Source: Bacteroidota bacterium
GTDB taxonomy: Bacteria; Bacteroidota; Ignavibacteria; Ignavibacteriales; Ignavibacteriaceae
Length of the DNA stretch: 58,895 nt
Assembly (NCBI GenBank): GCA_021831685.1
Contig: JAKBMG010000194.1
Span: 1 to 58,895, forward strand
Direction: 5' to 3'
The notes under the pieces were generated by a model. That model searched no databases, was not told where the DNA came from, and saw nothing but the letters and a program-made list of their open reading frames with translations. Position numbers and translations under genes: made by a program. Within the stretch, counting starts at the first letter, position 1. Every line of letters begins with the position of its first letter. Positions 1-58,895 of this stretch are shown here, one piece after another.

Positions 1-52
1 AGGATAGGTACAGAGAGTTTCTCAAATTATCAACTTTTGATGAGAAGTATTA

Positions 53-138
53 AGGGTATTTCTAAAAACTATCTTTTATAAAAATTTAACGCAGAGAACC
101 TACCTGCCGGCAGGTATTGAAGTTATTAGAAGTGCCCT
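53..138. mobile_element. MITE-like element, complete copy (86 bp)
   Basis: The left end AGGGTATTTCTAA and the right end TTAGAAGTGCCCT are inverted repeats matching at 11 of 13 positions. The element is bordered by TA on both sides (TTA|AGGG ... CCCT|TAA), as expected for elements that duplicate a TA target. The internal ATCTTTTATAAAAATTTA recurs almost unchanged at 16611 and 35681. A perfect 16-bp palindrome TACCTGCCGGCAGGTA lies inside at 101-116 and may be a nested insertion. It codes for nothing, so it would need a transposase in trans. That it is mobile is inference from the ends and the copies. Confidence 0.6.
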
Positions 139-153
139 TAAATAATTTATTTT

Positions 154-207
154 TGGAATATTGGAGTAATGGAATCATGGAATTGAGCGGTATTTTCCAT
201 AATTCCA
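154..207. repeat. GGAGTAATGGAAT-family intergenic repeat
   Basis: The stretch contains TGGAATATTGGAGTAATGG followed by GGAATTGAGCGGTATTTTCC and ends in ATAATTCCA, so the two ends are partly complementary and could fold. The middle part recurs at 58856-58875 with two differences. Looser copies lie at 45624, 49018, 53759 and 56890. All are intergenic. Function unknown. Confidence 0.55.
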
Positions 208-268
208 GATAGTTGTTTCTGTGTAATGTGACTTATAAGTAAATAATTATTTAAATGGCGTTTATACT

Positions 269-820
269 CTAAGAAATTAAATAGACATCCGAATATCGTT
301 TCATACTTTCTTCAATTACTTTGAAAGCGAATTCCTTTTCTAAGAATTCATTCACTTCAACGTGTTTATGTTCAAGGGCTTTGTAGTCTTCAAAAAATCT
401 TTTTAGTTCAACCATCGTGTGCGGGGGCAATTCATCAAGCGAATTAATATAATTGACTGCAATATCATTATTAGCGACGGCAATAATTTTCTCGTCCCTT
501 TCATTGCTGTCGATCATGTGCATAACTCCGATTACTTTCGCTTCAACTATGCAGAGAGGTTCAACATCAATTGAAGAGATGACAAGGATATCGAGAGGAT
601 CATTATCATCCGCGATTGTCCTTGGAATGAATCCATAATTTGCTGGGTAATGAACAGCCGAAAATAAAACACGGTCTAATCTTAATAGACCGCTTTCTTT
701 ATCCAATTCATACTTTGCCTTTGAGCCTTTAGATATTTCAATAACACTATTGATAACATCAGGAGCTTTCTCACCCATTTTAACGCAGTGCCAGGGGTTT
801 TTTATATCGTATTTTACCAT
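269..820 (-). CDS. ppa: Inorganic pyrophosphatase (family I)
   Basis: Soluble cytoplasmic enzyme that hydrolyses pyrophosphate to two phosphates, pulling biosynthetic reactions forward. The 183-aa length fits bacterial family I enzymes (about 170-180 aa). The family signature with the metal-binding aspartates is present at residues 71-80 (DDNDPLDILV), after the conserved YPANYGFIP segment at 58-66. It lies downstream of glnA in the same direction with a gap of about 130 nt, so it could be cotranscribed or have its own promoter; I saw no clear terminator between them. Nothing is missing from the active site as far as can be read. The call is firm. Confidence 0.96.
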   Translation of the reverse strand: MVKYDIKNPWHCVKMGEKAPDVINSVIEISKGSKAKYELDKESGLLRLDRVLFSAVHYPANYGFIPRTIADDNDPLDILVISSIDVEPLCIVEAKVIGVMHMIDSNERDEKIIAVANNDIAVNYINSLDELPPHTMVELKRFFEDYKALEHKHVEVNEFLEKEFAFKVIEESMKRYSDVYLIS

Positions 821-949
821 ATTCTTTGTATAAAATTAATTGTTAAAAATGATTTCAGATTAACTCAGATATAAATTGAAAATTCTTTACAGTTTAACAC
901 TACCTTTATTTACTCTATAATAAGAAAAAAAAGAAAGAGAAAATTCGGT

Positions 950-2302
950 TTAATAGGCAGGAAGGTATTTACTTAATTCCCAAGGAGTAACTTCCAATCT
1001 ATAATCCTCCCATTCGAGGCGTTTTGCATTGATGAATCTATCAAAAACATGAGTGCCGAGGGCTTCTTTAACCACAGTGTCTTTTTCCAGTTCAGTAATT
1101 GCTTCTTCTAAAGAGCCGGGAAGGACGTTTAGCTTAGACCCTTTAGAATTATTAGGGAGAAGGTAAACATTTTCTTCATTAGCATCTGGTAAAGGGAGTT
1201 CTCGCTTTATGCCGTCTAAACCTGCTCCTAACATAACAGCAAATGCAAGATAAGGATTGCAACTCGGATCAGGGCAGCGAAGTTCAATCCTTGTTGACTC
1301 ATGTGTATGGGCTCTCGGAATCCGGATTAGTGCAGAACGATTTATTCTACCCCAGCTAATATTTACAGGGGCTTCGTAGCCTTGCACTAATCGCTTATAT
1401 GAATTGACTAGCGGAGCAAGTACTGCACACATTCCTCTGGCGTGTAATAATTGACCGGCAATAAAATTTTTCGCAATCTTTGAAAGTCCATGCGGATCAC
1501 CCGGATCAGAAAAGGCGTTTGATCCGTTAGCTTTATAGGAAAGGCTTTGATGAACGTGCATACCACTTCCATTTAAACCGCGAATTGGTTTTGGCATGAA
1601 GGTAGCATAAAGTCCTTTTTGCTCTGCTAAAATTTTTACTAGCACTCTGAAAGTGACTGAATTATCGGCAGTTTTCAAGGCATCTGAATAGCGGAAATCA
1701 ATTTCGTGCTGACCGGTGGCAACTTCATGATGCATAGTTTCCGTTTCTATACCGAATGCAGATAAAGCTTCAGTCATTTGCCGCCATAAACTTGTAGCGA
1801 CCATATCGACGGGTTGATCAAAATAACTTGCACTATCCTGGGGCTTAGGTGGAATTAGACTTCCATCTTGTTGTGGTTTTAGAAGAAAAAATTCCAGTTC
1901 GGGACCGGTATTATAAATGAATCCCATGTCTTCTGCTTCTTTTATAACTCTTGAAAGCACTGTGCGCGGATCTCCTAAAAACGGCTGTTGGTCAGGTGTA
2001 TAAACGTTACAAATCAAACGGGCAGTAGTTTCATTTCCCGAAAGCCATGGTAAAATTGCAAAGGTTGAAATATCGGGGACTAAGTACATATCACTTTCCG
2101 CAATACGCGCAAAACCTTCAATCGAAGAACCATCGAACCAAATTCCGTGGTTAAGAGTTGGTTCGAGTTCCCTTGTCGGAATAGTTACATTTTTTCTTGC
2201 TCCAATAATATCTGTAAACTGCAAATCAATGAACTTAACTCCTTTTTCTTTTGCAAGAGTTAATAATTCTTCAGAGGTAAAATTTTTAGTATTTAAAGGC
2301 AT
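950..2302 (-). CDS. glnA: Glutamine synthetase type I (alpha subtype)
   Basis: ATP-dependent amidation of glutamate with ammonia; the main ammonia-assimilating enzyme, a cytoplasmic dodecamer. The 450-aa length fits GSI. Residues 58-72 (DGSSIEGFARIAESD) carry the arginine (R66) typical of GSI-alpha, the subtype known from Bacillus to be controlled by feedback inhibition rather than adenylylation; the C-terminus ending in PWELSKYLPAY is also alpha-like. The ATG lies 1 nt after the kinase stop codon (TAA-G-ATG), and no Shine-Dalgarno sequence is visible in the preceding 30 nt, so translation probably depends on ribosomes leaving the kinase gene. This arrangement is odd for an abundant enzyme and suggests a regulatory link. 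The enzyme identity is certain; the coupling is inference. Confidence 0.96.
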   Translation of the reverse strand: MPLNTKNFTSEELLTLAKEKGVKFIDLQFTDIIGARKNVTIPTRELEPTLNHGIWFDGSSIEGFARIAESDMYLVPDISTFAILPWLSGNETTARLICNVYTPDQQPFLGDPRTVLSRVIKEAEDMGFIYNTGPELEFFLLKPQQDGSLIPPKPQDSASYFDQPVDMVATSLWRQMTEALSAFGIETETMHHEVATGQHEIDFRYSDALKTADNSVTFRVLVKILAEQKGLYATFMPKPIRGLNGSGMHVHQSLSYKANGSNAFSDPGDPHGLSKIAKNFIAGQLLHARGMCAVLAPLVNSYKRLVQGYEAPVNISWGRINRSALIRIPRAHTHESTRIELRCPDPSCNPYLAFAVMLGAGLDGIKRELPLPDANEENVYLLPNNSKGSKLNVLPGSLEEAITELEKDTVVKEALGTHVFDRFINAKRLEWEDYRLEVTPWELSKYLPAY

Positions 2303-2303
2303 C

Positions 2304-3290
2304 TTAATGTTTCAATGATTGAAGAAGAAAAGCTAAAATGATTATTGCTAACATAATAAAAATTGCCGAACCTACCGCAATAACTGTTGGTTTTTTCCAA
2401 AAAGGCGCTGCAGAAGCCGGACCGGTTGCGCGGTCAAGAATTGAAATATCAATTGTATCTAAATTATCTAAATCATTTATCATAAAATGCATGTCAGAAT
2501 ACCTGTCATTAGGATTACGTTGCAGGCAACGGGCCACAAATGCAGCTAATTGCGGAGAAACACCGAGTTGTTCTTTATCAAGCCGGGGAATTGCACCTTG
2601 TAAATGTTGTGCCATGACAGCCATATTGTTATCGCCGCCAAAAGGTAACCTGCCGGTTAATAATTCAAAAAGAATTATACCTAAAGCATAAATATCGGTT
2701 CTTTGGTCGCCTCGATGACCTTCGATTTGTTCGGGTGCCATATAATCCGGAGTACCGGCAGCTCCACTGAAGTTAGCATAAGTTACACGGTGAGAACCTT
2801 TTGTCAATGTAAGCCCGAAATCTACAATAATAGGTTGTCCTTCGGAAGTAATAAGAATATTCTCCGGTTTAAGGTCTCGGTGAATAATTCCATGATCGTG
2901 GCAATGAGCTAATCCATCCGCAATTTTACGAATAAGCTGAATTGATTCTTCGGCAGAGAGGGGTGATTTTTTATGAATAAGCTCTCGCATTGATTCACCT
3001 TCAATTAACTCGGTTACAAGATATGGAGTGTTATTAAAACGCCCGGAACCTAAGCCTTTTTGAATTGCAGGATGATCCAAAGTGCGCATAACTTCTAATT
3101 CTCGTTGAAATCTTTCATATTGGGCAGGATCTCCTATTGACATTCTATCAGGAATTTTAAGAACTACTTCCTTTCCGCTAAGCAAATCGTAAGCGCGGTA
3201 AATATCGCTCATCCCGCCTTTTGCTATATGTTCACGAATCTGAAAGTGATCAAATTGGTCACTAATCTGAAGCATTGATGATATTGGCAT
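2304..3290 (-). CDS. Hanks-type Ser/Thr protein kinase, tail-anchored
   Basis: Membrane-attached protein kinase of 328 aa. Kinase motifs in order: glycine-rich loop around AKGGMSDIYRAYD (23-35), ATP-binding lysine K45, catalytic loop HRDLKPEN (137-144), DFG (157-159) and APEQ (185-188). A single hydrophobic helix at about 302-324 is followed by only a few residues. The catalytic domain is therefore cytoplasmic and there is no extracellular sensor (no PASTA or beta-propeller domain), so its input must come from inside the cell or the membrane. It is flanked by a PP2C phosphatase upstream and glutamine synthetase 1 nt downstream. The substrate is unknown; glutamine synthetase or the nearby permease are guesses from position. 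The start at 3290 has only a weak ribosome site (AAAGACA); a second ATG lies 15 nt inside. Confidence 0.92.
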   Translation of the reverse strand: MPISSMLQISDQFDHFQIREHIAKGGMSDIYRAYDLLSGKEVVLKIPDRMSIGDPAQYERFQRELEVMRTLDHPAIQKGLGSGRFNNTPYLVTELIEGESMRELIHKKSPLSAEESIQLIRKIADGLAHCHDHGIIHRDLKPENILITSEGQPIIVDFGLTLTKGSHRVTYANFSGAAGTPDYMAPEQIEGHRGDQRTDIYALGIILFELLTGRLPFGGDNNMAVMAQHLQGAIPRLDKEQLGVSPQLAAFVARCLQRNPNDRYSDMHFMINDLDNLDTIDISILDRATGPASAAPFWKKPTVIAVGSAIFIMLAIIILAFLLQSLKH

Positions 3291-3403
3291 AGTGTCTTTG
3301 ATTTATGTTATGAATTATAAATAAGATTTCACTGAAAAGCAAAGTTGATAAACTATTGTCTACAAAGAAAATTACTCACTTATTTAATAGGGAATTTGCT
3401 TTC

Positions 3404-4237
3404 TCATTTTCTAAAACGACTCAAAATATTTGGTAACGGCCAGAACTTTTTGCTATTACTTATTTTGACATGTTGAGCTAACCGATGAAGATATACGACT
3501 ATTATAGAAAGATTGTCATCACTGTCCCGTTCCATAGCTAATTCGACTATTTCTTGCCCAAGTTTTTCCGGATTGTTTGTAGTCTTAGTTAATTCGGCAA
3601 ATTCGTTATCTTGAATTACAGACCAGACTCCATCCGTCGAAAGAATGATTACATCATCATTTTGAACAGGAATCTTAAAAATATCCGGTTGAATGAAAAG
3701 ACTTGGTCCCAGACATTTTTCTAAAACAGAGCGCTGGGCATGGGTACGAACTTTTTCAGGAGCCAGTATTTTCATACGCACTAATGAGCCTACCTGAGTA
3801 TGATCATTAGTAAGACAAGTGGATTTATTATCGCGAATTAAATATGCGCGGCTATCTCCTACGTGACCGATATAAAGATTATGTCCAATAATATTTACTG
3901 TAGTAATTGTTGTACCCATTCGTCCCGAAGCCAAGCGTTGTGCAGCCTGGTAAACACTTAAATTTGCATTTTGAATTCCGATACGAAATTTTTGAATAGT
4001 ATCGGCACCATTAGCTTCGTAGAAGGTTTCAAAAAATGTTTCAAGTGCTAAAGAACTTGCCAATCCACCATGTGCGTATCCTCCCATCCCATCAGCAATA
4101 CCATATAAATGACCTACTTTTGACGTATACTCATCATTTGGATTGCATAGCCAAATGGCATCCTGGTTGTCGCCTCTTACTTTCCCGGTGTGTGTAAAAC
4201 TATATGAACTTATTTCAGTTGACTCGATTGCCGTCAT
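3404..4237 (-). CDS. PP2C-family Ser/Thr protein phosphatase
   Basis: Metal-dependent phosphatase, about 277 aa, soluble. The PPM/PP2C motifs appear in order: GKVRGDNQD near the N-terminus, ADGMGG, GTTI, HVGDSRAYL, LSTDGVW and the final DSDDNLS. The aspartates that hold the two metal ions are all present. It is the expected antagonist of the kinase that follows 113 nt downstream. An ATG at 4243 has AAAGGA directly against it, whereas the ATG at 4237 has the same AAAGGA at a normal spacing, so I prefer 4237. A hairpin at 4269-4300 separates it from the permease gene, so it probably has its own promoter or depends on partial readthrough. Confidence 0.94.
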   Translation of the reverse strand: MTAIESTEISSYSFTHTGKVRGDNQDAIWLCNPNDEYTSKVGHLYGIADGMGGYAHGGLASSLALETFFETFYEANGADTIQKFRIGIQNANLSVYQAAQRLASGRMGTTITTVNIIGHNLYIGHVGDSRAYLIRDNKSTCLTNDHTQVGSLVRMKILAPEKVRTHAQRSVLEKCLGPSLFIQPDIFKIPVQNDDVIILSTDGVWSVIQDNEFAELTKTTNNPEKLGQEIVELAMERDSDDNLSIIVVYLHRLAQHVKISNSKKFWPLPNILSRFRK

Positions 4238-4268
4238 CGGCATTCCTTTAAATGAAAATTAGGAAGAA

Positions 4269-4300
4269 AGGGAAGAATGGATTTTAGATCATTCCTCCCT
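4269..4300 (-). terminator. Hairpin between permease and phosphatase genes
   Basis: Arms AGGGAGGAATG and CATTCTTCCCT (minus strand) form an 11-bp stem with one G-T pair, followed by TTCTTCC. The T-run is short, so it may be a leaky terminator that lowers expression of the phosphatase-kinase-glnA part. Confidence 0.55.
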
Positions 4301-4314
4301 AACAAAATAAGTCT

Positions 4315-5853
4315 TTAGAAAGGCTTTTTATTTAATGCACCAACAGGGGGAATAATGTATCTTCCATGTTTACGACTGTTTGACACCAAATAAACTGCGC
4401 TTACAACTCCCCATCCTCCGGTAATCCATAGAGCCATCTTCGTAGCATCTGCAGATACACCTGGTGTGGTTAGACCAATTAAAACAACTCCAACGAGAAG
4501 ACCAATATTTCCAATAAATCCAATTATCGGAATAACTGCATGCTTTACACTGTGAAACTCACTGCGTCCGACAAAAGTAACAAAAGTTAGTCCGCAAATA
4601 AGTGCGTAAAGCACAAAAGTTCCTATATTTGAAGCCAAAGTAACACCTGTGAGAGCTGTAACGTTGAGAACGCCAACGCTACCAATAATAGCGGAAACGG
4701 CAACAAGCATCCAAACACCTTTGTGAGGTGTTGCATGTTTTTCGTGAAGGGCTCCTAAAAGCCCGGGCATTTCTTTATCTTGAGCCATTGCAAAACTAAC
4801 GCGAACAGCAGTGTTCATGGCAGCAAGAGTAGTCCCTAAAACAGCAAGTCCAACTGTGATTGCAATAATTATCATTAACGCGAATCCATTACCTCCGAGC
4901 ATAGAATCTCCGATTAATCGTGTAAGATCGCCAATCGGTGCACCTGAAGCAGCCGCGGCTGCAATTCCTGTTAATTTTGTTCCATCTGCTGCGACATAAA
5001 CAAGTTTTTCTGAAATTGCATAATTAGCTGCGAAGTATTCTAATAAATATGCAAATAAACCTTGAATAAGTAGAGATAAAAGTACACCGCGCGGAATATC
5101 TCGTTTGGGATTTATTGCTTCTCCAGCAAGTGAGGTTGAGGATTCAAATCCGACTAAGATTAAAATTGCAATTGTAGATTGGAAAAGCATTGCTCCGAGG
5201 CTATGGGGGAAAATTACAGAGCCGGCAGATGGATGAAGCCATTGTGTTGCATGTAGAGGATTTTGGACTCTGAACATTATTGCTAAAATACTGAATCCTA
5301 CGAGGGATACTAATTGAATAATATTAATAATTATTGCAATGTTTGTTGAACCACTAATGCCGCGTACAGCTATGAATCCAACAAAGATTGAAAACGCAAT
5401 TGCAATGCCAATTTGAACCGGCATCGGAAGGTTAACGTTAAACTGGCTAAAAATATAAGTAATGAGAGTTGCCATCATAGCAACCATTACACCAGGATAA
5501 ACCCAGTAAAACAAATGCGCAGCCCAACCAGTAAGAAATTTTGCAATGCGTGCAAAACGTTGATGCGAAGTTTTTTCACGATCAAGAAAGGCTTTTTCTG
5601 CAAAATAGTACGAACCGCCTGCACCTGCTTCTGGGTAACGGCGCGCCATTTCGGAAAATGCCACTGCCGTTAAAAATGCTACTATTAGTGCCGCTACTAT
5701 TCCTGTCCACATATCGGTATCACCACCGGTATTTGAAGCTTGAATTTGGTAGGTGATCCATAAAAATGCCCCCGGCGCAATAAGTGCCATTGCATTGACG
5801 GTAACGCCAGTTAAACTAAGCGTTTTTTTCATTGTTGTCTTGTCTTCTGCCAT
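4315..5853 (-). CDS. APC-superfamily amino-acid permease
   Basis: Inner-membrane secondary transporter of 512 aa with about twelve hydrophobic helices. The N-terminal GVTVNAMALIAPGAFLW segment and EMARRYPEAGAGGSYYF are typical of amino acid-polyamine-organocation carriers; FESSTSLAGEAINPKRDIP in the middle is another family block. The exact substrate cannot be read; glutamate, other amino acids or an amine are plausible. The start is supported by AGGAG 6 nt upstream. It follows the porin gene by 24 nt, so outer- and inner-membrane steps of uptake are cotranscribed, with nitrogen-assimilation genes downstream. Confidence 0.85.
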   Translation of the reverse strand: MAEDKTTMKKTLSLTGVTVNAMALIAPGAFLWITYQIQASNTGGDTDMWTGIVAALIVAFLTAVAFSEMARRYPEAGAGGSYYFAEKAFLDREKTSHQRFARIAKFLTGWAAHLFYWVYPGVMVAMMATLITYIFSQFNVNLPMPVQIGIAIAFSIFVGFIAVRGISGSTNIAIIINIIQLVSLVGFSILAIMFRVQNPLHATQWLHPSAGSVIFPHSLGAMLFQSTIAILILVGFESSTSLAGEAINPKRDIPRGVLLSLLIQGLFAYLLEYFAANYAISEKLVYVAADGTKLTGIAAAAASGAPIGDLTRLIGDSMLGGNGFALMIIIAITVGLAVLGTTLAAMNTAVRVSFAMAQDKEMPGLLGALHEKHATPHKGVWMLVAVSAIIGSVGVLNVTALTGVTLASNIGTFVLYALICGLTFVTFVGRSEFHSVKHAVIPIIGFIGNIGLLVGVVLIGLTTPGVSADATKMALWITGGWGVVSAVYLVSNSRKHGRYIIPPVGALNKKPF

Positions 5854-5877
5854 TGTATTCTCCTAATGATTATGTTG

Positions 5878-6975
5878 TTAAAAAGTATAGATTGAACCAA
5901 CCAGAATAGTGCTCTGGTTATTTTTAGTAATCATTCCGTTTGCATCTTCAAAAGTATTTTGATCTGACCAATCTCTTCTAAATTCAAGTCTCGTAATTAA
6001 ACTGTTTGCAAATTTGTATTCATAAGTAAGCGTGATTTCTTTAAGCGCTTGAGCTGTACCTGTCGTGAAACCTGACTGATCATAATAATATTCGCCCCTT
6101 GCTCCTAATGCCGAAACGCTTGTTAATGTATATTTTCCCGTAAATGCAGCGCCTTTCCAAATAGCATATCCTGTTGGGTCTAATGCTTCTTGACCGTAAT
6201 CCGCATTTAATGTAACAAACAAAGCATCAGTGGCTTGATAATTTAATATTGTATCGAATACGTGTCTCTTCTTTGTCCCGTTCGGTTCTTCGGGACCGCC
6301 GATCCAATTCTGAATGAATGTAAAGGTTGAGGAAGGAGTCCAAACAATTTCTGCCCCCAATGTCTTATCTTTATTATTATCTACAATATTATTCCAGCCG
6401 TTATAAATATAAACGGTCGCAGTAAATTGATTACTGAAAGGATAACTTGCACATGCACCTACATGGAAATAGGGAATAGCGTATGCAAATAATAGTGAAC
6501 GGCTATAATTAATATTTGAAGCCGACTCAATAACTTCGCCGCCCATATGAGTAACCATCTTACCTGCATTTATTGTTAATCCGTTTCCTACCGGTATTAC
6601 AGCGGTTAAGTAAGCTTGCTCAATATTTCGGAGGGATTTCTCGGTTCCTAGACTCGCGTCGCTATTTACAATATCCATAGCATGTCCGAATGCCAAATCG
6701 ATTCTAAAGCCAACAGGGCTTGCTAATTTTTGAAACGTGACCTTTGCTAAATTTATGTCGAACTGATTTTCATAGATATCAAAATTTCTAAAGTCATTGA
6801 TATGACTTGCTGGATTGTTAAAGTTTTTACTATAATATAGATCAAACATCCCGCTAATCTGAAGTGGATTTGATGTTGTATCTTTTGTCTGTGCCTGGAT
6901 ACTTGGAACGAATATCAATAGAAATAATCCTAGCATTCCTAAATGAGTTTTTGCAGTTAATATTAATTTATTCAT
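5878..6975 (-). CDS. OmpL-like outer-membrane beta-barrel porin
   Basis: Predicted outer-membrane porin of 365 aa. Residues 1-28 form a signal peptide (basic start, hydrophobic core, cut after SIQAQ). The remainder has many short alternating strands, the block GKMVTHMGGEVIES, and a C-terminal strand ending in aromatic F (VGSIYTF), as outer-membrane barrels do. It resembles the putative beta-barrel porin-2 family, which I recall near ammonium and nitrogen genes in other bacteria. The start is backed by AGGAG just upstream. It is first in the porin-permease transcript, with a promoter-like sequence about 200 nt upstream. Substrate unknown. Confidence 0.8.
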   Translation of the reverse strand: MNKLILTAKTHLGMLGLFLLIFVPSIQAQTKDTTSNPLQISGMFDLYYSKNFNNPASHINDFRNFDIYENQFDINLAKVTFQKLASPVGFRIDLAFGHAMDIVNSDASLGTEKSLRNIEQAYLTAVIPVGNGLTINAGKMVTHMGGEVIESASNINYSRSLLFAYAIPYFHVGACASYPFSNQFTATVYIYNGWNNIVDNNKDKTLGAEIVWTPSSTFTFIQNWIGGPEEPNGTKKRHVFDTILNYQATDALFVTLNADYGQEALDPTGYAIWKGAAFTGKYTLTSVSALGARGEYYYDQSGFTTGTAQALKEITLTYEYKFANSLITRLEFRRDWSDQNTFEDANGMITKNNQSTILVGSIYTF

Positions 6976-7171
6976 TGTACTCCTATAATTTATTAAGTGA
7001 TTGTTTTACTAATTTCTGCATAATATTCCTTTGAGATTCATTATCTTAATTATTCTTTAAATATTATGAACATTCCATTATTTATGTCTTAGAACGATAA
7101 AAACCTTAATAAATAATAATAATGTATATATATACCTTAATAATTAAAGAAAAATAAAATTGACACTTTAA

Positions 7172-7200
7172 TTAATAAGCATTAAATTTCATTTTGTCAA
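7172..7200 (-). promoter_or_regulatory. Sigma70-type promoter candidate for the porin-permease genes
   Basis: On the minus strand TTGACA (7195-7200) is separated by exactly 17 nt from TATTAA (7172-7177). A second TTGACA on the plus strand at 7160-7165 faces it, with TAAATT 17 nt further at 7183-7188, so two promoter-like signals overlap face to face. The start would leave a leader of about 190 nt before the porin. The rest of 6976-7160 is AT-rich with no gene. Confidence 0.45.
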
Positions 7201-7705
7201 GTATATTTGTAAAATAATTTTTATAATGTGATTATTTCTGCATTTGTGTGACTACTCTCGTTACCACTGCCGCTGCCTATTGGGAACGCTCACCTTCAGA
7301 TTCATCCCCCAGTTTTTTGGTTGATTCCTGATATGTCCAAAAATATAATTTCAAATACACACCCTGCGAATAGTATTTCAGAATTATTGCAGAACCGCAG
7401 AGCAGTGACACAATAGTAGAATGGGATGAAAAACGGAATAAAGCTCCGAAGGAGCGAAACATAATTTATTTATGAATGGACATTATCAAAATAATGTCGT
7501 TGATAATATGTAACCAATCTATAGTTCTTAGATTATTGTTAACACAAATGTGTAAAGCTCACAATAAATATAAAAATATTTTCTAGCAGTACTTTTCCTA
7601 TTAAAAATAAAGTCATTGGCTATAATTGTTTTTGCATTTATTCGACATGCTATATATATTTGAAAAACAAATTCTTGAAATTCTCAATAAGAAAAGCAGT
7701 TAAAA
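7201..7705. other. Intergenic region with no supported gene
   Basis: About 500 nt between the divergent porin and asnS genes. A 61-codon open frame on the minus strand has no family resemblance and no ribosome site; I reject it as a gene. A small hairpin GCTCCGAAGGAGC lies at 7443-7455 inside a stretch that looks like the short GCTCC/GGAGC intergenic repeats I recall from other Bacteroidota-type genomes. I see no other structure. Confidence 0.5.
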
Positions 7706-8989
7706 TTGATTAAAGATGTTGGAAAATTTGTAGGTCAAGAAATCTCGCTTAAAGGTTGGCTATATAATAAGAGATCAAGCGGAAAAATTAAATTTTTAAT
7801 ATTAAGAGACGGCTCCGGCTATTTGCAGTGCGTTTACTTCAAAGGTAATGTCTCGGAAGAGACTTTCAATACTGCGGAAAGAATAGGACAAGAATCCGCT
7901 ATTGAGGTTACTGGCAAGGTAAGGGCGGAGGAAAGAGCGCCCGGAGGTTATGAATTAGACGCTACTGGGTTAAAGGTAATTTCTGAAACTCATGATTTCC
8001 CGATTACCCCTAAAGATCATGGCATTGAATTTTTAATGGATAATCGCCATCTGTGGCTGCGTTCCAGCAGGCAAGTAGCTATCTTAAAAATTCGACATAG
8101 AATTTCAAAAGCTATACGTGATTATTTCGACGGACATGGTTTTACCTTGGTCGATACCCCCATTCTTACACCTGCTGCCTGCGAAGGCACTTCTACTCTA
8201 TTTGAAACTGATTATTTTGATTTAGGCAAAGCTTATTTAACTCAATCAGGACAGTTATATGCTGAAGCTAATGCTATGGCATTAGGTAAGGTTTATAATT
8301 TTGGACCGGTTTTTCGTGCTGAAAAAAGTAAAACACGCAGGCATTTAACCGAGTTTTGGATGGTAGAACCCGAAGTAGCTTTTGCCGATTTGAATGACGA
8401 TATGGATTTAGCTGAGGATTTTCTTGAATATGTTGTTCAGTCGGTTTTATCGGATAATTTAGAGGAACTTAAAATTTTAGAAAGAGATATAACTCTTCTT
8501 AAAAATGTTAAGAAACCGTTACCAAGGATTTCATATGATGAGGCTGTCGAAATATTACACAAAAACGGAATTGAATTTGAATGGGGTAATGACCTCGGCG
8601 GAACTGACGAAACGGTGATATCAAACCAATTTGATAGACCTGTTATGGTGCATCGTTATCCTTCTGTCGTTAAAGCCTTCTATATGAAACGGGATCCTGA
8701 AAATGAAAAATTGGCTCTGGCTGTTGATGTCCTCGCTCCTGAAGGTTACGGAGAAATTATCGGCGGTAGCCAAAGGGAAGATAATTTTGATACGCTCTTA
8801 AGTAGAATCGAAGAACATAATCTGCCTCGCGAAGCTTTTGAGTGGTATCTTGATTTAAGGAAATATGGCTCTGTCCCTCATTCAGGTTTTGGACTAGGTC
8901 TTGAAAGAACTGTTAGTTGGATTTGCGGCTTGGATCATGTTAGGGAATCTATTCCTTTCGCAAGAATGATCTACCGGAATACTCCGTAG
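7706..8989 (+). CDS. asnS: Asparaginyl-tRNA synthetase
   Basis: Charges tRNA-Asn with asparagine; cytoplasmic class IIb enzyme, 427 aa, normal for the family. An N-terminal OB-fold ([20 protein letters not shown]) is followed by the class II core: motif 2 at [20 protein letters not shown] and motif 3 at [16 protein letters not shown] near the end. No ATG exists near the start; TTG at 7706 directly precedes the conserved IKDVGKFVG and only six codons separate it from an upstream in-frame stop, so TTG is the likely start. It lies 37 nt before nuoJ, so the Complex I genes may be read through from it. Confidence 0.96.
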
Positions 8990-9026
8990 AATTAAATATA
9001 AAACTTAAATATTAAAAAAATTTAGA

Positions 9027-9539
9027 ATGTCATTACAACTAATTTTATTTATTTTGTTCGGCACTATCTCAGCGATTTCTTCTGTGTTGATGATTACCCG
9101 TACAAACGCCTTAATCAGTGCTTTATTCTTAATACTTAATTTTGCGGGTTTGTCGGGTTTATACCTGACATTGAACGCTCAATTTATAGCCGTTACGCAG
9201 GTTATTGTTTATGCCGGCGCCATAATGGTTTTGTTTCTTTTTGTAATTATGTTATTGAAACCGGAGCATGAAAAATATTTTTCCCATCAACCGAAATTAA
9301 AAATCTTTGCATTCTTCATTGCTTTTATTGTCTTCATTCAACTTGTTTTTATGATTTTCGTATCGCATCCTTCACAAGGAAACAATGCAAACGTGGCTGC
9401 AAGCGTTAAAGCGGGAACAATTGAAGAAATAGGTAAACAATTATATACAAATTATGTGCTCCCTTTTGAAGCTGCCGGTTATTTGTTATTAGCAGCAACA
9501 ATCGGAGCTATAGTCTTAGCTAAAAAAAAATTCGAATAA
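9027..9539 (+). CDS. nuoJ: NADH-quinone oxidoreductase subunit J
   Basis: Membrane subunit of respiratory Complex I (ND6-like), 170 aa with five predicted helices. The conserved block [20 protein letters not shown] in helix 3, which includes the pi-bulge region, is present. It forms part of the membrane arm that couples quinone reduction to proton transfer. It starts this partial operon: nuoA-I, which normally precede it, are not here, and asnS sits upstream instead. nuoK follows after 4 nt. Confidence 0.95.
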
Positions 9540-9543
9540 CATT

Positions 9544-9849
9544 ATGAATATCCCAATTGAATATTATTTAATCTTAAGCGGGTTTATGTTCTTAGTTGGT
9601 GTGGCAGGAGTTCTAACCCGCAGAAATGCCATCATTGTCTTTATGTCGATTGAACTGATGTTGAACTCGGCTAATTTATCTTTGGTTACTTTTTCTTCAT
9701 ATATGGGCAATTCTACCGGCCAGCTTTTTGTTTTCTTTGTTATGACAGTGGCTGCCGCGGAAGCAGCAGTGGGACTTGCAATAATTCTCGCAATGTTCCG
9801 TAATAAATTGACTTTAAATATTGATGATATCAATATTCTTAAATGGTAA
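9544..9849 (+). CDS. nuoK: NADH-quinone oxidoreductase subunit K
   Basis: Small membrane subunit of Complex I (ND4L-like), 101 aa, three helices. The two glutamates of the proton path are visible, in [12 protein letters not shown] and [12 protein letters not shown]. The length is standard. It is followed by nuoL after 37 nt. The call is firm. Confidence 0.96.
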
Positions 9850-9886
9850 TCTTCTTGAATAAAATTATTTTGAGATTATAAAATCT

Positions 9887-11824
9887 ATGGTTCAGCTAAT
9901 TTACTTAACCACATTGCTTCCGTTATTAGGATTTCTATTCAATGGACTCTTCGGAAGTAAAATTAAAAATGAAAAAATCATTGGAATAATAGGAAGCAGC
10001 ACTATTGGGATTTCCTTCCTAATCGTAGTCGGAGCTTTTTTCCAAACTCTTTCTATGCCGGTAGATCAAAGACAAACTATTGTTAATCTTTTTACATGGA
10101 TTAAAGTCGGAAATCTTGATGTTAATGTTTCATATCAGGTTGATCAACTTTCTTTATTGATGGGTCTGATTGTTACCGGAGTCGGCTTTATTATTCATGT
10201 TTATTCTATTGGCTATATGCATGGCGACAAAGGATTTGGACGATTTTTTGCATATTTAAATTTATTCATCTTTGCAATGATGAATTTGGTACTCGGCAGC
10301 AATTTTCTTCTTCTATTTTTAGGCTGGGAGGGTGTTGGTCTTTGTTCTTATTTGTTGATTGGATTTTGGTATGACAGAAAGTTTGAAAAGAGCACTACAA
10401 GCGATGCCGCTAAAAAAGCATTTATTGTCAATAGAATTGGCGATTTTGGATTCCTACTCGGAATATTTTTAATCTATTTGACTTTCGGAAGTCTTAATTT
10501 TAATGATGTGTTCGCAAGAGCGGCATCATTAAATATCCCCCAATATGTTTTCAATTTTATTGCACTATTTCTTTTCATCGGTGCAATGGGGAAGTCAGCA
10601 CAAATTCCTTTATACATTTGGTTACCGGATGCAATGGCAGGCCCTACTCCAGTTTCTGCATTGATTCATGCCGCTACAATGGTTACTGCCGGAGTTTATA
10701 TGGTTGCGCGATGCTCTATCATTTATGCTTCTGCGCCCGCGATTATGGAATTTGTTGCTATAATAGGAGCTTTAACCGCAATTTTTGCTGCATCAATAGC
10801 ACTTGTTCAGAATGACATTAAAAAAGTGTTAGCTTACTCAACTGTAAGCCAGCTTGGCTACATGTTTTTGGCTTTAGGTGTAGGCGCTTTTTCGGCTGCA
10901 TTATTCCACGTGATGACACATGCATTTTTCAAAGCATTATTATTCCTTGGTGCTGGCTCTGTTATTCATGGTATGCATGATGAGCAGAATATCCAAAACT
11001 ATGGTGGTTTGAAAAAATATATGCCGAAAACTTATGTCACATTTTTAATTGCATCGCTTGCAATTGCGGGCATACCACCGTTATCAGGCTTTTTTAGTAA
11101 AGATGAAATTCTTTGGTCTTCATATGCAGATGGAAATATAATTTACTGGCTTATCGGGGTTGTTACTGCTTTGCTTACCGCTTTTTACATGTTTAGACTA
11201 GTTAGTCTGACTTTTGATGGCAAAGAAAGATTCGGACACGACAAACATCCTCATGAATCACCTGCCGTAATGACCATTCCTTTAATAATTCTTGCAGTCC
11301 TTGCGGCTGTTGGAGGATTTATCGGAATCCCGGAAATATTTTCAGGTGAGCATGGAAATCAATTTGATAATTGGTTAGAGCCTATATTCCAACCTGCGCA
11401 AGCAAAGATAGCAATGTTCGGAGTCCACAGCAGCTTAGAAGAAATTGTTTTAATGGTTGTTACATTAGTTGGCGTTATAGGTTCTATTTACGCTGCAAGA
11501 TATATTTATATAAAGAATATTAAACCGGCAGAAAAACTTTCAAAGAGATTCAACGGGGTTTATAATCTTTTATTAAACAAATATTATGTTGATGAAATTT
11601 ATGATGCCTCTGTTGTAACTCCAATTGTAAAAGGCTCCGAAATAGTTCTTTGGAAATTTGCCGATATAAAAATTATTGATGGTTTAATAAACGGAGTTGC
11701 TAATTTAATTGAAAAAATTTCCGGTTCAATTAGAAAAATACAAACAGGCGTAGCACAATTTTATGCTTTAATAATGATGCTTGGAATTGTAGCCGCTCTT
11801 TTCTGGATAATACTTAGCTTGTAG
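9887..11824 (+). CDS. nuoL: NADH-quinone oxidoreductase subunit L
   Basis: Distal antiporter-like pump subunit of Complex I (ND5-like), 645 aa. Key residues are in place: the glutamate of GWEGVGLCSYLLIGFWY, the lysine of GKSAQIPLYIWLPDAM and the histidines of GPTPVSALIHAATMVTAG. The last part (from about residue 540) carries the charged segment and final helix expected for the long lateral helix that runs along NuoM and NuoN. It ends 3 nt before nuoM. Confidence 0.97.
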   Translation: MVQLIYLTTLLPLLGFLFNGLFGSKIKNEKIIGIIGSSTIGISFLIVVGAFFQTLSMPVDQRQTIVNLFTWIKVGNLDVNVSYQVDQLSLLMGLIVTGVGFIIHVYSIGYMHGDKGFGRFFAYLNLFIFAMMNLVLGSNFLLLFLGWEGVGLCSYLLIGFWYDRKFEKSTTSDAAKKAFIVNRIGDFGFLLGIFLIYLTFGSLNFNDVFARAASLNIPQYVFNFIALFLFIGAMGKSAQIPLYIWLPDAMAGPTPVSALIHAATMVTAGVYMVARCSIIYASAPAIMEFVAIIGALTAIFAASIALVQNDIKKVLAYSTVSQLGYMFLALGVGAFSAALFHVMTHAFFKALLFLGAGSVIHGMHDEQNIQNYGGLKKYMPKTYVTFLIASLAIAGIPPLSGFFSKDEILWSSYADGNIIYWLIGVVTALLTAFYMFRLVSLTFDGKERFGHDKHPHESPAVMTIPLIILAVLAAVGGFIGIPEIFSGEHGNQFDNWLEPIFQPAQAKIAMFGVHSSLEEIVLMVVTLVGVIGSIYAARYIYIKNIKPAEKLSKRFNGVYNLLLNKYYVDEIYDASVVTPIVKGSEIVLWKFADIKIIDGLINGVANLIEKISGSIRKIQTGVAQFYALIMMLGIVAALFWIILSL

Positions 11825-11827
11825 AAT

Positions 11828-13351
11828 ATGATAAACAATTATTTAATTACTTTTTTATTAGCAGTGCCTTTAGTTGGTGCTCTACTTCTACTATTAATTA
11901 AAAAAGATAAAGAAAATCTTGTAAGGTATTTTGGACTATTCGTTTCAACTTTAGCTTTTATTATATCGATAATAATTTATGCCGGATACGACTCTTCAAA
12001 AGGTGGTTTCCAATTAGTAGAAAAGCAGATGTGGATCAGCAATCTACATATAAGCTATAACGTTGGAGTCGACGGTATTTCGTTACTTCTAGTTTTATTG
12101 ACAACTTTTTTAACCCCTCTTACGCTGTTGTCAAGCTGGAAAAGCATAAATAAAAAAGTAAAAGAGTTTACTTTTTTCATGCTGCTGCTTGAACTTGGTA
12201 TGCTTGGCGTTTTCGTTTCTCTTGATCTTTTCCTATTCTATATTTTTTGGGAAGCAATGTTAATCCCAATGTATTTTATAATTGGTATATGGGGTGGGCC
12301 AAGAAGAATTTATGCTTCGATAAAATTTTTCCTATTTACAATGTTTGGCAGCTTATTAATGCTTGTTGCGATAGTTTGGCTTGCTGTATATGCCTCCGGT
12401 ACACTTGGCCACTTTACTACTAACCTTGTCGAACTTTACTCAATTGCACCAACCATTCCTTATGGTATTCAACTATGGATGTTTTTAGCCTTTGCCCTAA
12501 GTTTTGCTATTAAGGTTCCTATTTTTCCATTACATACCTGGCTTCCGGACGCTCACGTAGAAGCTCCTACAGCAGGTAGTGTTATTCTTGCAGGTGTTCT
12601 TCTTAAGATGGGAACTTATGGATTGCTTAGATTTTGTTTACCCCTTTTCCCGCAAGCTGCCATTCACTTTGCGCCTTACATTTCAACGCTTGCTATAATT
12701 GGAATTATCTACGGCGCTCTCGTAGCTATGGTTCAGAAGGATATGAAAAAACTAGTGGCTTATTCGTCAGTCGCACATCTTGGATTTGTTGTACTTGGAA
12801 TTTTTGCAATGACTCAAGAGTCAGTTCAGGGAGCGGTAATTCAGATGGTGAACCATGGTTTATCAACCGGGGCTTTATTCCTTTTAGTGGGCGTTATTTA
12901 CGATAGAATGCATACAAGACTTATTTCCGATTACGGCGGAATTGCTAAGATTGTTCCAGTGTTTGCAACTTTCTTTATGGTCGCTTCCTTATCTTCTATA
13001 GGATTACCGGGGTTAAATGGTTTTGTAGGAGAGTTTTTAATCCTTCTCGGTACATTTAAGTCACCTGTATTAGATAGCTGGTGGTTTGCTGGATTCGCCA
13101 CAAGCGGAGTAATTTTTGCTGCTGTATACTTATTATGGCTCTACCAGCGTGTCTTTTTTGGCGAAGTTAAAAATCCAAAAGTAAATGAGCTGAAAGACAT
13201 GAATAAAAGAGAAATCTTTATTCTATCTGCGATTTTCGTTTTCATTATTTGGATCGGAATTTATCCAAGCACTTTCTTAAAAATTTCTGAAACTTCAACG
13301 AAAAAAGTAATTGAACAAGTTTTTAGTCCGGTCAACACCGGATCGAAATAA
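11828..13351 (+). CDS. nuoM: NADH-quinone oxidoreductase subunit M
   Basis: Antiporter-like proton-pumping subunit of Complex I (ND4-like), 507 aa, about fourteen helices. The conserved glutamate lies in FWEAMLIPMYFIIGIWGG and the lysines in KVPIFPLHTWLPDAHVEAP and LLKMGTYG. It is followed almost at once by a transporter gene that is not part of the usual nuo set. All key residues are intact. Confidence 0.97.
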   Translation: MINNYLITFLLAVPLVGALLLLLIKKDKENLVRYFGLFVSTLAFIISIIIYAGYDSSKGGFQLVEKQMWISNLHISYNVGVDGISLLLVLLTTFLTPLTLLSSWKSINKKVKEFTFFMLLLELGMLGVFVSLDLFLFYIFWEAMLIPMYFIIGIWGGPRRIYASIKFFLFTMFGSLLMLVAIVWLAVYASGTLGHFTTNLVELYSIAPTIPYGIQLWMFLAFALSFAIKVPIFPLHTWLPDAHVEAPTAGSVILAGVLLKMGTYGLLRFCLPLFPQAAIHFAPYISTLAIIGIIYGALVAMVQKDMKKLVAYSSVAHLGFVVLGIFAMTQESVQGAVIQMVNHGLSTGALFLLVGVIYDRMHTRLISDYGGIAKIVPVFATFFMVASLSSIGLPGLNGFVGEFLILLGTFKSPVLDSWWFAGFATSGVIFAAVYLLWLYQRVFFGEVKNPKVNELKDMNKREIFILSAIFVFIIWIGIYPSTFLKISETSTKKVIEQVFSPVNTGSK

Positions 13352-13355
13352 GTTA

Positions 13356-14798
13356 TTGGGAAAAATATACGGAAATAAGATATTCTTAGATATTTGTTTC
13401 GTTTTGTTGTTCTTTCTAAATACTGGATTGTTATCGGCAGAAGTCAAAAGTAACTTAAACGCCGATACTTTAAATGTTGCCTCCGTATCAAATGCACATA
13501 TTATTCAACAGCCCCCGGTTTATTTGATCGTTCCTTTTATTCTGCTGTTATTGGCAATTGCAACCGGACCTCTGTTTTATAAGCATCATTGGGAAAAACA
13601 TTATGCTAAATACTCTATAATTGCCTCGATTGTCGTTGCTGTATATTATGTATTTTTCTTAAATGAGTTTAGCGGATTACTAAAAGTTATAACTGAGTTT
13701 ATCTCTTTTATCGCATTATTAAGTTCGCTGTTCTCTGCATCAAGCGGAATATTGATAAATGTTGATAAAAAATCTACTCCTATTGCTAATACGGTCTTTC
13801 TATTAATTGGCGCTGTCCTTGCAAATTTTATCGGAACTACCGGCGCTTCCGTTCTTTTAATAAGACCGTTTATAAAATTAAATAAAGACAGAATCGCTCC
13901 TTATCATATTATATTTTTTATTTTTATTGTCAGCAATGTAGGCGGGGCATTAACTCCGCTAGGCGATCCTCCGCTATTCCTGGGCTTCCTTAGCGGTGTG
14001 CCTTTCTTCTGGGTTGTTCAGCATATGTGGTATATGTGGTTATTAGCATTAATATTAATCCTAATCCCGTTTTATTTCTTTGATCTTTTTAATAAAAAGA
14101 CAAGCAGTAAAGAATTGTATTCCGGTAAGATTGAGATTAAAGGTCATAGGAATATGATCTATTTGCTGATTATTATTGCTGCTGTTTTTATTGATCCGGC
14201 AGTTTTTCCATGGGTGCCCGATTTATCACCTCTGCCGTTTGGTATAAGAGAAATAATCTTGTTCGCTGTTGTTTATTTTTCTTATAAAAGCTCAGATCAA
14301 AAGATTCTAATAGCTAATGAATTTAATTTCGAACCGATAAAAGAAGTCGCCTTTTTGTTCGTCGGAATTTTTATTACAATGCTTCCCGCGATAGAATTAG
14401 TAGCATTTGAGGCAAAAGCTTTCGGCGATAAATTGAATGCCGATGTTTTTTACTGGGCAACAGGCGTGATTTCGGCTGTGCTTGATAATACGCCTACTTA
14501 TATGAATTTCTTAAGTGCTGCAATGGGGAAATATAATCTTGATATAGCTCTTAAAGCCCATGTTCAGCATTTTGTAAACGTAGATATTATTTATCTGAAA
14601 GCAATTTCAATTAGCGCTGTTCTTTTTGGAGCGCTGACATATATTGGTAACGGCCCTAACTTTATGGTTAAATCAATAAGTGAAAGAGCCGGTATTACAA
14701 TGCCAAGTTTTTTTGCATATATATTTAAGTATTCACTTTTAGTTTTACTTCCGGTCTACACAATTATTTGGCTTTTATTTTTTTACGGTAGAGGTTAA
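13356..14798 (+). CDS. NhaD/ArsB-like (ion transporter superfamily) Na+/H+ antiporter
   Basis: Predicted inner-membrane cation antiporter with about a dozen helices. Two hallmark hairpin regions of the ion transporter superfamily are visible: GTTGASVLLIRP with NVGGALTPLGDPPLFLGF in the first half, and AVLDNTPTYMNF with YIGNGPNFMVKS in the second. It resembles the CitMHS_2/sodium:proton antiporter group. The frame extends up to a TTG at 13311 inside nuoM, but TTG at 13356, 4 nt after the nuoM stop, gives a signal-like N-terminus (480 aa) and fits stop-restart coupling; both starts lack a good ribosome site. Lying inside the Complex I operon, it may balance sodium and proton gradients alongside NADH oxidation. 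Substrate not proven. Confidence 0.8.
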   Translation: MGKIYGNKIFLDICFVLLFFLNTGLLSAEVKSNLNADTLNVASVSNAHIIQQPPVYLIVPFILLLLAIATGPLFYKHHWEKHYAKYSIIASIVVAVYYVFFLNEFSGLLKVITEFISFIALLSSLFSASSGILINVDKKSTPIANTVFLLIGAVLANFIGTTGASVLLIRPFIKLNKDRIAPYHIIFFIFIVSNVGGALTPLGDPPLFLGFLSGVPFFWVVQHMWYMWLLALILILIPFYFFDLFNKKTSSKELYSGKIEIKGHRNMIYLLIIIAAVFIDPAVFPWVPDLSPLPFGIREIILFAVVYFSYKSSDQKILIANEFNFEPIKEVAFLFVGIFITMLPAIELVAFEAKAFGDKLNADVFYWATGVISAVLDNTPTYMNFLSAAMGKYNLDIALKAHVQHFVNVDIIYLKAISISAVLFGALTYIGNGPNFMVKSISERAGITMPSFFAYIFKYSLLVLLPVYTIIWLLFFYGRG

Positions 14799-15167
14799 AT
14801 GTTCAAGACAATTTCGGATACTTTAGAAAATAAATTAAACGGGTTATATTATGGTAACAGAATATTACTGCCATTTTCCTGTTACGTATTGAAAATAATT
14901 ATTGAAGATGATATTTTGATGGATTTTTCCCCTTCGTCCAAATCAATTTATCTTAATGAAACAGATTCATTTACTGAAATATATTTTAAGGATTTTAAAA
15001 ATTTGAAAGATACTATATCAAAGTATGAATCTGTAAAATTGATCGCTGTTGAAAAAAATAAAGATATTTTCCAAATGGAAAATCATATTAAACTGGCTCT
15101 TAGAGTAGGGGATAATCATAAATTAATTATTGAAAAAACTGACGAAGACATTTTATTTTTAGAATAA
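14799..15167 (+). CDS. Uncharacterised 122-aa protein inside the nuo operon
   Basis: No family recognised. It starts at the nucleotide after the antiporter stop and ends 5 nt before nuoN, so it is surely translated with them. It is soluble (no transmembrane helix or signal peptide), mixed alpha/beta by eye, acidic towards the C-terminus (EKTDEDILFLE), with a charged middle part (YFKDFKNLKDTISKYESVK). Base composition matches its neighbours. Its position suggests an accessory or assembly role for the antiporter or Complex I, but that is only context. Confidence 0.75.
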   Translation: MFKTISDTLENKLNGLYYGNRILLPFSCYVLKIIIEDDILMDFSPSSKSIYLNETDSFTEIYFKDFKNLKDTISKYESVKLIAVEKNKDIFQMENHIKLALRVGDNHKLIIEKTDEDILFLE

Positions 15168-15172
15168 CAATT

Positions 15173-16603
15173 ATGCTTAATAACTTTCAAGAATTTTATA
15201 ATATTATACCGATTTTGCTTATCGGTGCAGGATTTTTAATTTCACTTCTGATTGAAATGTACTTCAAAAAAAGTGATGTAATCCTTCCATGGTTTACTAT
15301 CCTGATATTTCTAGCAGCGGGATTTCATGCTTTATACGCGGTCAATTCTGTCTCGGTCATTTTCCAAAATATGCTTGCAACTGGCGGAATAGTAAATATA
15401 TTTTATATCATCTTTACATTCGGCGCCGCTATTGTAGCACTTCTTTCTATTGATTATATAAAAAAATACGGAACTTATTTCGGTGAATATTATATTCTTC
15501 TTCAAACTTCCATCCTTGGTATGATGCTGATGGCAGGCGCCAAGGACCTTTTCATGATCTTTCTTGGATTAGAACTTATGTCTGTTAGCTTTTATTCTTT
15601 AGCCGGTTTGAATAGAAAGCGGCTAAAAGCAAATGAAGCTTCTTTAAAATATTTTTTGCTCGGCGCATTTGCAACCGGATTTATCGTATATGGAATTGCG
15701 TTGATATACGGAACCGTTCATTCAACATCGATTGATATGATCGCATCAAGGTTTTATGAACTATCCTCAGATAAACTTTTTATTGCCGGAATTTTATTAT
15801 TCTTAATCGGATTTTCATTTAAGATTGCTGCGTTTCCATTCCACATGTGGGTCCCGGATGTTTATGAAGGCTCTCCTACAACTATTGCCGGATTATTCTC
15901 AACAGGTGGCAAAGCTGCTGCTTTTAGCGCTATTATTGTTACGCTTGGCGTTTTATTTACAGGGCGAATAGGTAATATTCTTATGCCTTATCTTGCTGTC
16001 ATTTCAGTGCTTTCAATGTTTTACGGAAGCATTGTTGCTATCTCTCAAGACAACATTAAAAGGATGCTTGCTTACTCATCAATCTCGCATGCAGGATATT
16101 TGTTAATTGGTTTGGCTGCAGGAAATTCATTTGGGGTTGCAGGTGTAATCTTTTATTTAGCTTCCTACACTTTTATGAATTTGGGTGCATTCGGAATAGT
16201 TGCTTTAATTGAAGGAAAAGATGAATCCAATTTAACATTGAAGTCTTTTTCCGGTTTAGCTTCAAGATATCCTTTACTTGCGGCTCTTTTTTCAATAATA
16301 ATGTTCTCTCTTGCAGGAATTCCTCCATTTGCAGGATTCTTTGGGAAGTATTATGTTTTTATTGCAGCAATTAAATCTAACTTGACCTGGCTTGCAATCC
16401 TTGGAGTTCTTTCAAGTGTTATTTCAGTTTATTTCTATTTAAGAATTGTCGTGTTGATGTACTTCAAAGATGCTGAAACAGATTTGAAAATTGATGTAAG
16501 TAAAACAGGATTAGCAGCCGTTATCATTTCCGTGCTTTTAGTTATTATTATAGGAATAGCTCCTGGTACTATTATAGATCTAATTGCATTTTTTTTCAAA
16601 TAA
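15173..16603 (+). CDS. nuoN: NADH-quinone oxidoreductase subunit N
   Basis: Third antiporter-like pump subunit of Complex I (ND2-like), 476 aa. The conserved glutamate lies in FLGLELMSVSFYSLAG and the lysine in FKIAAFPFHMWVPDVYEGSP; a second lysine follows in STGGKAAAFSA. Last gene of the partial nuo operon. No strong terminator is visible after it; a partial MITE-like repeat starts 7 nt past the stop. Confidence 0.96.
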   Translation: MLNNFQEFYNIIPILLIGAGFLISLLIEMYFKKSDVILPWFTILIFLAAGFHALYAVNSVSVIFQNMLATGGIVNIFYIIFTFGAAIVALLSIDYIKKYGTYFGEYYILLQTSILGMMLMAGAKDLFMIFLGLELMSVSFYSLAGLNRKRLKANEASLKYFLLGAFATGFIVYGIALIYGTVHSTSIDMIASRFYELSSDKLFIAGILLFLIGFSFKIAAFPFHMWVPDVYEGSPTTIAGLFSTGGKAAAFSAIIVTLGVLFTGRIGNILMPYLAVISVLSMFYGSIVAISQDNIKRMLAYSSISHAGYLLIGLAAGNSFGVAGVIFYLASYTFMNLGAFGIVALIEGKDESNLTLKSFSGLASRYPLLAALFSIIMFSLAGIPPFAGFFGKYYVFIAAIKSNLTWLAILGVLSSVISVYFYLRIVVLMYFKDAETDLKIDVSKTGLAAVIISVLLVIIIGIAPGTIIDLIAFFFK

Positions 16604-16610
16604 TGAATTA

Positions 16611-16660
16611 GGGGCACTTCTAAATACTATCTTTTCTAAAAATTTAACGCAAAGAACGCA
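16611..16660. mobile_element. MITE-like element, partial copy
   Basis: GGGGCACTTCTAAATACTAT and the following TCTAAAAATTTAACGC match the left half of the complete element at 53-138. The right inverted repeat is not seen. It is bordered on the left by TTA. It abuts a relic of a T9SS sorting domain on the minus strand, as though the insertion broke that gene. Confidence 0.5.
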
Positions 16661-16663
16661 ACT

Positions 16664-16759
16664 AAATTCTATATTATAATTCCCGGCATTTTCTTCTTTA
16701 TCTACCAAAGTTGTTATTCCATTCCCAAGAACGTCATATATTTTTAATGAAATTATTTT
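16664..16759 (-). pseudogene. Relic of a T9SS C-terminal sorting domain
   Basis: In one minus-strand frame this reads KIISLKIYDVLGNGITTLVD followed by KEENAGNYNIEF, which matches the middle of the type IX sorting domain (compare LKLNIYNILGEEVKTLID in the protein at 32896). There is no YPNPFNP part, no start, and the end that should read SGVYFYR is replaced by the MITE-like sequence. It is a decayed fragment. The rest of 16760-16973 shows nothing I can identify. Confidence 0.6.
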
Positions 16760-16973
16760 TATGATTGTTATAATTGCATTTGCATGGAATTAATAAGTCA
16801 AATACCTGAGTACATATAAATATATATTTCAAATAGATTTTATTGAAAATATTCCGGCTGCATGCAATACAAAAATCTTCTATTTGTTAGATGTCATTTT
16901 TATTCTTGAAATGATTAAAAGGGTAGTAGAGGGTAAAAAAAGAGGTTAACTAGGATTGTCTGATATAATAAAT

Positions 16974-17006
16974 AAAAAACCCGAGATAAAGATATTCCGG
17001 GTTTTT
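16974..17006 (-). terminator. Terminator of tRNA-Cys
   Basis: Arms AAAAACCCG and CGGGTTTTT form a 9-bp stem a few nucleotides after the tRNA 3' end on the minus strand, followed by a T-rich tail (TTATTTATTAT). Confidence 0.8.
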
Positions 17007-17010
17007 CTAG

Positions 17011-17084
17011 AGGCGCCGGTCGGATTCGAACCGACGAATAAAGGTTTTGCAGACCTTCGCCTTAGACCACTTGGCTACAGCGCC
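17011..17084 (-). tRNA. tRNA-Cys (GCA)
   Basis: 74-nt cloverleaf on the minus strand: acceptor GGCGCTG pairs with CGGCGCC, anticodon loop CTGCAAA with anticodon GCA, T-arm GGTTCGAATCC. Discriminator base U, as usual for cysteine tRNA. The CCA end is not encoded. Confidence 0.95.
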
Positions 17085-17095
17085 ATATAAAAAAT

Positions 17096-17117
17096 AAAAT
17101 CCACTTAAGTGGATTTT
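17096..17117 (-). terminator. Palindromic terminator between tRNA-Gly and tRNA-Cys
   Basis: A perfect 22-bp palindrome with arms AAAATCCACTT and AAGTGGATTTT. On the minus strand it is followed by ATTTTTTATAT, so it can end the tRNA-Gly transcript before tRNA-Cys. Confidence 0.65.
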
Positions 17118-17140
17118 CAACAGTTAAATATGCGTTTTTG

Positions 17141-17213
<73 letters not shown>

Positions 17214-17309
17214 ATTCAAAATTTCAAAATAACTTATTACTTTCCGAATTTTTGCGCCTCAAATATAATAGGATTCATAGCATTTTGCAAAAATATTAAC
17301 CACTAATTA

Positions 17310-17828
17310 TTACTTTCTTGATCCAAGTCTATATCCTCTTAACGGAAGTGATGATTGAATAGTTATAAAAACATTTTTATCGATTGATTCAATCAATTTT
17401 ATAATCTCTTTTTGTATTTTTCTCGAAATAATTATCACTATAACTGATACACCTCCTGCACCACCCTCAGCAGGTAAAATAGTTACAGCGAATTTTGATT
17501 TTCGTAATGTGTCTGCAATTTCATCCGTAAGATGCCTGGAAATAATATTTAGCTGTGCAAAACCAAAACCAATTTTCTGTTCGATAATAATGCCTATAAT
17601 ATTTCCAAGTCCGAAACCCGTAGCATATCCAAAAAGATTAGGTATGTTATCAAGATGCTGAAAAATAAATCTTATGGCAAAAACCCAAATCAATACTTCG
17701 AAAAAACCTACCACTCCGGCGTAGTATTTTTTCCCCTGAACAACTAAAATTACTCTAATAGTATCTAGTGAGACATCGCAAATTCTCATCGACATAATTA
17801 GAATTGGGCCGTAAATGAAATCAAGCAT
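17310..17828 (-). CDS. UPF0316-family membrane protein (DUF5698/DUF2179)
   Basis: 172 aa. The first half has about three membrane helices with the family block RICDVSLDTIRVILVVQGKK at 16-35; the second half (about 100-160) is a soluble DUF2179-like domain with ADTLRKSKFAVTILPAEGG. The molecular function of this family is not known; DUF2179 domains occur in small membrane proteins and are suspected ligand-binding modules. It stands alone, divergent from pcm, with its own promoter presumably in the 96-nt gap. Confidence 0.85.
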   Translation of the reverse strand: MLDFIYGPILIMSMRICDVSLDTIRVILVVQGKKYYAGVVGFFEVLIWVFAIRFIFQHLDNIPNLFGYATGFGLGNIIGIIIEQKIGFGFAQLNIISRHLTDEIADTLRKSKFAVTILPAEGGAGGVSVIVIIISRKIQKEIIKLIESIDKNVFITIQSSLPLRGYRLGSRK

Positions 17829-17924
17829 TTATGCTCCTTATTTTTTTATTACTCATTTAAAATTAAACAATTATCAAATTTTATTTTATCTTTAAATATT
17901 AGATTCAAAAAATATTATTAGTAA

Positions 17925-18563
17925 ATGTACGAAAGAGAACGTTTAGAATTAGTAGATAAATTATCTGAAAAAGGCATTGCCGATATTTTCGTTTTAAAAG
18001 CTATCGGCGAAGTTGAACGGCATTTATTTGTGCCGAAGGCAATGAAGCATCATGCATATAAAGATATTGCATTGCCTATTGGATACGGTCAGACAATATC
18101 GCAACCTTACACCGTAGCTTTTATGACTCAAGCTTTAAAGCTAAAACCAAATTTAAAAGTCTTAGAGATTGGAACCGGCTCCGGTTATCAAGCAGCTATT
18201 CTATATAATATGGGAGCTGATGTCTATAGCATCGAAAGACAATTTGAGATTTACTCGGCTACTAGAAAACTTTTTGATCAATTGGGAATTCGCGTTAATA
18301 CCAAATGTGGTGACGGTACAATAGGCTGGGATGAGTTTGCACCTTACGACGGCATTATAGTAACTGCCGGTTCTCCGAATATTCCTCCATCATTAAAAAA
18401 ACAGCTTGCGATTGGAGGTAGACTTGTTATTCCAGTAGGGAATAAGGATTCTCAGACTTTAAATATTGTTAGAAAAACTGAGGAAGATGAATTTGAGATT
18501 CAAGCGGTTCCGGAGTTTTCTTTTGTCCCTTTAATCGGAAGGGAAGGTTGGAACCAAAAATAA
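17925..18563 (+). CDS. pcm: Protein-L-isoaspartate O-methyltransferase
   Basis: SAM-dependent enzyme that methylates isoaspartyl residues and starts repair of aged proteins; 212 aa, cytoplasmic. The SAM-binding motif VLEIGTGSGYQAAIL is present, along with PIGYGQTISQPY, typical of the substrate-binding region. First gene of a compact operon; miaA starts inside its last codons (16-nt overlap). Confidence 0.95.
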   Translation: MYERERLELVDKLSEKGIADIFVLKAIGEVERHLFVPKAMKHHAYKDIALPIGYGQTISQPYTVAFMTQALKLKPNLKVLEIGTGSGYQAAILYNMGADVYSIERQFEIYSATRKLFDQLGIRVNTKCGDGTIGWDEFAPYDGIIVTAGSPNIPPSLKKQLAIGGRLVIPVGNKDSQTLNIVRKTEEDEFEIQAVPEFSFVPLIGREGWNQK

Positions 18564-19516
18564 TAGTAATCACCGGGCCAACATGTTCCGGAAAAACAAG
18601 TTTAAGCCTTCTGCTGGCAGAAAAGTTAAATGCTGAAATTATCTCGGCAGACAGCAGACAAATATTTAAGTACCTTGATATTGGTACTGCAAAACCATCA
18701 AGACAAAATTTAGAAAAGGTAAAGCATCATTTTATTGATGTTTTAGAACCTGATGAAAATTATAATGTTAGCCGGTTTGAAAATGAAGCGAGTTTAGTAA
18801 TAAAAAATATTTTAAGTAGAAATAAAGTACCCCTAGTTGTCGGAGGTTCCGGATTATATATCAAAGCGCTAGTCGATGGAATTTTTGATGAAGTCGATAT
18901 TGATCAAGATTATAGAAATGAATTATTTGAACAAAAGAAAATTTATGGAAATGAATTCCTTTATTCAGAATTAATAAAGGTTGACCCTGAAAGCGCATCT
19001 AAGATGTTACCTCAAAATTGGAAAAGAATAATCAGGGCACTGGAAGTTTTCCATTTGACAGGCAAACCAATAGGTTTGCATCAAAAGGAACATAAACGTC
19101 AAACGGATTTTAAGTTTCTTCAATTTGGATTAAATTGGGAGCGACCAATTCTATATGAAAATATAGAGCACCGTGTTGATGAAATGTTAGAGCTTGGATT
19201 GGTCGAAGAGACAAAAAATATACTTGGAAAAGGATTCGACAGAAACTTAAATGCTCTTAATACAGTGGGCTATAAAGAAATAATTTCTTTTTTGGACGGG
19301 AGCATTAATATTGAAAGAGCAATCGAATTAATCAAAAGAAATACAAGGAGGTTTGCTAAAAGACAGTTAACCTGGTTTAGAGCAGATAAAAGAATTATCT
19401 GGCTGGATATAAACAACACGTTCCAGTCAGGCAACAATAAATACGAACAAACAGATCTCAAAAAAGATTTGGAAAACATTGCGGATGAAATAATTCGCAG
19501 AGAGGAACTCGGATGA
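18548..19516 (+). CDS. miaA: tRNA dimethylallyltransferase
   Basis: Adds a dimethylallyl group to N6 of A37 in tRNAs reading UNN codons, improving reading accuracy. 322 aa. P-loop ITGPTCSGKTS near the N-terminus, ISADSRQIFKYLDIGTAKP and VGGSGLYIKALVDG are hallmark segments, and NTRRFAKRQLTWFR is near the C-terminus. Start is TTG at 18548 with GGAAGG directly upstream inside pcm. Its stop overlaps the ATG of the next gene (ATGA). Confidence 0.96.
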   Translation: MEPKIIVITGPTCSGKTSLSLLLAEKLNAEIISADSRQIFKYLDIGTAKPSRQNLEKVKHHFIDVLEPDENYNVSRFENEASLVIKNILSRNKVPLVVGGSGLYIKALVDGIFDEVDIDQDYRNELFEQKKIYGNEFLYSELIKVDPESASKMLPQNWKRIIRALEVFHLTGKPIGLHQKEHKRQTDFKFLQFGLNWERPILYENIEHRVDEMLELGLVEETKNILGKGFDRNLNALNTVGYKEIISFLDGSINIERAIELIKRNTRRFAKRQLTWFRADKRIIWLDINNTFQSGNNKYEQTDLKKDLENIADEIIRREELG

Positions 19517-20880
19517 AGGAAAAAATTAAAATAGCGTCTGGGCAAGGATTCTGGGGGGATTTAATTGATGCTCCGTACGATCAAGTAAAAAAAGGGAATG
19601 TAGATTATCTTGTGATGGATTATCTTGCCGAAGTTACTATGTCAATTCTACAGAAACAGAAGAATAAAAATCCAAAACTTGGTTACGCAAAAGACATTCC
19701 CGAACTGATGAAAAGAATTTTACCTATCTGCAAAGAGAAGGGAACAAAAATAATAACCAACGGTGGCGGGGTTAACCCGATTTCTTGCGCTGAAGCTGTT
19801 TTGGATGTAGCCAGAAATATTGGTATCGATAAATTGGAAATAGCTGTTGTACTTGGAGATGATATCAAAGATAGAATTGATGAAATAATAAATTCCGGCA
19901 GCGAATTAAATAATATGGATACGAATGAATCTATCAAATCGGTCAAAGAGAAAATCCTTAGTGCTAACGTATACTTTGGTGCCTTGCCGATTGTTGAAGG
20001 ATTAAAAGCGGGTGCAGATATTGTCATAACTGGAAGAACGACCGATACCGGATTAACGTTAGCTCCGATGATTTATGAATTTGGATGGGATAAAAATAAT
20101 TATGATCTGATGTCCGCGGGAACTGTGGCGGGACACATATTGGAATGCGGCGCACAATCTTCCGGGGGAAATTTCCTCGGAGACTGGCAGTCGATTCCAA
20201 ACATGGCAGAAGTTGGATTTCCAATTGCTGAAGCTTATCCAAACGGCGAATTTATAATTACAAAACATGCAAACACAGGTGGAAGAGTATCATTTGAAAC
20301 TGTTGCTGAACAGCTTCTGTATGAGATAGGTGATCCTGAAGTATATATTACACCGGATTGCGTGGCAGATTTTACTTCAATTAAACTTGAAGATTTAGGT
20401 AACGACCGGGTAAAAGTATTTAGTATCAAAGGAAAGAAAGCTACGGAGTTCTATAAAGTATCTTGTTCTTATGCAAGTGGATATTCTGCTTCTGCAAGCC
20501 TGACTTATTCATGGCCTCAGGCTTTAACAAAAGCAAAAGCAGCCGACAAGATATTGAGGAAAAGATTAGAAAATCTTAATCTTACTTTTGATGAAATAAG
20601 AACAGAATTTATCGGCTACAATTCTTGCCACGGACCTTTATCAAAAGAAAATAATGAAGAAGATATAAATGAAATAATGCTGCGAGTTGCTGTCAGATCA
20701 CAAGATTATTATTCAATAGAGCGGTTTGGGAAAGAAATAGCACCATTAATATTAACCGGTCCTCCAAGCGTAACAGGGTTTGCAGGCGGTCGCCCAAAAC
20801 CAAGCGAGGTAGTGGCATATTGGCCTGCATTAATTCCTAAAAAATTAGTTCAACCTGAAGTAAAATTAATAGAGTTGTAA
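19513..20880 (+). CDS. AtuA-family protein (DUF1446), acyclic terpene utilisation-like
   Basis: 455 aa, cytoplasmic. It matches the DUF1446/AtuA domain: IASGQGFWGDLIDAP at the start, NGGGVNPISCAEAV, ADIVITGRTTDTGLTLAPM and SSGGNFLGDW. AtuA is needed for citronellol/geranyl-CoA breakdown in Pseudomonas, but its reaction is not established and no other atu genes are here, so the role may differ. Start ATG overlaps the miaA stop by 4 nt. The C-terminal AtuA domain is a separate gene downstream, the usual split form. Confidence 0.88.
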   Translation: MKEKIKIASGQGFWGDLIDAPYDQVKKGNVDYLVMDYLAEVTMSILQKQKNKNPKLGYAKDIPELMKRILPICKEKGTKIITNGGGVNPISCAEAVLDVARNIGIDKLEIAVVLGDDIKDRIDEIINSGSELNNMDTNESIKSVKEKILSANVYFGALPIVEGLKAGADIVITGRTTDTGLTLAPMIYEFGWDKNNYDLMSAGTVAGHILECGAQSSGGNFLGDWQSIPNMAEVGFPIAEAYPNGEFIITKHANTGGRVSFETVAEQLLYEIGDPEVYITPDCVADFTSIKLEDLGNDRVKVFSIKGKKATEFYKVSCSYASGYSASASLTYSWPQALTKAKAADKILRKRLENLNLTFDEIRTEFIGYNSCHGPLSKENNEEDINEIMLRVAVRSQDYYSIERFGKEIAPLILTGPPSVTGFAGGRPKPSEVVAYWPALIPKKLVQPEVKLIEL

Positions 20881-20881
20881 A

Positions 20882-21193
20882 ATGAAAAAACAATTATTAG
20901 AATTAGCACATGGAAGAAGCGGAGATAAAGGCGATGCAGCAAATATCGGAATAATCGCTTATGACGATAAAGAATTTGAAATAATTAAAAAGCAACTGAC
21001 AGTTAATCGCGTAAAAAAACATTTTGAAGGGATATGTTTTGGTGAAGTAGAACGTTATGAGCTTCCCAATTTACGCGCATTAAATTTTCTTTTGCATAAC
21101 ACACTGGGTGGAGGAGGAACTGTGTCACTTAAACATGATGCGCAGGGAAAAACTTTAGCAGCCGCCTTGCTCAGAATGGAAATTGAGATATAA
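20882..21193 (+). CDS. AtuA C-terminal (ferredoxin-fold) domain protein
   Basis: 103 aa, soluble. Begins ELAHGRSGDKGDAANIG, the conserved opening of the domain fused to the C-terminus of long AtuA proteins; LNFLLHNTLGGGGTVSL is also conserved. It starts 1 nt after the AtuA stop, so the two proteins are made together and probably bind each other. Reaction unknown. Confidence 0.88.
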   Translation: MKKQLLELAHGRSGDKGDAANIGIIAYDDKEFEIIKKQLTVNRVKKHFEGICFGEVERYELPNLRALNFLLHNTLGGGGTVSLKHDAQGKTLAAALLRMEIEI

Positions 21194-21223
21194 AAGAGAA
21201 TAAAAACAAAACAGGATTAAACA

Positions 21224-22325
21224 ATGTTTGATGAAGAATTGAAGCAGTTAAACTTATACAAGCAAAGGATTCATAATCTTCGAGGTTATCTTTGACGTCG
21301 ATAATAAAGACAACAAAGTAAAAGACCTTCAATACAAAACTACTGATGAATCTTTCTGGAATGATCAAATTGGTGCACAAAAAACTTTGCTGGAAGTAAA
21401 GCATTTGCAAGTTTGGATTAATCTCTGGAAAGATATTGACCAAAAAGCTAATAGCCTTGAAGAGTACATTAATTTAGCTGAAATGGAAAATGACGAATCG
21501 CTTATTGAAGAAATTCAAAATGAACTTATTTCCTTAAATGCAAATATTGAAGTAGTAGAACTTAAAAATATGCTAAGCGGAAAGGATGACAATAAGAACT
21601 GCATCCTTACGATCCATTCTGGCGCTGGCGGGACTGAGGCGCAGGATTGGGCAGACATGCTTATGAGAATGTATTTGCGTTGGGGAGAACAAAACGGGTT
21701 TAAGATGTCTATAGCTGACATTCTTGATGGAGACGGTGCGGGAATTAAAAGCGTAACAATTGAAGTCGAAGGCGAGTTTGCTTATGGTTATATGAAAGCA
21801 GAAAACGGCGTTCATAGACTGGTAAGAATTTCTCCTTTTGACTCTAACAAACGCCGCCATACTTCTTTTGCCTCGGTGTTTGTAATTCCCGAAATCGACG
21901 ATACTATCATAATTGAGATTAATCCAGCTGATTTAAGAATTGATACATTCCGTTCCGGAGGGAAGGGCGGACAGAATGTAAACAAGGTTGAAACAGCAGT
22001 GAGAATCACTCATATTCCAACAGGAACTGTCGCTGCATGTCAAAGTGAACGCTCTCAAATCCAAAATAAAAATAACGCAATGAAACTTTTAAAGTCAAAA
22101 CTGTATCAGGTTGAAAAGGAAAAGCAAGAAGCGGAATTAGACGAAGTTGAAAAAGGGAAAATGAAAATTGAGTGGGGAAGTCAGATACGTTCTTATGTTT
22201 TTCATCCTTATAATATGGTTAAAGATCATCGCACAGAAGTTGAGACTTCTGATGTCCAGGGCGTGATGAATGGCGACTTGAATAAATTTATTAAAGCTTT
22301 CCTATTAAAATTTAGTCATAATTAG
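21224..22325 (+). CDS. prfB: Peptide chain release factor 2 with programmed +1 frameshift
   Basis: Releases finished proteins at UGA and UAA. Frame 0 starts at ATG 21224 and reads 23 codons to an in-frame TGA (21293-21295) in the classic CTT-TGA-C slippery site; reading resumes in the +1 frame at GAC (21294), giving 366 aa. AGG at 21283-21285 region upstream supplies the Shine-Dalgarno-like stimulator, and the peptide across the site, LRGYL-DVD, matches other RF2s. The SPF codon-recognition tripeptide is at about 203-205 and GGQ at about 248-250. The shift is a self-regulation device: low RF2 favours the shift. An annotation beginning at 21387 would be truncated. Confidence 0.96.
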
Positions 22326-22329
22326 TCTT

Positions 22330-22677
22330 ATGAAAAAATCTATTTCAAAAAAGAATAAAGATGATTTTTTCGACCGCGTCTACAAAGTTGTTGCAAAAAT
22401 ACCTTACGGAAAAGTTGCCACTTATGGGGATATTGCAGAGGCATGTGGAATAAGGTCTGCTGCTAGAACTGTAGGATGGGCTTTGAATGGCGCTAAAGAA
22501 TCCGGGCTGCCCTGTCATCGTGTGGTAAACAGATTTGGAGCTCTTACCGGAAGGCTGCATTTCGGGGATAATGATATTATGGAAGATCTTCTTCGTTCTG
22601 AAGGAGTTGAATTTGATAAAGATGGTTTTGTAATATTGGATAAATTTATTTGGAAACCAAAGCCATTAAAAAAATGA
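22330..22677 (+). CDS. MGMT-domain DNA-binding protein (alkyltransferase-like)
   Basis: 115 aa, containing only the C-terminal DNA-binding domain of O6-alkylguanine transferases: VAKIPYGKVATYGDIAEACG, the helix-turn-helix RSAARTVGWAL and the active-site block PCHRVV at 61-66. Its length and the tail FVILDKFIWKP are like alkyltransferase-like (ATL) proteins, which usually have Trp in place of the reactive Cys; here Cys62 is kept. It may therefore be able to take up the alkyl group or may act as a damage flag for excision repair. It starts 4 nt after prfB. Confidence 0.88.
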   Translation: MKKSISKKNKDDFFDRVYKVVAKIPYGKVATYGDIAEACGIRSAARTVGWALNGAKESGLPCHRVVNRFGALTGRLHFGDNDIMEDLLRSEGVEFDKDGFVILDKFIWKPKPLKK

Positions 22678-22679
22678 AG

Positions 22680-22714
22680 AGGCTAACAAGTATGATTATC
22701 CATTTTGTTAGCCT
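22680..22714. terminator. Bidirectional terminator hairpin
   Basis: Arms AGGCTAACAA and TTGTTAGCCT form a perfect 10-bp stem between the convergent MGMT-like and LiaF-like genes. Confidence 0.75.
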
Positions 22715-22728
22715 TTGCTAATAAATTA

Positions 22729-23673
22729 TTACCAACTGCTTCCAGTATATCTGTTAACGTGAATTGAAGAAATCCCTGCATCAAGATGAAGATAAATTTT
22801 ATCCTTCGCTTGGTCAAAATTATCCGTTTGGTACTCGTTGTTACTTATCTTGTTGAATCCATTAAATTCATTATCCGAAAGACCGGATTTGACCATAATT
22901 CTGCAGCCGGAAGATTCGGGGACTAGAATTTCTATTGAGGATACGCCCGCGTTTAAGTTTAATGTAGTCAATTCACTTTTATTACCTAGTTTAAGCATTA
23001 TTTTAGCCGCACCCATTTTGACATTTATATTTTCAGTCTTAAAGGGAGTAAAATCAAAATTCATCTCCGCAGCACCGCAATTTAAGTTCAAATTCCAAAC
23101 AGGATTAGGGTTAAGCCTTATCTCTGCAAAGTTGTGGTTATATTTTCCATTAAAAAACGTGAACGATCTTTTCTTCATTTTAAATTTTACAATTGCATTC
23201 CCGTTTGAAATTTCCTTTTCAAGAAGATAAAGATTTTTATGACCTATTATATGTGCCGACATAAGCTGGTTTGTCGTATCTTTAATGATAAAAGAGCCCG
23301 CTCCGGCATCAAAATAAAAATCAGCTTTGCTTATATTAGGATTATAATCAGTATAATAATTTGATGAATCGGAATCCGAGGAAATTGAATAATCGCTGTG
23401 GTTATCAAAGAAATCACTGCCTCTAACAAACCAAAAAATTGAATTGAAAAAAGCAAACAGTGCAACTGCAATGATTATTGCTGAAATAGCAGACAAGAAT
23501 CCTTTCACAATTGAGTTGGTTGTGAAATAGGAAAGCCCCAGCAGTATAAAAATGACCGGCCAGAATTTCCAAATATAAGTCATGTCGAAATTTAGTGATC
23601 CAAGATTAGCAAGCAGGACTAGCACCCCGATAGTAACAAAAAACAATCCCCAAAAAAGATTTCTTATTTTCAT
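22729..23673 (-). CDS. LiaF/DUF5668-type membrane protein with toast-rack-like domain
   Basis: 314 aa. Four hydrophobic helices in the first 90 residues, including LFWGLFFVTIGVLVLLANLG and FWPVIFILLGLSYF, match the LiaI/LiaF-type membrane region. The rest (about 115-314) is a beta-rich domain of repeated strands (LNLNCGAAEMNFDF, NVKMGAAKIMLKLG, LNLNAGVSSIEILVP) like the toast-rack fold of cell-envelope stress proteins. It is probably located at the inner membrane. It follows the PspC gene by 20 nt; PspC-LiaF pairs act in envelope stress sensing in other bacteria, but its target here is unknown. Confidence 0.8.
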   Translation of the reverse strand: MKIRNLFWGLFFVTIGVLVLLANLGSLNFDMTYIWKFWPVIFILLGLSYFTTNSIVKGFLSAISAIIIAVALFAFFNSIFWFVRGSDFFDNHSDYSISSDSDSSNYYTDYNPNISKADFYFDAGAGSFIIKDTTNQLMSAHIIGHKNLYLLEKEISNGNAIVKFKMKKRSFTFFNGKYNHNFAEIRLNPNPVWNLNLNCGAAEMNFDFTPFKTENINVKMGAAKIMLKLGNKSELTTLNLNAGVSSIEILVPESSGCRIMVKSGLSDNEFNGFNKISNNEYQTDNFDQAKDKIYLHLDAGISSIHVNRYTGSSW

Positions 23674-23693
23674 AAAGCTTCTCGCAATTTATT

Positions 23694-24125
23694 TTACTTT
23701 GAATTTGATTTAAGTAGCAGCGAAATGCCTATTACAATTAAGATTAAAGGCCAATAATCACCAAAATGAAACCATGGGATAAAATTTTGACCTAAGAAAA
23801 TAAATCCTAGAACAATTAAAATTACTCCGCCCAAATTGTTTCTTCTTGGCTCATGCTCTTTGTGCATTCGCGTTGATGCCTCATCTTTCGATTCAGTTGA
23901 ATTGTCTTGGCTGTTCGCTGAAGCAGATACATTCTCGGGATAAGGTTCTTCGGGGACAACAATCCACAAAATAATATAGGCAAGAATTCCGCTTCCACCG
24001 ACGACCAAGGCTACTATAAAAATAATTCTGATCAAAGTCGAATCAATGTCAAAATAATCTCCTAAGCCTCCGGCTACTCCGCCAATCATTTTATCTCTGC
24101 GTGACCGGTATAATTTCCTTTTCAT
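23694..24125 (-). CDS. PspC-domain membrane protein
   Basis: About 143 aa. The PspC domain is at the N-terminus: KLYRSRRDKMIGGVAGGLGD followed by a long hydrophobic helix. A charged linker leads to a second membrane pair, GGVILIVLGFIFLGQNFIPW and WPLILIVIGISLLL, of LiaF-type. PspC proteins sense or help answer membrane stress. An ATG 33 nt further upstream (24158) is open, but GGAGG sits 7 nt before the ATG at 24125, so that is the start. Cotranscribed with the LiaF-like gene. Confidence 0.88.
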   Translation of the reverse strand: MKRKLYRSRRDKMIGGVAGGLGDYFDIDSTLIRIIFIVALVVGGSGILAYIILWIVVPEEPYPENVSASANSQDNSTESKDEASTRMHKEHEPRRNNLGGVILIVLGFIFLGQNFIPWFHFGDYWPLILIVIGISLLLKSNSK

Positions 24126-24411
24126 TTTATACCTCCGTATAAATAAGTTTAATTTCAATGGGAATAATAACCAAAAATATTTTTTATGCTAATCTATTGT
24201 TATTAGCGGCTTTTAACCCTGAATTACGGAAGAATAATTTTACCTGCGGCGCCTAATGAGATATTATTCCTTGTTGATTGATTTTCAAAATATCGGTTTA
24301 AGTAATGTTAGACAAAATGTATTATTCTTCAGAAAGAGAAAACAACCCATATCAATATTGTAAAACCACTAGTCCTTTCCTATTTTTGCAACAAAAAAAT
24401 AAAGATATTTT

Positions 24412-26049
24412 ATGAAAATTGCTTTATGTCAGACAAATACAATCATTGGTGACTTAGATTTTAACAAAGCTAAAATTATTGAAGGATACAATAAAGCTCT
24501 ACAAGATTCTGTTGATTTAGTAATCTTCCCAGAGTTATCCTTAGTGGGATACCCTCCGCAAGATTTAGTTGAAAAAAAAGAATTTAGAGATGAAGTTAAT
24601 AAAGCAGCTAAAGAAATTGCCTCGATTACAGGTGAGGTTGCAATCCTTTTTGGCGCAATTACCGAAAATAATCATTTGACCGGGACTGCCGTTCATAATT
24701 CTGCTTTACTATGTTACAATGGGAAAATTCAATTTGTCCAACACAAAACTTTAATTCCTAACTACGATGTTTTTGATGAAATGCGGTATTTTGATATGGC
24801 ACTGGAAGCGAAAATATTTAATTTCAAAGGAGAGAAATTAGGGATTTCAATTTGCGAAGATATTTGGAATGATGAAGATTACTGGTACAAAAGGCGTTAC
24901 AGTATTGATCCGGTAAAAAACTTAATTGAAAAAGGAGCCACTATATTAATAAATATTTCGGCTAGCCCTTACGCATATCATAAAAGAGAAGACCGGCAAA
25001 AAATGTTATCGGTTTTAACTAAACATGATAAAATCCCGCTTGCTTATGTTTGTACGGTCGGTGCACAAACTGATTTAATATTTGACGGTGCAAGTATGTG
25101 CTTTGATAGAAATGGAAGCCTGGTCATTCTTGGAAAGGCGTATGAGGAAGACTATTTTATTTTTGATACATGTAAAAAATATCCGGAAATAATTAATTCA
25201 GAAAAATGCTTTGAAGAAGAAATATTAAACGCTTTAATTTATGGTATACGTGAATATTGTAATAAATTAAATTTTAGAAAAGTAGTTATAGGATTAAGCG
25301 GAGGAATTGATTCAGCGCTTGTTACATATCTCGCCGTTCAAGCCTTGGGAAAAGAAAATGTCCATGTTATTTTGATGCCTTCCCAATTTTCAAGCGATGG
25401 TAGCATTATAGATTCAGAGAAACTTATTGCTAATCTCGGCATCTCATCAGAAAATATTTCGATTCAGCCTGTAGTGGATAAAATAAACGAAATTCTTTCT
25501 CCGGCTTTTCATAACTTACCCCAAGGACTTGCTGAAGAAAATATTCAAGCCCGGGTTAGAGGTCTTTATTTAATGGCTATAGCGAATAAGTTTAATTACT
25601 TGTTGCTTGCTACCGGGAATAAATCAGAGATGGCAGTTGGTTACTGTACGCTTTATGGTGATATGAGCGGGGGACTTGCAGTAATCGCTGATGTTTACAA
25701 AACCGATGTTTACCGTCTCGCAAATTATATCAATATAAATGAAGAAATTATCCCTGTGGAAATAATCACAAAGGCTCCTTCGGCTGAATTAAAACCCGGC
25801 CAAAAGGATCAGGACTCATTACCTGAATATGATTTGTTAGATAAAATATTAAAAATGTATCTTGAAGAAAATAAAGAGATATCCGAGATTTCTCATCTAA
25901 TCGGTGATGAAAAAATTGTTAAGTTTGTGCTAAGGTTAGTTGATCTAAATGAATATAAGCGGAGACAGGCTGCTCCTGCCTTAAGAGTTTCGACAAAAGC
26001 TTTCGGATATGGAAGAAGATACCCGATTGTTCAAGGTTGGAGAAAATAA
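24412..26049 (+). CDS. nadE: Glutamine-dependent NAD+ synthetase
   Basis: Last step of NAD synthesis: amidates nicotinate adenine dinucleotide using ammonia from glutamine. 545 aa, two domains. The N-terminal nitrilase-type glutaminase shows its triad: Glu in FPELSLVGYPP, Lys in HKTLIPNYDVFDE and Cys in GISICEDIWND. The C-terminal synthetase has the ATP pyrophosphatase loop GLSGGIDSAL and LLATGNKSEMAVGY. No upstream partner gene; dsbD follows. Confidence 0.96.
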   Translation: MKIALCQTNTIIGDLDFNKAKIIEGYNKALQDSVDLVIFPELSLVGYPPQDLVEKKEFRDEVNKAAKEIASITGEVAILFGAITENNHLTGTAVHNSALLCYNGKIQFVQHKTLIPNYDVFDEMRYFDMALEAKIFNFKGEKLGISICEDIWNDEDYWYKRRYSIDPVKNLIEKGATILINISASPYAYHKREDRQKMLSVLTKHDKIPLAYVCTVGAQTDLIFDGASMCFDRNGSLVILGKAYEEDYFIFDTCKKYPEIINSEKCFEEEILNALIYGIREYCNKLNFRKVVIGLSGGIDSALVTYLAVQALGKENVHVILMPSQFSSDGSIIDSEKLIANLGISSENISIQPVVDKINEILSPAFHNLPQGLAEENIQARVRGLYLMAIANKFNYLLLATGNKSEMAVGYCTLYGDMSGGLAVIADVYKTDVYRLANYININEEIIPVEIITKAPSAELKPGQKDQDSLPEYDLLDKILKMYLEENKEISEISHLIGDEKIVKFVLRLVDLNEYKRRQAAPALRVSTKAFGYGRRYPIVQGWRK

Positions 26050-26078
26050 AGAAATGTCAAAAACAAAGAGTTAGTTTA

Positions 26079-27872
26079 ATGGAAAAGAATTTTATAAAAT
26101 ATTATAAGCTATCATTATTTTCAATCATTGTTTTATTAGTTTTTGCTGCGCCGGTCATGCCTCAGATAATCGGACAACAGGGACATGTAAAAATTAAATC
26201 ATACTCATCACTGGATAAGGTAAGGGTAGGCAGTCAATTTCAGATTGCGGTAAAAGCTGATGTTGATGATTCATGGCATATAAATTCAGATAAACCAAAC
26301 GAAGATTATTTAATCCCGACGAAAATTTCGATAGATACATCGAATGGATTTAAACTCCAAAGTGTCATTTATCCAAAAGCAAACAATATTAAACTTAGCT
26401 TTTCGGAGAAACCTCTTTCGGTTTGGGAAGGAGAAATCTTTTTTACAGGCACTGTGTATGTGCCCCAAAATTTAACACCCGGGAATTATCCGCTTTTAGT
26501 AAAATTAGAATATCAGTCATGTAATAATCAAACTTGCTCTCCTCCAGTCTCGGCTGAAGACACATTGATCGTTAACGTAACAAATTCCAATATAACCCCG
26601 GCTAAAATCAACCTGGACATTTTTAATAAATTAAATCTTAACGACGAACCTGAAATTAAAAATGCACAACCATCCGATGCTATTTCATCAACTTTAGCTT
26701 CGAGCGGATTATTGTTAAGCTTATTATTTGTCTTTGTAGGAGGATTAGCACTAAATCTTACTCCTTGCGTCTATCCTTTAATCCCAATCACCATCGGCTT
26801 CTTTGGCGGGCAAAGCGAGGGAAGTACAAAAAGACTTTTTTTAATGGGATTATTATTCGTAGTAGGAATGGCACTAACTTATTCGGTAATAGGAGTTGTG
26901 ACTGCATTGAGCGGTGCCGTATTTGGTTCTCTATTACAAAATATGTGGGTCATTATTTCCATTTCATTAATCTTCGTGATTTTATCTTTAAGCATGTTTG
27001 GGCTTTATGAAATACAAATGCCAAACAGCTTAGTCGCAAAAGCCGGTGGTGCTAAAAACGGTTATTATGGTGCATTCTTTATGGGCCTAACTATGGGCAT
27101 TGTAGCAGCTCCTTGCATCGGTCCTTTTGTGCTTGGACTCGTAACATTTGTCGCAGCAAAAGGGGATCCTTTCTACGGATTCTTAATGTTCTTTGTTTTA
27201 GCTCTCGGATTAGGTTTCCCTTATCTTTTACTTGCAATATTTTCGGGAAAGATTAAAAAACTTCCTCGCTCCGGCGTTTGGATGGAATCCGTAAAACATA
27301 TTTTTGGATTGATTCTTCTCGGAATGGCTCTCTATTTTATTCTCCCGCTTCTGCCAAAGAATATCTCAGGATACGTTCTTCCGGTATTTTTTATTATTGC
27401 TGCGCTTTATATTCTAATTTTTGATAAGTTAGCTAATAATATTAAAGGCTTCAGAATTTTCAAGATCACATTTTCAATCATACTAATTGCAGTTGCTGCT
27501 TATGCATTAATACCTGAAAAGAAAAGTTCGATTGAATGGAAATCATATTCGGAAAATTCCTTATCGAAAAGTACCTCATTAAACAAAGGGGCAATAATCG
27601 ATTTCTACGCAGACTGGTGCATACCATGTAAAGAATTAGATGCATCTACTTTTTCCAATCCAAAAGTTATTGAAGAATCTAAAAACTTCATTACATTAAA
27701 AGCCAACATGACGAAAACTCTTTCACCTGATGTTGAACAACTGCGGGATAAATATAAAATCGTCGGAGTTCCCACAATTCTTATCCTAAATTCCAAAGGT
27801 AAAGAAATTCAAAGAATAACAGGATTCGTCAACGCAAAAGAATTTTCTGAAATGCTAAAGAAAGTCGAATGA
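26079..27872 (+). CDS. dsbD: Thiol:disulfide interchange protein DsbD
   Basis: Carries reducing power from cytoplasmic thioredoxin across the inner membrane to periplasmic proteins. A signal peptide ends near VFAAPVMPQ; the periplasmic alpha domain has its cysteine pair in YQSCNNQTCSPP; the membrane domain has its two cysteines in LNLTPCVYPLIP and AAPCIGPF; the C-terminal thioredoxin domain has WCIPC. All six cysteines are thus present. The frame is open to a TTG at 26037 inside nadE, but the ATG at 26079 directly precedes the signal peptide and is preferred (597 aa). Confidence 0.94.
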   Translation: MEKNFIKYYKLSLFSIIVLLVFAAPVMPQIIGQQGHVKIKSYSSLDKVRVGSQFQIAVKADVDDSWHINSDKPNEDYLIPTKISIDTSNGFKLQSVIYPKANNIKLSFSEKPLSVWEGEIFFTGTVYVPQNLTPGNYPLLVKLEYQSCNNQTCSPPVSAEDTLIVNVTNSNITPAKINLDIFNKLNLNDEPEIKNAQPSDAISSTLASSGLLLSLLFVFVGGLALNLTPCVYPLIPITIGFFGGQSEGSTKRLFLMGLLFVVGMALTYSVIGVVTALSGAVFGSLLQNMWVIISISLIFVILSLSMFGLYEIQMPNSLVAKAGGAKNGYYGAFFMGLTMGIVAAPCIGPFVLGLVTFVAAKGDPFYGFLMFFVLALGLGFPYLLLAIFSGKIKKLPRSGVWMESVKHIFGLILLGMALYFILPLLPKNISGYVLPVFFIIAALYILIFDKLANNIKGFRIFKITFSIILIAVAAYALIPEKKSSIEWKSYSENSLSKSTSLNKGAIIDFYADWCIPCKELDASTFSNPKVIEESKNFITLKANMTKTLSPDVEQLRDKYKIVGVPTILILNSKGKEIQRITGFVNAKEFSEMLKKVE

Positions 27873-28181
27873 ATTATATTTTAGATGATGAAAAGTGATA
27901 TCTTTCAAAATCGAAGTTATCCGTCCATATGAAACACATGTACCTTTCATTGATCAGCCCCGGAGGAGAGAAATCCCTTCTTAACTTGGGCTGATATCTC
28001 TCTCTTCATTCGAGGCGTTACAAAAGTGGTTGCGCAACATTCCAGGTCAGACATATCCGGTAAAATCGTCTTGCTTATGTTTATAGTTTTTCCCATATTT
28101 AAGTAAACATTTGTTTACTATATTATAAAATATAAAACCCATTTTCAATAGCTAAATCAATAGAAATTTACAGTTTTTACA
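27873..28181. other. Intergenic region with repeat remnant, upstream of dinB
   Basis: No gene. Positions about 27957-28045 hold GGAGAGAAATCCC, CTCTCTTCATTCGAGGCG and GGTTGCGCAACA, which recall a stretch at about 35735-35860 (GGGATTTCTCCCTCCGG, TTGTGCAACA); I take it as a shared dispersed repeat, degenerate in both places. The dinB operator-like palindrome follows at 28102. Confidence 0.4.
28102..28119. promoter_or_regulatory. Operator-like palindrome upstream of dinB
   Basis: AGTAAACATTTGTTTACT has perfect 8-nt arms around TT, about 62 nt before the dinB start. An AT-rich -10-like TATTATAAAAT follows at about 28121. A repressor bound here would block the promoter. A LexA-type site is the obvious guess for a damage polymerase; the box of this lineage is not known to me. 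Confidence 0.5.
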
Positions 28182-29324
28182 ATGAAAACGATTTTCCATC
28201 TTGATATGGATGCCTTCTTCGTTTCGGTTGAACGAATTCTCGATCCTTCATTGGAAGGTAAGCCGGTAATTGTCGGCGGCGACCCTCACGGCAGAGGGGT
28301 GGTTGCGGCATGCAGTTATGAAGCCCGTAAGTTTGGTCTGCAATCCGGTATGCCGGTTAGAACGGCTTTTCGTTTATGCCCGCACGGAATTTACCTTCAC
28401 GGGCACGGGAAGGAATACGAACGCTACTCCAATATTGTAAAGAAATTCTTAGAAAATTACTTCCCAATGGTGCAGCAAGCATCAGTTGATGAATTTTATC
28501 TTGATTTTACCGGCTGCGAAATAATATACGGAACCGCTCTTTTATTCGCCCAAAAAATCCAATCGGAAATTTGGCAGCAGTTTGCTTTACCATGTTCAAT
28601 CGGGATTGCATCCAATAAAACCATAGCCAAGATCGCATCTGATTATAAAAAACCTAAAGGTATAACGCTGGTAACTCAAGGCAAAGAAAAAGAATTTTTG
28701 GCTCCTCTTCCCATCGAAAAAATACCCGGTATCGGTAAAAAAACTTTTCCGTTGCTTCATGCACGCGGCTTTAAGACTGTAGGTGATATTGCAAACTCAT
28801 CGCCGGATTATCTTTCGGTTCTTCTCGGCAAGTTCGGTAATGAACTTTGGGAGAAAGCCAACGGGCACGGAAATGATATTCTTACAATTGAACGTGAGAG
28901 AAAAAGTATCTCTAAGGAAACTACATTCGAGGCAGATATAGTTAATAAAACAAAGATTGAGACAAAGCTCTTTGAACTTGCAGGCAAAGCGTCTCAGCTT
29001 TTGCGAGATGAGAATTTGCAGACGTCAACTGTTTCAATCAAACTGCGCTATTCGGATTTTGTTACTGTAACAAGAGCCAGGACAATTATTCCTACTGATG
29101 ACGACAAAACGGTTTTTGATATTGCTGTAGATCTCTTCCGTAAGGCATTTACACACCGTGTAGGTATCAGGCTTATTGGGATACATCTTAGCAAACTGAA
29201 CCATTTTGGCGAGCAGGAAGTTTTATTTGAAGATGAACATGTAATCCGCAAGCGAATGCTGCGTGCCGTAATGAAGATACGCGACAAATACGGCTATAAG
29301 TCAATTCATATCGGAAAAACTTAG
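28182..29324 (+). CDS. dinB: DNA polymerase IV (Y family)
   Basis: Error-prone translesion polymerase, 380 aa. Catalytic acidic residues in DMDAFFVSVE (near residue 8) and QASVDEFYLDFTG; then SIGIASNKTIAKIASDYKKP and the helix-hairpin-helix segment IPGIGKKTFPLLHARG; a little-finger domain fills the C-terminal part. A classic beta-clamp tail is not obvious to me. It is followed 9 nt later by the remains of a dnaE-type gene, the typical mutasome-like partner in this kind of cassette. Confidence 0.95.
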   Translation: MKTIFHLDMDAFFVSVERILDPSLEGKPVIVGGDPHGRGVVAACSYEARKFGLQSGMPVRTAFRLCPHGIYLHGHGKEYERYSNIVKKFLENYFPMVQQASVDEFYLDFTGCEIIYGTALLFAQKIQSEIWQQFALPCSIGIASNKTIAKIASDYKKPKGITLVTQGKEKEFLAPLPIEKIPGIGKKTFPLLHARGFKTVGDIANSSPDYLSVLLGKFGNELWEKANGHGNDILTIERERKSISKETTFEADIVNKTKIETKLFELAGKASQLLRDENLQTSTVSIKLRYSDFVTVTRARTIIPTDDDKTVFDIAVDLFRKAFTHRVGIRLIGIHLSKLNHFGEQEVLFEDEHVIRKRMLRAVMKIRDKYGYKSIHIGKT

Positions 29325-29333
29325 GAGTTTATT

Positions 29334-29660
29334 ATGTTCTCTTTACATGCTCATTCAAACCATTCTCTTTTGGAAGGAACTATTCCGGTAGAAGATCTAA
29401 TTTCATTTGCAAAAATATCGGGGAGCAGGTATGCCGCACTTGCGGATACAAATTCTATGCACGGATTAATTCAATTTGCCAAATTAGCGAAGGAACAGAA
29501 CATCAAACCTTTGCTGGGAGTCTAGATTGATGATCCCAACGATAAAAATCTTAATGCTATCTTCATTGCAAAAAATAATGAAGGATACTCTCTCATCTGT
29601 AAGATAATTACTTCCAGAAAATTGAAAGGAGATTTTTCTAGTAATGCCAATGCAGGGTAA
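29334..29660 (+). pseudogene. Decayed dnaE-type DNA polymerase III alpha subunit (N-terminal PHP fragment)
   Basis: It begins with a good ribosome site (AGGAG) and ATG, and reads MFSLHAHSNHSLLEGTIPVE, the metal-binding start of the PHP domain of DnaE polymerases. An in-frame TAG interrupts it at 29523-29525 after LLGV; the same frame continues with IDDPNDKNLNAIFIAKN and SLICKIITSRKL, again PHP-domain sequence, to TAA at 29658. The remaining ~900 residues, with the polymerase domain, are gone. So this is a pseudogene made by a stop plus a large deletion; the adjacent intact dinB suggests an original dinB-dnaE damage-tolerance operon. Confidence 0.8.
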
Positions 29661-29689
29661 TTCAAACATAATGAAAGTAAAAAGTAAAG

Positions 29690-29717
29690 CCTCCAAGATT
29701 TAGAGAAATCCTGGAGG
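29690..29717 (-). terminator. Terminator of the S9 peptidase gene
   Basis: CCTCCA and TGGAGG arms extend, with one mismatch, through GATTT/AAATC to an 11-bp stem with loop AGAG. On the minus strand it is followed by CTTTACTTTTTACTTT. A hairpin of the same design lies at 52069. Confidence 0.65.
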
Positions 29718-29746
29718 TTCCTTTCTATCCTAAAATATTAGCTGCC

Positions 29747-31732
29747 TTATTTTAAGTATTTAACCATCCAGTTGATCCATCGTTTGAAGACATCCGTTGT
29801 TCTTACAATATCATGAGGGAAGTGTGTATCAGCCGGATATGTGTAAAATTCTGTATGAACTCCGTTATCCTTCAAGGCGTGGTACATTTCATAGCTATTG
29901 ACAATGGGAACGTTGGGGTCGCCTGCATCACCCATTATAAGAGTAGGTGCTTTAACAAATTTTGCATAGACAATTGGGGACTGATCTCTCCAGATATCCC
30001 AATATTCCTTACTCCAGGGTGAGCCGCCGAAAAAGTAAAGATCACCGGTTTGGTAATAAGCTATTGTATAATCCATTACCCAATCATTAAGAGCCGCACC
30101 TTCAACAGCGGCTTTCCATTTAGAAGGATAATAACCGTTTAACCATGAAGTCATATACCCGCCGTAGGACCAGCCGGAAATACCGATCCGGTTTGTGTCG
30201 ATTACTCCCAACTGTTCAACCTTCTTAAGACCTGCCATTACATCTTGTCCGGGTCCTTCTCCGGTATTTCTAAAAATGGCATGTTGGTATGCATCACCAA
30301 GATTAGTACTGCCTCTGTAATTTGGTTGAAAAACAAAGAAACCTTCTGCTGCAATAAGCTGAGGAAGAGCTGAGAACGCCTCTGTAGAAGCACCCTCCGG
30401 TCCACCATGAATAACTAATACCAAGGGATATTTTGATCCAGGTTTGTAGTCAACCGGATAGTTTAACACGCCGTCTTCGTTAAATCCGTCAGGACCTTTC
30501 CATGAAATATTTTCGGTTTTACTTAAAGAAAGACTATCAACAAAAATATTAAGATTAGTTAGTTGTTTTGGATTTGCATTAAGTGAAGTCATTACATACA
30601 ACTCCATAGGATGATAAGCGGTAGAACCGGTGAATGCAATAACGCCATTTTTAGAGACAGTGATATCACCTTCGATATTTACATTTCCGAGGTCAAGTAT
30701 TTTTGGATGTCCTTCTAAAGACTGGTTCCATATAACTGACCGGGTACCTTTTTCACCTGTGAATAAAAGACTTTTACCATCGGGCAGCCAGACGTAGTTG
30801 TCTATATTACGTGCAAGCTCTTTGGTGATATCGGAAATTTTATTATTAATATCAGCATAGACAGCATTCCCGTTATTCTGATCGCCATTTCGCGGACGCA
30901 TAAATGTAAGCGTATTAGTAATTGGATTGTATTGAGGCTTGCTTGCTCCTTCATCTTGAATGACTGTTTGAGTATTACCGCCGTTAGTATCAACTTTAGC
31001 GATGGTACAATGCCAAGCATTTCCTTCCCACACATTGGGGAAAAGCTGAAAAGAAATAGTACTGCCGTCGCGACTCCATTCAAGCGGCGAGATTGTTTCT
31101 TGATCGGTGCAAAGACTTTGAGTTCCTTTAGTTAATTGTCTCGCCTTGCCTCCTTTAGATGAAACAATCCAGAGGTGCCACGGTTGAATAGCTGCGCGCA
31201 CCATATAATCATTATCTGTCACTTTAAAAGCGTCTTCGTGATGTTTAATTTCTTTTGGGTTGGGGATTGTATCCTGGGCAACGTAGGCAATATTTTTTCC
31301 ATTCGGGCTCCACGAATATTCGGTTACACCTGTTTTCGAATCTGTAATACACTGAGGATCTCCGCCATTCATGGGCATGATGAAAATCTGTGTCTCTTTT
31401 GATCCGGAATCGCTGGCTATAAAACCGAGACTTCCTCCGTCGGGCGACCAACTTAGTTTAGATATTTTTTCTCGCTTATATGTAATTGTTCTCAGTGATC
31501 CGTCCGCAACATTTACAAGATCGATTTCTTGATCGCTTTTATCCTTTTCCCAATCCGGTTTTGAAACTATGATTGCAATTTGGCTACCATCGGGCGAAAT
31601 AGCCGGACTTGATAAATTTACTAACTTCTGTAAATCCTTAAGTTTGAATGAAGTTTTAGCTGATTGTGCCGGTACGTTACTATATATAGCAACCGTAAAA
31701 AAAATGATGATTGAAAGAATTATTGATTTCAT
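29747..31732 (-). CDS. S9-family serine peptidase (prolyl oligopeptidase / acylaminoacyl-peptidase type)
   Basis: 661 aa, exported. Signal peptide at 1-23 (IFFTVAIYSNVPAQS). An N-terminal beta-propeller built of WD40-like PD40 blocks (ISPDGSQIAI, LSWSPDGGSLGF, YSWSPNGKNIAYV) covers about 30-400. The alpha/beta-hydrolase domain follows with Ser522 in GISGWSYGGYM, Asp605 in GDAGDPNVP and His637 in DTHFPHD. It probably trims peptides in the periplasm. A monocistronic gene, with its terminator hairpin 30 nt downstream; converges with the dnaE relic. Confidence 0.92.
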   Translation of the reverse strand: MKSIILSIIIFFTVAIYSNVPAQSAKTSFKLKDLQKLVNLSSPAISPDGSQIAIIVSKPDWEKDKSDQEIDLVNVADGSLRTITYKREKISKLSWSPDGGSLGFIASDSGSKETQIFIMPMNGGDPQCITDSKTGVTEYSWSPNGKNIAYVAQDTIPNPKEIKHHEDAFKVTDNDYMVRAAIQPWHLWIVSSKGGKARQLTKGTQSLCTDQETISPLEWSRDGSTISFQLFPNVWEGNAWHCTIAKVDTNGGNTQTVIQDEGASKPQYNPITNTLTFMRPRNGDQNNGNAVYADINNKISDITKELARNIDNYVWLPDGKSLLFTGEKGTRSVIWNQSLEGHPKILDLGNVNIEGDITVSKNGVIAFTGSTAYHPMELYVMTSLNANPKQLTNLNIFVDSLSLSKTENISWKGPDGFNEDGVLNYPVDYKPGSKYPLVLVIHGGPEGASTEAFSALPQLIAAEGFFVFQPNYRGSTNLGDAYQHAIFRNTGEGPGQDVMAGLKKVEQLGVIDTNRIGISGWSYGGYMTSWLNGYYPSKWKAAVEGAALNDWVMDYTIAYYQTGDLYFFGGSPWSKEYWDIWRDQSPIVYAKFVKAPTLIMGDAGDPNVPIVNSYEMYHALKDNGVHTEFYTYPADTHFPHDIVRTTDVFKRWINWMVKYLK

Positions 31733-31901
31733 ATAACGACCTATATTTTTTTGTTTGTAAATTTATCTAATACTTAAGATAAAACAATAAACAAATTTAG
31801 TTTAGCAAAATTGCGTTTTAAAAAGTTAAGTAATATTTTTTGTTTGAAAATAACATTTCAGCTGTAAGTAATTATAATTTAATAAAACTCAATCACACGG
31901 A

Positions 31902-32033
31902 GGGATTCATGTTGATGAATTTATTAGCGAAGCTATGAAGGCTATAGAAAATGATATTTATGAATCAGCTGTTGGGATGTCTGAAAACATGCGACAAAAA
32001 AGGGAATCACTTTTCTCATCTATAAATCATTAA
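31902..32033 (+). pseudogene. C-terminal fragment, possibly of a short-chain dehydrogenase
   Basis: An open stretch reads HVDEFISEAMKAIENDIYES and then AVGMSENMRQKRESLF before a TAA. The pattern (helix, ENDIYE-AVGM, MRQKRE) recalls the tail of DltE-like SDR oxidoreductases. No start or catalytic part is present. The family call is weak; that it is a gene remnant is moderately likely. The rest of 31733-32366 shows no gene. Confidence 0.35.
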
Positions 32034-32414
32034 CATCGGAAGTAATTACGTTCCGGAAGCTATTTTAACGGCTTACTATCAAAGCCGATCAATTTGAGTA
32101 ATTTAGATTAGTTAACTTAATACCATAATGCTTTTACTTATATTTTCAGTCAATATTTCTATAAATCTCTCTCAGTAATTTATATTTTTTCCCTATATCC
32201 TTTTCTCTTCTTTTTTTTACTAAAATGTTACCTCGAACAAGGTTAAGCCTATAAGTTTATTATTAGTGATAATCTTCACAAAGAATTCACAATATTAAAA
32301 AACAATAAACATTTGCTTCAATCTTGGAATTAATAATATTATTTTTTCAATTATTGAAACCCTGCAATGCGAACAGGGATCCAAATAAAATTATTAATCA
32401 TCCGGAGTTATATT

Positions 32415-32867
32415 ATGAAGGTAATGCTTCTATTCATAACTGTTATTCTTTTTATAGGAATATCAGGTTGTTCTTCAAACAAAAAAATAATAAATGAAAA
32501 GACAGTAATTCCGCCCGGTGTGTGCAGGATAAACGCTGAAGTTATAAAAATTGATTCTACTTTATGGGGTGGTATAAGTAATGATCCTTGTGCCAAAGCA
32601 CCATGTGTAGCATGGATCAAAGTCAAAAATATTATTGGGTACGGGGCTGGTTCAGCAACAGTGAAAAAGGGCGACACATTAAAAACTAAATTCGCTTTCA
32701 CTTTAAATCCGACTACTAAGGAAACATTTCCAACGTTAAAAGAACAACTTCCAGGGTTAAGTGAGGGTTCATCATTTGTCGCCGATATCCAACTTCTACC
32801 TTCGGATCCGTCAAGTATGAAAAAAGAAAAACTTTACTTAGTGTACGGATATAAAAAAACGAAATAG
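32415..32867 (+). CDS. Predicted lipoprotein of unknown function
   Basis: 150 aa. A lipoprotein signal peptide with the lipobox ISGC places Cys at about residue 19, so the mature protein is anchored to a membrane. Mature part has a conserved-looking block DPCAKAPCVAWIKVKNIIGY with two close cysteines, then a beta-rich region. No family recognised. The frame is open up to 32367, but ATG 32415 has GGAG upstream and begins the signal peptide. It lies 28 nt before the BNR-repeat protein and is likely cotranscribed with it. Confidence 0.7.
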   Translation: MKVMLLFITVILFIGISGCSSNKKIINEKTVIPPGVCRINAEVIKIDSTLWGGISNDPCAKAPCVAWIKVKNIIGYGAGSATVKKGDTLKTKFAFTLNPTTKETFPTLKEQLPGLSEGSSFVADIQLLPSDPSSMKKEKLYLVYGYKKTK

Positions 32868-32895
32868 AATTATTAACTAAAATCAAAGGAAAGAT

Positions 32896-35667
32896 ATGAA
32901 TAGAAAAATGTTATACATTTTGTTAGCTTGTGCTGTGTTATTAGGGGCATCAAGAATATTTTCTCAAAGTCTCGTAAAGACAAATTCAAATAATTCATTT
33001 CCCGGATTTAATCGTATGCCGTTAACTAAGGAAGATTTGACGTCGCGCAGGAAGTGGGAGTTTATGAGATTAAGAGACCCATATACAAATACAATTCCGT
33101 CTAATATTTCCACACTGGAGAGGTTATATGCAAAAAATTTGCCGAATGATAAAATGATGAGACTCCAAAAAGGTACTCAAATTGTTAATTCAAATCCCTG
33201 GACATATAGAGGCCCTTATAATCAAGGAGGCAGGTCAAGAGCGATTGCTGTTGATGTGAATAATCCAAATATTATTTTGTCCGGCGGAGCTACCGGCGGT
33301 ATGTGGCGGTCAACGGATAACGGACAAAGCTGGGTTAAGGTTACGCCCGCTCAGGATACTGTTCAAACAGTTACTTGTATCATCCAGGATACAAGAAGCG
33401 GAAAAACTAACAACTGGTATTATGGCACCGGTGAATATGCATCTAATTTAGAATTACCAGACAACGGCGCAGGATTCGTTACATTTTTAGGCGGCGGAGT
33501 TTACAAATCTACCGATGATGGAATTACATGGTCAAGATTATCCTCAACTTCTTCCGGCTATGTGCCGACTTTAGTTAACCGGTTCCAGATAGTTTGGAAT
33601 ATTGCAGTTGATACCTCCAATATGTCTCAGGATATTGTTTATGCTGCTGTTCTGGATGGAATATATAGATCAAGCGACGGCGGTGCAAATTGGAGTTTGG
33701 TCCTTAGTGACAGAGATACCGCTAATACTAATTTATCTATCTATTCGAATGTGGCTGTTACCAGTCATGGTGATGTTTATGCTGCTTTTAGCAATGGAAA
33801 GTCTCAAGGTATTTGGCATTCGACTGACGGAATAAATTGGACCGATATTACTCCCACAGCTATGCCTGCAGCTTATGGCAGAATAGTCATCGCAAGCGCG
33901 CCTACTAACACAAATGTTTTATATGTTTTAGCTAATACTCCCGGAAGCGGAAATTCGGGTTCCCCGGATAATGGTACAGGCGACTATCATACTCTCTTAA
34001 AATATAGTGCTTCCTCTAATCAATGGACTGATCTAACAAACAGCCTGCCTGCCTGGAGCGGAAACGTCGGAGGATATTCTTCTCAGAACGGTTACGATAT
34101 GGTCATTAAAGTTAGTCCGGCAGATTCTAATTTTGTAATTATTGGTGGGACTAATTTATATAGAACCACTGATGGCTTTGCTACTAAATTAGACTCTACA
34201 AATTGGATTGGCGGTTATTCGACAAATAATGATGTCTCGTCGTATACGAATCAACATCCTGATGAACATGATCTTTACTATTTACCGTCAAATCCCAAAA
34301 TTGTTTATTCCGCTAATGACGGGGGACTTAGTTACACAACAGATATTACGGCTAATCCAGTAAATTGGACAAGTATTAATAACGGATTCTCTACAACACA
34401 ATTTTATTCAGTTGCGCTGGATCATGCTACGGCTAATTCTCCATTAATTGTCGGCGGGATGCAAGATAACGGAAACATGATGGATACCACGCTAACCGGG
34501 AATTCAAGCTGGATTGTCCTACCTTATGGCGGTGATGGATGTATCTCTGCAGTAGCAGACAGCGGTAATTATATCTACTTCGCAACTCAAAACGGAAATA
34601 TCATGGAAGCGAGATTATCCGACCAGCAAGGTGCTTTAATAAAACCTGCTGGCGCTACCGGATACCTATTTGTTACCCCCTATGTGCTAGATCCTGCCAA
34701 TACAAATATTATGTATTTAGCTGCTGGAACAAATATTTGGAGAAACACTAATCTATTAAGTATACCTATCGGGACTGACTCCGCGACATCTACAAATTGG
34801 ACTGATTTTAGTAGCTTCGATACAACCGCCAATGTCACTGCTTTAGCTGTGTCTACTCAACCAGCTCACGTTTTGTATTATGGTACTGACGGGGGTACTG
34901 TATTTAAGGTTCTTAATGCAGATCAAGGGATTCCTACTTCTCAGAATATTACTTCCAATACATTTCCTTCAGGATTTGTGAGCAGCATAGCTGTTGATCC
35001 TCAAAATGCAAATAATGTTTTAGTTGCATTTTCGAATTACAATATTTTAAGTATATTCTCTACTACTGACGGAGGAGTATCATGGAATGCAGTATCGGGT
35101 AATCTAGAGCAAAATCCAGATGGCAGCGGTAATGGTCCCTCGGTTCGTTCAGTAAGAATTTTGAATTTGAACGGAAATAAGATCTATTACGCCGGGACGA
35201 GTACAGGACTTTATGCAGCTACTACATTAAACGGAATGTCTACTACATGGGTTCAACAAGGTACTGACAATATTGGTATGATCGATGCGGAAACAATCGA
35301 TACAAGAGATTTAGACGGAACTGTTGCAGTCGGAACTTTTGGAAACGGTGTATATAGTACTCAATTTAGTATAACGGGAATACAAGAAGTGAAAAACATT
35401 CCGCAGACTTATTCACTTTTGCAGAATTATCCTAATCCATTTAATCCGACAACCACTATAATTTATCAGTTGCCAAAGACGGAAAATATAAAGCTGAATA
35501 TTTATAATATATTGGGTGAAGAAGTGAAAACTCTTATAGACAGGAATGAATCCGCAGGAGTTTACCATGTGAAATTTGACGGAAGTAACTTTGCAAGCGG
35601 AGTGTATTTCTATAGACTTCAAGCAGGTAACTTCATTGCTACGAAAAAATTGATACTATTGAAATGA
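32896..35667 (+). CDS. Secreted BNR-repeat (sialidase/sortilin-type propeller) protein with T9SS sorting domain
   Basis: 923 aa. Signal peptide at 1-24. Many Asp-box/BNR motifs mark a beta-propeller: GMWRSTDNGQSWVKV, GVYKSTDDGITWSRL, GIYRSSDGGANWSLV, GIWHSTDGINWTDI and FSTTDGGVSWNAV. The C-terminal ~85 residues form a type IX sorting domain (YPNPFNPTTTIIYQLP, then SGVYFYRLQAGN, ending KKLILLK), so the protein is exported across the outer membrane and attached to the surface. No catalytic residues of a known sialidase could be assigned; binding or a glycan-related role is possible. Sits behind the lipoprotein gene. Confidence 0.85.
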   Translation: MNRKMLYILLACAVLLGASRIFSQSLVKTNSNNSFPGFNRMPLTKEDLTSRRKWEFMRLRDPYTNTIPSNISTLERLYAKNLPNDKMMRLQKGTQIVNSNPWTYRGPYNQGGRSRAIAVDVNNPNIILSGGATGGMWRSTDNGQSWVKVTPAQDTVQTVTCIIQDTRSGKTNNWYYGTGEYASNLELPDNGAGFVTFLGGGVYKSTDDGITWSRLSSTSSGYVPTLVNRFQIVWNIAVDTSNMSQDIVYAAVLDGIYRSSDGGANWSLVLSDRDTANTNLSIYSNVAVTSHGDVYAAFSNGKSQGIWHSTDGINWTDITPTAMPAAYGRIVIASAPTNTNVLYVLANTPGSGNSGSPDNGTGDYHTLLKYSASSNQWTDLTNSLPAWSGNVGGYSSQNGYDMVIKVSPADSNFVIIGGTNLYRTTDGFATKLDSTNWIGGYSTNNDVSSYTNQHPDEHDLYYLPSNPKIVYSANDGGLSYTTDITANPVNWTSINNGFSTTQFYSVALDHATANSPLIVGGMQDNGNMMDTTLTGNSSWIVLPYGGDGCISAVADSGNYIYFATQNGNIMEARLSDQQGALIKPAGATGYLFVTPYVLDPANTNIMYLAAGTNIWRNTNLLSIPIGTDSATSTNWTDFSSFDTTANVTALAVSTQPAHVLYYGTDGGTVFKVLNADQGIPTSQNITSNTFPSGFVSSIAVDPQNANNVLVAFSNYNILSIFSTTDGGVSWNAVSGNLEQNPDGSGNGPSVRSVRILNLNGNKIYYAGTSTGLYAATTLNGMSTTWVQQGTDNIGMIDAETIDTRDLDGTVAVGTFGNGVYSTQFSITGIQEVKNIPQTYSLLQNYPNPFNPTTTIIYQLPKTENIKLNIYNILGEEVKTLIDRNESAGVYHVKFDGSNFASGVYFYRLQAGNFIATKKLILLK

Positions 35668-35680
35668 CAGTCTATATATA

Positions 35681-35727
35681 GGGCACTTTTAAAAACTATC
35701 TTTTATAAAAATTTACCGCAGAGAACC
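35681..35727. mobile_element. MITE-like element, partial copy
   Basis: GGGCACTTTTAAAAACTATC followed by TTTTATAAAAATTTACCGC and AGAGAACC matches the left part of the element at 53-138. It is bordered on the left by TA (TATATA). A matching right inverted repeat was not found. Confidence 0.5.
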
Positions 35728-35982
35728 TGCCTACCGAGAGCGTTGCAGAACTCTCCTATTTAGTAAAGAGAGATCTCAAAACTGTCTAAAATGGGATTTC
35801 TCCCTCCGGTCGAAATGACATTTTGGAGTTGTGCAACAGTCTCTCCCGGCAGGGTCCCCCTCTATTATCTGTATTTCAAAAATTCAAGCTTTAGAACCCC
35901 ACAGCTAATAAATAAAAATGATAACTTAAATAAATTAAGTAATGAATTACTGAAAAACAATTATTATTTATAGATTTCAAAT

Positions 35983-36003
35983 TGATAACTGATAACTGAT
36001 TAC
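35983..36003. repeat. Heptamer tandem repeat (TGATAAC)3
   Basis: TGATAAC, TGATAAC, TGATTAC in direct succession, followed by TGTTAAT, a fourth degenerate unit. Similar heptamer repeats are known in cyanobacterial genomes. Function unknown. Confidence 0.6.
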
Positions 36004-36175
36004 TGTTAATTGCATAATCCCGTGCCGGCACAATTTTCCAACTGACAAAAATTCCGCCCACACTCAAAGCCCAAAACTGCGCCAAAAATCTTAGCATACT
36101 TAGCTTAGTATTTTAGAATAAAACCGGAGTGAATTTAGAGCAGTAATAAAATACCCTTTTGCAAAATATTGACAT

Positions 36176-36198
36176 TTTCGAGAACAATTTCGAGAACA
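36176..36198. repeat. Direct repeat of TTTCGAGAACA
   Basis: TTTCGAGAACA occurs twice in a row, separated by one base, and TTTCGAG appears once more at about 36207. It lies about 75 nt past the 3' end of tRNA-Arg. Could be binding sites of an integrase-like protein from a lost element, but no integrase or attachment duplicate is seen. Confidence 0.45.
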
Positions 36199-36233
36199 TT
36201 TAGGCTTTCGAGTATTTTCTTAAAAACAAAAAA

Positions 36234-36260
36234 GCCTTGTAATTATTTAGTCTACAAGGC
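36234..36260 (-). terminator. Terminator of tRNA-Arg
   Basis: GCCTTGTA and TACAAGGC form an 8-bp perfect stem; on the minus strand it is followed by TTTTTTGTTTTT. Ends the tRNA-Arg transcript. Confidence 0.85.
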
Positions 36261-36270
36261 TTTACGAGAG

Positions 36271-36344
36271 TGCACCTGTGGAGATTCGAACTCCAAACCT
36301 TCTGATCCGTAGTCAGATGCTCTATCCAATTGAGCTACAGGTGC
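36271..36344 (-). tRNA. tRNA-Arg (ACG)
   Basis: 74-nt cloverleaf on the minus strand: acceptor GCACCTG pairs with CAGGTGC, anticodon arm TCTGA-CTACGGA-TCAGA with anticodon ACG (read as ICG after deamination), T-arm GGAGTTCGAATCTCC, discriminator A. CCA not encoded. Confidence 0.95.
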
Positions 36345-36556
36345 AAATTTAATTAACAAATATAATTATACTATATCTTAAGTCAAAAGATGGATTGCTA
36401 AATCTGCTTTTTGAATGCGAAGCTTGTGTCTAGCCTTTCAAATAGTTTACTTATGAAGTTATTTGATTAGTTCAATTCATTGATTTTGTTGCATTTACCT
36501 TTCAAAGAGTTTATTTTTTAACAATCAATTTTTATAATTTATTTTAGGTAAAAACA

Positions 36557-37441
36557 ATGTTTAAAGGCGTAGGAACTGCCTTATTAACCCCTTTCGACCG
36601 CGAACATAATGTAGATTATTCTGCAATAAAAAGGATATGTAAACATCAAGTCGATAATAATATTGATGCTATAATAGTGCTTGGAACTACAGGCGAATCG
36701 CCTGTTATAAGTACTGATGAAAGAAAAAAAATCACTGAAGTTATTATTGAAGCTACTAATCATAAGCCTGAAATAATTGTGGGTACCGGAACAAATGATA
36801 CGAGAAAGGTTGTAGAGCTAAATAAGATTGCTGAGGATCTTAAGTGTGATGCTGTTTTAATAGTTAATCCTTATTATAACAAAGGCACTCAAGAAAGTTT
36901 AGTAGAACATTATAAATATATTTCTGAAAGAACTTCGCTTCCTATTATATTATACAATGTACCTTCGCGTACCGGGATGAATTTACTGCCTGAAACTATA
37001 GTTAAAATTCATGAGACTTGTAAAAATGTTGTTGCAGTTAAGGAAGCCAGCGGAAATATTTCACAGATTGCTCATTTAATTTCTATTAAACCCGATACAC
37101 TATCTGTGTATTCAGGTAATGATGATCAGACTCTGCCAATTATGGCATTAGGCGGAATTGGAATCATTTCCGTTTTTTCAAATGCATATCCAGCGGAACT
37201 TAAAAGTATAACTAACGCAATACTTAGAAATGATCTCGTTTTAGCTCAAGAACTTAACAATAAATATTTAAGTATGATGAATGCCTTATTTATTGAAACA
37301 AGTCCTTCACCTTTGAAATATGTCATGAATAAGCTTGGTTTATGCGAAAACATATTGCGATTGCCTTTAGCCCCGGTGTTAAAGAAAACTGAAGCTTTCC
37401 TTGATTTAGAGATTGAGAAAATTTCAAGATTGAAATTATAA
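36557..37441 (+). CDS. dapA: 4-hydroxy-tetrahydrodipicolinate synthase
   Basis: First committed step to diaminopimelate and lysine: condenses aspartate semialdehyde with pyruvate. 294 aa TIM barrel, cytoplasmic. GTALLTPF at the start, GTTGESPVIS (pyruvate-binding), YNVPSRTGM with the catalytic tyrosine and VAVKEASGN with the Schiff-base lysine are all present. First gene of a six-gene lysine/DAP operon; its stop touches the dapB start. Confidence 0.96.
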   Translation: MFKGVGTALLTPFDREHNVDYSAIKRICKHQVDNNIDAIIVLGTTGESPVISTDERKKITEVIIEATNHKPEIIVGTGTNDTRKVVELNKIAEDLKCDAVLIVNPYYNKGTQESLVEHYKYISERTSLPIILYNVPSRTGMNLLPETIVKIHETCKNVVAVKEASGNISQIAHLISIKPDTLSVYSGNDDQTLPIMALGGIGIISVFSNAYPAELKSITNAILRNDLVLAQELNNKYLSMMNALFIETSPSPLKYVMNKLGLCENILRLPLAPVLKKTEAFLDLEIEKISRLKL

Positions 37442-38107
37442 ATGGCTAAAAGAAAAATTAGATATGGAATAATTGGTGTTTCGGGACGTTTGGGAAGCGA
37501 AGTAAAAAATGTTTTGAACGAAGCCGGTCATAATCTTGTTTTTCAGTATGATGTTGACGGTGAAGTAATAACTGAGAGACCTGAGGTTATAATTGATTGT
37601 TCACTACCAGATGTATTTGAGAAGACGATGGTTTACCAGCATACATACAAAACTAGTCTGATAGTTGCGACAACCGGTTTATCGGAGCAACAGCTAAAGT
37701 CATTGAAAAGTATTTCTAAAGAATATCCTGTAGTCCAAAGTTATAATTATTCAATTGGTATTCAAGTAATGTTAAAGCTTTCCGAAATGGCTTTCGATAA
37801 GTTGAAAGATTGGGATATTGAAATTTCTGAGACGCATCACCGTTTCAAAAAAGATAAGCCGTCAGGAACAGCGAAAATGATTCAAGAGGTAGTTAAAGAG
37901 AAAAATGTTAACATTTCATCGTTAAGACTTGGAAACGTTGCAGGTGATCATACAATTAGTTTTGGAGGCTTAGGCGAAGTATTATCAATAACTCACAGTG
38001 CTACTTCAAGAAGGACTTTTGCGGAGGGTATACTTAAATCTGCTGAGTTCATTATCAATAAGGATAAGGGGTTATATTCCTTTACTGATGTAGTATTTGG
38101 AAAATAA
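37442..38107 (+). CDS. dapB: 4-hydroxy-tetrahydrodipicolinate reductase, short form
   Basis: NAD(P)H-dependent reduction to tetrahydrodipicolinate. 221 aa, shorter than the usual ~270 aa, as in other compact DapB proteins. N-terminal nucleotide-binding IRYGIIGVSGRLGSEV; catalytic/substrate block ISETHHRFKKDKPSGTAKMI. ATG directly follows the dapA stop, so the two are translationally coupled. Confidence 0.93.
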   Translation: MAKRKIRYGIIGVSGRLGSEVKNVLNEAGHNLVFQYDVDGEVITERPEVIIDCSLPDVFEKTMVYQHTYKTSLIVATTGLSEQQLKSLKSISKEYPVVQSYNYSIGIQVMLKLSEMAFDKLKDWDIEISETHHRFKKDKPSGTAKMIQEVVKEKNVNISSLRLGNVAGDHTISFGGLGEVLSITHSATSRRTFAEGILKSAEFIINKDKGLYSFTDVVFGK

Positions 38108-38123
38108 ATAATTGAAAGATTAA

Positions 38124-38822
38124 ATGGACTCATACGAAATTATAAATTATATAGCTAACTCAAAGAAGAAGACTCCTTCTAGAGTATATCTTCAAGGTAA
38201 TTTGGATAAGATTGATTTTACCGGTTTAGATTTTTTCGGTAATAGCGAGTTTGGTATTCTCTTTTGTGAGTATGAAAGTTTTCAGAAATTATACGAGATA
38301 AATAGATCATTTATATCAAAATATAGAACAGACCTTGATAGAAGGAATTCTGCAATTCCCCTAGCAGACTTAACAAAATATAATGCGAGAATTGAACCCG
38401 GCGCTGTGATTAGAGATTTAGTAGAAATTGGTGACAATTGCGTTATCATGATGGGTGCAGTATTGAATATCGGTGCGGTAATAGGGGAGAAGACAATGAT
38501 TGATATGAATGTAGTCGTTGGAGGCAGGGCAATAGTCGGTAAAAATTGTCATATAGGTGCCGGAACTGTTTTGGCGGGTGTAATTGAACCACCAAGTGCA
38601 GAACCGGTAATAGTTGAAGATGATGTTTTAATCGGCGCAAATGCAGTTGTACTGGAAGGTGTACGAATCGGAAAGGGATCTGTTATCGCGGCAGGATCGG
38701 TTGTTGTTAAAGATGTGGAGCCATTTTCTGTTATGGTGGGAGTGCCGGCAAAGATGATTAAAAAAGTTGATGAGAAAACAAAAAGCAAAACTCAACTTAT
38801 AGATGATTTGAGAAAATTGTGA
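38124..38822 (+). CDS. dapH: Tetrahydrodipicolinate N-acetyltransferase
   Basis: Acetyl-CoA-dependent acylation of tetrahydrodipicolinate. 232 aa: an N-terminal DapH-type domain followed by a left-handed beta-helix of hexapeptide repeats (about 88-215; for example [34 protein letters not shown]). The N-terminal domain and length match DapH rather than the succinylating DapD (about 270 aa). The M20 deacetylase at the end of the operon supports the N-acetyl route. Confidence 0.92.
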
Positions 38823-38835
38823 CCGGAAATTTATT

Positions 38836-40050
38836 GTGAGCATTGTAGTTCAAAAATATGGCGGCAGCAGCGTAGCAGATGTTGATAAAATTAAATCAAT
38901 TGCAAAGAAAATCTATGATGTTAAAAAATCAGGTAATGATGTTGTAGTTGTTGTTTCTGCAATGGGGAAGACTACAGATTCATTAATTGAATTAGCGAAA
39001 TCTATTTCCGGCAATCCTCAAAAGCGCGAAATGGATATGCTTCTTAGTACCGGTGAGCGAATTACGATGTCGCTTTTATGCATTGCGTTAAACGAACTTG
39101 GCATTGAATCAATTTCTTTAACTGGCTCACAAGCAGGAATTATTACTAATGACCGTCATAACGATGCGAGAGTCATTGAAGTTCGTCCTTTCCGTGTGCT
39201 CGATGAATTGGCAAACGATAAAGTTGTAGTTGTCGGCGGTTTCCAAGGCGTAAGTTATAAACGCGATATTACAACCCTCGGCAGAGGGGGTTCAGATACA
39301 TCAGCAGTAGCGCTTGCCGCTGCATTAAATGCCGAAAGATGCGAAATTTATTCTGATGTTGAGGGAGTTTATTCAGCGGATCCTTCGGCAATAAATGAAG
39401 CGCTTCATTTGCCGGAACTTTCATATGAAATTATGCAGGAAATGAGCGAAGCAGGAGCAAAAGTTTTAAATGCTCAAGCAGTACAGTTTGCAAAGGAAGC
39501 TAAGATTGCTATTTACGCGAGAAAATCTTCCGGTGGAGAAAAGGAAACGATTGTTAGGCTAATGCCGGCAGGCTTATCCAAAGGTGTTAAAGCAGTTGTT
39601 CATGAAAACGATTTGATTAGGTTGATTTTTACAGGCAGCAAAAATCAAAAGAATATTTATGAGTTTTTGAAGCTGGCTGAAAAAGTACAATATAAAATAA
39701 AAGAATTAAACTATGCAACGTCCAATAAAAAGGACGGTTTAGGTAAAGCATCAATTATTATTTCAGGGAAAAATATTATTGACAGTAAAGCTATTGAGTA
39801 TGAATTAAGCAATAATTTCGGCGACGAAGTTTCAATTGAAAAAGGATTGGGTGCTGTTTCTTTAATAGGCGATGGGATCAACCGGGATAATAAAATTATT
39901 ATAGAATCCTTAAATTTGCTAGAGGAAAACAAAATCGAAGTGCTAGGAATTTCCACCACTTCTTTCCGGATAACCTTTTTGTTATTAGATAAGGCAGTAA
40001 AAGATTGCACGAGAGTTTGTCATAAAAAATGGATAGAAGATATTTCGTAA
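38836..40050 (+). CDS. lysC: Aspartate kinase (first copy)
   Basis: Phosphorylates aspartate, the entry to lysine, threonine and methionine synthesis. 404 aa; [10 protein letters not shown] at the N-terminus, [20 protein letters not shown] and [14 protein letters not shown] in the kinase domain. Start is GTG. Two ACT-type regulatory domains should fill 260-400; here they are divergent, and the usual second-ACT block seen in the next gene (ISIISNGGLNISF) reads [14 protein letters not shown]. Regulation may thus differ from the second copy. Follows dapH by 13 nt. Confidence 0.92.
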
Positions 40051-40083
40051 ACTAAAGAATAAAAATAAAACTGTTATAGGGAA

Positions 40084-41274
40084 ATGAAAAATATTATAGT
40101 TCAAAAATACGGAGGAAGTTCTGTAGCTGATTCTGAAAAGCTGAAAAAGGTTGCGCAGAAAATCGCTAAGAGGATTAAGCAGCAGTTTAAGCTCGTCGTA
40201 GTTGTTTCGGCAATGGGAAAGACTACTGATAACCTCATTAAACTATCAAAGGAGATTTCGATTAATCCAGCTCCAAGAGAATTAGATATGCTGCTTACTA
40301 CCGGGGAACAGGTATCGGCATCATTGCTTGCGATCGCTTTAAACGAAATTGGTGTTAAGTGTAAATCGCTTAATGCATTTCAGGCAGAGATATTGACGAC
40401 CGGAGATTTTAATCAAGCGAGGATTAAAAACTTAAAAGTTAAGAAGATCAAGGATCTTCTTAAAGAAGATGATGCAGTTATAATAACCGGGTTTCAGGGA
40501 ATAACTGAAGAGGGTGAGATAACAACACTAGGAAGAGGCGGGTCTGACACTTCTGCCGTAGCGCTTGCAGCAGCCATGAGCGCGAAATGTGAAATTTATA
40601 GTGATGTAGCCGGTATATTTACAACTGATCCGAGGATACACCCGGGAGCTAAGAAATTAAAATATATTACCTATGATGAGATGCTGGAAATGTCCAGTTT
40701 AGGCGCCAAAGTTCTTCACAGCAGATCGGTAGAAATTGCTAAGAAATTTGGTATAACAATTTATTGTGGTTCGACTTTTTCAGAAGAGGAAGGAAGTTAC
40801 GTTATGAAAAAAAATATTGAGCAGCCGGTTGTTTCCGGTTTAAGTGTTATGGATAATCAAACACAAGTTACATTATCAAATCTTCCGCTTGATTATACAC
40901 TTGTTCATCAGATTTTTGAAAAGGTGGCAAAGGAAGGGTTGAATGTTGACATGATCTCTATTATTAGCAATGGGGGATTAAACATTTCCTTTACTGTTAT
41001 AGAAGATAAAAAGGCTCATGTTTCCAAAGCACTATCCCAGATTCTAAAAGGAATGAAAGATTTGAATATTGACTATAACTCCGGATACTCGAAAATTTCT
41101 ATCGTAGGAATAGGTATGAAATCGAGCAGCGGTGTTGCGGCAAAATATTTCAAGGCACTTGCGGGAATTCCGGTTAAACTAGTTACAACATCAGAGATTA
41201 AAATTTCTTGTCTCGTTGAAGAAAAATATAAAGAGAAAGCCGTTAAGGCTTTGATTAATACTTTTGAGCTTTAA
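40084..41274 (+). CDS. lysC: Aspartate kinase (second copy)
   Basis: 396 aa, same reaction as the gene before it, with which it shares most motifs ([44 protein letters not shown]). Its ACT domains are classic: VTLSNLPLDYTLVHQIFEK, NVDMISIISNGGLNISF and KISIVGIGMKSSSGVAAKYF, so it is probably feedback-inhibited by lysine (with or without threonine). Tandem copies suggest a duplication followed by change of regulation. Confidence 0.94.
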   Translation: MKNIIVQKYGGSSVADSEKLKKVAQKIAKRIKQQFKLVVVVSAMGKTTDNLIKLSKEISINPAPRELDMLLTTGEQVSASLLAIALNEIGVKCKSLNAFQAEILTTGDFNQARIKNLKVKKIKDLLKEDDAVIITGFQGITEEGEITTLGRGGSDTSAVALAAAMSAKCEIYSDVAGIFTTDPRIHPGAKKLKYITYDEMLEMSSLGAKVLHSRSVEIAKKFGITIYCGSTFSEEEGSYVMKKNIEQPVVSGLSVMDNQTQVTLSNLPLDYTLVHQIFEKVAKEGLNVDMISIISNGGLNISFTVIEDKKAHVSKALSQILKGMKDLNIDYNSGYSKISIVGIGMKSSSGVAAKYFKALAGIPVKLVTTSEIKISCLVEEKYKEKAVKALINTFEL

Positions 41275-41294
41275 TTTTTATCAAAGGTGAAATT

Positions 41295-42398
41295 ATTTCT
41301 CCACAAGAATTAAGACATATTTTACATCAGAATCCGGAATTATCTTTTCATGAAATTGAAACGACAAATCTTCTTAGGAAGTCGATTGAAGAATTAAAAG
41401 ATAGCTCTAAACTAAAAATTCATTCTCCATATCGGACCGGGCTGTTAGTTGAGTACAGAGTAAATAATTCCGGTTATCTTCTATTTAGAGCAGATATTGA
41501 CGCTCTGCCTATAAAAGAAGAAAATCAAATTGAATTTTGTTCTAAGAATAATTTTATGCACGCCTGCGGACATGACGTTCACACTTCAATTCTTTACAGT
41601 TTTTTGATTTATGTTTTAGAAAATAAAATTAAAGAAAATATCCTTTTTCTTTTCCAGCCTGCTGAAGAAAGCGGCGGGGGAGCAATGGAGTTTTTTAAGA
41701 CAGGTGTATTCAACCAATTTACAGTGACTAAGGCCTTTGCTTTGCATGTAACGGATGAATATTCTCAAGGTACAATTGCAAGCACGAAAGGGGTGTTGTT
41801 TGCATCTTCTCTTGAAGTAAATACAAGTTTTCAAGGTGTAAGTTCGCATGTTGCCTTCCCTCAGGAAGGGAAGAATGCTTTTAATGCTTTAAGATTATTT
41901 CTTGATTCTGTAGACAAAATCCCAAGGAATATTTCCGAGCCCTTTGTTTTTGGTGCTGGGAGAATTGAAGCCGGCGAAATTAGAAATATTATTCCCGGGC
42001 ACGCAAAACTTGAGGGCACAATTCGTGGTTTGTCAAATGAGGGGGCTCAAAAATTCTATGAAAGTCTTATAAATATACTTGAAGGAATTCAAAAGATAAC
42101 GGGAGTAAAATACCATGCTGAAAAGGGTGCAAGCTATCCTGAAGTCATCGTTAATGAAGAAGTATATGATCAGCTTATCCCTGAACTTTCAGAAGAATTT
42201 AATTTTATTGATTGCGGGTATAAAATGACTGGAGAGGATTTCGGTTATATTTCGCATCAGTATCCGTCATTTATGTTTTGGCTGGGAACATCGAACGGGG
42301 AGAAGTTTGGTCTTCACAATCCAAGATTTCTTCCGGATGATTCCGTAATTGAAACGGGCAAAAATGTTTTTGTAGCGATTCTAAAATCTATTATATGA
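41295..42398 (+). CDS. M20 amidohydrolase, probable N-acetyl-diaminopimelate deacetylase, ATT start
   Basis: Zinc peptidase family M20, 367 aa if started at ATT 41295. Metal-binding and catalytic residues: RADIDALP, MHACGHDVHTS (Cys, His), QPAEESGGGA (Glu) and GEDFGYI. The conserved N-terminus ISPQELRHILHQNPELSFHE lies upstream of the first ATG (41556) in the same open frame, which holds no ATG, GTG or TTG. AGGTGA at 41285-41290 precedes ATT 41295 at a normal spacing, so ATT is the probable start. In this operon with DapH it should remove the acetyl group from N-acetyl-L,L-diaminopimelate. The substrate is inference from context. Confidence 0.85.
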   Translation: MSPQELRHILHQNPELSFHEIETTNLLRKSIEELKDSSKLKIHSPYRTGLLVEYRVNNSGYLLFRADIDALPIKEENQIEFCSKNNFMHACGHDVHTSILYSFLIYVLENKIKENILFLFQPAEESGGGAMEFFKTGVFNQFTVTKAFALHVTDEYSQGTIASTKGVLFASSLEVNTSFQGVSSHVAFPQEGKNAFNALRLFLDSVDKIPRNISEPFVFGAGRIEAGEIRNIIPGHAKLEGTIRGLSNEGAQKFYESLINILEGIQKITGVKYHAEKGASYPEVIVNEEVYDQLIPELSEEFNFIDCGYKMTGEDFGYISHQYPSFMFWLGTSNGEKFGLHNPRFLPDDSVIETGKNVFVAILKSII

Positions 42399-44048
42399 TT
42401 ATTCGTTAGTTAAAAGCTCACAGCCTGAAGGAATTTCAGGTTTGACAAGTAAAACTTCCTCCTTAAGCAAGGCTACCTTTCCTGGTTCCATTCCCTTTTT
42501 CTTAATTACATATTTTTTTAATGTATAAGATACAGGCGCTGTTCCGGAGGTTTTTGATTTACTGTAAAATGCTGCTAAGGAAGCTGCCTTTTTCAAAATA
42601 TTTTTAGGCATTCCTTCTTTTGAACTCTGAACTCTTAATACCACATGCGATCCAGAAACGCTTCTTGCATGGAACCAATAATCATTTTGTTTTGCAAATT
42701 TTACGGTTAATAGGTCGTTGCTGGCGCTGTCTTTCCCGACGAAAACATTATATTTGCCTTCAATTAGAAAGTGCTTAAATTTATTTCTAATATCATCATG
42801 ATCATCGCTCGATTCCTTCCCGGATAATTTTAATTCTTTCATAAGCATATTCAGTTCATCTATAGTTTTTGACTTATTAAATCGTTCCTCAATAATTTTC
42901 AGTTTATCAAAGTTTGCGTTGAAAAATTTAATATTTTCTTTTGCAAGTTCAAATTTAATTCTTTCGCTTTTAGCTTTCTCGAAATAGTAGTCGACATTTT
43001 GTTTAGGTGAAAGAGTTTTTGTTAATTTTATCTTAAGCAATAGATTGTTTTTATAGACATCCTCAAGTTCAATTAACTCCATACCCTTTTTCATTCCGGA
43101 AATATTTATCAGCAATAGATTACCTATCCTGTTGTATTCCTCTTCTTTCGATTCCGAGGTTAAAATTGATTGGGCATTATTCAATCTTTCGGTAGTTCTT
43201 TCAAATTCTTTGGATAAATATTTAGAAATAGTTTTTTGAATTTCACGGTAATCATCGCGGCTAAATTTGAATTGAAGAAAATAATTAAGTGCAGTTACAA
43301 CAGAATCAAATTCTTTACGTAGTGTGAAATCATTGCTGAATGAATCAATGGTTAATTCTGCATTACCGGAAGGGATATAAGTACGGTTATTGCTATCATT
43401 AAAGCAAACTACTAATTTATTCTCGAAAGCTTCTTCAATAACTTTTTCTAAAATAATGGAAGCTGTTGATCCTTTGACTAAACTTGCACGCTTCTTTGCT
43501 TCGTTAATTATTTCCTTACCCAGGAATGGAAATTGATTCTTTACTTCAATGAAATAATCATTCTGATATTCAAAGTTAAGCTCTGGTATGTTTCTATGCG
43601 AAATAAAATTTGTATTACTAATTTCCTTTACTATTTCAGTTGTAAATAAATCTGTTTGTTTTTTAAAGAATTCAGTCTGGTTGAACTTATCTATAATAAT
43701 TACATTTGAATATTTTCCTCTAATAAAAAAGTAAATCGAAGAATCTTCAAGATGAATCTTTATTATTCTATCCGAAACGGAGATTTCAAATGAAACAATT
43801 TTTGCAGGAATATAGTTTGAGAAGAAATCGATAGTGTTTCTTTTAGCTCTCGAATAATTATCCCGCAAGGTAATAAATTCAAAATGAGAAGAGGTTGAGA
43901 TTTCGATAAATTTACTTTGGATACCATTTGATAACTCAAATAGAAGTTTCTCTTTTTCTTGAGTAAATGCGGAGATAATCCGGTATCCTTTAAGCGAAGC
44001 ATTAGCTTCAAGAACAAAGCGGTTTAATATGAAATAATTTCTGAACAT
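42399..44048 (-). CDS. NFACT-family protein (RqcH/fibronectin-binding-like)
   Basis: 549 aa, cytoplasmic. N-terminal NFACT-N domain (about 1-190), a long coiled-coil middle (about 250-400, e.g. TERLNNAQSILTSESKEEEY), and the C-terminal NFACT-R (DUF814) domain with WFHARSVSGSHVVLRVQSSK and PVSYTLKKYVIKKKGMEPGK. Proteins of this kind (RqcH) tag stalled nascent chains on large ribosomal subunits with alanine; older names call them fibronectin-binding proteins. It meets the M20 gene stop-to-stop with no spacer. Whether it is a true RqcH cannot be settled by eye. Confidence 0.87.
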   Translation of the reverse strand: MFRNYFILNRFVLEANASLKGYRIISAFTQEKEKLLFELSNGIQSKFIEISTSSHFEFITLRDNYSRAKRNTIDFFSNYIPAKIVSFEISVSDRIIKIHLEDSSIYFFIRGKYSNVIIIDKFNQTEFFKKQTDLFTTEIVKEISNTNFISHRNIPELNFEYQNDYFIEVKNQFPFLGKEIINEAKKRASLVKGSTASIILEKVIEEAFENKLVVCFNDSNNRTYIPSGNAELTIDSFSNDFTLRKEFDSVVTALNYFLQFKFSRDDYREIQKTISKYLSKEFERTTERLNNAQSILTSESKEEEYNRIGNLLLINISGMKKGMELIELEDVYKNNLLLKIKLTKTLSPKQNVDYYFEKAKSERIKFELAKENIKFFNANFDKLKIIEERFNKSKTIDELNMLMKELKLSGKESSDDHDDIRNKFKHFLIEGKYNVFVGKDSASNDLLTVKFAKQNDYWFHARSVSGSHVVLRVQSSKEGMPKNILKKAASLAAFYSKSKTSGTAPVSYTLKKYVIKKKGMEPGKVALLKEEVLLVKPEIPSGCELLTNE

Positions 44049-44076
44049 TTAATAACAAACATAGTTGAAATAAAAA

Positions 44077-44110
44077 TCCCCACCATACTTAATAAAAGCC
44101 ATAGTGGGGA
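44077..44110 (-). terminator. Terminator of the peptide transporter gene
   Basis: Arms TCCCCACCAT and ATAGTGGGGA, with two imperfect positions, flank a 14-nt loop; on the minus strand it is followed by TTTTTATTTC. A strong factor-independent terminator. Confidence 0.8.
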
Positions 44111-44125
44111 GATTATAAAAGATTA

Positions 44126-45520
44126 TTATGCAACTCCGTGCATCATCTTTAGCAATATCTTATAAAGTACAAATAGAATAATTGACGCTACTGCTGCCAT
44201 AACAACAAAAATCATAAAGAAGGAAGGCAGATCTTTCACTGCATAACCAAGGAGGTAATGAATTGATGTTGTACCATTTTGGTTAATAGGATAAAGAGTA
44301 CTCAATTGTCCAGCTAGCCAATCTGCGGCTGCATTAGCCAGAAACCAGACTCCCATCAGCATAGATGAAAATCTGATCGGAGACAGTTTTGTAACCATTG
44401 AAAGTCCTATTGGAGATAAACTTAATTCACCAAAAGTGTGAAGTGTGTATGCTGCAGTTAACCAGAGGGGACTCACTAAAACACCTTGCTGAGCTATCCC
44501 TCCGCCTATTACCATTACTACATAACCAAGTGCAAGAATCATTAATCCCATTGACATTTTAAGTGGGGAAGAAGGTTCCATATTCCTTTTGCCTAGACCT
44601 GTCCACATAAATGCAAAAAGAGGTGCAGCAATAAAAATAATTATTGGATTTATTGATTGGAAAAAACTTGCCGGGATTACATAGTTTCCAAGCCAACCAA
44701 CAACACGGTTGGTCTGAGATTCAGCAAAGAAGGTAAGTGAAACGCCTGCTTGTTCATAAGCCGCCCAAAAAAAGATAACAAAGAAGGAGAGTATGAAAAT
44801 CACAGCTATTCTTTGTTTCTCAATCTTAGTTAAAGGCTCGTCTTTTACATAATCAGCGCTTTTTTTATCTCTTTTGGTGGGTATCATTCCGACAGGTTTA
44901 CCATCCGGGGTAACAAGGTTTTTATCTTTCCCGAAGTAAAAAATTATTAAGCCAAGAATCATTCCGATACCGGCTGATAGAAATCCCCACTTAAAGTCAG
45001 CAGGATTACCAGTATCTCCGAGTCCGCCGCAAATTAAGGGAGCTAAAAATGCGCCTAAGTTTATGCCCATATAAAAAATGGTAAATGCGGAATCTCTTTT
45101 ATGAATTTCTTCTTCAGGGTAAAGACTTCCGACCATTGTTGATATGTTTGGTTTGAAAAATCCGTTTCCTACAATTAGGAGTGTTAATCCAAGTATAAAG
45201 AATATTTCTGCGAAACCGTGGTTCGTAAATACCTGCCCGCTAAAAGCAAGAGCGAATTGTCCGAGAGCCATTAAAGCGCCACCGACAAAAATTGATTTTC
45301 TATTTCCCCAGTATCTATCTGCTACATAACCTCCAATAAGAGGGGTAAGGTAAACAAGTCCGGTATAATATCCGTAGACCGAAGAAGTAAGCTCATGATT
45401 ATACATAAGTGCTTTGATCATGAAAAGGGCAAGAATTGCTCTATTGCCATAATAACTAAAGCGTTCCCACATTTCAGTGAAGAATAGGACGTAAAGTCCT
45501 TTAGGATGCTGCTTAAACAT
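44126..45520 (-). CDS. POT/PTR2-family proton-coupled peptide transporter
   Basis: Inner-membrane major-facilitator protein of 464 aa with about 12-14 helices. The family signature TEMWERFSYYGNRAIL (ExxERFxYYG) lies near residue 16, PTR2 block FYMGINLGAFLAPLICG about 150 and the GYVADRYWGNRK loop after helix 2. It takes up di- and tripeptides with protons. Single gene with a clear terminator and a 300-nt upstream gap. It fits the peptide-using lifestyle suggested by the S9 peptidase. Confidence 0.93.
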   Translation of the reverse strand: MFKQHPKGLYVLFFTEMWERFSYYGNRAILALFMIKALMYNHELTSSVYGYYTGLVYLTPLIGGYVADRYWGNRKSIFVGGALMALGQFALAFSGQVFTNHGFAEIFFILGLTLLIVGNGFFKPNISTMVGSLYPEEEIHKRDSAFTIFYMGINLGAFLAPLICGGLGDTGNPADFKWGFLSAGIGMILGLIIFYFGKDKNLVTPDGKPVGMIPTKRDKKSADYVKDEPLTKIEKQRIAVIFILSFFVIFFWAAYEQAGVSLTFFAESQTNRVVGWLGNYVIPASFFQSINPIIIFIAAPLFAFMWTGLGKRNMEPSSPLKMSMGLMILALGYVVMVIGGGIAQQGVLVSPLWLTAAYTLHTFGELSLSPIGLSMVTKLSPIRFSSMLMGVWFLANAAADWLAGQLSTLYPINQNGTTSIHYLLGYAVKDLPSFFMIFVVMAAVASIILFVLYKILLKMMHGVA

Positions 45521-45623
45521 TAATTAACCTCTTTTTAATTATTGGTCAACAATCAATGGGGTCAAAAATATATTATTATTTTTTCTTTTCATAATAATAA
45601 TTCATGTTATGAAGGATTTTCTC

Positions 45624-45685
45624 TTGGAGTAATGGAATATTGGAATGTTGGCGTAATGGTTGAGTAACATGGAGTAATAATATTC
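45624..45685. repeat. GGAGTAATGGAAT-family intergenic repeat
   Basis: TTGGAGTAATGGAATATTGG, AATGTTGGCGTAATGG and ACATGGAGTAATAATATTC in succession. Occupies most of the interval 45521-45829 with the terminator at 45779; nothing else is seen there. Confidence 0.55.
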
Positions 45686-45778
45686 AGAGATGGAGAAAAT
45701 TTTTAGTATGAGGTTTTAATACCTATATACAAAATGAAATAAAATGTGAAGTGTAGGGTTGTTGTTGAAAAATAAAAA

Positions 45779-45808
45779 AGGGCTGACAGTCTATTCGACA
45801 GCAGCCCT
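45779..45808 (-). terminator. Terminator of the large T9SS protein gene
   Basis: Arms AGGGCTG and CAGCCCT with partly paired inner part; on the minus strand it is followed by TTTTTTATTTTTC. It starts 22 nt past the stop codon. Confidence 0.8.
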
Positions 45809-45829
45809 AATAGTTAAGGTTTACTGACT

Positions 45830-48403
45830 TTACTTGAGGAGAACCATTTTCTTTACTTGAGTAATATTACCTGCGGTATATCTATAGAAATATGTGCCGC
45901 TAGCGACTGAAATCCCTGCGTTATCACAACCGTTCCATAATACGCTGTAATTACCTGAAGGTCTCTCTTCATTAACTAATGTTCTTACCTCTTTACCAAG
46001 AATACTGTAAATTTTAATTGTGACAACAGCTTCTGATTTAAGGCTGAAATTAATTGTCGTTGATGGGTTGAAAGGATTCGGGTAATTTTGTGCAACATTG
46101 AATGATAACGGCAGTACTTTTGCATTATCAACTGCAGTTACTGGATCCTTAAGGCTTCCATTACCAGTAACGAGTTTGAAGCTTGAGCCTTCGGCAAATG
46201 GAATTGTATTATCAAATAATCCGGATTTTAGGAAAAGAGTATCATTAACAGTTGTAGCTTGAGAAAGTGTAACTCCTTCTGCATTGTCAATTGTAAGATT
46301 AGCTACAGAATCCGGTAATAGTGTTCCAGTAATCTGAGCAATAGAACCATTGAAAATATAATTTGCTTTGTTACTAAGAGCTTTTGTCCCGCCAACGTTT
46401 ATATTTCCATTTAAGCCAAGTGGGTGACCTGTTGCAATTGTTCCTCCAGGCTGAACTGTAAATGTACTGCTACTGCCTGTGAATATACTTGTGTCCATAT
46501 CGACAATAACACCACTAAGGATATTAGTGTTGATATAATTATTATTTGTCAAGACACCTGTTCTATAGGTTTGTGTGCTGGTTCCTGCAAAAATTAACGA
46601 GTCGGTGGTTTTTGAATGAGAGTAAAATGATGACCCGGTTTGAAGATTCACATTTCCCATTATAACCAAATTGTTTAAGTTTTTGGCACTTCCAGGACAT
46701 AAGCTTACATTGCCTGAAACATTGAGATCGCCTTTGACCAATAATGTTACGCTCTCTGGTCCATGTGAACTTGAAAAGTCATCAATAGCTATTGATGAAA
46801 TTGTATCTACTACAAAGTTTCCATTTATTGTAATAGTTTTAGGACTGCCTGCGACCTCATACCCAGTGAGAGCATAGAATAATGGCGAAGAAGGATTAGT
46901 ACTATTAGTGCTTTGAATGGTTACCGTCCCGGCTATTGTATTACTAGCCATGTCAAAGTGAGCTGGATATGATTGCGAAAGTAACGAGTCACAATCAACA
47001 GTGAAATTATAGAAGTTTTGGTTAGCACCTGTTGGACCGAGAGTTTTACTACCTGTTACAAGACATGTAGAACCTGTATCCCAAGTTGCTGTTGGAATAA
47101 TACCGCCATCCATATTATGCTGATAAATTCCGTTGACGGTAGCTGTACCGTTACATTTAATTCCTTTATCATTAATTAACTTACCATTTATGGTCAATAC
47201 ACCATTTATTGCCAAGGAGTCAGTGGTAGCTACACCGGCAGTATCGTTTATTGTTAAGTTATTAACTGTATCAGGTAATAGAGAACCTGTTGTTTGTGGT
47301 GATGTACCTACATAAGAGAAATTAGCTCCAGTGCTAAAGGTGTTTGTACCTGTGGTTTGGATTGGTCCGCTTGCAGCATCTAATCCCGTTACTGCACCGA
47401 TGTTTATTGTGCCTCCGGCATTTAATGCGAATGATCCGGCACCTGTAATAATTGCACCTGGATTAGTAAAATCTGCTGTTCCACCGTTAAGGATATTAAG
47501 CGCCCCACCGTTTGCAACATTTATTGATGTAACAACGCCGTCATTATTAACTCCAGTAATGTAAGGTGTCAAGTACTTTCCAACATTAAGGGCTCCTGTT
47601 GAGCCGATATTAACAGTGCAAGTTTTTGTCGCAGAGTCTGCAAAGACTGCGTTTGATGAAGGCATATTAATTGTGCCCTCAATATTGAGGACTGTAGAGA
47701 CTTTTCCAAGTGCTCCAGTAGTAGGACTCATCATAAGGTTACTATTCGAGGCGAAATTTACTGTATCGCCGAGATTGACTGTAATGGTGTATGTAGTAAT
47801 ACTACCGCGACTAGTATAAATTCCAGCACCGCCTAAACCATTAGAACCGGAGTAATTGAAATTTACATTAGCTGCAATAATTAAATGCGGGTTGGTTAAT
47901 CCACTACTATATGGACGCAATTGAGCAATATTTATTGTACCGCTTCCACCAATTGTAAGCGTTGTATCAGCAGAGTTGTTTCTTTGTTCTAACATTAAAG
48001 CATCAGTCGGGCTACCAAAAGTTCCATCAACCCATAGGACAGCTGGAGACCCTGTAAGTGAGATAACAGTGAGCCCATTGGTTTGAAGTACGCTGTCTGA
48101 TTTTAATACTGCTCCTGCTTGAATAATTAGGCTTGTCGATTTCTGGGCATCTTTATCATAAGTAACAGTTGTACCAGTCAAGATGAAAGTTTGATGAGAA
48201 CTTCCAGGGCCACCTGTTGGAACTGTATTCCATCCTGTGCCATCCCATTGTCTAAATGTAGTGGCATAAGCGCTCCAATTGCCGGAAGCGACTGAACCAT
48301 AGTCCCCAACAGCTGGTGTGGGTGCTTGCGCATATACTCCTATTGATAAGATAAGTACAAGCAGAGCAGAGTGCAGGGATGTGATAGAAAGAAAATGTTT
48401 CAT
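45830..48403 (-). CDS. Large secreted repetitive protein with T9SS sorting domain
   Basis: 857 aa. Signal peptide at 1-25 (LVLILSIGVYAQ). The body is rich in Gly, Ser, Thr and Asn, with repeated strand-turn units (NLTINDTAGVATTDSLAING, NLTIDNAEGVTLSQATTVND and many TVNIGSTGALNVG-like pieces), as in extended beta-solenoid or adhesin-type proteins. C-terminus is a type IX sorting domain (YPNPFNPSTTINFSLKSEAV ... SGTYFYRYTAGN, ending KKMVLLK). Surface-attached, likely structural or adhesive; no catalytic motif seen. It is divergent from the TonB receptor gene. Confidence 0.82.
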   Translation of the reverse strand: MKHFLSITSLHSALLVLILSIGVYAQAPTPAVGDYGSVASGNWSAYATTFRQWDGTGWNTVPTGGPGSSHQTFILTGTTVTYDKDAQKSTSLIIQAGAVLKSDSVLQTNGLTVISLTGSPAVLWVDGTFGSPTDALMLEQRNNSADTTLTIGGSGTINIAQLRPYSSGLTNPHLIIAANVNFNYSGSNGLGGAGIYTSRGSITTYTITVNLGDTVNFASNSNLMMSPTTGALGKVSTVLNIEGTINMPSSNAVFADSATKTCTVNIGSTGALNVGKYLTPYITGVNNDGVVTSINVANGGALNILNGGTADFTNPGAIITGAGSFALNAGGTINIGAVTGLDAASGPIQTTGTNTFSTGANFSYVGTSPQTTGSLLPDTVNNLTINDTAGVATTDSLAINGVLTINGKLINDKGIKCNGTATVNGIYQHNMDGGIIPTATWDTGSTCLVTGSKTLGPTGANQNFYNFTVDCDSLLSQSYPAHFDMASNTIAGTVTIQSTNSTNPSSPLFYALTGYEVAGSPKTITINGNFVVDTISSIAIDDFSSSHGPESVTLLVKGDLNVSGNVSLCPGSAKNLNNLVIMGNVNLQTGSSFYSHSKTTDSLIFAGTSTQTYRTGVLTNNNYINTNILSGVIVDMDTSIFTGSSSTFTVQPGGTIATGHPLGLNGNINVGGTKALSNKANYIFNGSIAQITGTLLPDSVANLTIDNAEGVTLSQATTVNDTLFLKSGLFDNTIPFAEGSSFKLVTGNGSLKDPVTAVDNAKVLPLSFNVAQNYPNPFNPSTTINFSLKSEAVVTIKIYSILGKEVRTLVNEERPSGNYSVLWNGCDNAGISVASGTYFYRYTAGNITQVKKMVLLK

Positions 48404-48594
48404 ATTTTTTTCCTTTTGTTATTGGTTATTTATGTTTGCACATTCAGCAGAAGTGGAGATCGTTTTTGCTGTGCATTGTGATTTAATTGCTATTTGTAAA
48501 ATACCAAACTCTTCATTATTCAAGTATGAGAATGATACTTAACAGCTTGTGATAACATATTATTATTAAAACCAACTCTATATATAAGGTATGT

Positions 48595-48615
48595 CTGATA
48601 TACCTGATATATCAG
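48595..48615. promoter_or_regulatory. Operator-like inverted repeat
   Basis: Perfect arms CTGATATA and TATATCAG around CCTGA, about 190 nt upstream of the T9SS protein gene and 570 nt before the TonB receptor. The overlapping GGTAT/ATACC pair just upstream adds another partial dyad. Binding protein unknown. Confidence 0.4.
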
Positions 48616-48850
48616 CTTATAAAAGATAAACTATTTTCATAATTATGTCAAGTAAAAAGTTTCTGGGTTAACCAGGGAAAGTCATTCAATTTGATTTTGG
48701 AATTAGGAAATTCCTTAATATGGAACAAATTTCAACTTTTGGGAGTTAGGCAGCGAGAATTTTATGTTATTAGGAGAAAAATATCAGTAGTTTGATTATT
48801 AAAAAGATAGAAGTTAATTGAGAGACCAGTATAAGATAAGGCTATTTGAA

Positions 48851-48894
48851 GTGCATTCAGAGTGTATTCACAGTGCATTCAGAGTGCATTCAGA
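48851..48894. repeat. Four tandem 11-bp repeats
   Basis: GTGCATTCAGA, GTGTATTCACA, GTGCATTCAGA, GTGCATTCAGA back to back (44 bp). The 11-bp period is close to a helical turn, so a protein could bind each unit on the same face. It lies about 290 nt before the TonB receptor start. Confidence 0.65.
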
Positions 48895-49099
48895 ATATTC
48901 ATGTGTAGTTAGAACGCGTTGTTGAATTAGCTTTAATTTTCTCCTTCTTTTTTATTTGTTTTTGGAAAAATTAGCAGGCGTCAGTCCTAAAGTTATGAAA
49001 TATTTAAAAAAATTACTAGTGGAGCGCTGGAATAACGGGGTAATTTGAGTTAATCAATTCAGTTATTGACAATAAAGTAAAATATTATTAAGTTGTACT

Positions 49100-49117
49100 A
49101 CTAAGTATACTAAGTAT
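49100..49117. promoter_or_regulatory. Tandem ACTAAGTAT repeat near the TonB receptor promoter
   Basis: ACTAAGTAT repeated twice in succession, about 70 nt before the start codon, in a region where a promoter would be expected. Its centre AGTATACT is palindromic. A regulator site is possible but unproven. Confidence 0.35.
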
Positions 49118-49187
49118 ATTGTAAAATTGGTTTTATTCTTATTTCAAAGTTTCGCAAAATTATTTTGATAATCTTGGAGAAGGAATT

Positions 49188-51998
49188 ATGGTTTTTCTCA
49201 GTAGGAACAAGAGTCTATTATTATTTCTTTTTTTTATAATTATATTTTCTGCAAAATTCTACGCTCAATCCGGAGATGTTACAGGTACTGTATTAGATGC
49301 CTCAAACAATTCACCGTTATGGGGAACGACAATAATGATAAAGGGTACTTCGATGGGGACGAATACCAATGAAAAGGGTTTCTTCCAACTTCTAAAAGCT
49401 CCGGCAAAAAGACTAACCTTAATTTTTAGTTATATTGGTTATGAAAGTGACACAGTCAGTGTTAAAGTTACAAATGCTCAAACAGTGAACTTAAACATCA
49501 AACTGAATCCGCAAAGTATAAAGGGTAAGGAAGTTGTAATCACTGCACAGCTTAGGGGGCAGGAAAGCGCAATAAATAGGCAATTAACTTCTAATAATAT
49601 AGTTAATATAGTTTCAGCAGATAAAATACAAGAGCTACCGGATGCGAATGTAGCTGAATCTTTAGGGAGACTTTCAGGAATTGCAGTAGAGAGGGATGCA
49701 GGAGAGGGGTCGTTGATAGTTGTGCGAGGACTCTCTCCCCAATTTACTAATATTGAAATAAACGGAGAGAAAATTCCTGCTACTGATCCAATTACCCGGT
49801 CAGTTGATTTAAGTATGATTTCGCAGGATGTTCTTTCCAGTATTGAAGTATTTAAGGCCATCACCCCGGATCAAGACGGAGGTACGATTGGCGGTACAGT
49901 TAATTTAATTACTATGAACGCACCGGATAAACTTCGATTTGATTTAAGAGCTCAAGACGGTTATGGTAGTCTGCCTAATGACTATGGGCAATATAAATTT
50001 GATTTAAGCCTAAGTAACAGATTTTTTGATAAAAAGCTTGGAGTCTTTGTAGCAGGAAGTATTCAAAGAGAAAATAGAAGTTCTAATGATTTGACAGGAG
50101 ATTATATTTCGAGCGGCGCAAATCTAAATCCGACAGTACAAGTTGCCGATATCAATTTACAGGACGATTATCAAATAAGAAACAGGTACAGCACTGGTAT
50201 AAATTTAGATTATAAATTAGACAATGGAACAGTCTGGTTTCATAATTTTTTAAGCGGTTATGATAGAAGTGAGGTGAAGCGTAGAAAGAGATACCGTTTG
50301 GATACATTTACTACTGTATATGACATCACCAACAGTACAACAGATCAAACATTAAACCTGAACAGTCTGGGTGTTAATTATACGGTTAACAATTTAATCA
50401 TAGATGCACAAGGTTCGTATTCAAATACAAGGCAAGAAATTCCTTATTCAAATTACTCCCGATTCATAGAAAACGGAGCCTTTAAGAATGGAATAATTCT
50501 AAATCAAGGACCAGAAGTAATACCAAGCTTTGCATTTAATAATTTAGCAAATACATGGTTTCAGTATGGAACATTTGATCCTCAAGAGATAAATGATAAA
50601 GATTATTCAGGTAAAATCGACCTTAAATTGCCCGTAAATTGGGGAGAAGATGTCTCCGGATTTTTTAAGGGCGGATTTAAGTATAGGGATGAAAGCAGAT
50701 TGAGAAATATTACTGAATATAGAACTGATTATGCTGTCGTTGACTCTATTGGTATGCAAGACCAAAACCAATATCAAATGTGGCAAAAGCATATTCTTAT
50801 TTCAAACTTTATTGATCCAGGTTTTACCGCTAATAATTTTTTAAACGGTCAATATACATTTGGACCGGGATTAAATTCGGAGATGCTTAATACTTTTTAT
50901 CAGACTAATAGTTCCCGTTATGCACTAAACCGTTTAATTTCATTAGATACTTACACTGCTGGCGAGAAGGTGACAGCCCTTTATATAATGGGAGAGTTTA
51001 ATTTATTCAAAAAGATTATGATATTGCCCGGGCTAAGATATGAACAGACATCTACAGATTATAATGGTTTTGTAGGCACATTAACAGGTACTTTAGGTCA
51101 GACTGGAATCGTCATTGATTCTATAGGCGGTCAAAATTATGAAGATTATTTACCTATGTTTCATATTCGTTATAAGATGTTTGATGATTTTGACATTCGA
51201 TTAGCATATACTCAATCTTTATCGCGCCCGGATTATTTTAATCTTGTGCCTTATCAATTGATAGATCAGGAAAATAAGGCTATTACACAGGGGAATCCTA
51301 ATCTAAAACACATTCAAGCCTTTAACTATGATTTATTCTTTTCTTATTATAATAAATTTGGGCTTTATACTCTTGGGCTTTTCTATAAAAAACTAAATAA
51401 CATCGATTATACTTTCCAATCACGGGTGGCAAGCGGGCAGTATCAAGGATATACACTTACGCAGCCAGTAAATAGCCCGGAAGCAAAAGTATACGGAATT
51501 GAATTAGATGCTCAAACTAATCTAACCTTTTTACCTGCACCGTTTGATGGAATTATTATCGGAGCAAATGCATCGAGGATTTATTCTCAGACATTTTTTC
51601 CTTTATTTGTAATTGGGCCACGAAGTACTTTACCTCCATACGCACCAATTATAATAAATACATTTAGAGAAGGCAGAATGCCCGGGCAAGCTAATTGGAT
51701 AGCAAATTTCACTGTTGGTTATGAGAGGGGAGGATTTTCAGGAAGGGTTTCTATCAATTATCAAAGTGATATTTTGCAAACGGTTGGGAACACAAGCATT
51801 TTAGATGGATACACCAAAGCCTATACAAGAATTGATATATCTTTATCTCAAAAAATAATAAATAGAATAAGCCTTTTTGTTGACGGAAATAATGTTACAG
51901 ATCTTTCCGAGGGCTCTTACCTAGGTACAGAAGCTTATCCCACGTCAATTCAAATATATGGATGGACAATAGATGCCGGAATAAGGTATAAGTTTTAA
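49188..51998 (+). CDS. TonB-dependent outer-membrane receptor
   Basis: 936 aa. Signal peptide at 1-27 (ending KFYAQ). An N-terminal carboxypeptidase-regulatory-like domain (about 28-112: GTVLDASNNSPLWGTTIMIK) is followed by the plug (LPDANVAESLGRLSGIAVER, then VVRGLSPQFTNIEINGEKIP) and a large beta-barrel ending in a terminal Phe (DAGIRYKF). It imports a large substrate across the outer membrane with TonB energy. It is not accompanied by a SusD, so it is not a classic SusCD pair. Next to glucuronide genes, a glycan is the likely cargo (inference). Confidence 0.92.
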   Translation: MVFLSRNKSLLLFLFFIIIFSAKFYAQSGDVTGTVLDASNNSPLWGTTIMIKGTSMGTNTNEKGFFQLLKAPAKRLTLIFSYIGYESDTVSVKVTNAQTVNLNIKLNPQSIKGKEVVITAQLRGQESAINRQLTSNNIVNIVSADKIQELPDANVAESLGRLSGIAVERDAGEGSLIVVRGLSPQFTNIEINGEKIPATDPITRSVDLSMISQDVLSSIEVFKAITPDQDGGTIGGTVNLITMNAPDKLRFDLRAQDGYGSLPNDYGQYKFDLSLSNRFFDKKLGVFVAGSIQRENRSSNDLTGDYISSGANLNPTVQVADINLQDDYQIRNRYSTGINLDYKLDNGTVWFHNFLSGYDRSEVKRRKRYRLDTFTTVYDITNSTTDQTLNLNSLGVNYTVNNLIIDAQGSYSNTRQEIPYSNYSRFIENGAFKNGIILNQGPEVIPSFAFNNLANTWFQYGTFDPQEINDKDYSGKIDLKLPVNWGEDVSGFFKGGFKYRDESRLRNITEYRTDYAVVDSIGMQDQNQYQMWQKHILISNFIDPGFTANNFLNGQYTFGPGLNSEMLNTFYQTNSSRYALNRLISLDTYTAGEKVTALYIMGEFNLFKKIMILPGLRYEQTSTDYNGFVGTLTGTLGQTGIVIDSIGGQNYEDYLPMFHIRYKMFDDFDIRLAYTQSLSRPDYFNLVPYQLIDQENKAITQGNPNLKHIQAFNYDLFFSYYNKFGLYTLGLFYKKLNNIDYTFQSRVASGQYQGYTLTQPVNSPEAKVYGIELDAQTNLTFLPAPFDGIIIGANASRIYSQTFFPLFVIGPRSTLPPYAPIIINTFREGRMPGQANWIANFTVGYERGGFSGRVSINYQSDILQTVGNTSILDGYTKAYTRIDISLSQKIINRISLFVDGNNVTDLSEGSYLGTEAYPTSIQIYGWTIDAGIRYKF

Positions 51999-52068
51999 AA
52001 ATGATGATGAAAAATTCAATTGAATTAAGTTATGCAGACAATTTCAAATTTAATAGAAGTGGAATGCA

Positions 52069-52102
52069 AAACCTCCGAGGTTTAGGAAAACCTCGGAGGT
52101 TT
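52069..52102 (+). terminator. Strong hairpin after the TonB receptor gene
   Basis: AAACCTCCGAGGTTT and AAACCTCGGAGGTTT form a 15-bp perfect stem with a 4-nt loop (AGGA). No long T-run follows. Its layout resembles the hairpin at 29690. Confidence 0.65.
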
Positions 52103-52176
52103 CTCGAGATAAATGCTGGGGTTACAGCATAGGTAACTTGCGAAAGATAATATAATAATATATATATGGAGAAAAT

Positions 52177-53694
52177 ATGAGACTAAAAAATAAAACTCTT
52201 GTGTGGTTTCTATTTAGCGTTATGATCGCAATAGCTGCCGAAAATATATTTGCCCAAAGAACAGTTAATGTTCCACCTGGTTTTGGCACTTTTGGTTCAA
52301 CTATAATGGGGGATACAACAAGTACCGGTATACGTGATACTACAACTATTTATTTACTTAGTAGAGGTAGTCTGTATATTTTAGACGGAACATTTAGTCC
52401 GACTTTTCCCGTACATATTCAAGCATCAGGAACCGGAGCGATGCCAAGAATTATTATGGGACTTCCTACAGGTGGGAACCCACCAAGTCAAGCTTTTCAA
52501 ATATTTAATAGCCTATATTTAAAGGGAATTTACCTCTCGGGGCAAGTAGAATTGGGAGGATCTGTACTTAGAATTATTCGGGTTTCTGCAAACAATATTA
52601 AAGTATATGTGGACAGTTGTCAGCTTGATGTATCATCGCAATCTGCATTTCGAATCGAATCAAATAACGTAGATTTAAGATTAACCAATAGTATAGTAAG
52701 TAATATTGGGCAAATGGTTAGCCCCGATAATGGCAGAGCCGTTGATAATAGGGGTATTCCCCTTGATTCAGTTTACATTCAAAATTGCACATTCTATAAT
52801 ATAACGAGTAGCCTCTATCGCGACGGCGGAGGTACTGTAAATAATCTATATTATAATCATAATACTGCTGTAAATATTGGTTATAATGGACTAAAGATAG
52901 GGGAAGCAAAGTATGCTTTTGTATCAAACAACATTTTTAAGGATTGCGGTTTCTTAGGCCAAACAGGTACTGTTACGCATATTATATCACTTTCTTCTTA
53001 TCCCGATCCTACAGTAACTCAGCAAGCTGTCTTTAGGAATAATAATTTTTTTATTGACACAAGTATTATCAATCTATATCCTACTCTACTTCAAACGGTG
53101 CTAGCACCAGTTACCTTTGATTCACTTAGCCAGTCCTATGTTACTAACAGTGGATTTGCAAACACCAATATAAATGAAGCATTAAATTTCATGAAAGAAC
53201 CTGCTTTACCGCTACAGACAATAAAAACTTTTTATAATACTCCTTCGGGTACGCAAGTGGATATGGATACTGTTGGGCAAGCCAATTTTGATTTTTCATA
53301 TGCTAATACATATAAGTCGTACACCGGTTCAACTGATGGAAAACCATTGGGCGCAGTTAGCTGGTTTGGATTGATGCTGACCGGGATTAAAGAAAATCAG
53401 GCAAATAATGTTCCGGCAAAATATGAATTAGACCAAAATTATCCGAATCCATTTAATCCGACAACCAACATTCAGTACGTACTTCCCCAGCAGGGAGAAG
53501 TTAGTTTAAATATTTACAACTTACTTGGACAGATGGTTCGAAGTTTAGTTAATAATGTTCAATCGGCAGGAACGCATTCGGTGACGTGGGATGGAGCAAA
53601 CCAAAGCGGACAAATGGTAACCAGTGGAATTTATTTTTACAGATTATCTGCAGGAAATTTTGTTAGTGTTAAAAAGATGATTATGCTGAAGTAA
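52177..53694 (+). CDS. Secreted beta-helix protein with T9SS sorting domain
   Basis: 505 aa. Signal peptide at 1-26. The middle (about 85-290) has the repeating short strands of a right-handed beta-helix (SNNIFKDCGFLGQ, VDNRGIPLDSVYIQNCTFYN), typical of polysaccharide lyases and DUF5123/DUF4957-like surface proteins. C-terminus is a type IX sorting domain (YPNPFNPTTNIQYVLP, then SGIYFYRLSAGN, ending KKMIMLK). It sits between the TonB receptor and the regulator, so it may bind or cut the glycan that the locus uses. No catalytic residues could be assigned. Confidence 0.82.
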   Translation: MRLKNKTLVWFLFSVMIAIAAENIFAQRTVNVPPGFGTFGSTIMGDTTSTGIRDTTTIYLLSRGSLYILDGTFSPTFPVHIQASGTGAMPRIIMGLPTGGNPPSQAFQIFNSLYLKGIYLSGQVELGGSVLRIIRVSANNIKVYVDSCQLDVSSQSAFRIESNNVDLRLTNSIVSNIGQMVSPDNGRAVDNRGIPLDSVYIQNCTFYNITSSLYRDGGGTVNNLYYNHNTAVNIGYNGLKIGEAKYAFVSNNIFKDCGFLGQTGTVTHIISLSSYPDPTVTQQAVFRNNNFFIDTSIINLYPTLLQTVLAPVTFDSLSQSYVTNSGFANTNINEALNFMKEPALPLQTIKTFYNTPSGTQVDMDTVGQANFDFSYANTYKSYTGSTDGKPLGAVSWFGLMLTGIKENQANNVPAKYELDQNYPNPFNPTTNIQYVLPQQGEVSLNIYNLLGQMVRSLVNNVQSAGTHSVTWDGANQSGQMVTSGIYFYRLSAGNFVSVKKMIMLK

Positions 53695-53708
53695 TGAACC
53701 AGCTTGCA

Positions 53709-53748
53709 GGCGGGGCGCTCTTCCCGGCATGTCGTGGGATGCCCCGTC
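53709..53748 (+). terminator. GC-rich hairpin after the beta-helix protein gene
   Basis: GGCGGGGC and GCCCCGTC arms, with an inner TCCC/GGGA pair, form a long imperfect hairpin that stands out by its G+C content in AT-rich surroundings. May act as a terminator, or be a small inserted element. Confidence 0.45.
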
Positions 53749-53758
53749 TCATAATAAA

Positions 53759-53805
53759 TTGGAGGGGTGGAATAATGGAGGAATGAGGTAATGGAGTGGT
53801 GAATT
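53759..53805. repeat. GGAGTAATGGAAT-family intergenic repeat
   Basis: TTGGAGGGGTGGAATAATGG, then AGGAATGAGGTAATGGAGTG. Just upstream of the regulator gene, between the hairpin at 53709 and its promoter area. Confidence 0.5.
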
Positions 53806-53864
53806 AATATAATATTGTAAAGATAATATTTACTCAATTGTTTTAATATAAGGAGAATAAAGCG

Positions 53865-55025
53865 ATGCCTGATGAAATTAATTTTAACGATCCGACGCCT
53901 CTTTACGAGCAGATTGAAAAATCTATTAAGAGAAAAATCGAGATGGGATATCTGTTACCAGGAGATCCTATCGGTTCTCAAAATGATTTGAGCAAAGAAT
54001 TTAAAGTAAGCGTGATTACGGTAAAAAAAGCATTATCTGATTTAGTAAATGAAGGTATCCTGTTTACAAGAGTAGGTAAAGGAACATATGTAGCTGATCA
54101 GACACAAAAACGAATCGGCATCACAAAACAAAAAACTATAGGGCTCGTTTTAAGAGATATTAAACATCCTTTCTTTTCAATGGTAGTTCACGGGATTGAG
54201 GAAAGAGCTTATGAATTGGGTTATAATATTTTACTTTCCAGTTCATCAAACAAAATAGAAAAAGAAGAAAGTCAGATAAGCCATTTTAAGGAAATTGGCG
54301 TGGATGGATTAATTATTGCCTCACTTTCATTGGAATATAGAGCCACAGATTATATTCAAAAAATCCATAACGAAAACTTCCCATATATTATGGTTTCATA
54401 CATGCATGATCCAGATTACTGGTACGTAGGTTCAGACCAGGAAATTGGGGGGTTTATCGCTACGGAACATTTAATCAAAACAGGATATAAATCTATAGGT
54501 TACGTTCATATTGGCAAAGGAAATTTGTTAAGTGAGGTTAGGAAAAATGGTTATTACCGAGCTTTAAACGAGTATAATGTACCCTACGATTCAAAGTTAC
54601 TTTTCTTTTTAGGAACTGAAAATTTTGATTCAGGTTCTGATAGATTTCAACTTGGATATGAATTTGGGAAGACATTTAAATCGTTAGAGAAAAAGCCGGA
54701 TGCGCTTTTTATTTATAGCGATCTTACTGCCTTAGGTTTTGAACAAGCAGCACTTGAAGCAGGAATTTCAATCCCTGATGAAGTTGCTCTTGTTGGATTT
54801 GACGATCTTGAAATGGCACGATATGCCTCAATTCCGTTAACAACTGTCAATCAGTCCGCAGAAAAGATAGGTAGAAGAGCCGTTGAAATTATTGAAAAAA
54901 GGATTAATGGCAGCGACATTGGAAACAGGACTATTCTTAAACCATCACTAATTATCAGAGAATCCTGCGGAGCGAAAAAGAAGGCTGCAGGCGGGCTAAT
55001 AAATTTGCGCGGGGCTACGATATAA
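53865..55025 (+). CDS. GntR-type winged-helix / LacI-type sugar-binding transcriptional regulator
   Basis: 386 aa. An N-terminal GntR winged helix (about 8-75: PLYEQIEKSIKRKIEMGYLL, then ITVKKALSDLVNEGILF and GKGTYVAD) is fused to a C-terminal periplasmic-binding-protein-like domain (about 88-365: KTIGLVLRDIKHPFFSMVVH, VDGLIIASLSLEY, FDDLEMARYASIPLTTVNQS). This is the AraR layout: a sugar or sugar acid releases it from DNA. Next to the glucuronidase and transporter, it very probably controls this locus. The operator is unknown; candidates lie in 48404-49187. Confidence 0.92.
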   Translation: MPDEINFNDPTPLYEQIEKSIKRKIEMGYLLPGDPIGSQNDLSKEFKVSVITVKKALSDLVNEGILFTRVGKGTYVADQTQKRIGITKQKTIGLVLRDIKHPFFSMVVHGIEERAYELGYNILLSSSSNKIEKEESQISHFKEIGVDGLIIASLSLEYRATDYIQKIHNENFPYIMVSYMHDPDYWYVGSDQEIGGFIATEHLIKTGYKSIGYVHIGKGNLLSEVRKNGYYRALNEYNVPYDSKLLFFLGTENFDSGSDRFQLGYEFGKTFKSLEKKPDALFIYSDLTALGFEQAALEAGISIPDEVALVGFDDLEMARYASIPLTTVNQSAEKIGRRAVEIIEKRINGSDIGNRTILKPSLIIRESCGAKKKAAGGLINLRGATI

Positions 55026-55074
55026 ATGTATAAAATTAAATGGGAATTTTTTTAATAACTTTTATTGGAAAAGT

Positions 55075-56889
55075 ATGCTATATCCGATTACAAATAAATT
55101 TAGGACAATAATTGATTTATCAGGTTTCTGGAAATTTTCTATAGATTCTGATAAAATTGGCGAAAAAGAAAAATGGTTTGAAGGACTTTGTCATAGCAAA
55201 GAGTATCAAAAATCTAATATTGAAATAGCGGTACCCGGAAGTTGGAATGAACAGTTAGAAGAAATTGGATTACTCCACTATGTTGGCAGCGCCTGGTATG
55301 AGAAGGATTTTTATCTACCCGTGGAATTAAATGGGAAGAAAATATTAATTAGAATTGGCTCTGCGGATTATAATTCAAAAGTTTGGATTAATAATAAATT
55401 AGCGGGAGAAAATAATCTCGGTTTTTTACCTTTTGAGTTGGATATTACAGACATTATTGAACCAGGGAAAGAAAACAGGGTAGTTATGCTTGTAAATAAC
55501 GAGCTTAACGACGGGTCTATTCCTCAGGGGATTAAGCCCGAATATTATTCTAAAGAAAATAGGCTGCGAGAAGAAACATATCCAGCAACGAGGTTTGACT
55601 TTTTTCCATTTGGTGGAATTCATAGACCGGTCATAATATCTATTATTCCGGAAAATCATTTTGAGCAAATTAAAATTGAGACTTTCGTAAAGCCTTCGAA
55701 TGAAGGTTTAGCTATCGTAAAAGTTTGGACTAACAGTCTCGCGGACGGAGAAGTATCTCTTATTATTTCAGGTGGTTCAAATCAATTAAAGAAACAAATT
55801 GAAATACAAAATAACTTCGGTGAAGCAGAAGTCGTGATATTGCAATGCAAGTTTTGGTCGAATAAAGATCCATTTTTGTACAACTTTAATTTCCAACTAA
55901 TAAAGGACGGAAATATTATTGATGAATATTCTTTACCTGCCGGTATTCGGGAAGTCAAAGTTGAAGGCAATAAACTTCTATTAAACGGCAAAGAAATTTT
56001 CTTAAAAGGTTTCGGTAAGCATGAAGACTTTAATGTGATTGGAAAAGGACTTTTCCTTCCGTTAATCGTAAAAGATTTTGGATTAATGAAATGGTGTAAT
56101 GCAAACTCATTTAGGACTTCTCATTATCCTTATTCGGAAGAACTGATGTCGTATGCTGACAGAAATGGATTTTTAATAATTGATGAAGCTCCTGCTGTAA
56201 GCTTAGACTTCAGACATGTAAATGAACAAACTTTAGTGAATCATAAAGAGTTTATTCAAAGACTGATAGACAGAGATTGCAATCATCCATCAGTAATCAT
56301 GTGGGCTGCCGGTAACGAACCGAACCTTGTCGGCGAAGAAATTTATTTTAACGGAGCCGGAAAAGAGTATTGGAGAGAAGTAATAAATTTTACCAAGAGT
56401 TTAGATCCAACCCGCCCTGTTACCGTACCTAATTGTCAGCGTGCAGGGATTGAAGACCCTGTATTTGAATTTTGTGATATAATTTCAATCAATAGATATT
56501 ACGGATGGTATGAACATCCAGGGCAATTAGACAAAGCAATTGAAGCGCTTAGTCAAGAGATGGATGAAATTTATAGTCGATATAAAAAGCCGATTCTTAT
56601 TACAGAGTTTGGAGCTGACACAATGCCCGGTTATCATTCAACCTCGGATCAGATGTTTACTGAAGAATTTCAGGCTAAGCTGATTGAAATGTACATTAAA
56701 TTAATTGATTCAAAAGATTATACTATAGGTGAACAAGTTTGGAATTTTGCAGATTTTAAGACTCCTCAAAATTTTCGAAGAGTAGTGCTGAATCTCAAAG
56801 GTGTTTTCTCGCGAGATAGAGCACCGAAGCTTGCGGCATTTAGGTTAAAGGATTTGTGGAGCGCAAAGAAAGGTATAGGGGAAGTTTAA
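55075..56889 (+). CDS. uidA: Beta-glucuronidase (glycoside hydrolase family 2)
   Basis: 604 aa. GH2 layout: N-terminal sugar-binding domain, immunoglobulin-like domain, then TIM barrel (from about 300). Acid/base Glu415 in GNEPN and nucleophile Glu511 in ITEFGADT. The tail matches known glucuronidases closely: GEQVWNFADFKTPQNFRRVV, and the N-x-K motif (Asn573, Lys575 in NLKGVFSRDR), which holds the carboxylate of glucuronate. It has no signal peptide, so it acts in the cytoplasm on imported glucuronides. The N-x-K motif separates it from beta-galactosidases, so I am fairly sure. Confidence 0.92.
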   Translation: MLYPITNKFRTIIDLSGFWKFSIDSDKIGEKEKWFEGLCHSKEYQKSNIEIAVPGSWNEQLEEIGLLHYVGSAWYEKDFYLPVELNGKKILIRIGSADYNSKVWINNKLAGENNLGFLPFELDITDIIEPGKENRVVMLVNNELNDGSIPQGIKPEYYSKENRLREETYPATRFDFFPFGGIHRPVIISIIPENHFEQIKIETFVKPSNEGLAIVKVWTNSLADGEVSLIISGGSNQLKKQIEIQNNFGEAEVVILQCKFWSNKDPFLYNFNFQLIKDGNIIDEYSLPAGIREVKVEGNKLLLNGKEIFLKGFGKHEDFNVIGKGLFLPLIVKDFGLMKWCNANSFRTSHYPYSEELMSYADRNGFLIIDEAPAVSLDFRHVNEQTLVNHKEFIQRLIDRDCNHPSVIMWAAGNEPNLVGEEIYFNGAGKEYWREVINFTKSLDPTRPVTVPNCQRAGIEDPVFEFCDIISINRYYGWYEHPGQLDKAIEALSQEMDEIYSRYKKPILITEFGADTMPGYHSTSDQMFTEEFQAKLIEMYIKLIDSKDYTIGEQVWNFADFKTPQNFRRVVLNLKGVFSRDRAPKLAAFRLKDLWSAKKGIGEV

Positions 56890-56997
56890 AGGAAGGAGTA
56901 ATGGAGGAGTGGAATAATGGAGTGATGGAAGATTAAAAGAATGGAATAGTGGAAGAATGGGAAATATTATAATATTCAAGACTTCCATTATTCTATT
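56890..56997. repeat. GGAGTAATGGAAT-family intergenic repeat (long copy)
   Basis: GGAAGGAGTAATGGAGGAGT, GGAATAATGGAGTGATGG and AATGGAATAGTGGAAGAATG, ending in ACTTCCATTATTCTATT. The right end is partly complementary to the left, so it could fold. It fills the gap between the glucuronidase and the symporter. Confidence 0.55.
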
Positions 56998-57079
56998 AAG
57001 TTTTACAGAGGAGTTCTTAAATATTAGCTAAATATAATATTTTATGTAAATTTCTTAAAATAAAAACAGTGTTGTAAAT

Positions 57080-58780
57080 ATGATTTTTGGTTTAGCCCCG
57101 CTTGATTGGGTTATTATTTTAAGTTATGTGGCTGTGATTGTTTATTTAGGAATCAGAGCCAAAAATAAGGTCAAAAATACCGGCGATTATTTTATGGCCG
57201 GTAGACGAGGCAACAAGATTTCCATGATTGCTAATGCGTTCGGCGCAGGGACGCATACGGACCAAGCTATTGGAGTTGCAGGAGCTACGTATCAAATCGG
57301 ATTAGCCGGTATTTGGTATCAATGGATGTATCTTTTTGCCACTCCTTTTTTCTGGTTAATTGCTCCAATCTACAGGAGAGTAAGATATGTTACTACCGGA
57401 GATTTTTTTGAAGAAAGATACGGCTCCAAAGTAGGTGTTGCTTATTCGGTAATGGGACTTCTCTATTTTATTATGGACCTTGGTTTAATTCTAAAAGGTA
57501 CTGGAACAGCAATAGAAGCGGTCACTCACGGTGCTATATCATCTCTTGCAATCATTATAGCCGTTACAATATTCTTTTTAGGTTATAGCATTCTTGGAGG
57601 ATTGGTTTCTGCATTATCAATCAATATGATTCAAGGATTTTTCATTTTAGTACTCTCATTTCTTTTGATCCCATTTGCATTACATGCCGGAGGAGGAATA
57701 ACGGCTATCAAAGCAAAACTTCCTGCATATATGTTCAGTTTTATCGCCCCAAAAGAAGTGACTCTATTCTTTATTTTGGTTGTGGTGATAAATGGTTTAG
57801 TCGGGATAGTTGTGCAACCGCACCATATGGCGGTTGGAGGCGCCGGTAAATCTGAAAAGAGCTGCCGCTCGGGCTGGACTTACGGAACTTTCACAAAAAG
57901 GATTGTAACGTTAGGTTGGGCTTTCGTTGGTGTGTTTGCAGCCGCATTATATCCGGGTTTAAGTCATGCTAACAGAGAAAATGCTTTTGGAATTATGGTA
58001 GCAAATTTATTGCCTTCCGGTTTAATAGGCTTGATGATTGCTTCTATGGTAGCAGCCGTATTAGCAGTTTGTCACAATTATATGGTCGGCGGTTCGGCAA
58101 TAATTACTAATAATTTCTATAAAAAGTATTTTGCAAGAAAAGATAAACCGGTTAATGAATTAAAAATCGCAAGACTTTCTGCTGCGATTTTAGTTATAGG
58201 CGGAGTAACTTTTGCACTAACAATCCCAAGTGTTATTCAAGGACTTACATACACATGGTATTTTACCGCATATTTTGGTATCGGGTTTTGGATGGCAATA
58301 TTTTGGAAACGGGCTAACCGGTACGGGTTTTGGGCAAATCTTATAGTAGCATCAATTGTTAATCTATACACAGGACCTTACTTTTCTTTTGGATTAGGTT
58401 GGAGCACGGCATATCAAATTGCTGCTTATCTACCGGCGGGCTTTATTGCAATGATTGTCGTCAGTTTAATGACCAAAAAGGAACCTGAAGAAAAATTAAA
58501 TCGTTTTTATTCTCTGCTTCATACGCCTGTCGGGGAAGAATATAAATTAAAAGAAAAAGGAATTGAAATAATGCTGGAAGGGGAATCAACAGGCAAACCG
58601 CCTAACGGAGATGAGTCGTTGGAAGAAAATGGTCAAAGTTTGTTATTGGTTGACCTTCTTTCACTACATAAAAAGTTTACATTCAAGCGTTACCGTGTAG
58701 ATATTACCGGCTTTAGCTGGGCGCTTCTATTTGTACTCGGAATTTTAGGAATTGGATTACTTGCAGCAAGGATAGGTTAG
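57080..58780 (+). CDS. Sodium:solute symporter (SSS family)
   Basis: 566 aa, inner membrane, about 13-14 helices. VKNTGDYFMAGRRGNKIS is the usual N-terminal block, and NAFGAGTHTDQAIGVAGATY and GYSILGGLVSALSINMIQGF are further family segments. It imports a sugar or sugar acid with sodium; in this locus glucuronides or glucuronate are likely (inference). A charged tail region (about 475-540) carries EKGIEIMLEGESTGKPPNGD and then one final helix. Last gene of the locus, 190 nt after the glucuronidase. Confidence 0.9.
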   Translation: MIFGLAPLDWVIILSYVAVIVYLGIRAKNKVKNTGDYFMAGRRGNKISMIANAFGAGTHTDQAIGVAGATYQIGLAGIWYQWMYLFATPFFWLIAPIYRRVRYVTTGDFFEERYGSKVGVAYSVMGLLYFIMDLGLILKGTGTAIEAVTHGAISSLAIIIAVTIFFLGYSILGGLVSALSINMIQGFFILVLSFLLIPFALHAGGGITAIKAKLPAYMFSFIAPKEVTLFFILVVVINGLVGIVVQPHHMAVGGAGKSEKSCRSGWTYGTFTKRIVTLGWAFVGVFAAALYPGLSHANRENAFGIMVANLLPSGLIGLMIASMVAAVLAVCHNYMVGGSAIITNNFYKKYFARKDKPVNELKIARLSAAILVIGGVTFALTIPSVIQGLTYTWYFTAYFGIGFWMAIFWKRANRYGFWANLIVASIVNLYTGPYFSFGLGWSTAYQIAAYLPAGFIAMIVVSLMTKKEPEEKLNRFYSLLHTPVGEEYKLKEKGIEIMLEGESTGKPPNGDESLEENGQSLLLVDLLSLHKKFTFKRYRVDITGFSWALLFVLGILGIGLLAARIG

Positions 58781-58825
58781 CCTAATCGAAGTTTAACTAA
58801 TTCACCTTTTGCAATTTAAAAGAAA

Positions 58826-58895
58826 TTGGAAGAAGGGGGGGGATGATGGAGGAATGGAATTGAACAGTATTTTCGATTATTCAATCATTCCGAAG
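58826..58895. repeat. GGAGTAATGGAAT-family intergenic repeat (cut by the window end)
   Basis: GGAAGAAGGGGGGGATGATG, then GGAGGAATGGAATTGAACAG and TATTTTCG, close to 179-198, with a complementary right end ATTCAATCATTCC. The repeat runs to the end of the window. Confidence 0.5.

What the first reader, a model, noticed from the sequence alone, without database searches (positions are those of the whole stretch)
13311..15173. Sodium/proton antiporter and an orphan protein inserted between nuoM and nuoN
The nuo operon is partial (nuoJKLMN, no A-I) and holds an NhaD/ArsB-like antiporter plus a 122-aa protein with no spacing between them. Complex I itself contains antiporter-like subunits, so an extra, unrelated ion antiporter co-translated with it suggests direct conversion between proton and sodium gradients, or a helper pair.
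Basis: partly seen in the sequence, partly recalled or inferred. Interest (0 to 1): 0.6.

Follow-up and report, generated by a model that had tools for sequence, protein, structure and literature searches.

The report
Sodium antiporter pair inside complex I operon
A sodium/proton antiporter and a small uncharacterised protein sit among the genes of respiratory complex I in this bacterium; the arrangement is known from Rhodothermus marinus, but here the small protein belongs to an unnamed family that follows the antiporter, not complex I, through evolution.

Summary
In detail: nuoJ-K-L-M, a Na+/H+ antiporter, a 122-aa protein and nuoN are contiguous on one strand. The antiporter is NhaE-type (Pfam PF16980). 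The arrangement is not new in kind: it was published for Rhodothermus marinus (2005; seen here only as a citation), with a pterin dehydratase (PCD) as the small protein. In this order an unrelated, unnamed family takes that slot.

A survey of 164 genomes of the order separates the parts. Where antiporter and nuoN share a contig they are neighbours (64 of 64). Yet presence of the antiporter is independent of nuoN (odds ratio 1.02): 21 genomes show the pair right behind AsnS with no nuo genes, and 44 have nuoN without the pair. The 122-aa protein tracks the antiporter (odds ratio 186). Relatives follow antiporters without nuo neighbours in Neomarinimicrobiota and Chlorobiaceae.

Most likely: a self-standing antiporter plus soluble partner, expressed with complex I, whose proton gradient it spends to export sodium. 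Direct coupling is not supported, though not excluded. The genome shows no NQR/Rnf, and its one c-subunit lacks the (recalled) sodium motif. New variant of a known kind, moderate interest.

The parts
7706..8989 (+). asparagine-tRNA ligase (AsnS), conserved upstream neighbour
   Evidence: ORF; named from its sequence by the analyst; neighbour in relatives
9027..9539 (+). nuoJ
9544..9849 (+). nuoK
9887..11824 (+). nuoL
11828..13351 (+). nuoM
13356..14798 (+). NhaE-type Na+/H+ antiporter (PF16980); longest ORF from 13311, likelier start TTG 13356; first hydrophobic stretch looks like a signal peptide (by eye)
   Evidence: 154-row alignment
14799..15167 (+). 122-aa protein, unnamed family, proposed soluble antiporter partner
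15173..16603 (+). nuoN

Best explanation
The two genes form a self-standing module: an NhaE-type Na+/H+ antiporter and a small cytosolic partner of it. The module lies inside the nuoJKLMN gene run, so it is probably made together with the distal proton-pumping arm of complex I. Complex I builds a proton gradient; the antiporter lets protons back in and exports Na+, for sodium and pH homeostasis. The 122-aa protein most likely binds, stabilises or regulates the antiporter from the cytosol. It is neither a complex I subunit nor a PCD. Shown: gene order, families, conservation, co-occurrence statistics. Inferred: co-transcription, transport direction, physical pairing, regulation.
For: Antiporter family PF16980, 450 bits. 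Characterised NhaE proteins of R. marinus and Neisseria meningitidis exchange Na+/H+ according to a review (PMC9408914, passages); a Neisseria gonorrhoeae relative is 39.5% identical over 87% of the query. N194, G197, D204, D377, N378, T381, N432 and N435 are kept in 154 of 154 aligned antiporters (152 different). In 164 genomes of the order the 122-aa gene goes with the antiporter (87 with both, 3 gene only, 10 antiporter only, 64 neither; odds ratio 186) and is independent of nuoN (63/27/50/24; odds ratio 1.12). In 21 of the 23 fetched loci with the pair and no nuo, the pair sits directly behind AsnS; the other 2 end at a contig edge upstream. The 122-aa family also follows antiporters that have no nuoJ-N gene nearby in Neomarinimicrobiota and Chlorobiaceae. 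Own genome: no NqrB/RnfD match; the one c-subunit found has E-G, not E-S/T, in helix 2 (motif meaning recalled), so no sign of a sodium-driven ATP cycle.
Against: No measurement here: no transcript, no interaction, no transport. Fisher values treat genomes as independent. In 9 of 20 Chlorobiaceae-like loci (chosen partly because the gene lay apart, so not a rate) the 122-aa-family gene is not beside the antiporter. Ten of 97 antiporter genomes show no 122-aa gene, one of them (G309) at a contig edge. In the named scan 39 of 80 loci, Cytophagales-like, have the antiporter with neither 122-aa gene nor PCD, so NhaE does not need this partner everywhere. Pfam's name for PF16980 is 'putative citrate transport'.
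Confidence: 0.62

Rival explanations
1. [quoted passage not shown] the 122-aa protein is the adaptor.
For: Gene order nuoM-antiporter-X-nuoN is kept across Ignavibacteria-like and Rhodothermia-like lineages. CPA2 and Mrp antiporters sit at the same place in sister families. R. marinus complex I was postulated to catalyse Na+/H+ antiport (Batista 2010, as described in PMC5662883, passage).
Against: Presence of antiporter and nuoN is statistically independent in 164 genomes. 21 genomes keep the pair behind AsnS without nuo, though all 30 antiporter genomes without a nuoN hit still have a NuoH-family match, so some complex-I-like enzyme remains. 44 genomes have nuoN without the pair.
Confidence: 0.12
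2. Co-expression only: the pair is a hitch-hiking gene block kept in the operon for dosage, and the 122-aa protein has a job unrelated to the antiporter.
For: In some Chlorobiaceae-like genomes the 122-aa-family gene lies away from the antiporter, beside DUF389 or CLC membrane proteins.
Against: Co-occurrence with the antiporter in 87 of the 90 genomes of the order that hold it, and adjacency to it in other lineages.
Confidence: 0.13
3. The transporter carries an organic anion such as citrate, as the Pfam name suggests, and is not a Na+/H+ antiporter.
For: Pfam names PF16980 'putative citrate transport'; the superfamily transports charged species, anionic or cationic (PMC9408914, passages).
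Against: Characterised NhaE relatives exchange Na+/H+; four plasmid-borne relatives are annotated 'sodium:proton antiporter'.
Confidence: 0.08
4. The 122-aa protein is an assembly factor or subunit of complex I.
For: It lies between antiporter and nuoN in 59 genomes.
Against: Not found in the 44 genomes that have nuoN without the antiporter, and present in 26 without a nuoN hit, of which 2 proved to be contig-edge cases and 1 was not fetched.
Confidence: 0.05

Closest known systems
Rhodothermus marinus complex I gene cluster with nhaD/nhaE and pcd (Melo et al. 2005; title seen only in the reference list of PMC8063116; gene order nqo13-nhaD-pcd-nqo14 recalled)
   Same: A Na+/H+ antiporter of the same family and a small protein lie between nuoM (nqo13) and nuoN (nqo14). 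L255, from a genome whose main contig has 3,261,604 bases, the length I recall for R. marinus DSM 4252, shows this order.
   Different: There the small protein is a PCD (PF01329); here it is an unrelated protein of an unnamed family. The window's cluster follows AsnS.
NhaE Na+/H+ antiporter family (TC 2.A.111)
   Same: 39.5% identity to a Neisseria gonorrhoeae relative, 52% to the R. marinus-like one; hydrophobic, many-helix protein.
   Different: Followed by the 122-aa protein and lodged in nuo; activity not measured.
Pterin-4a-carbinolamine dehydratase (PCD, PF01329)
   Same: Similar size and the same slot in the Rhodothermia-like clade.
   Different: No sequence match: hhalign probability 0.4% over 4 columns and no Pfam hit. 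The window's genome has two PCD genes elsewhere.
Mrp antiporters and complex I antiporter-like subunits NuoL/M/N (PF00361)
   Same: Cation/proton exchange theme; Mrp genes follow the antiporter in L060.
   Different: Different Pfam family: the window antiporter has no PF00361 match.

Membership tests
NhaE family (TC 2.A.111) | sequence homology to NhaE proteins | tested here: met
   N. gonorrhoeae relative 39.5% over 87%; PF16980 at 1.1e-134. That these are NhaE is inferred from the review; the characterised sequences themselves were not compared by name.
NhaE family (TC 2.A.111) | Na+/H+ exchange, Na+ resistance in salt-sensitive E. coli | not testable with these tools
   reported for R. marinus and N. 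meningitidis NhaE in PMC9408914 passages; not for this protein
NhaE family (TC 2.A.111) | IT-superfamily fold | not tested
   no structure of the antiporter was predicted; both jobs went to the small protein
NhaD family | sequence match to NhaD proteins rather than NhaE | tested here: inconclusive
   best model is PF16980; PF03600 (CitMHS) scores 47.6 bits; no NhaD sequence was compared directly
R. marinus-type nuoM-nhaE-X-nuoN cluster | antiporter and a small gene between nuoM and nuoN, same strand, short gaps | tested here: met
R. marinus-type nuoM-nhaE-X-nuoN cluster | X is PCD | tested here: not met
PCD (PF01329) | Pfam model match | tested here: not met
   no hit at E up to 1; not among the families matched by 37 family members at E up to 0.1
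complex I accessory subunit | occurs where complex I of this type occurs | tested here: not met
   122-aa gene versus nuoN: odds ratio 1.12, p 0.74
complex I accessory subunit | co-purifies with the complex | not testable with these tools
   needs an experiment
YHS domain (PF04945) | Pfam match | tested here: inconclusive
   weak in 7 of 37 members, best E 1e-4; none in the window protein at E up to 1

The most novel reading that the evidence does not exclude
The 122-130-aa family is a new, dedicated cytosolic regulatory subunit of NhaE antiporters (in some Chlorobiaceae perhaps also used by CLC and DUF389 membrane proteins). In lineages with the full cluster, antiporter and partner dock on the distal arm of complex I, so that redox-driven proton pumping and sodium export run in one assembly.
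Probability: 0.1. Interest if true: 0.75.

Novelty: new variant of a known kind. Interest (0 to 1): 0.42.

Why it matters
Whether and how bacteria couple complex I to sodium transport has been debated, with R. marinus as a main case (PMC5662883, passage). The survey separates two ideas that gene order alone confounds: the antiporter is often built into the nuo operon, yet it is not tied to that complex in evolution. It also delivers an unnamed protein family whose likely partner is known, and natural variants (pair without nuo, nuo without pair, PCD in place of the 122-aa protein) for direct tests.

Tried and rejected
Considered and set aside: (1) the 122-aa protein as a diverged PCD: hhalign probability 0.4%, 4 columns. 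(2) A known fold for it: AlphaFold models are confident (pLDDT 87.1, pTM 0.81; Neomarinimicrobiota version 84.2, 0.79), but Foldseek gave no PDB match at E up to 0.001 (best 0.34 and 0.21), and the VIA second look gave only middling Z (best 5.8, rmsd 2.8, 81 aligned; 5.3, rmsd 3.0, 86 aligned), with immunoglobulin-like and other beta proteins among the rows; this does not show that the fold is new. (3) Relatives with solved structures: none for the family profile, chance hits only for the single sequence; for the antiporter two chance hits. (4) Promoter and terminator scan: 47 promoter-like sites against 38.7 (sd 5.7) and 9 terminator-like against 6.8 (sd 2.8) in shuffles, uninformative. (5) Plasmid records gave no match to the Neomarinimicrobiota version. 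(6) A sodium-cycle reading: no NQR/Rnf match, no Na+ signature in the c-subunit (motif recalled).

Literature: Melo 2005, Melo 2006 and Batista 2010 are not held; seen only as citations or as described by others. Searches listed no paper whose title or abstract start concerns the 122-aa family or antiporters in nuo operons (17 listed 15 of 42 papers, 102 listed 12 of 22, the others all they found); this covers open-access text only. Passages were read in PMC3543383, PMC9408914, PMC8063116, PMC5662883, PMC12361115 (104: 3 mentions of 'antiporter', none on this arrangement in the two passages shown) and PMC13343851 (105: NhaE in Desulfatiglandales, no gene order given in the passages shown).

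Rows dropped before counts: antiporter matches of the other clade (325 bits or less, or below the listing; nuo-type rows are 380 bits or more), the second copy G315:C182 (388 bits, 50% identity), a second 122-aa match in G414 with two stops (E 0.004), and a 39%-identical nuoN match in G313. In one search the PCD query was missing for L039-L127, so rows shown there as MN may be MpN; two rows of that alignment are duplicates. Trees: FastTree and quick IQ-TREE on 61 rows; many inner branches have support under 95.
Full report
What is there. The window is a whole contig (C212, 58,895 bases) of a 4.5-Mb genome in 221 contigs, 99.8% complete. On the + strand lie AsnS, nuoJ, nuoK, nuoL, nuoM, an antiporter, a 122-aa protein and nuoN, with gaps of 37 nt or less. 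The antiporter is PF16980 at 450 bits; the small protein has no Pfam hit. The likely antiporter start is TTG 13356, matched in position in three close relatives. dN/dS is 0.07-0.10 for the antiporter and 0.05-0.11 for the small protein, against 0.03-0.08 where it could be computed for nuoM and nuoN, so both genes are under purifying selection. The missing nuo genes are partly elsewhere: nuoABCD and, by eye, nuoEF on C71; G, H and I were not sought. A second, 11-subunit nuo cluster without EFG lies on C141 (named by eye). I call the organism Ignavibacteria-like because named relatives with the same cluster are Ignavibacteriales, Melioribacter and Ignavibacteriaceae (L134, L135, L194); its nearest named records are titled only 'Bacteroidetes bacterium' (L128-L131).

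What the antiporter is. A review (PMC9408914, passages) describes the NhaE family, founded on the R. marinus antiporter, which gives E. coli Na+ resistance, with a second characterised member in Neisseria meningitidis. The window protein is 39.5% identical to a N. gonorrhoeae relative over 87% of the query, and 52% to the antiporter of L255, a genome whose main contig length (3,261,604) equals the length I recall for R. marinus DSM 4252. Among 154 aligned antiporters N194, G197, D204, D377, N378, T381, N432 and N435 are invariant. In the phylum, 179 of 296 genomes match PF16980, 163 of them over its cut-off.

Known precedent. Melo et al. 2005 reported a nhaD antiporter and a pcd homologue among the R. 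marinus complex I genes; I saw the title in a reference list only (PMC8063116), and the exact gene order is recalled. It fits 25 of 27 loci examined of a Rhodothermia-like clade (placed by the tree or by sharing a family code with rows in it): nuoM-antiporter-PCD-nuoN in L069, L070, L072, L074, L075, L076, in ten loci of the named scan and in L255-L263. The two exceptions are L078 (antiporter-PCD without nuo) and L073 (neither). Pfam was run on two of these PCDs (L069, L141) and confirmed both.

Survey of the order (164 genomes searched of up to 250 asked for, analysed). Genomes with the nuo-type antiporter: 97. With the 122-aa gene: 90. With nuoN: 113. Antiporter, 122-aa gene and nuoN contiguous: 59. 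nuoN only: 44. Antiporter then 122-aa gene without a nuoN hit: 26. Antiporter next to nuoN without the 122-aa gene: 5. Antiporter alone: 4. Six further genomes have hits split over contigs or incomplete: G296, G306, G309, G350, G391, G396. Of 67 genomes with both antiporter and nuoN, 64 have them adjacent in this order; in the other three the hits are on different contigs. Of the 26, two (G345, G397) carry nuo on the same contig, cut by the contig end, and G414 was not fetched. Of the remaining 23 loci, 21 show AsnS-antiporter-orf122 with no nuo gene, and in 2 (L096, L110) the contig ends before AsnS. The four antiporter-only genomes show AsnS-antiporter. Five of the 44 nuoN-only genomes were fetched, and all five show AsnS-nuoJKLMN with nuoM and nuoN adjacent. 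Any NhaE relative at E up to 1e-50 is found in 143 of 164 genomes; by eye from that call, 39 of the 44 nuoN-only genomes hold one, of another clade (41-47% identity where listed). Fisher tests: 122-aa gene against antiporter, odds ratio 186, p 9e-31; 122-aa gene against nuoN, 1.12, p 0.74; antiporter against nuoN, 1.02, p 1.0. They are not corrected for ancestry. On a 61-row antiporter tree the linkage to nuo needs five changes, of which well-supported branches force two. All 30 antiporter genomes without a nuoN hit have a NuoH-family match over the cut-off (in G369 only one of 175 bits); in the two examined it belongs to a C141-type cluster (L124, L125).

The rest of the class. Ten class-level loci outside the order were fetched (L059-L068). 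Eight have nuoM directly before the antiporter; L062 and L065 do not. None shows the 122-aa gene by BLAST, and seven of the ten were also tested by profile, without a hit.

The small protein's family. It is wider than the order. In class-level genomes 53 of 391 match, including five of another family code (f54), whose loci all have it between antiporter and nuoN, one cut inside the antiporter (L250-L254). In the phylum 66 of 345 match, all of those outside the window's order in family f24, which I take for Chlorobiaceae because its antiporters group with named Chlorobiaceae. In the named scan (244 relatives found, best 80 kept), 21 loci, titled Neomarinimicrobiota/Marinimicrobia or Chlorobiaceae and its genera except one with no such title, carry a 128-133-aa homologue directly behind an antiporter with no nuoJ-N gene detected; 18 of these were called by BLAST and 3 (L139, L145, L168) by reading. 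Eight loci are of the window's type, one is AsnS-antiporter, ten have PCD, one is cut, and 39 (Cytophagales-like, mostly Cyclobacteriaceae) have neither, two of these (L152, L184) ending within 200 nt of the antiporter. The 37-member alignment keeps one proline and one phenylalanine in all rows. Pfam and NCBIfam show only weak matches and the PDB none. AlphaFold gives a confident beta-rich domain without a clear PDB match. Its highest 19-residue hydropathy is borderline (1.53) and the model is mostly strands, so I take it for soluble.

Where the family leaves the antiporter. Of 20 f24 loci fetched, many chosen because the gene lay apart, 11 have the gene beside the antiporter and 9 do not. Five of the nine (L228-L232) have a DUF389-type membrane protein next door (Pfam run on L228 and L230; the others by sequence likeness), a sixth (L234) has a piece that looks like it, one (L236) follows a CLC channel with a CBS domain, and two (L235, L238) have neither. 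In L237 a CLC-like gene precedes antiporter and partner. The recurring neighbours are membrane proteins, which is why I read the family as a soluble partner of transporters. This part is inference.

A hint for coupling. In sister families of the class the antiporter behind nuoM is followed by other cation/proton antiporters: a CPA2 exchanger before nuoN in L059, and Mrp genes E, F, G, A-like, B, C, D, D, D in L060; L067 starts the same way. So cation/proton antiporters of three families gather at this spot. This supports a functional need to make sodium/proton exchange together with complex I, but does not require physical attachment.

Mechanism. Best-supported: complex I pumps protons; NhaE spends the gradient to export sodium; the 122-aa protein assists NhaE. 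Steps shown: gene order, families, conservation, co-occurrence. Steps inferred: co-transcription, direction, pairing, regulation. The genome offers no NQR/Rnf match and no sodium motif in the one c-subunit found (motif recalled), so the sodium gradient is probably not the main energy currency. PMC5662883 (passage) says that R. marinus complex I itself was postulated to do Na+/H+ antiport, so the docking idea remains open.

Verdict. Observation confirmed; interpretation partly supported; new variant of a known arrangement, with an unnamed partner family as the new element.

Noticed in passing
L060 7033-17608 and L067: nuoJKLM, NhaE and a set of Mrp antiporter genes are contiguous in L060 (L067 starts the same way): an Mrp system joined to a nuo cluster, with no true nuoN recognised in the stretch.
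   Followed up: partly
L059 284-6282: A CPA2-family exchanger (PF00999) sits between NhaE and nuoN, so two different antiporters share one nuo cluster.
   Followed up: partly
L228-L232, L234, L236, L237: Relatives of the 122-aa protein stand beside DUF389 or CLC-type membrane proteins in Chlorobiaceae-like genomes.
   Followed up: partly
G000 contig C141 3178-17800 (L086): A second, 11-subunit nuo cluster without EFG, preceded by genes that look like multihaem cytochromes (CXXCH repeats, by eye), possibly a different electron input.
   Followed up: no
L126 658-3797: Two tandem antiporter copies before the 122-aa gene and nuoN.
   Followed up: no
L039, L050: The other NhaE clade is followed by what looks like an inorganic pyrophosphatase gene (by eye).
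   Followed up: no
window 17010-17213: tRNA-Cys and tRNA-Gly on the - strand just downstream of nuoN.
   Followed up: no
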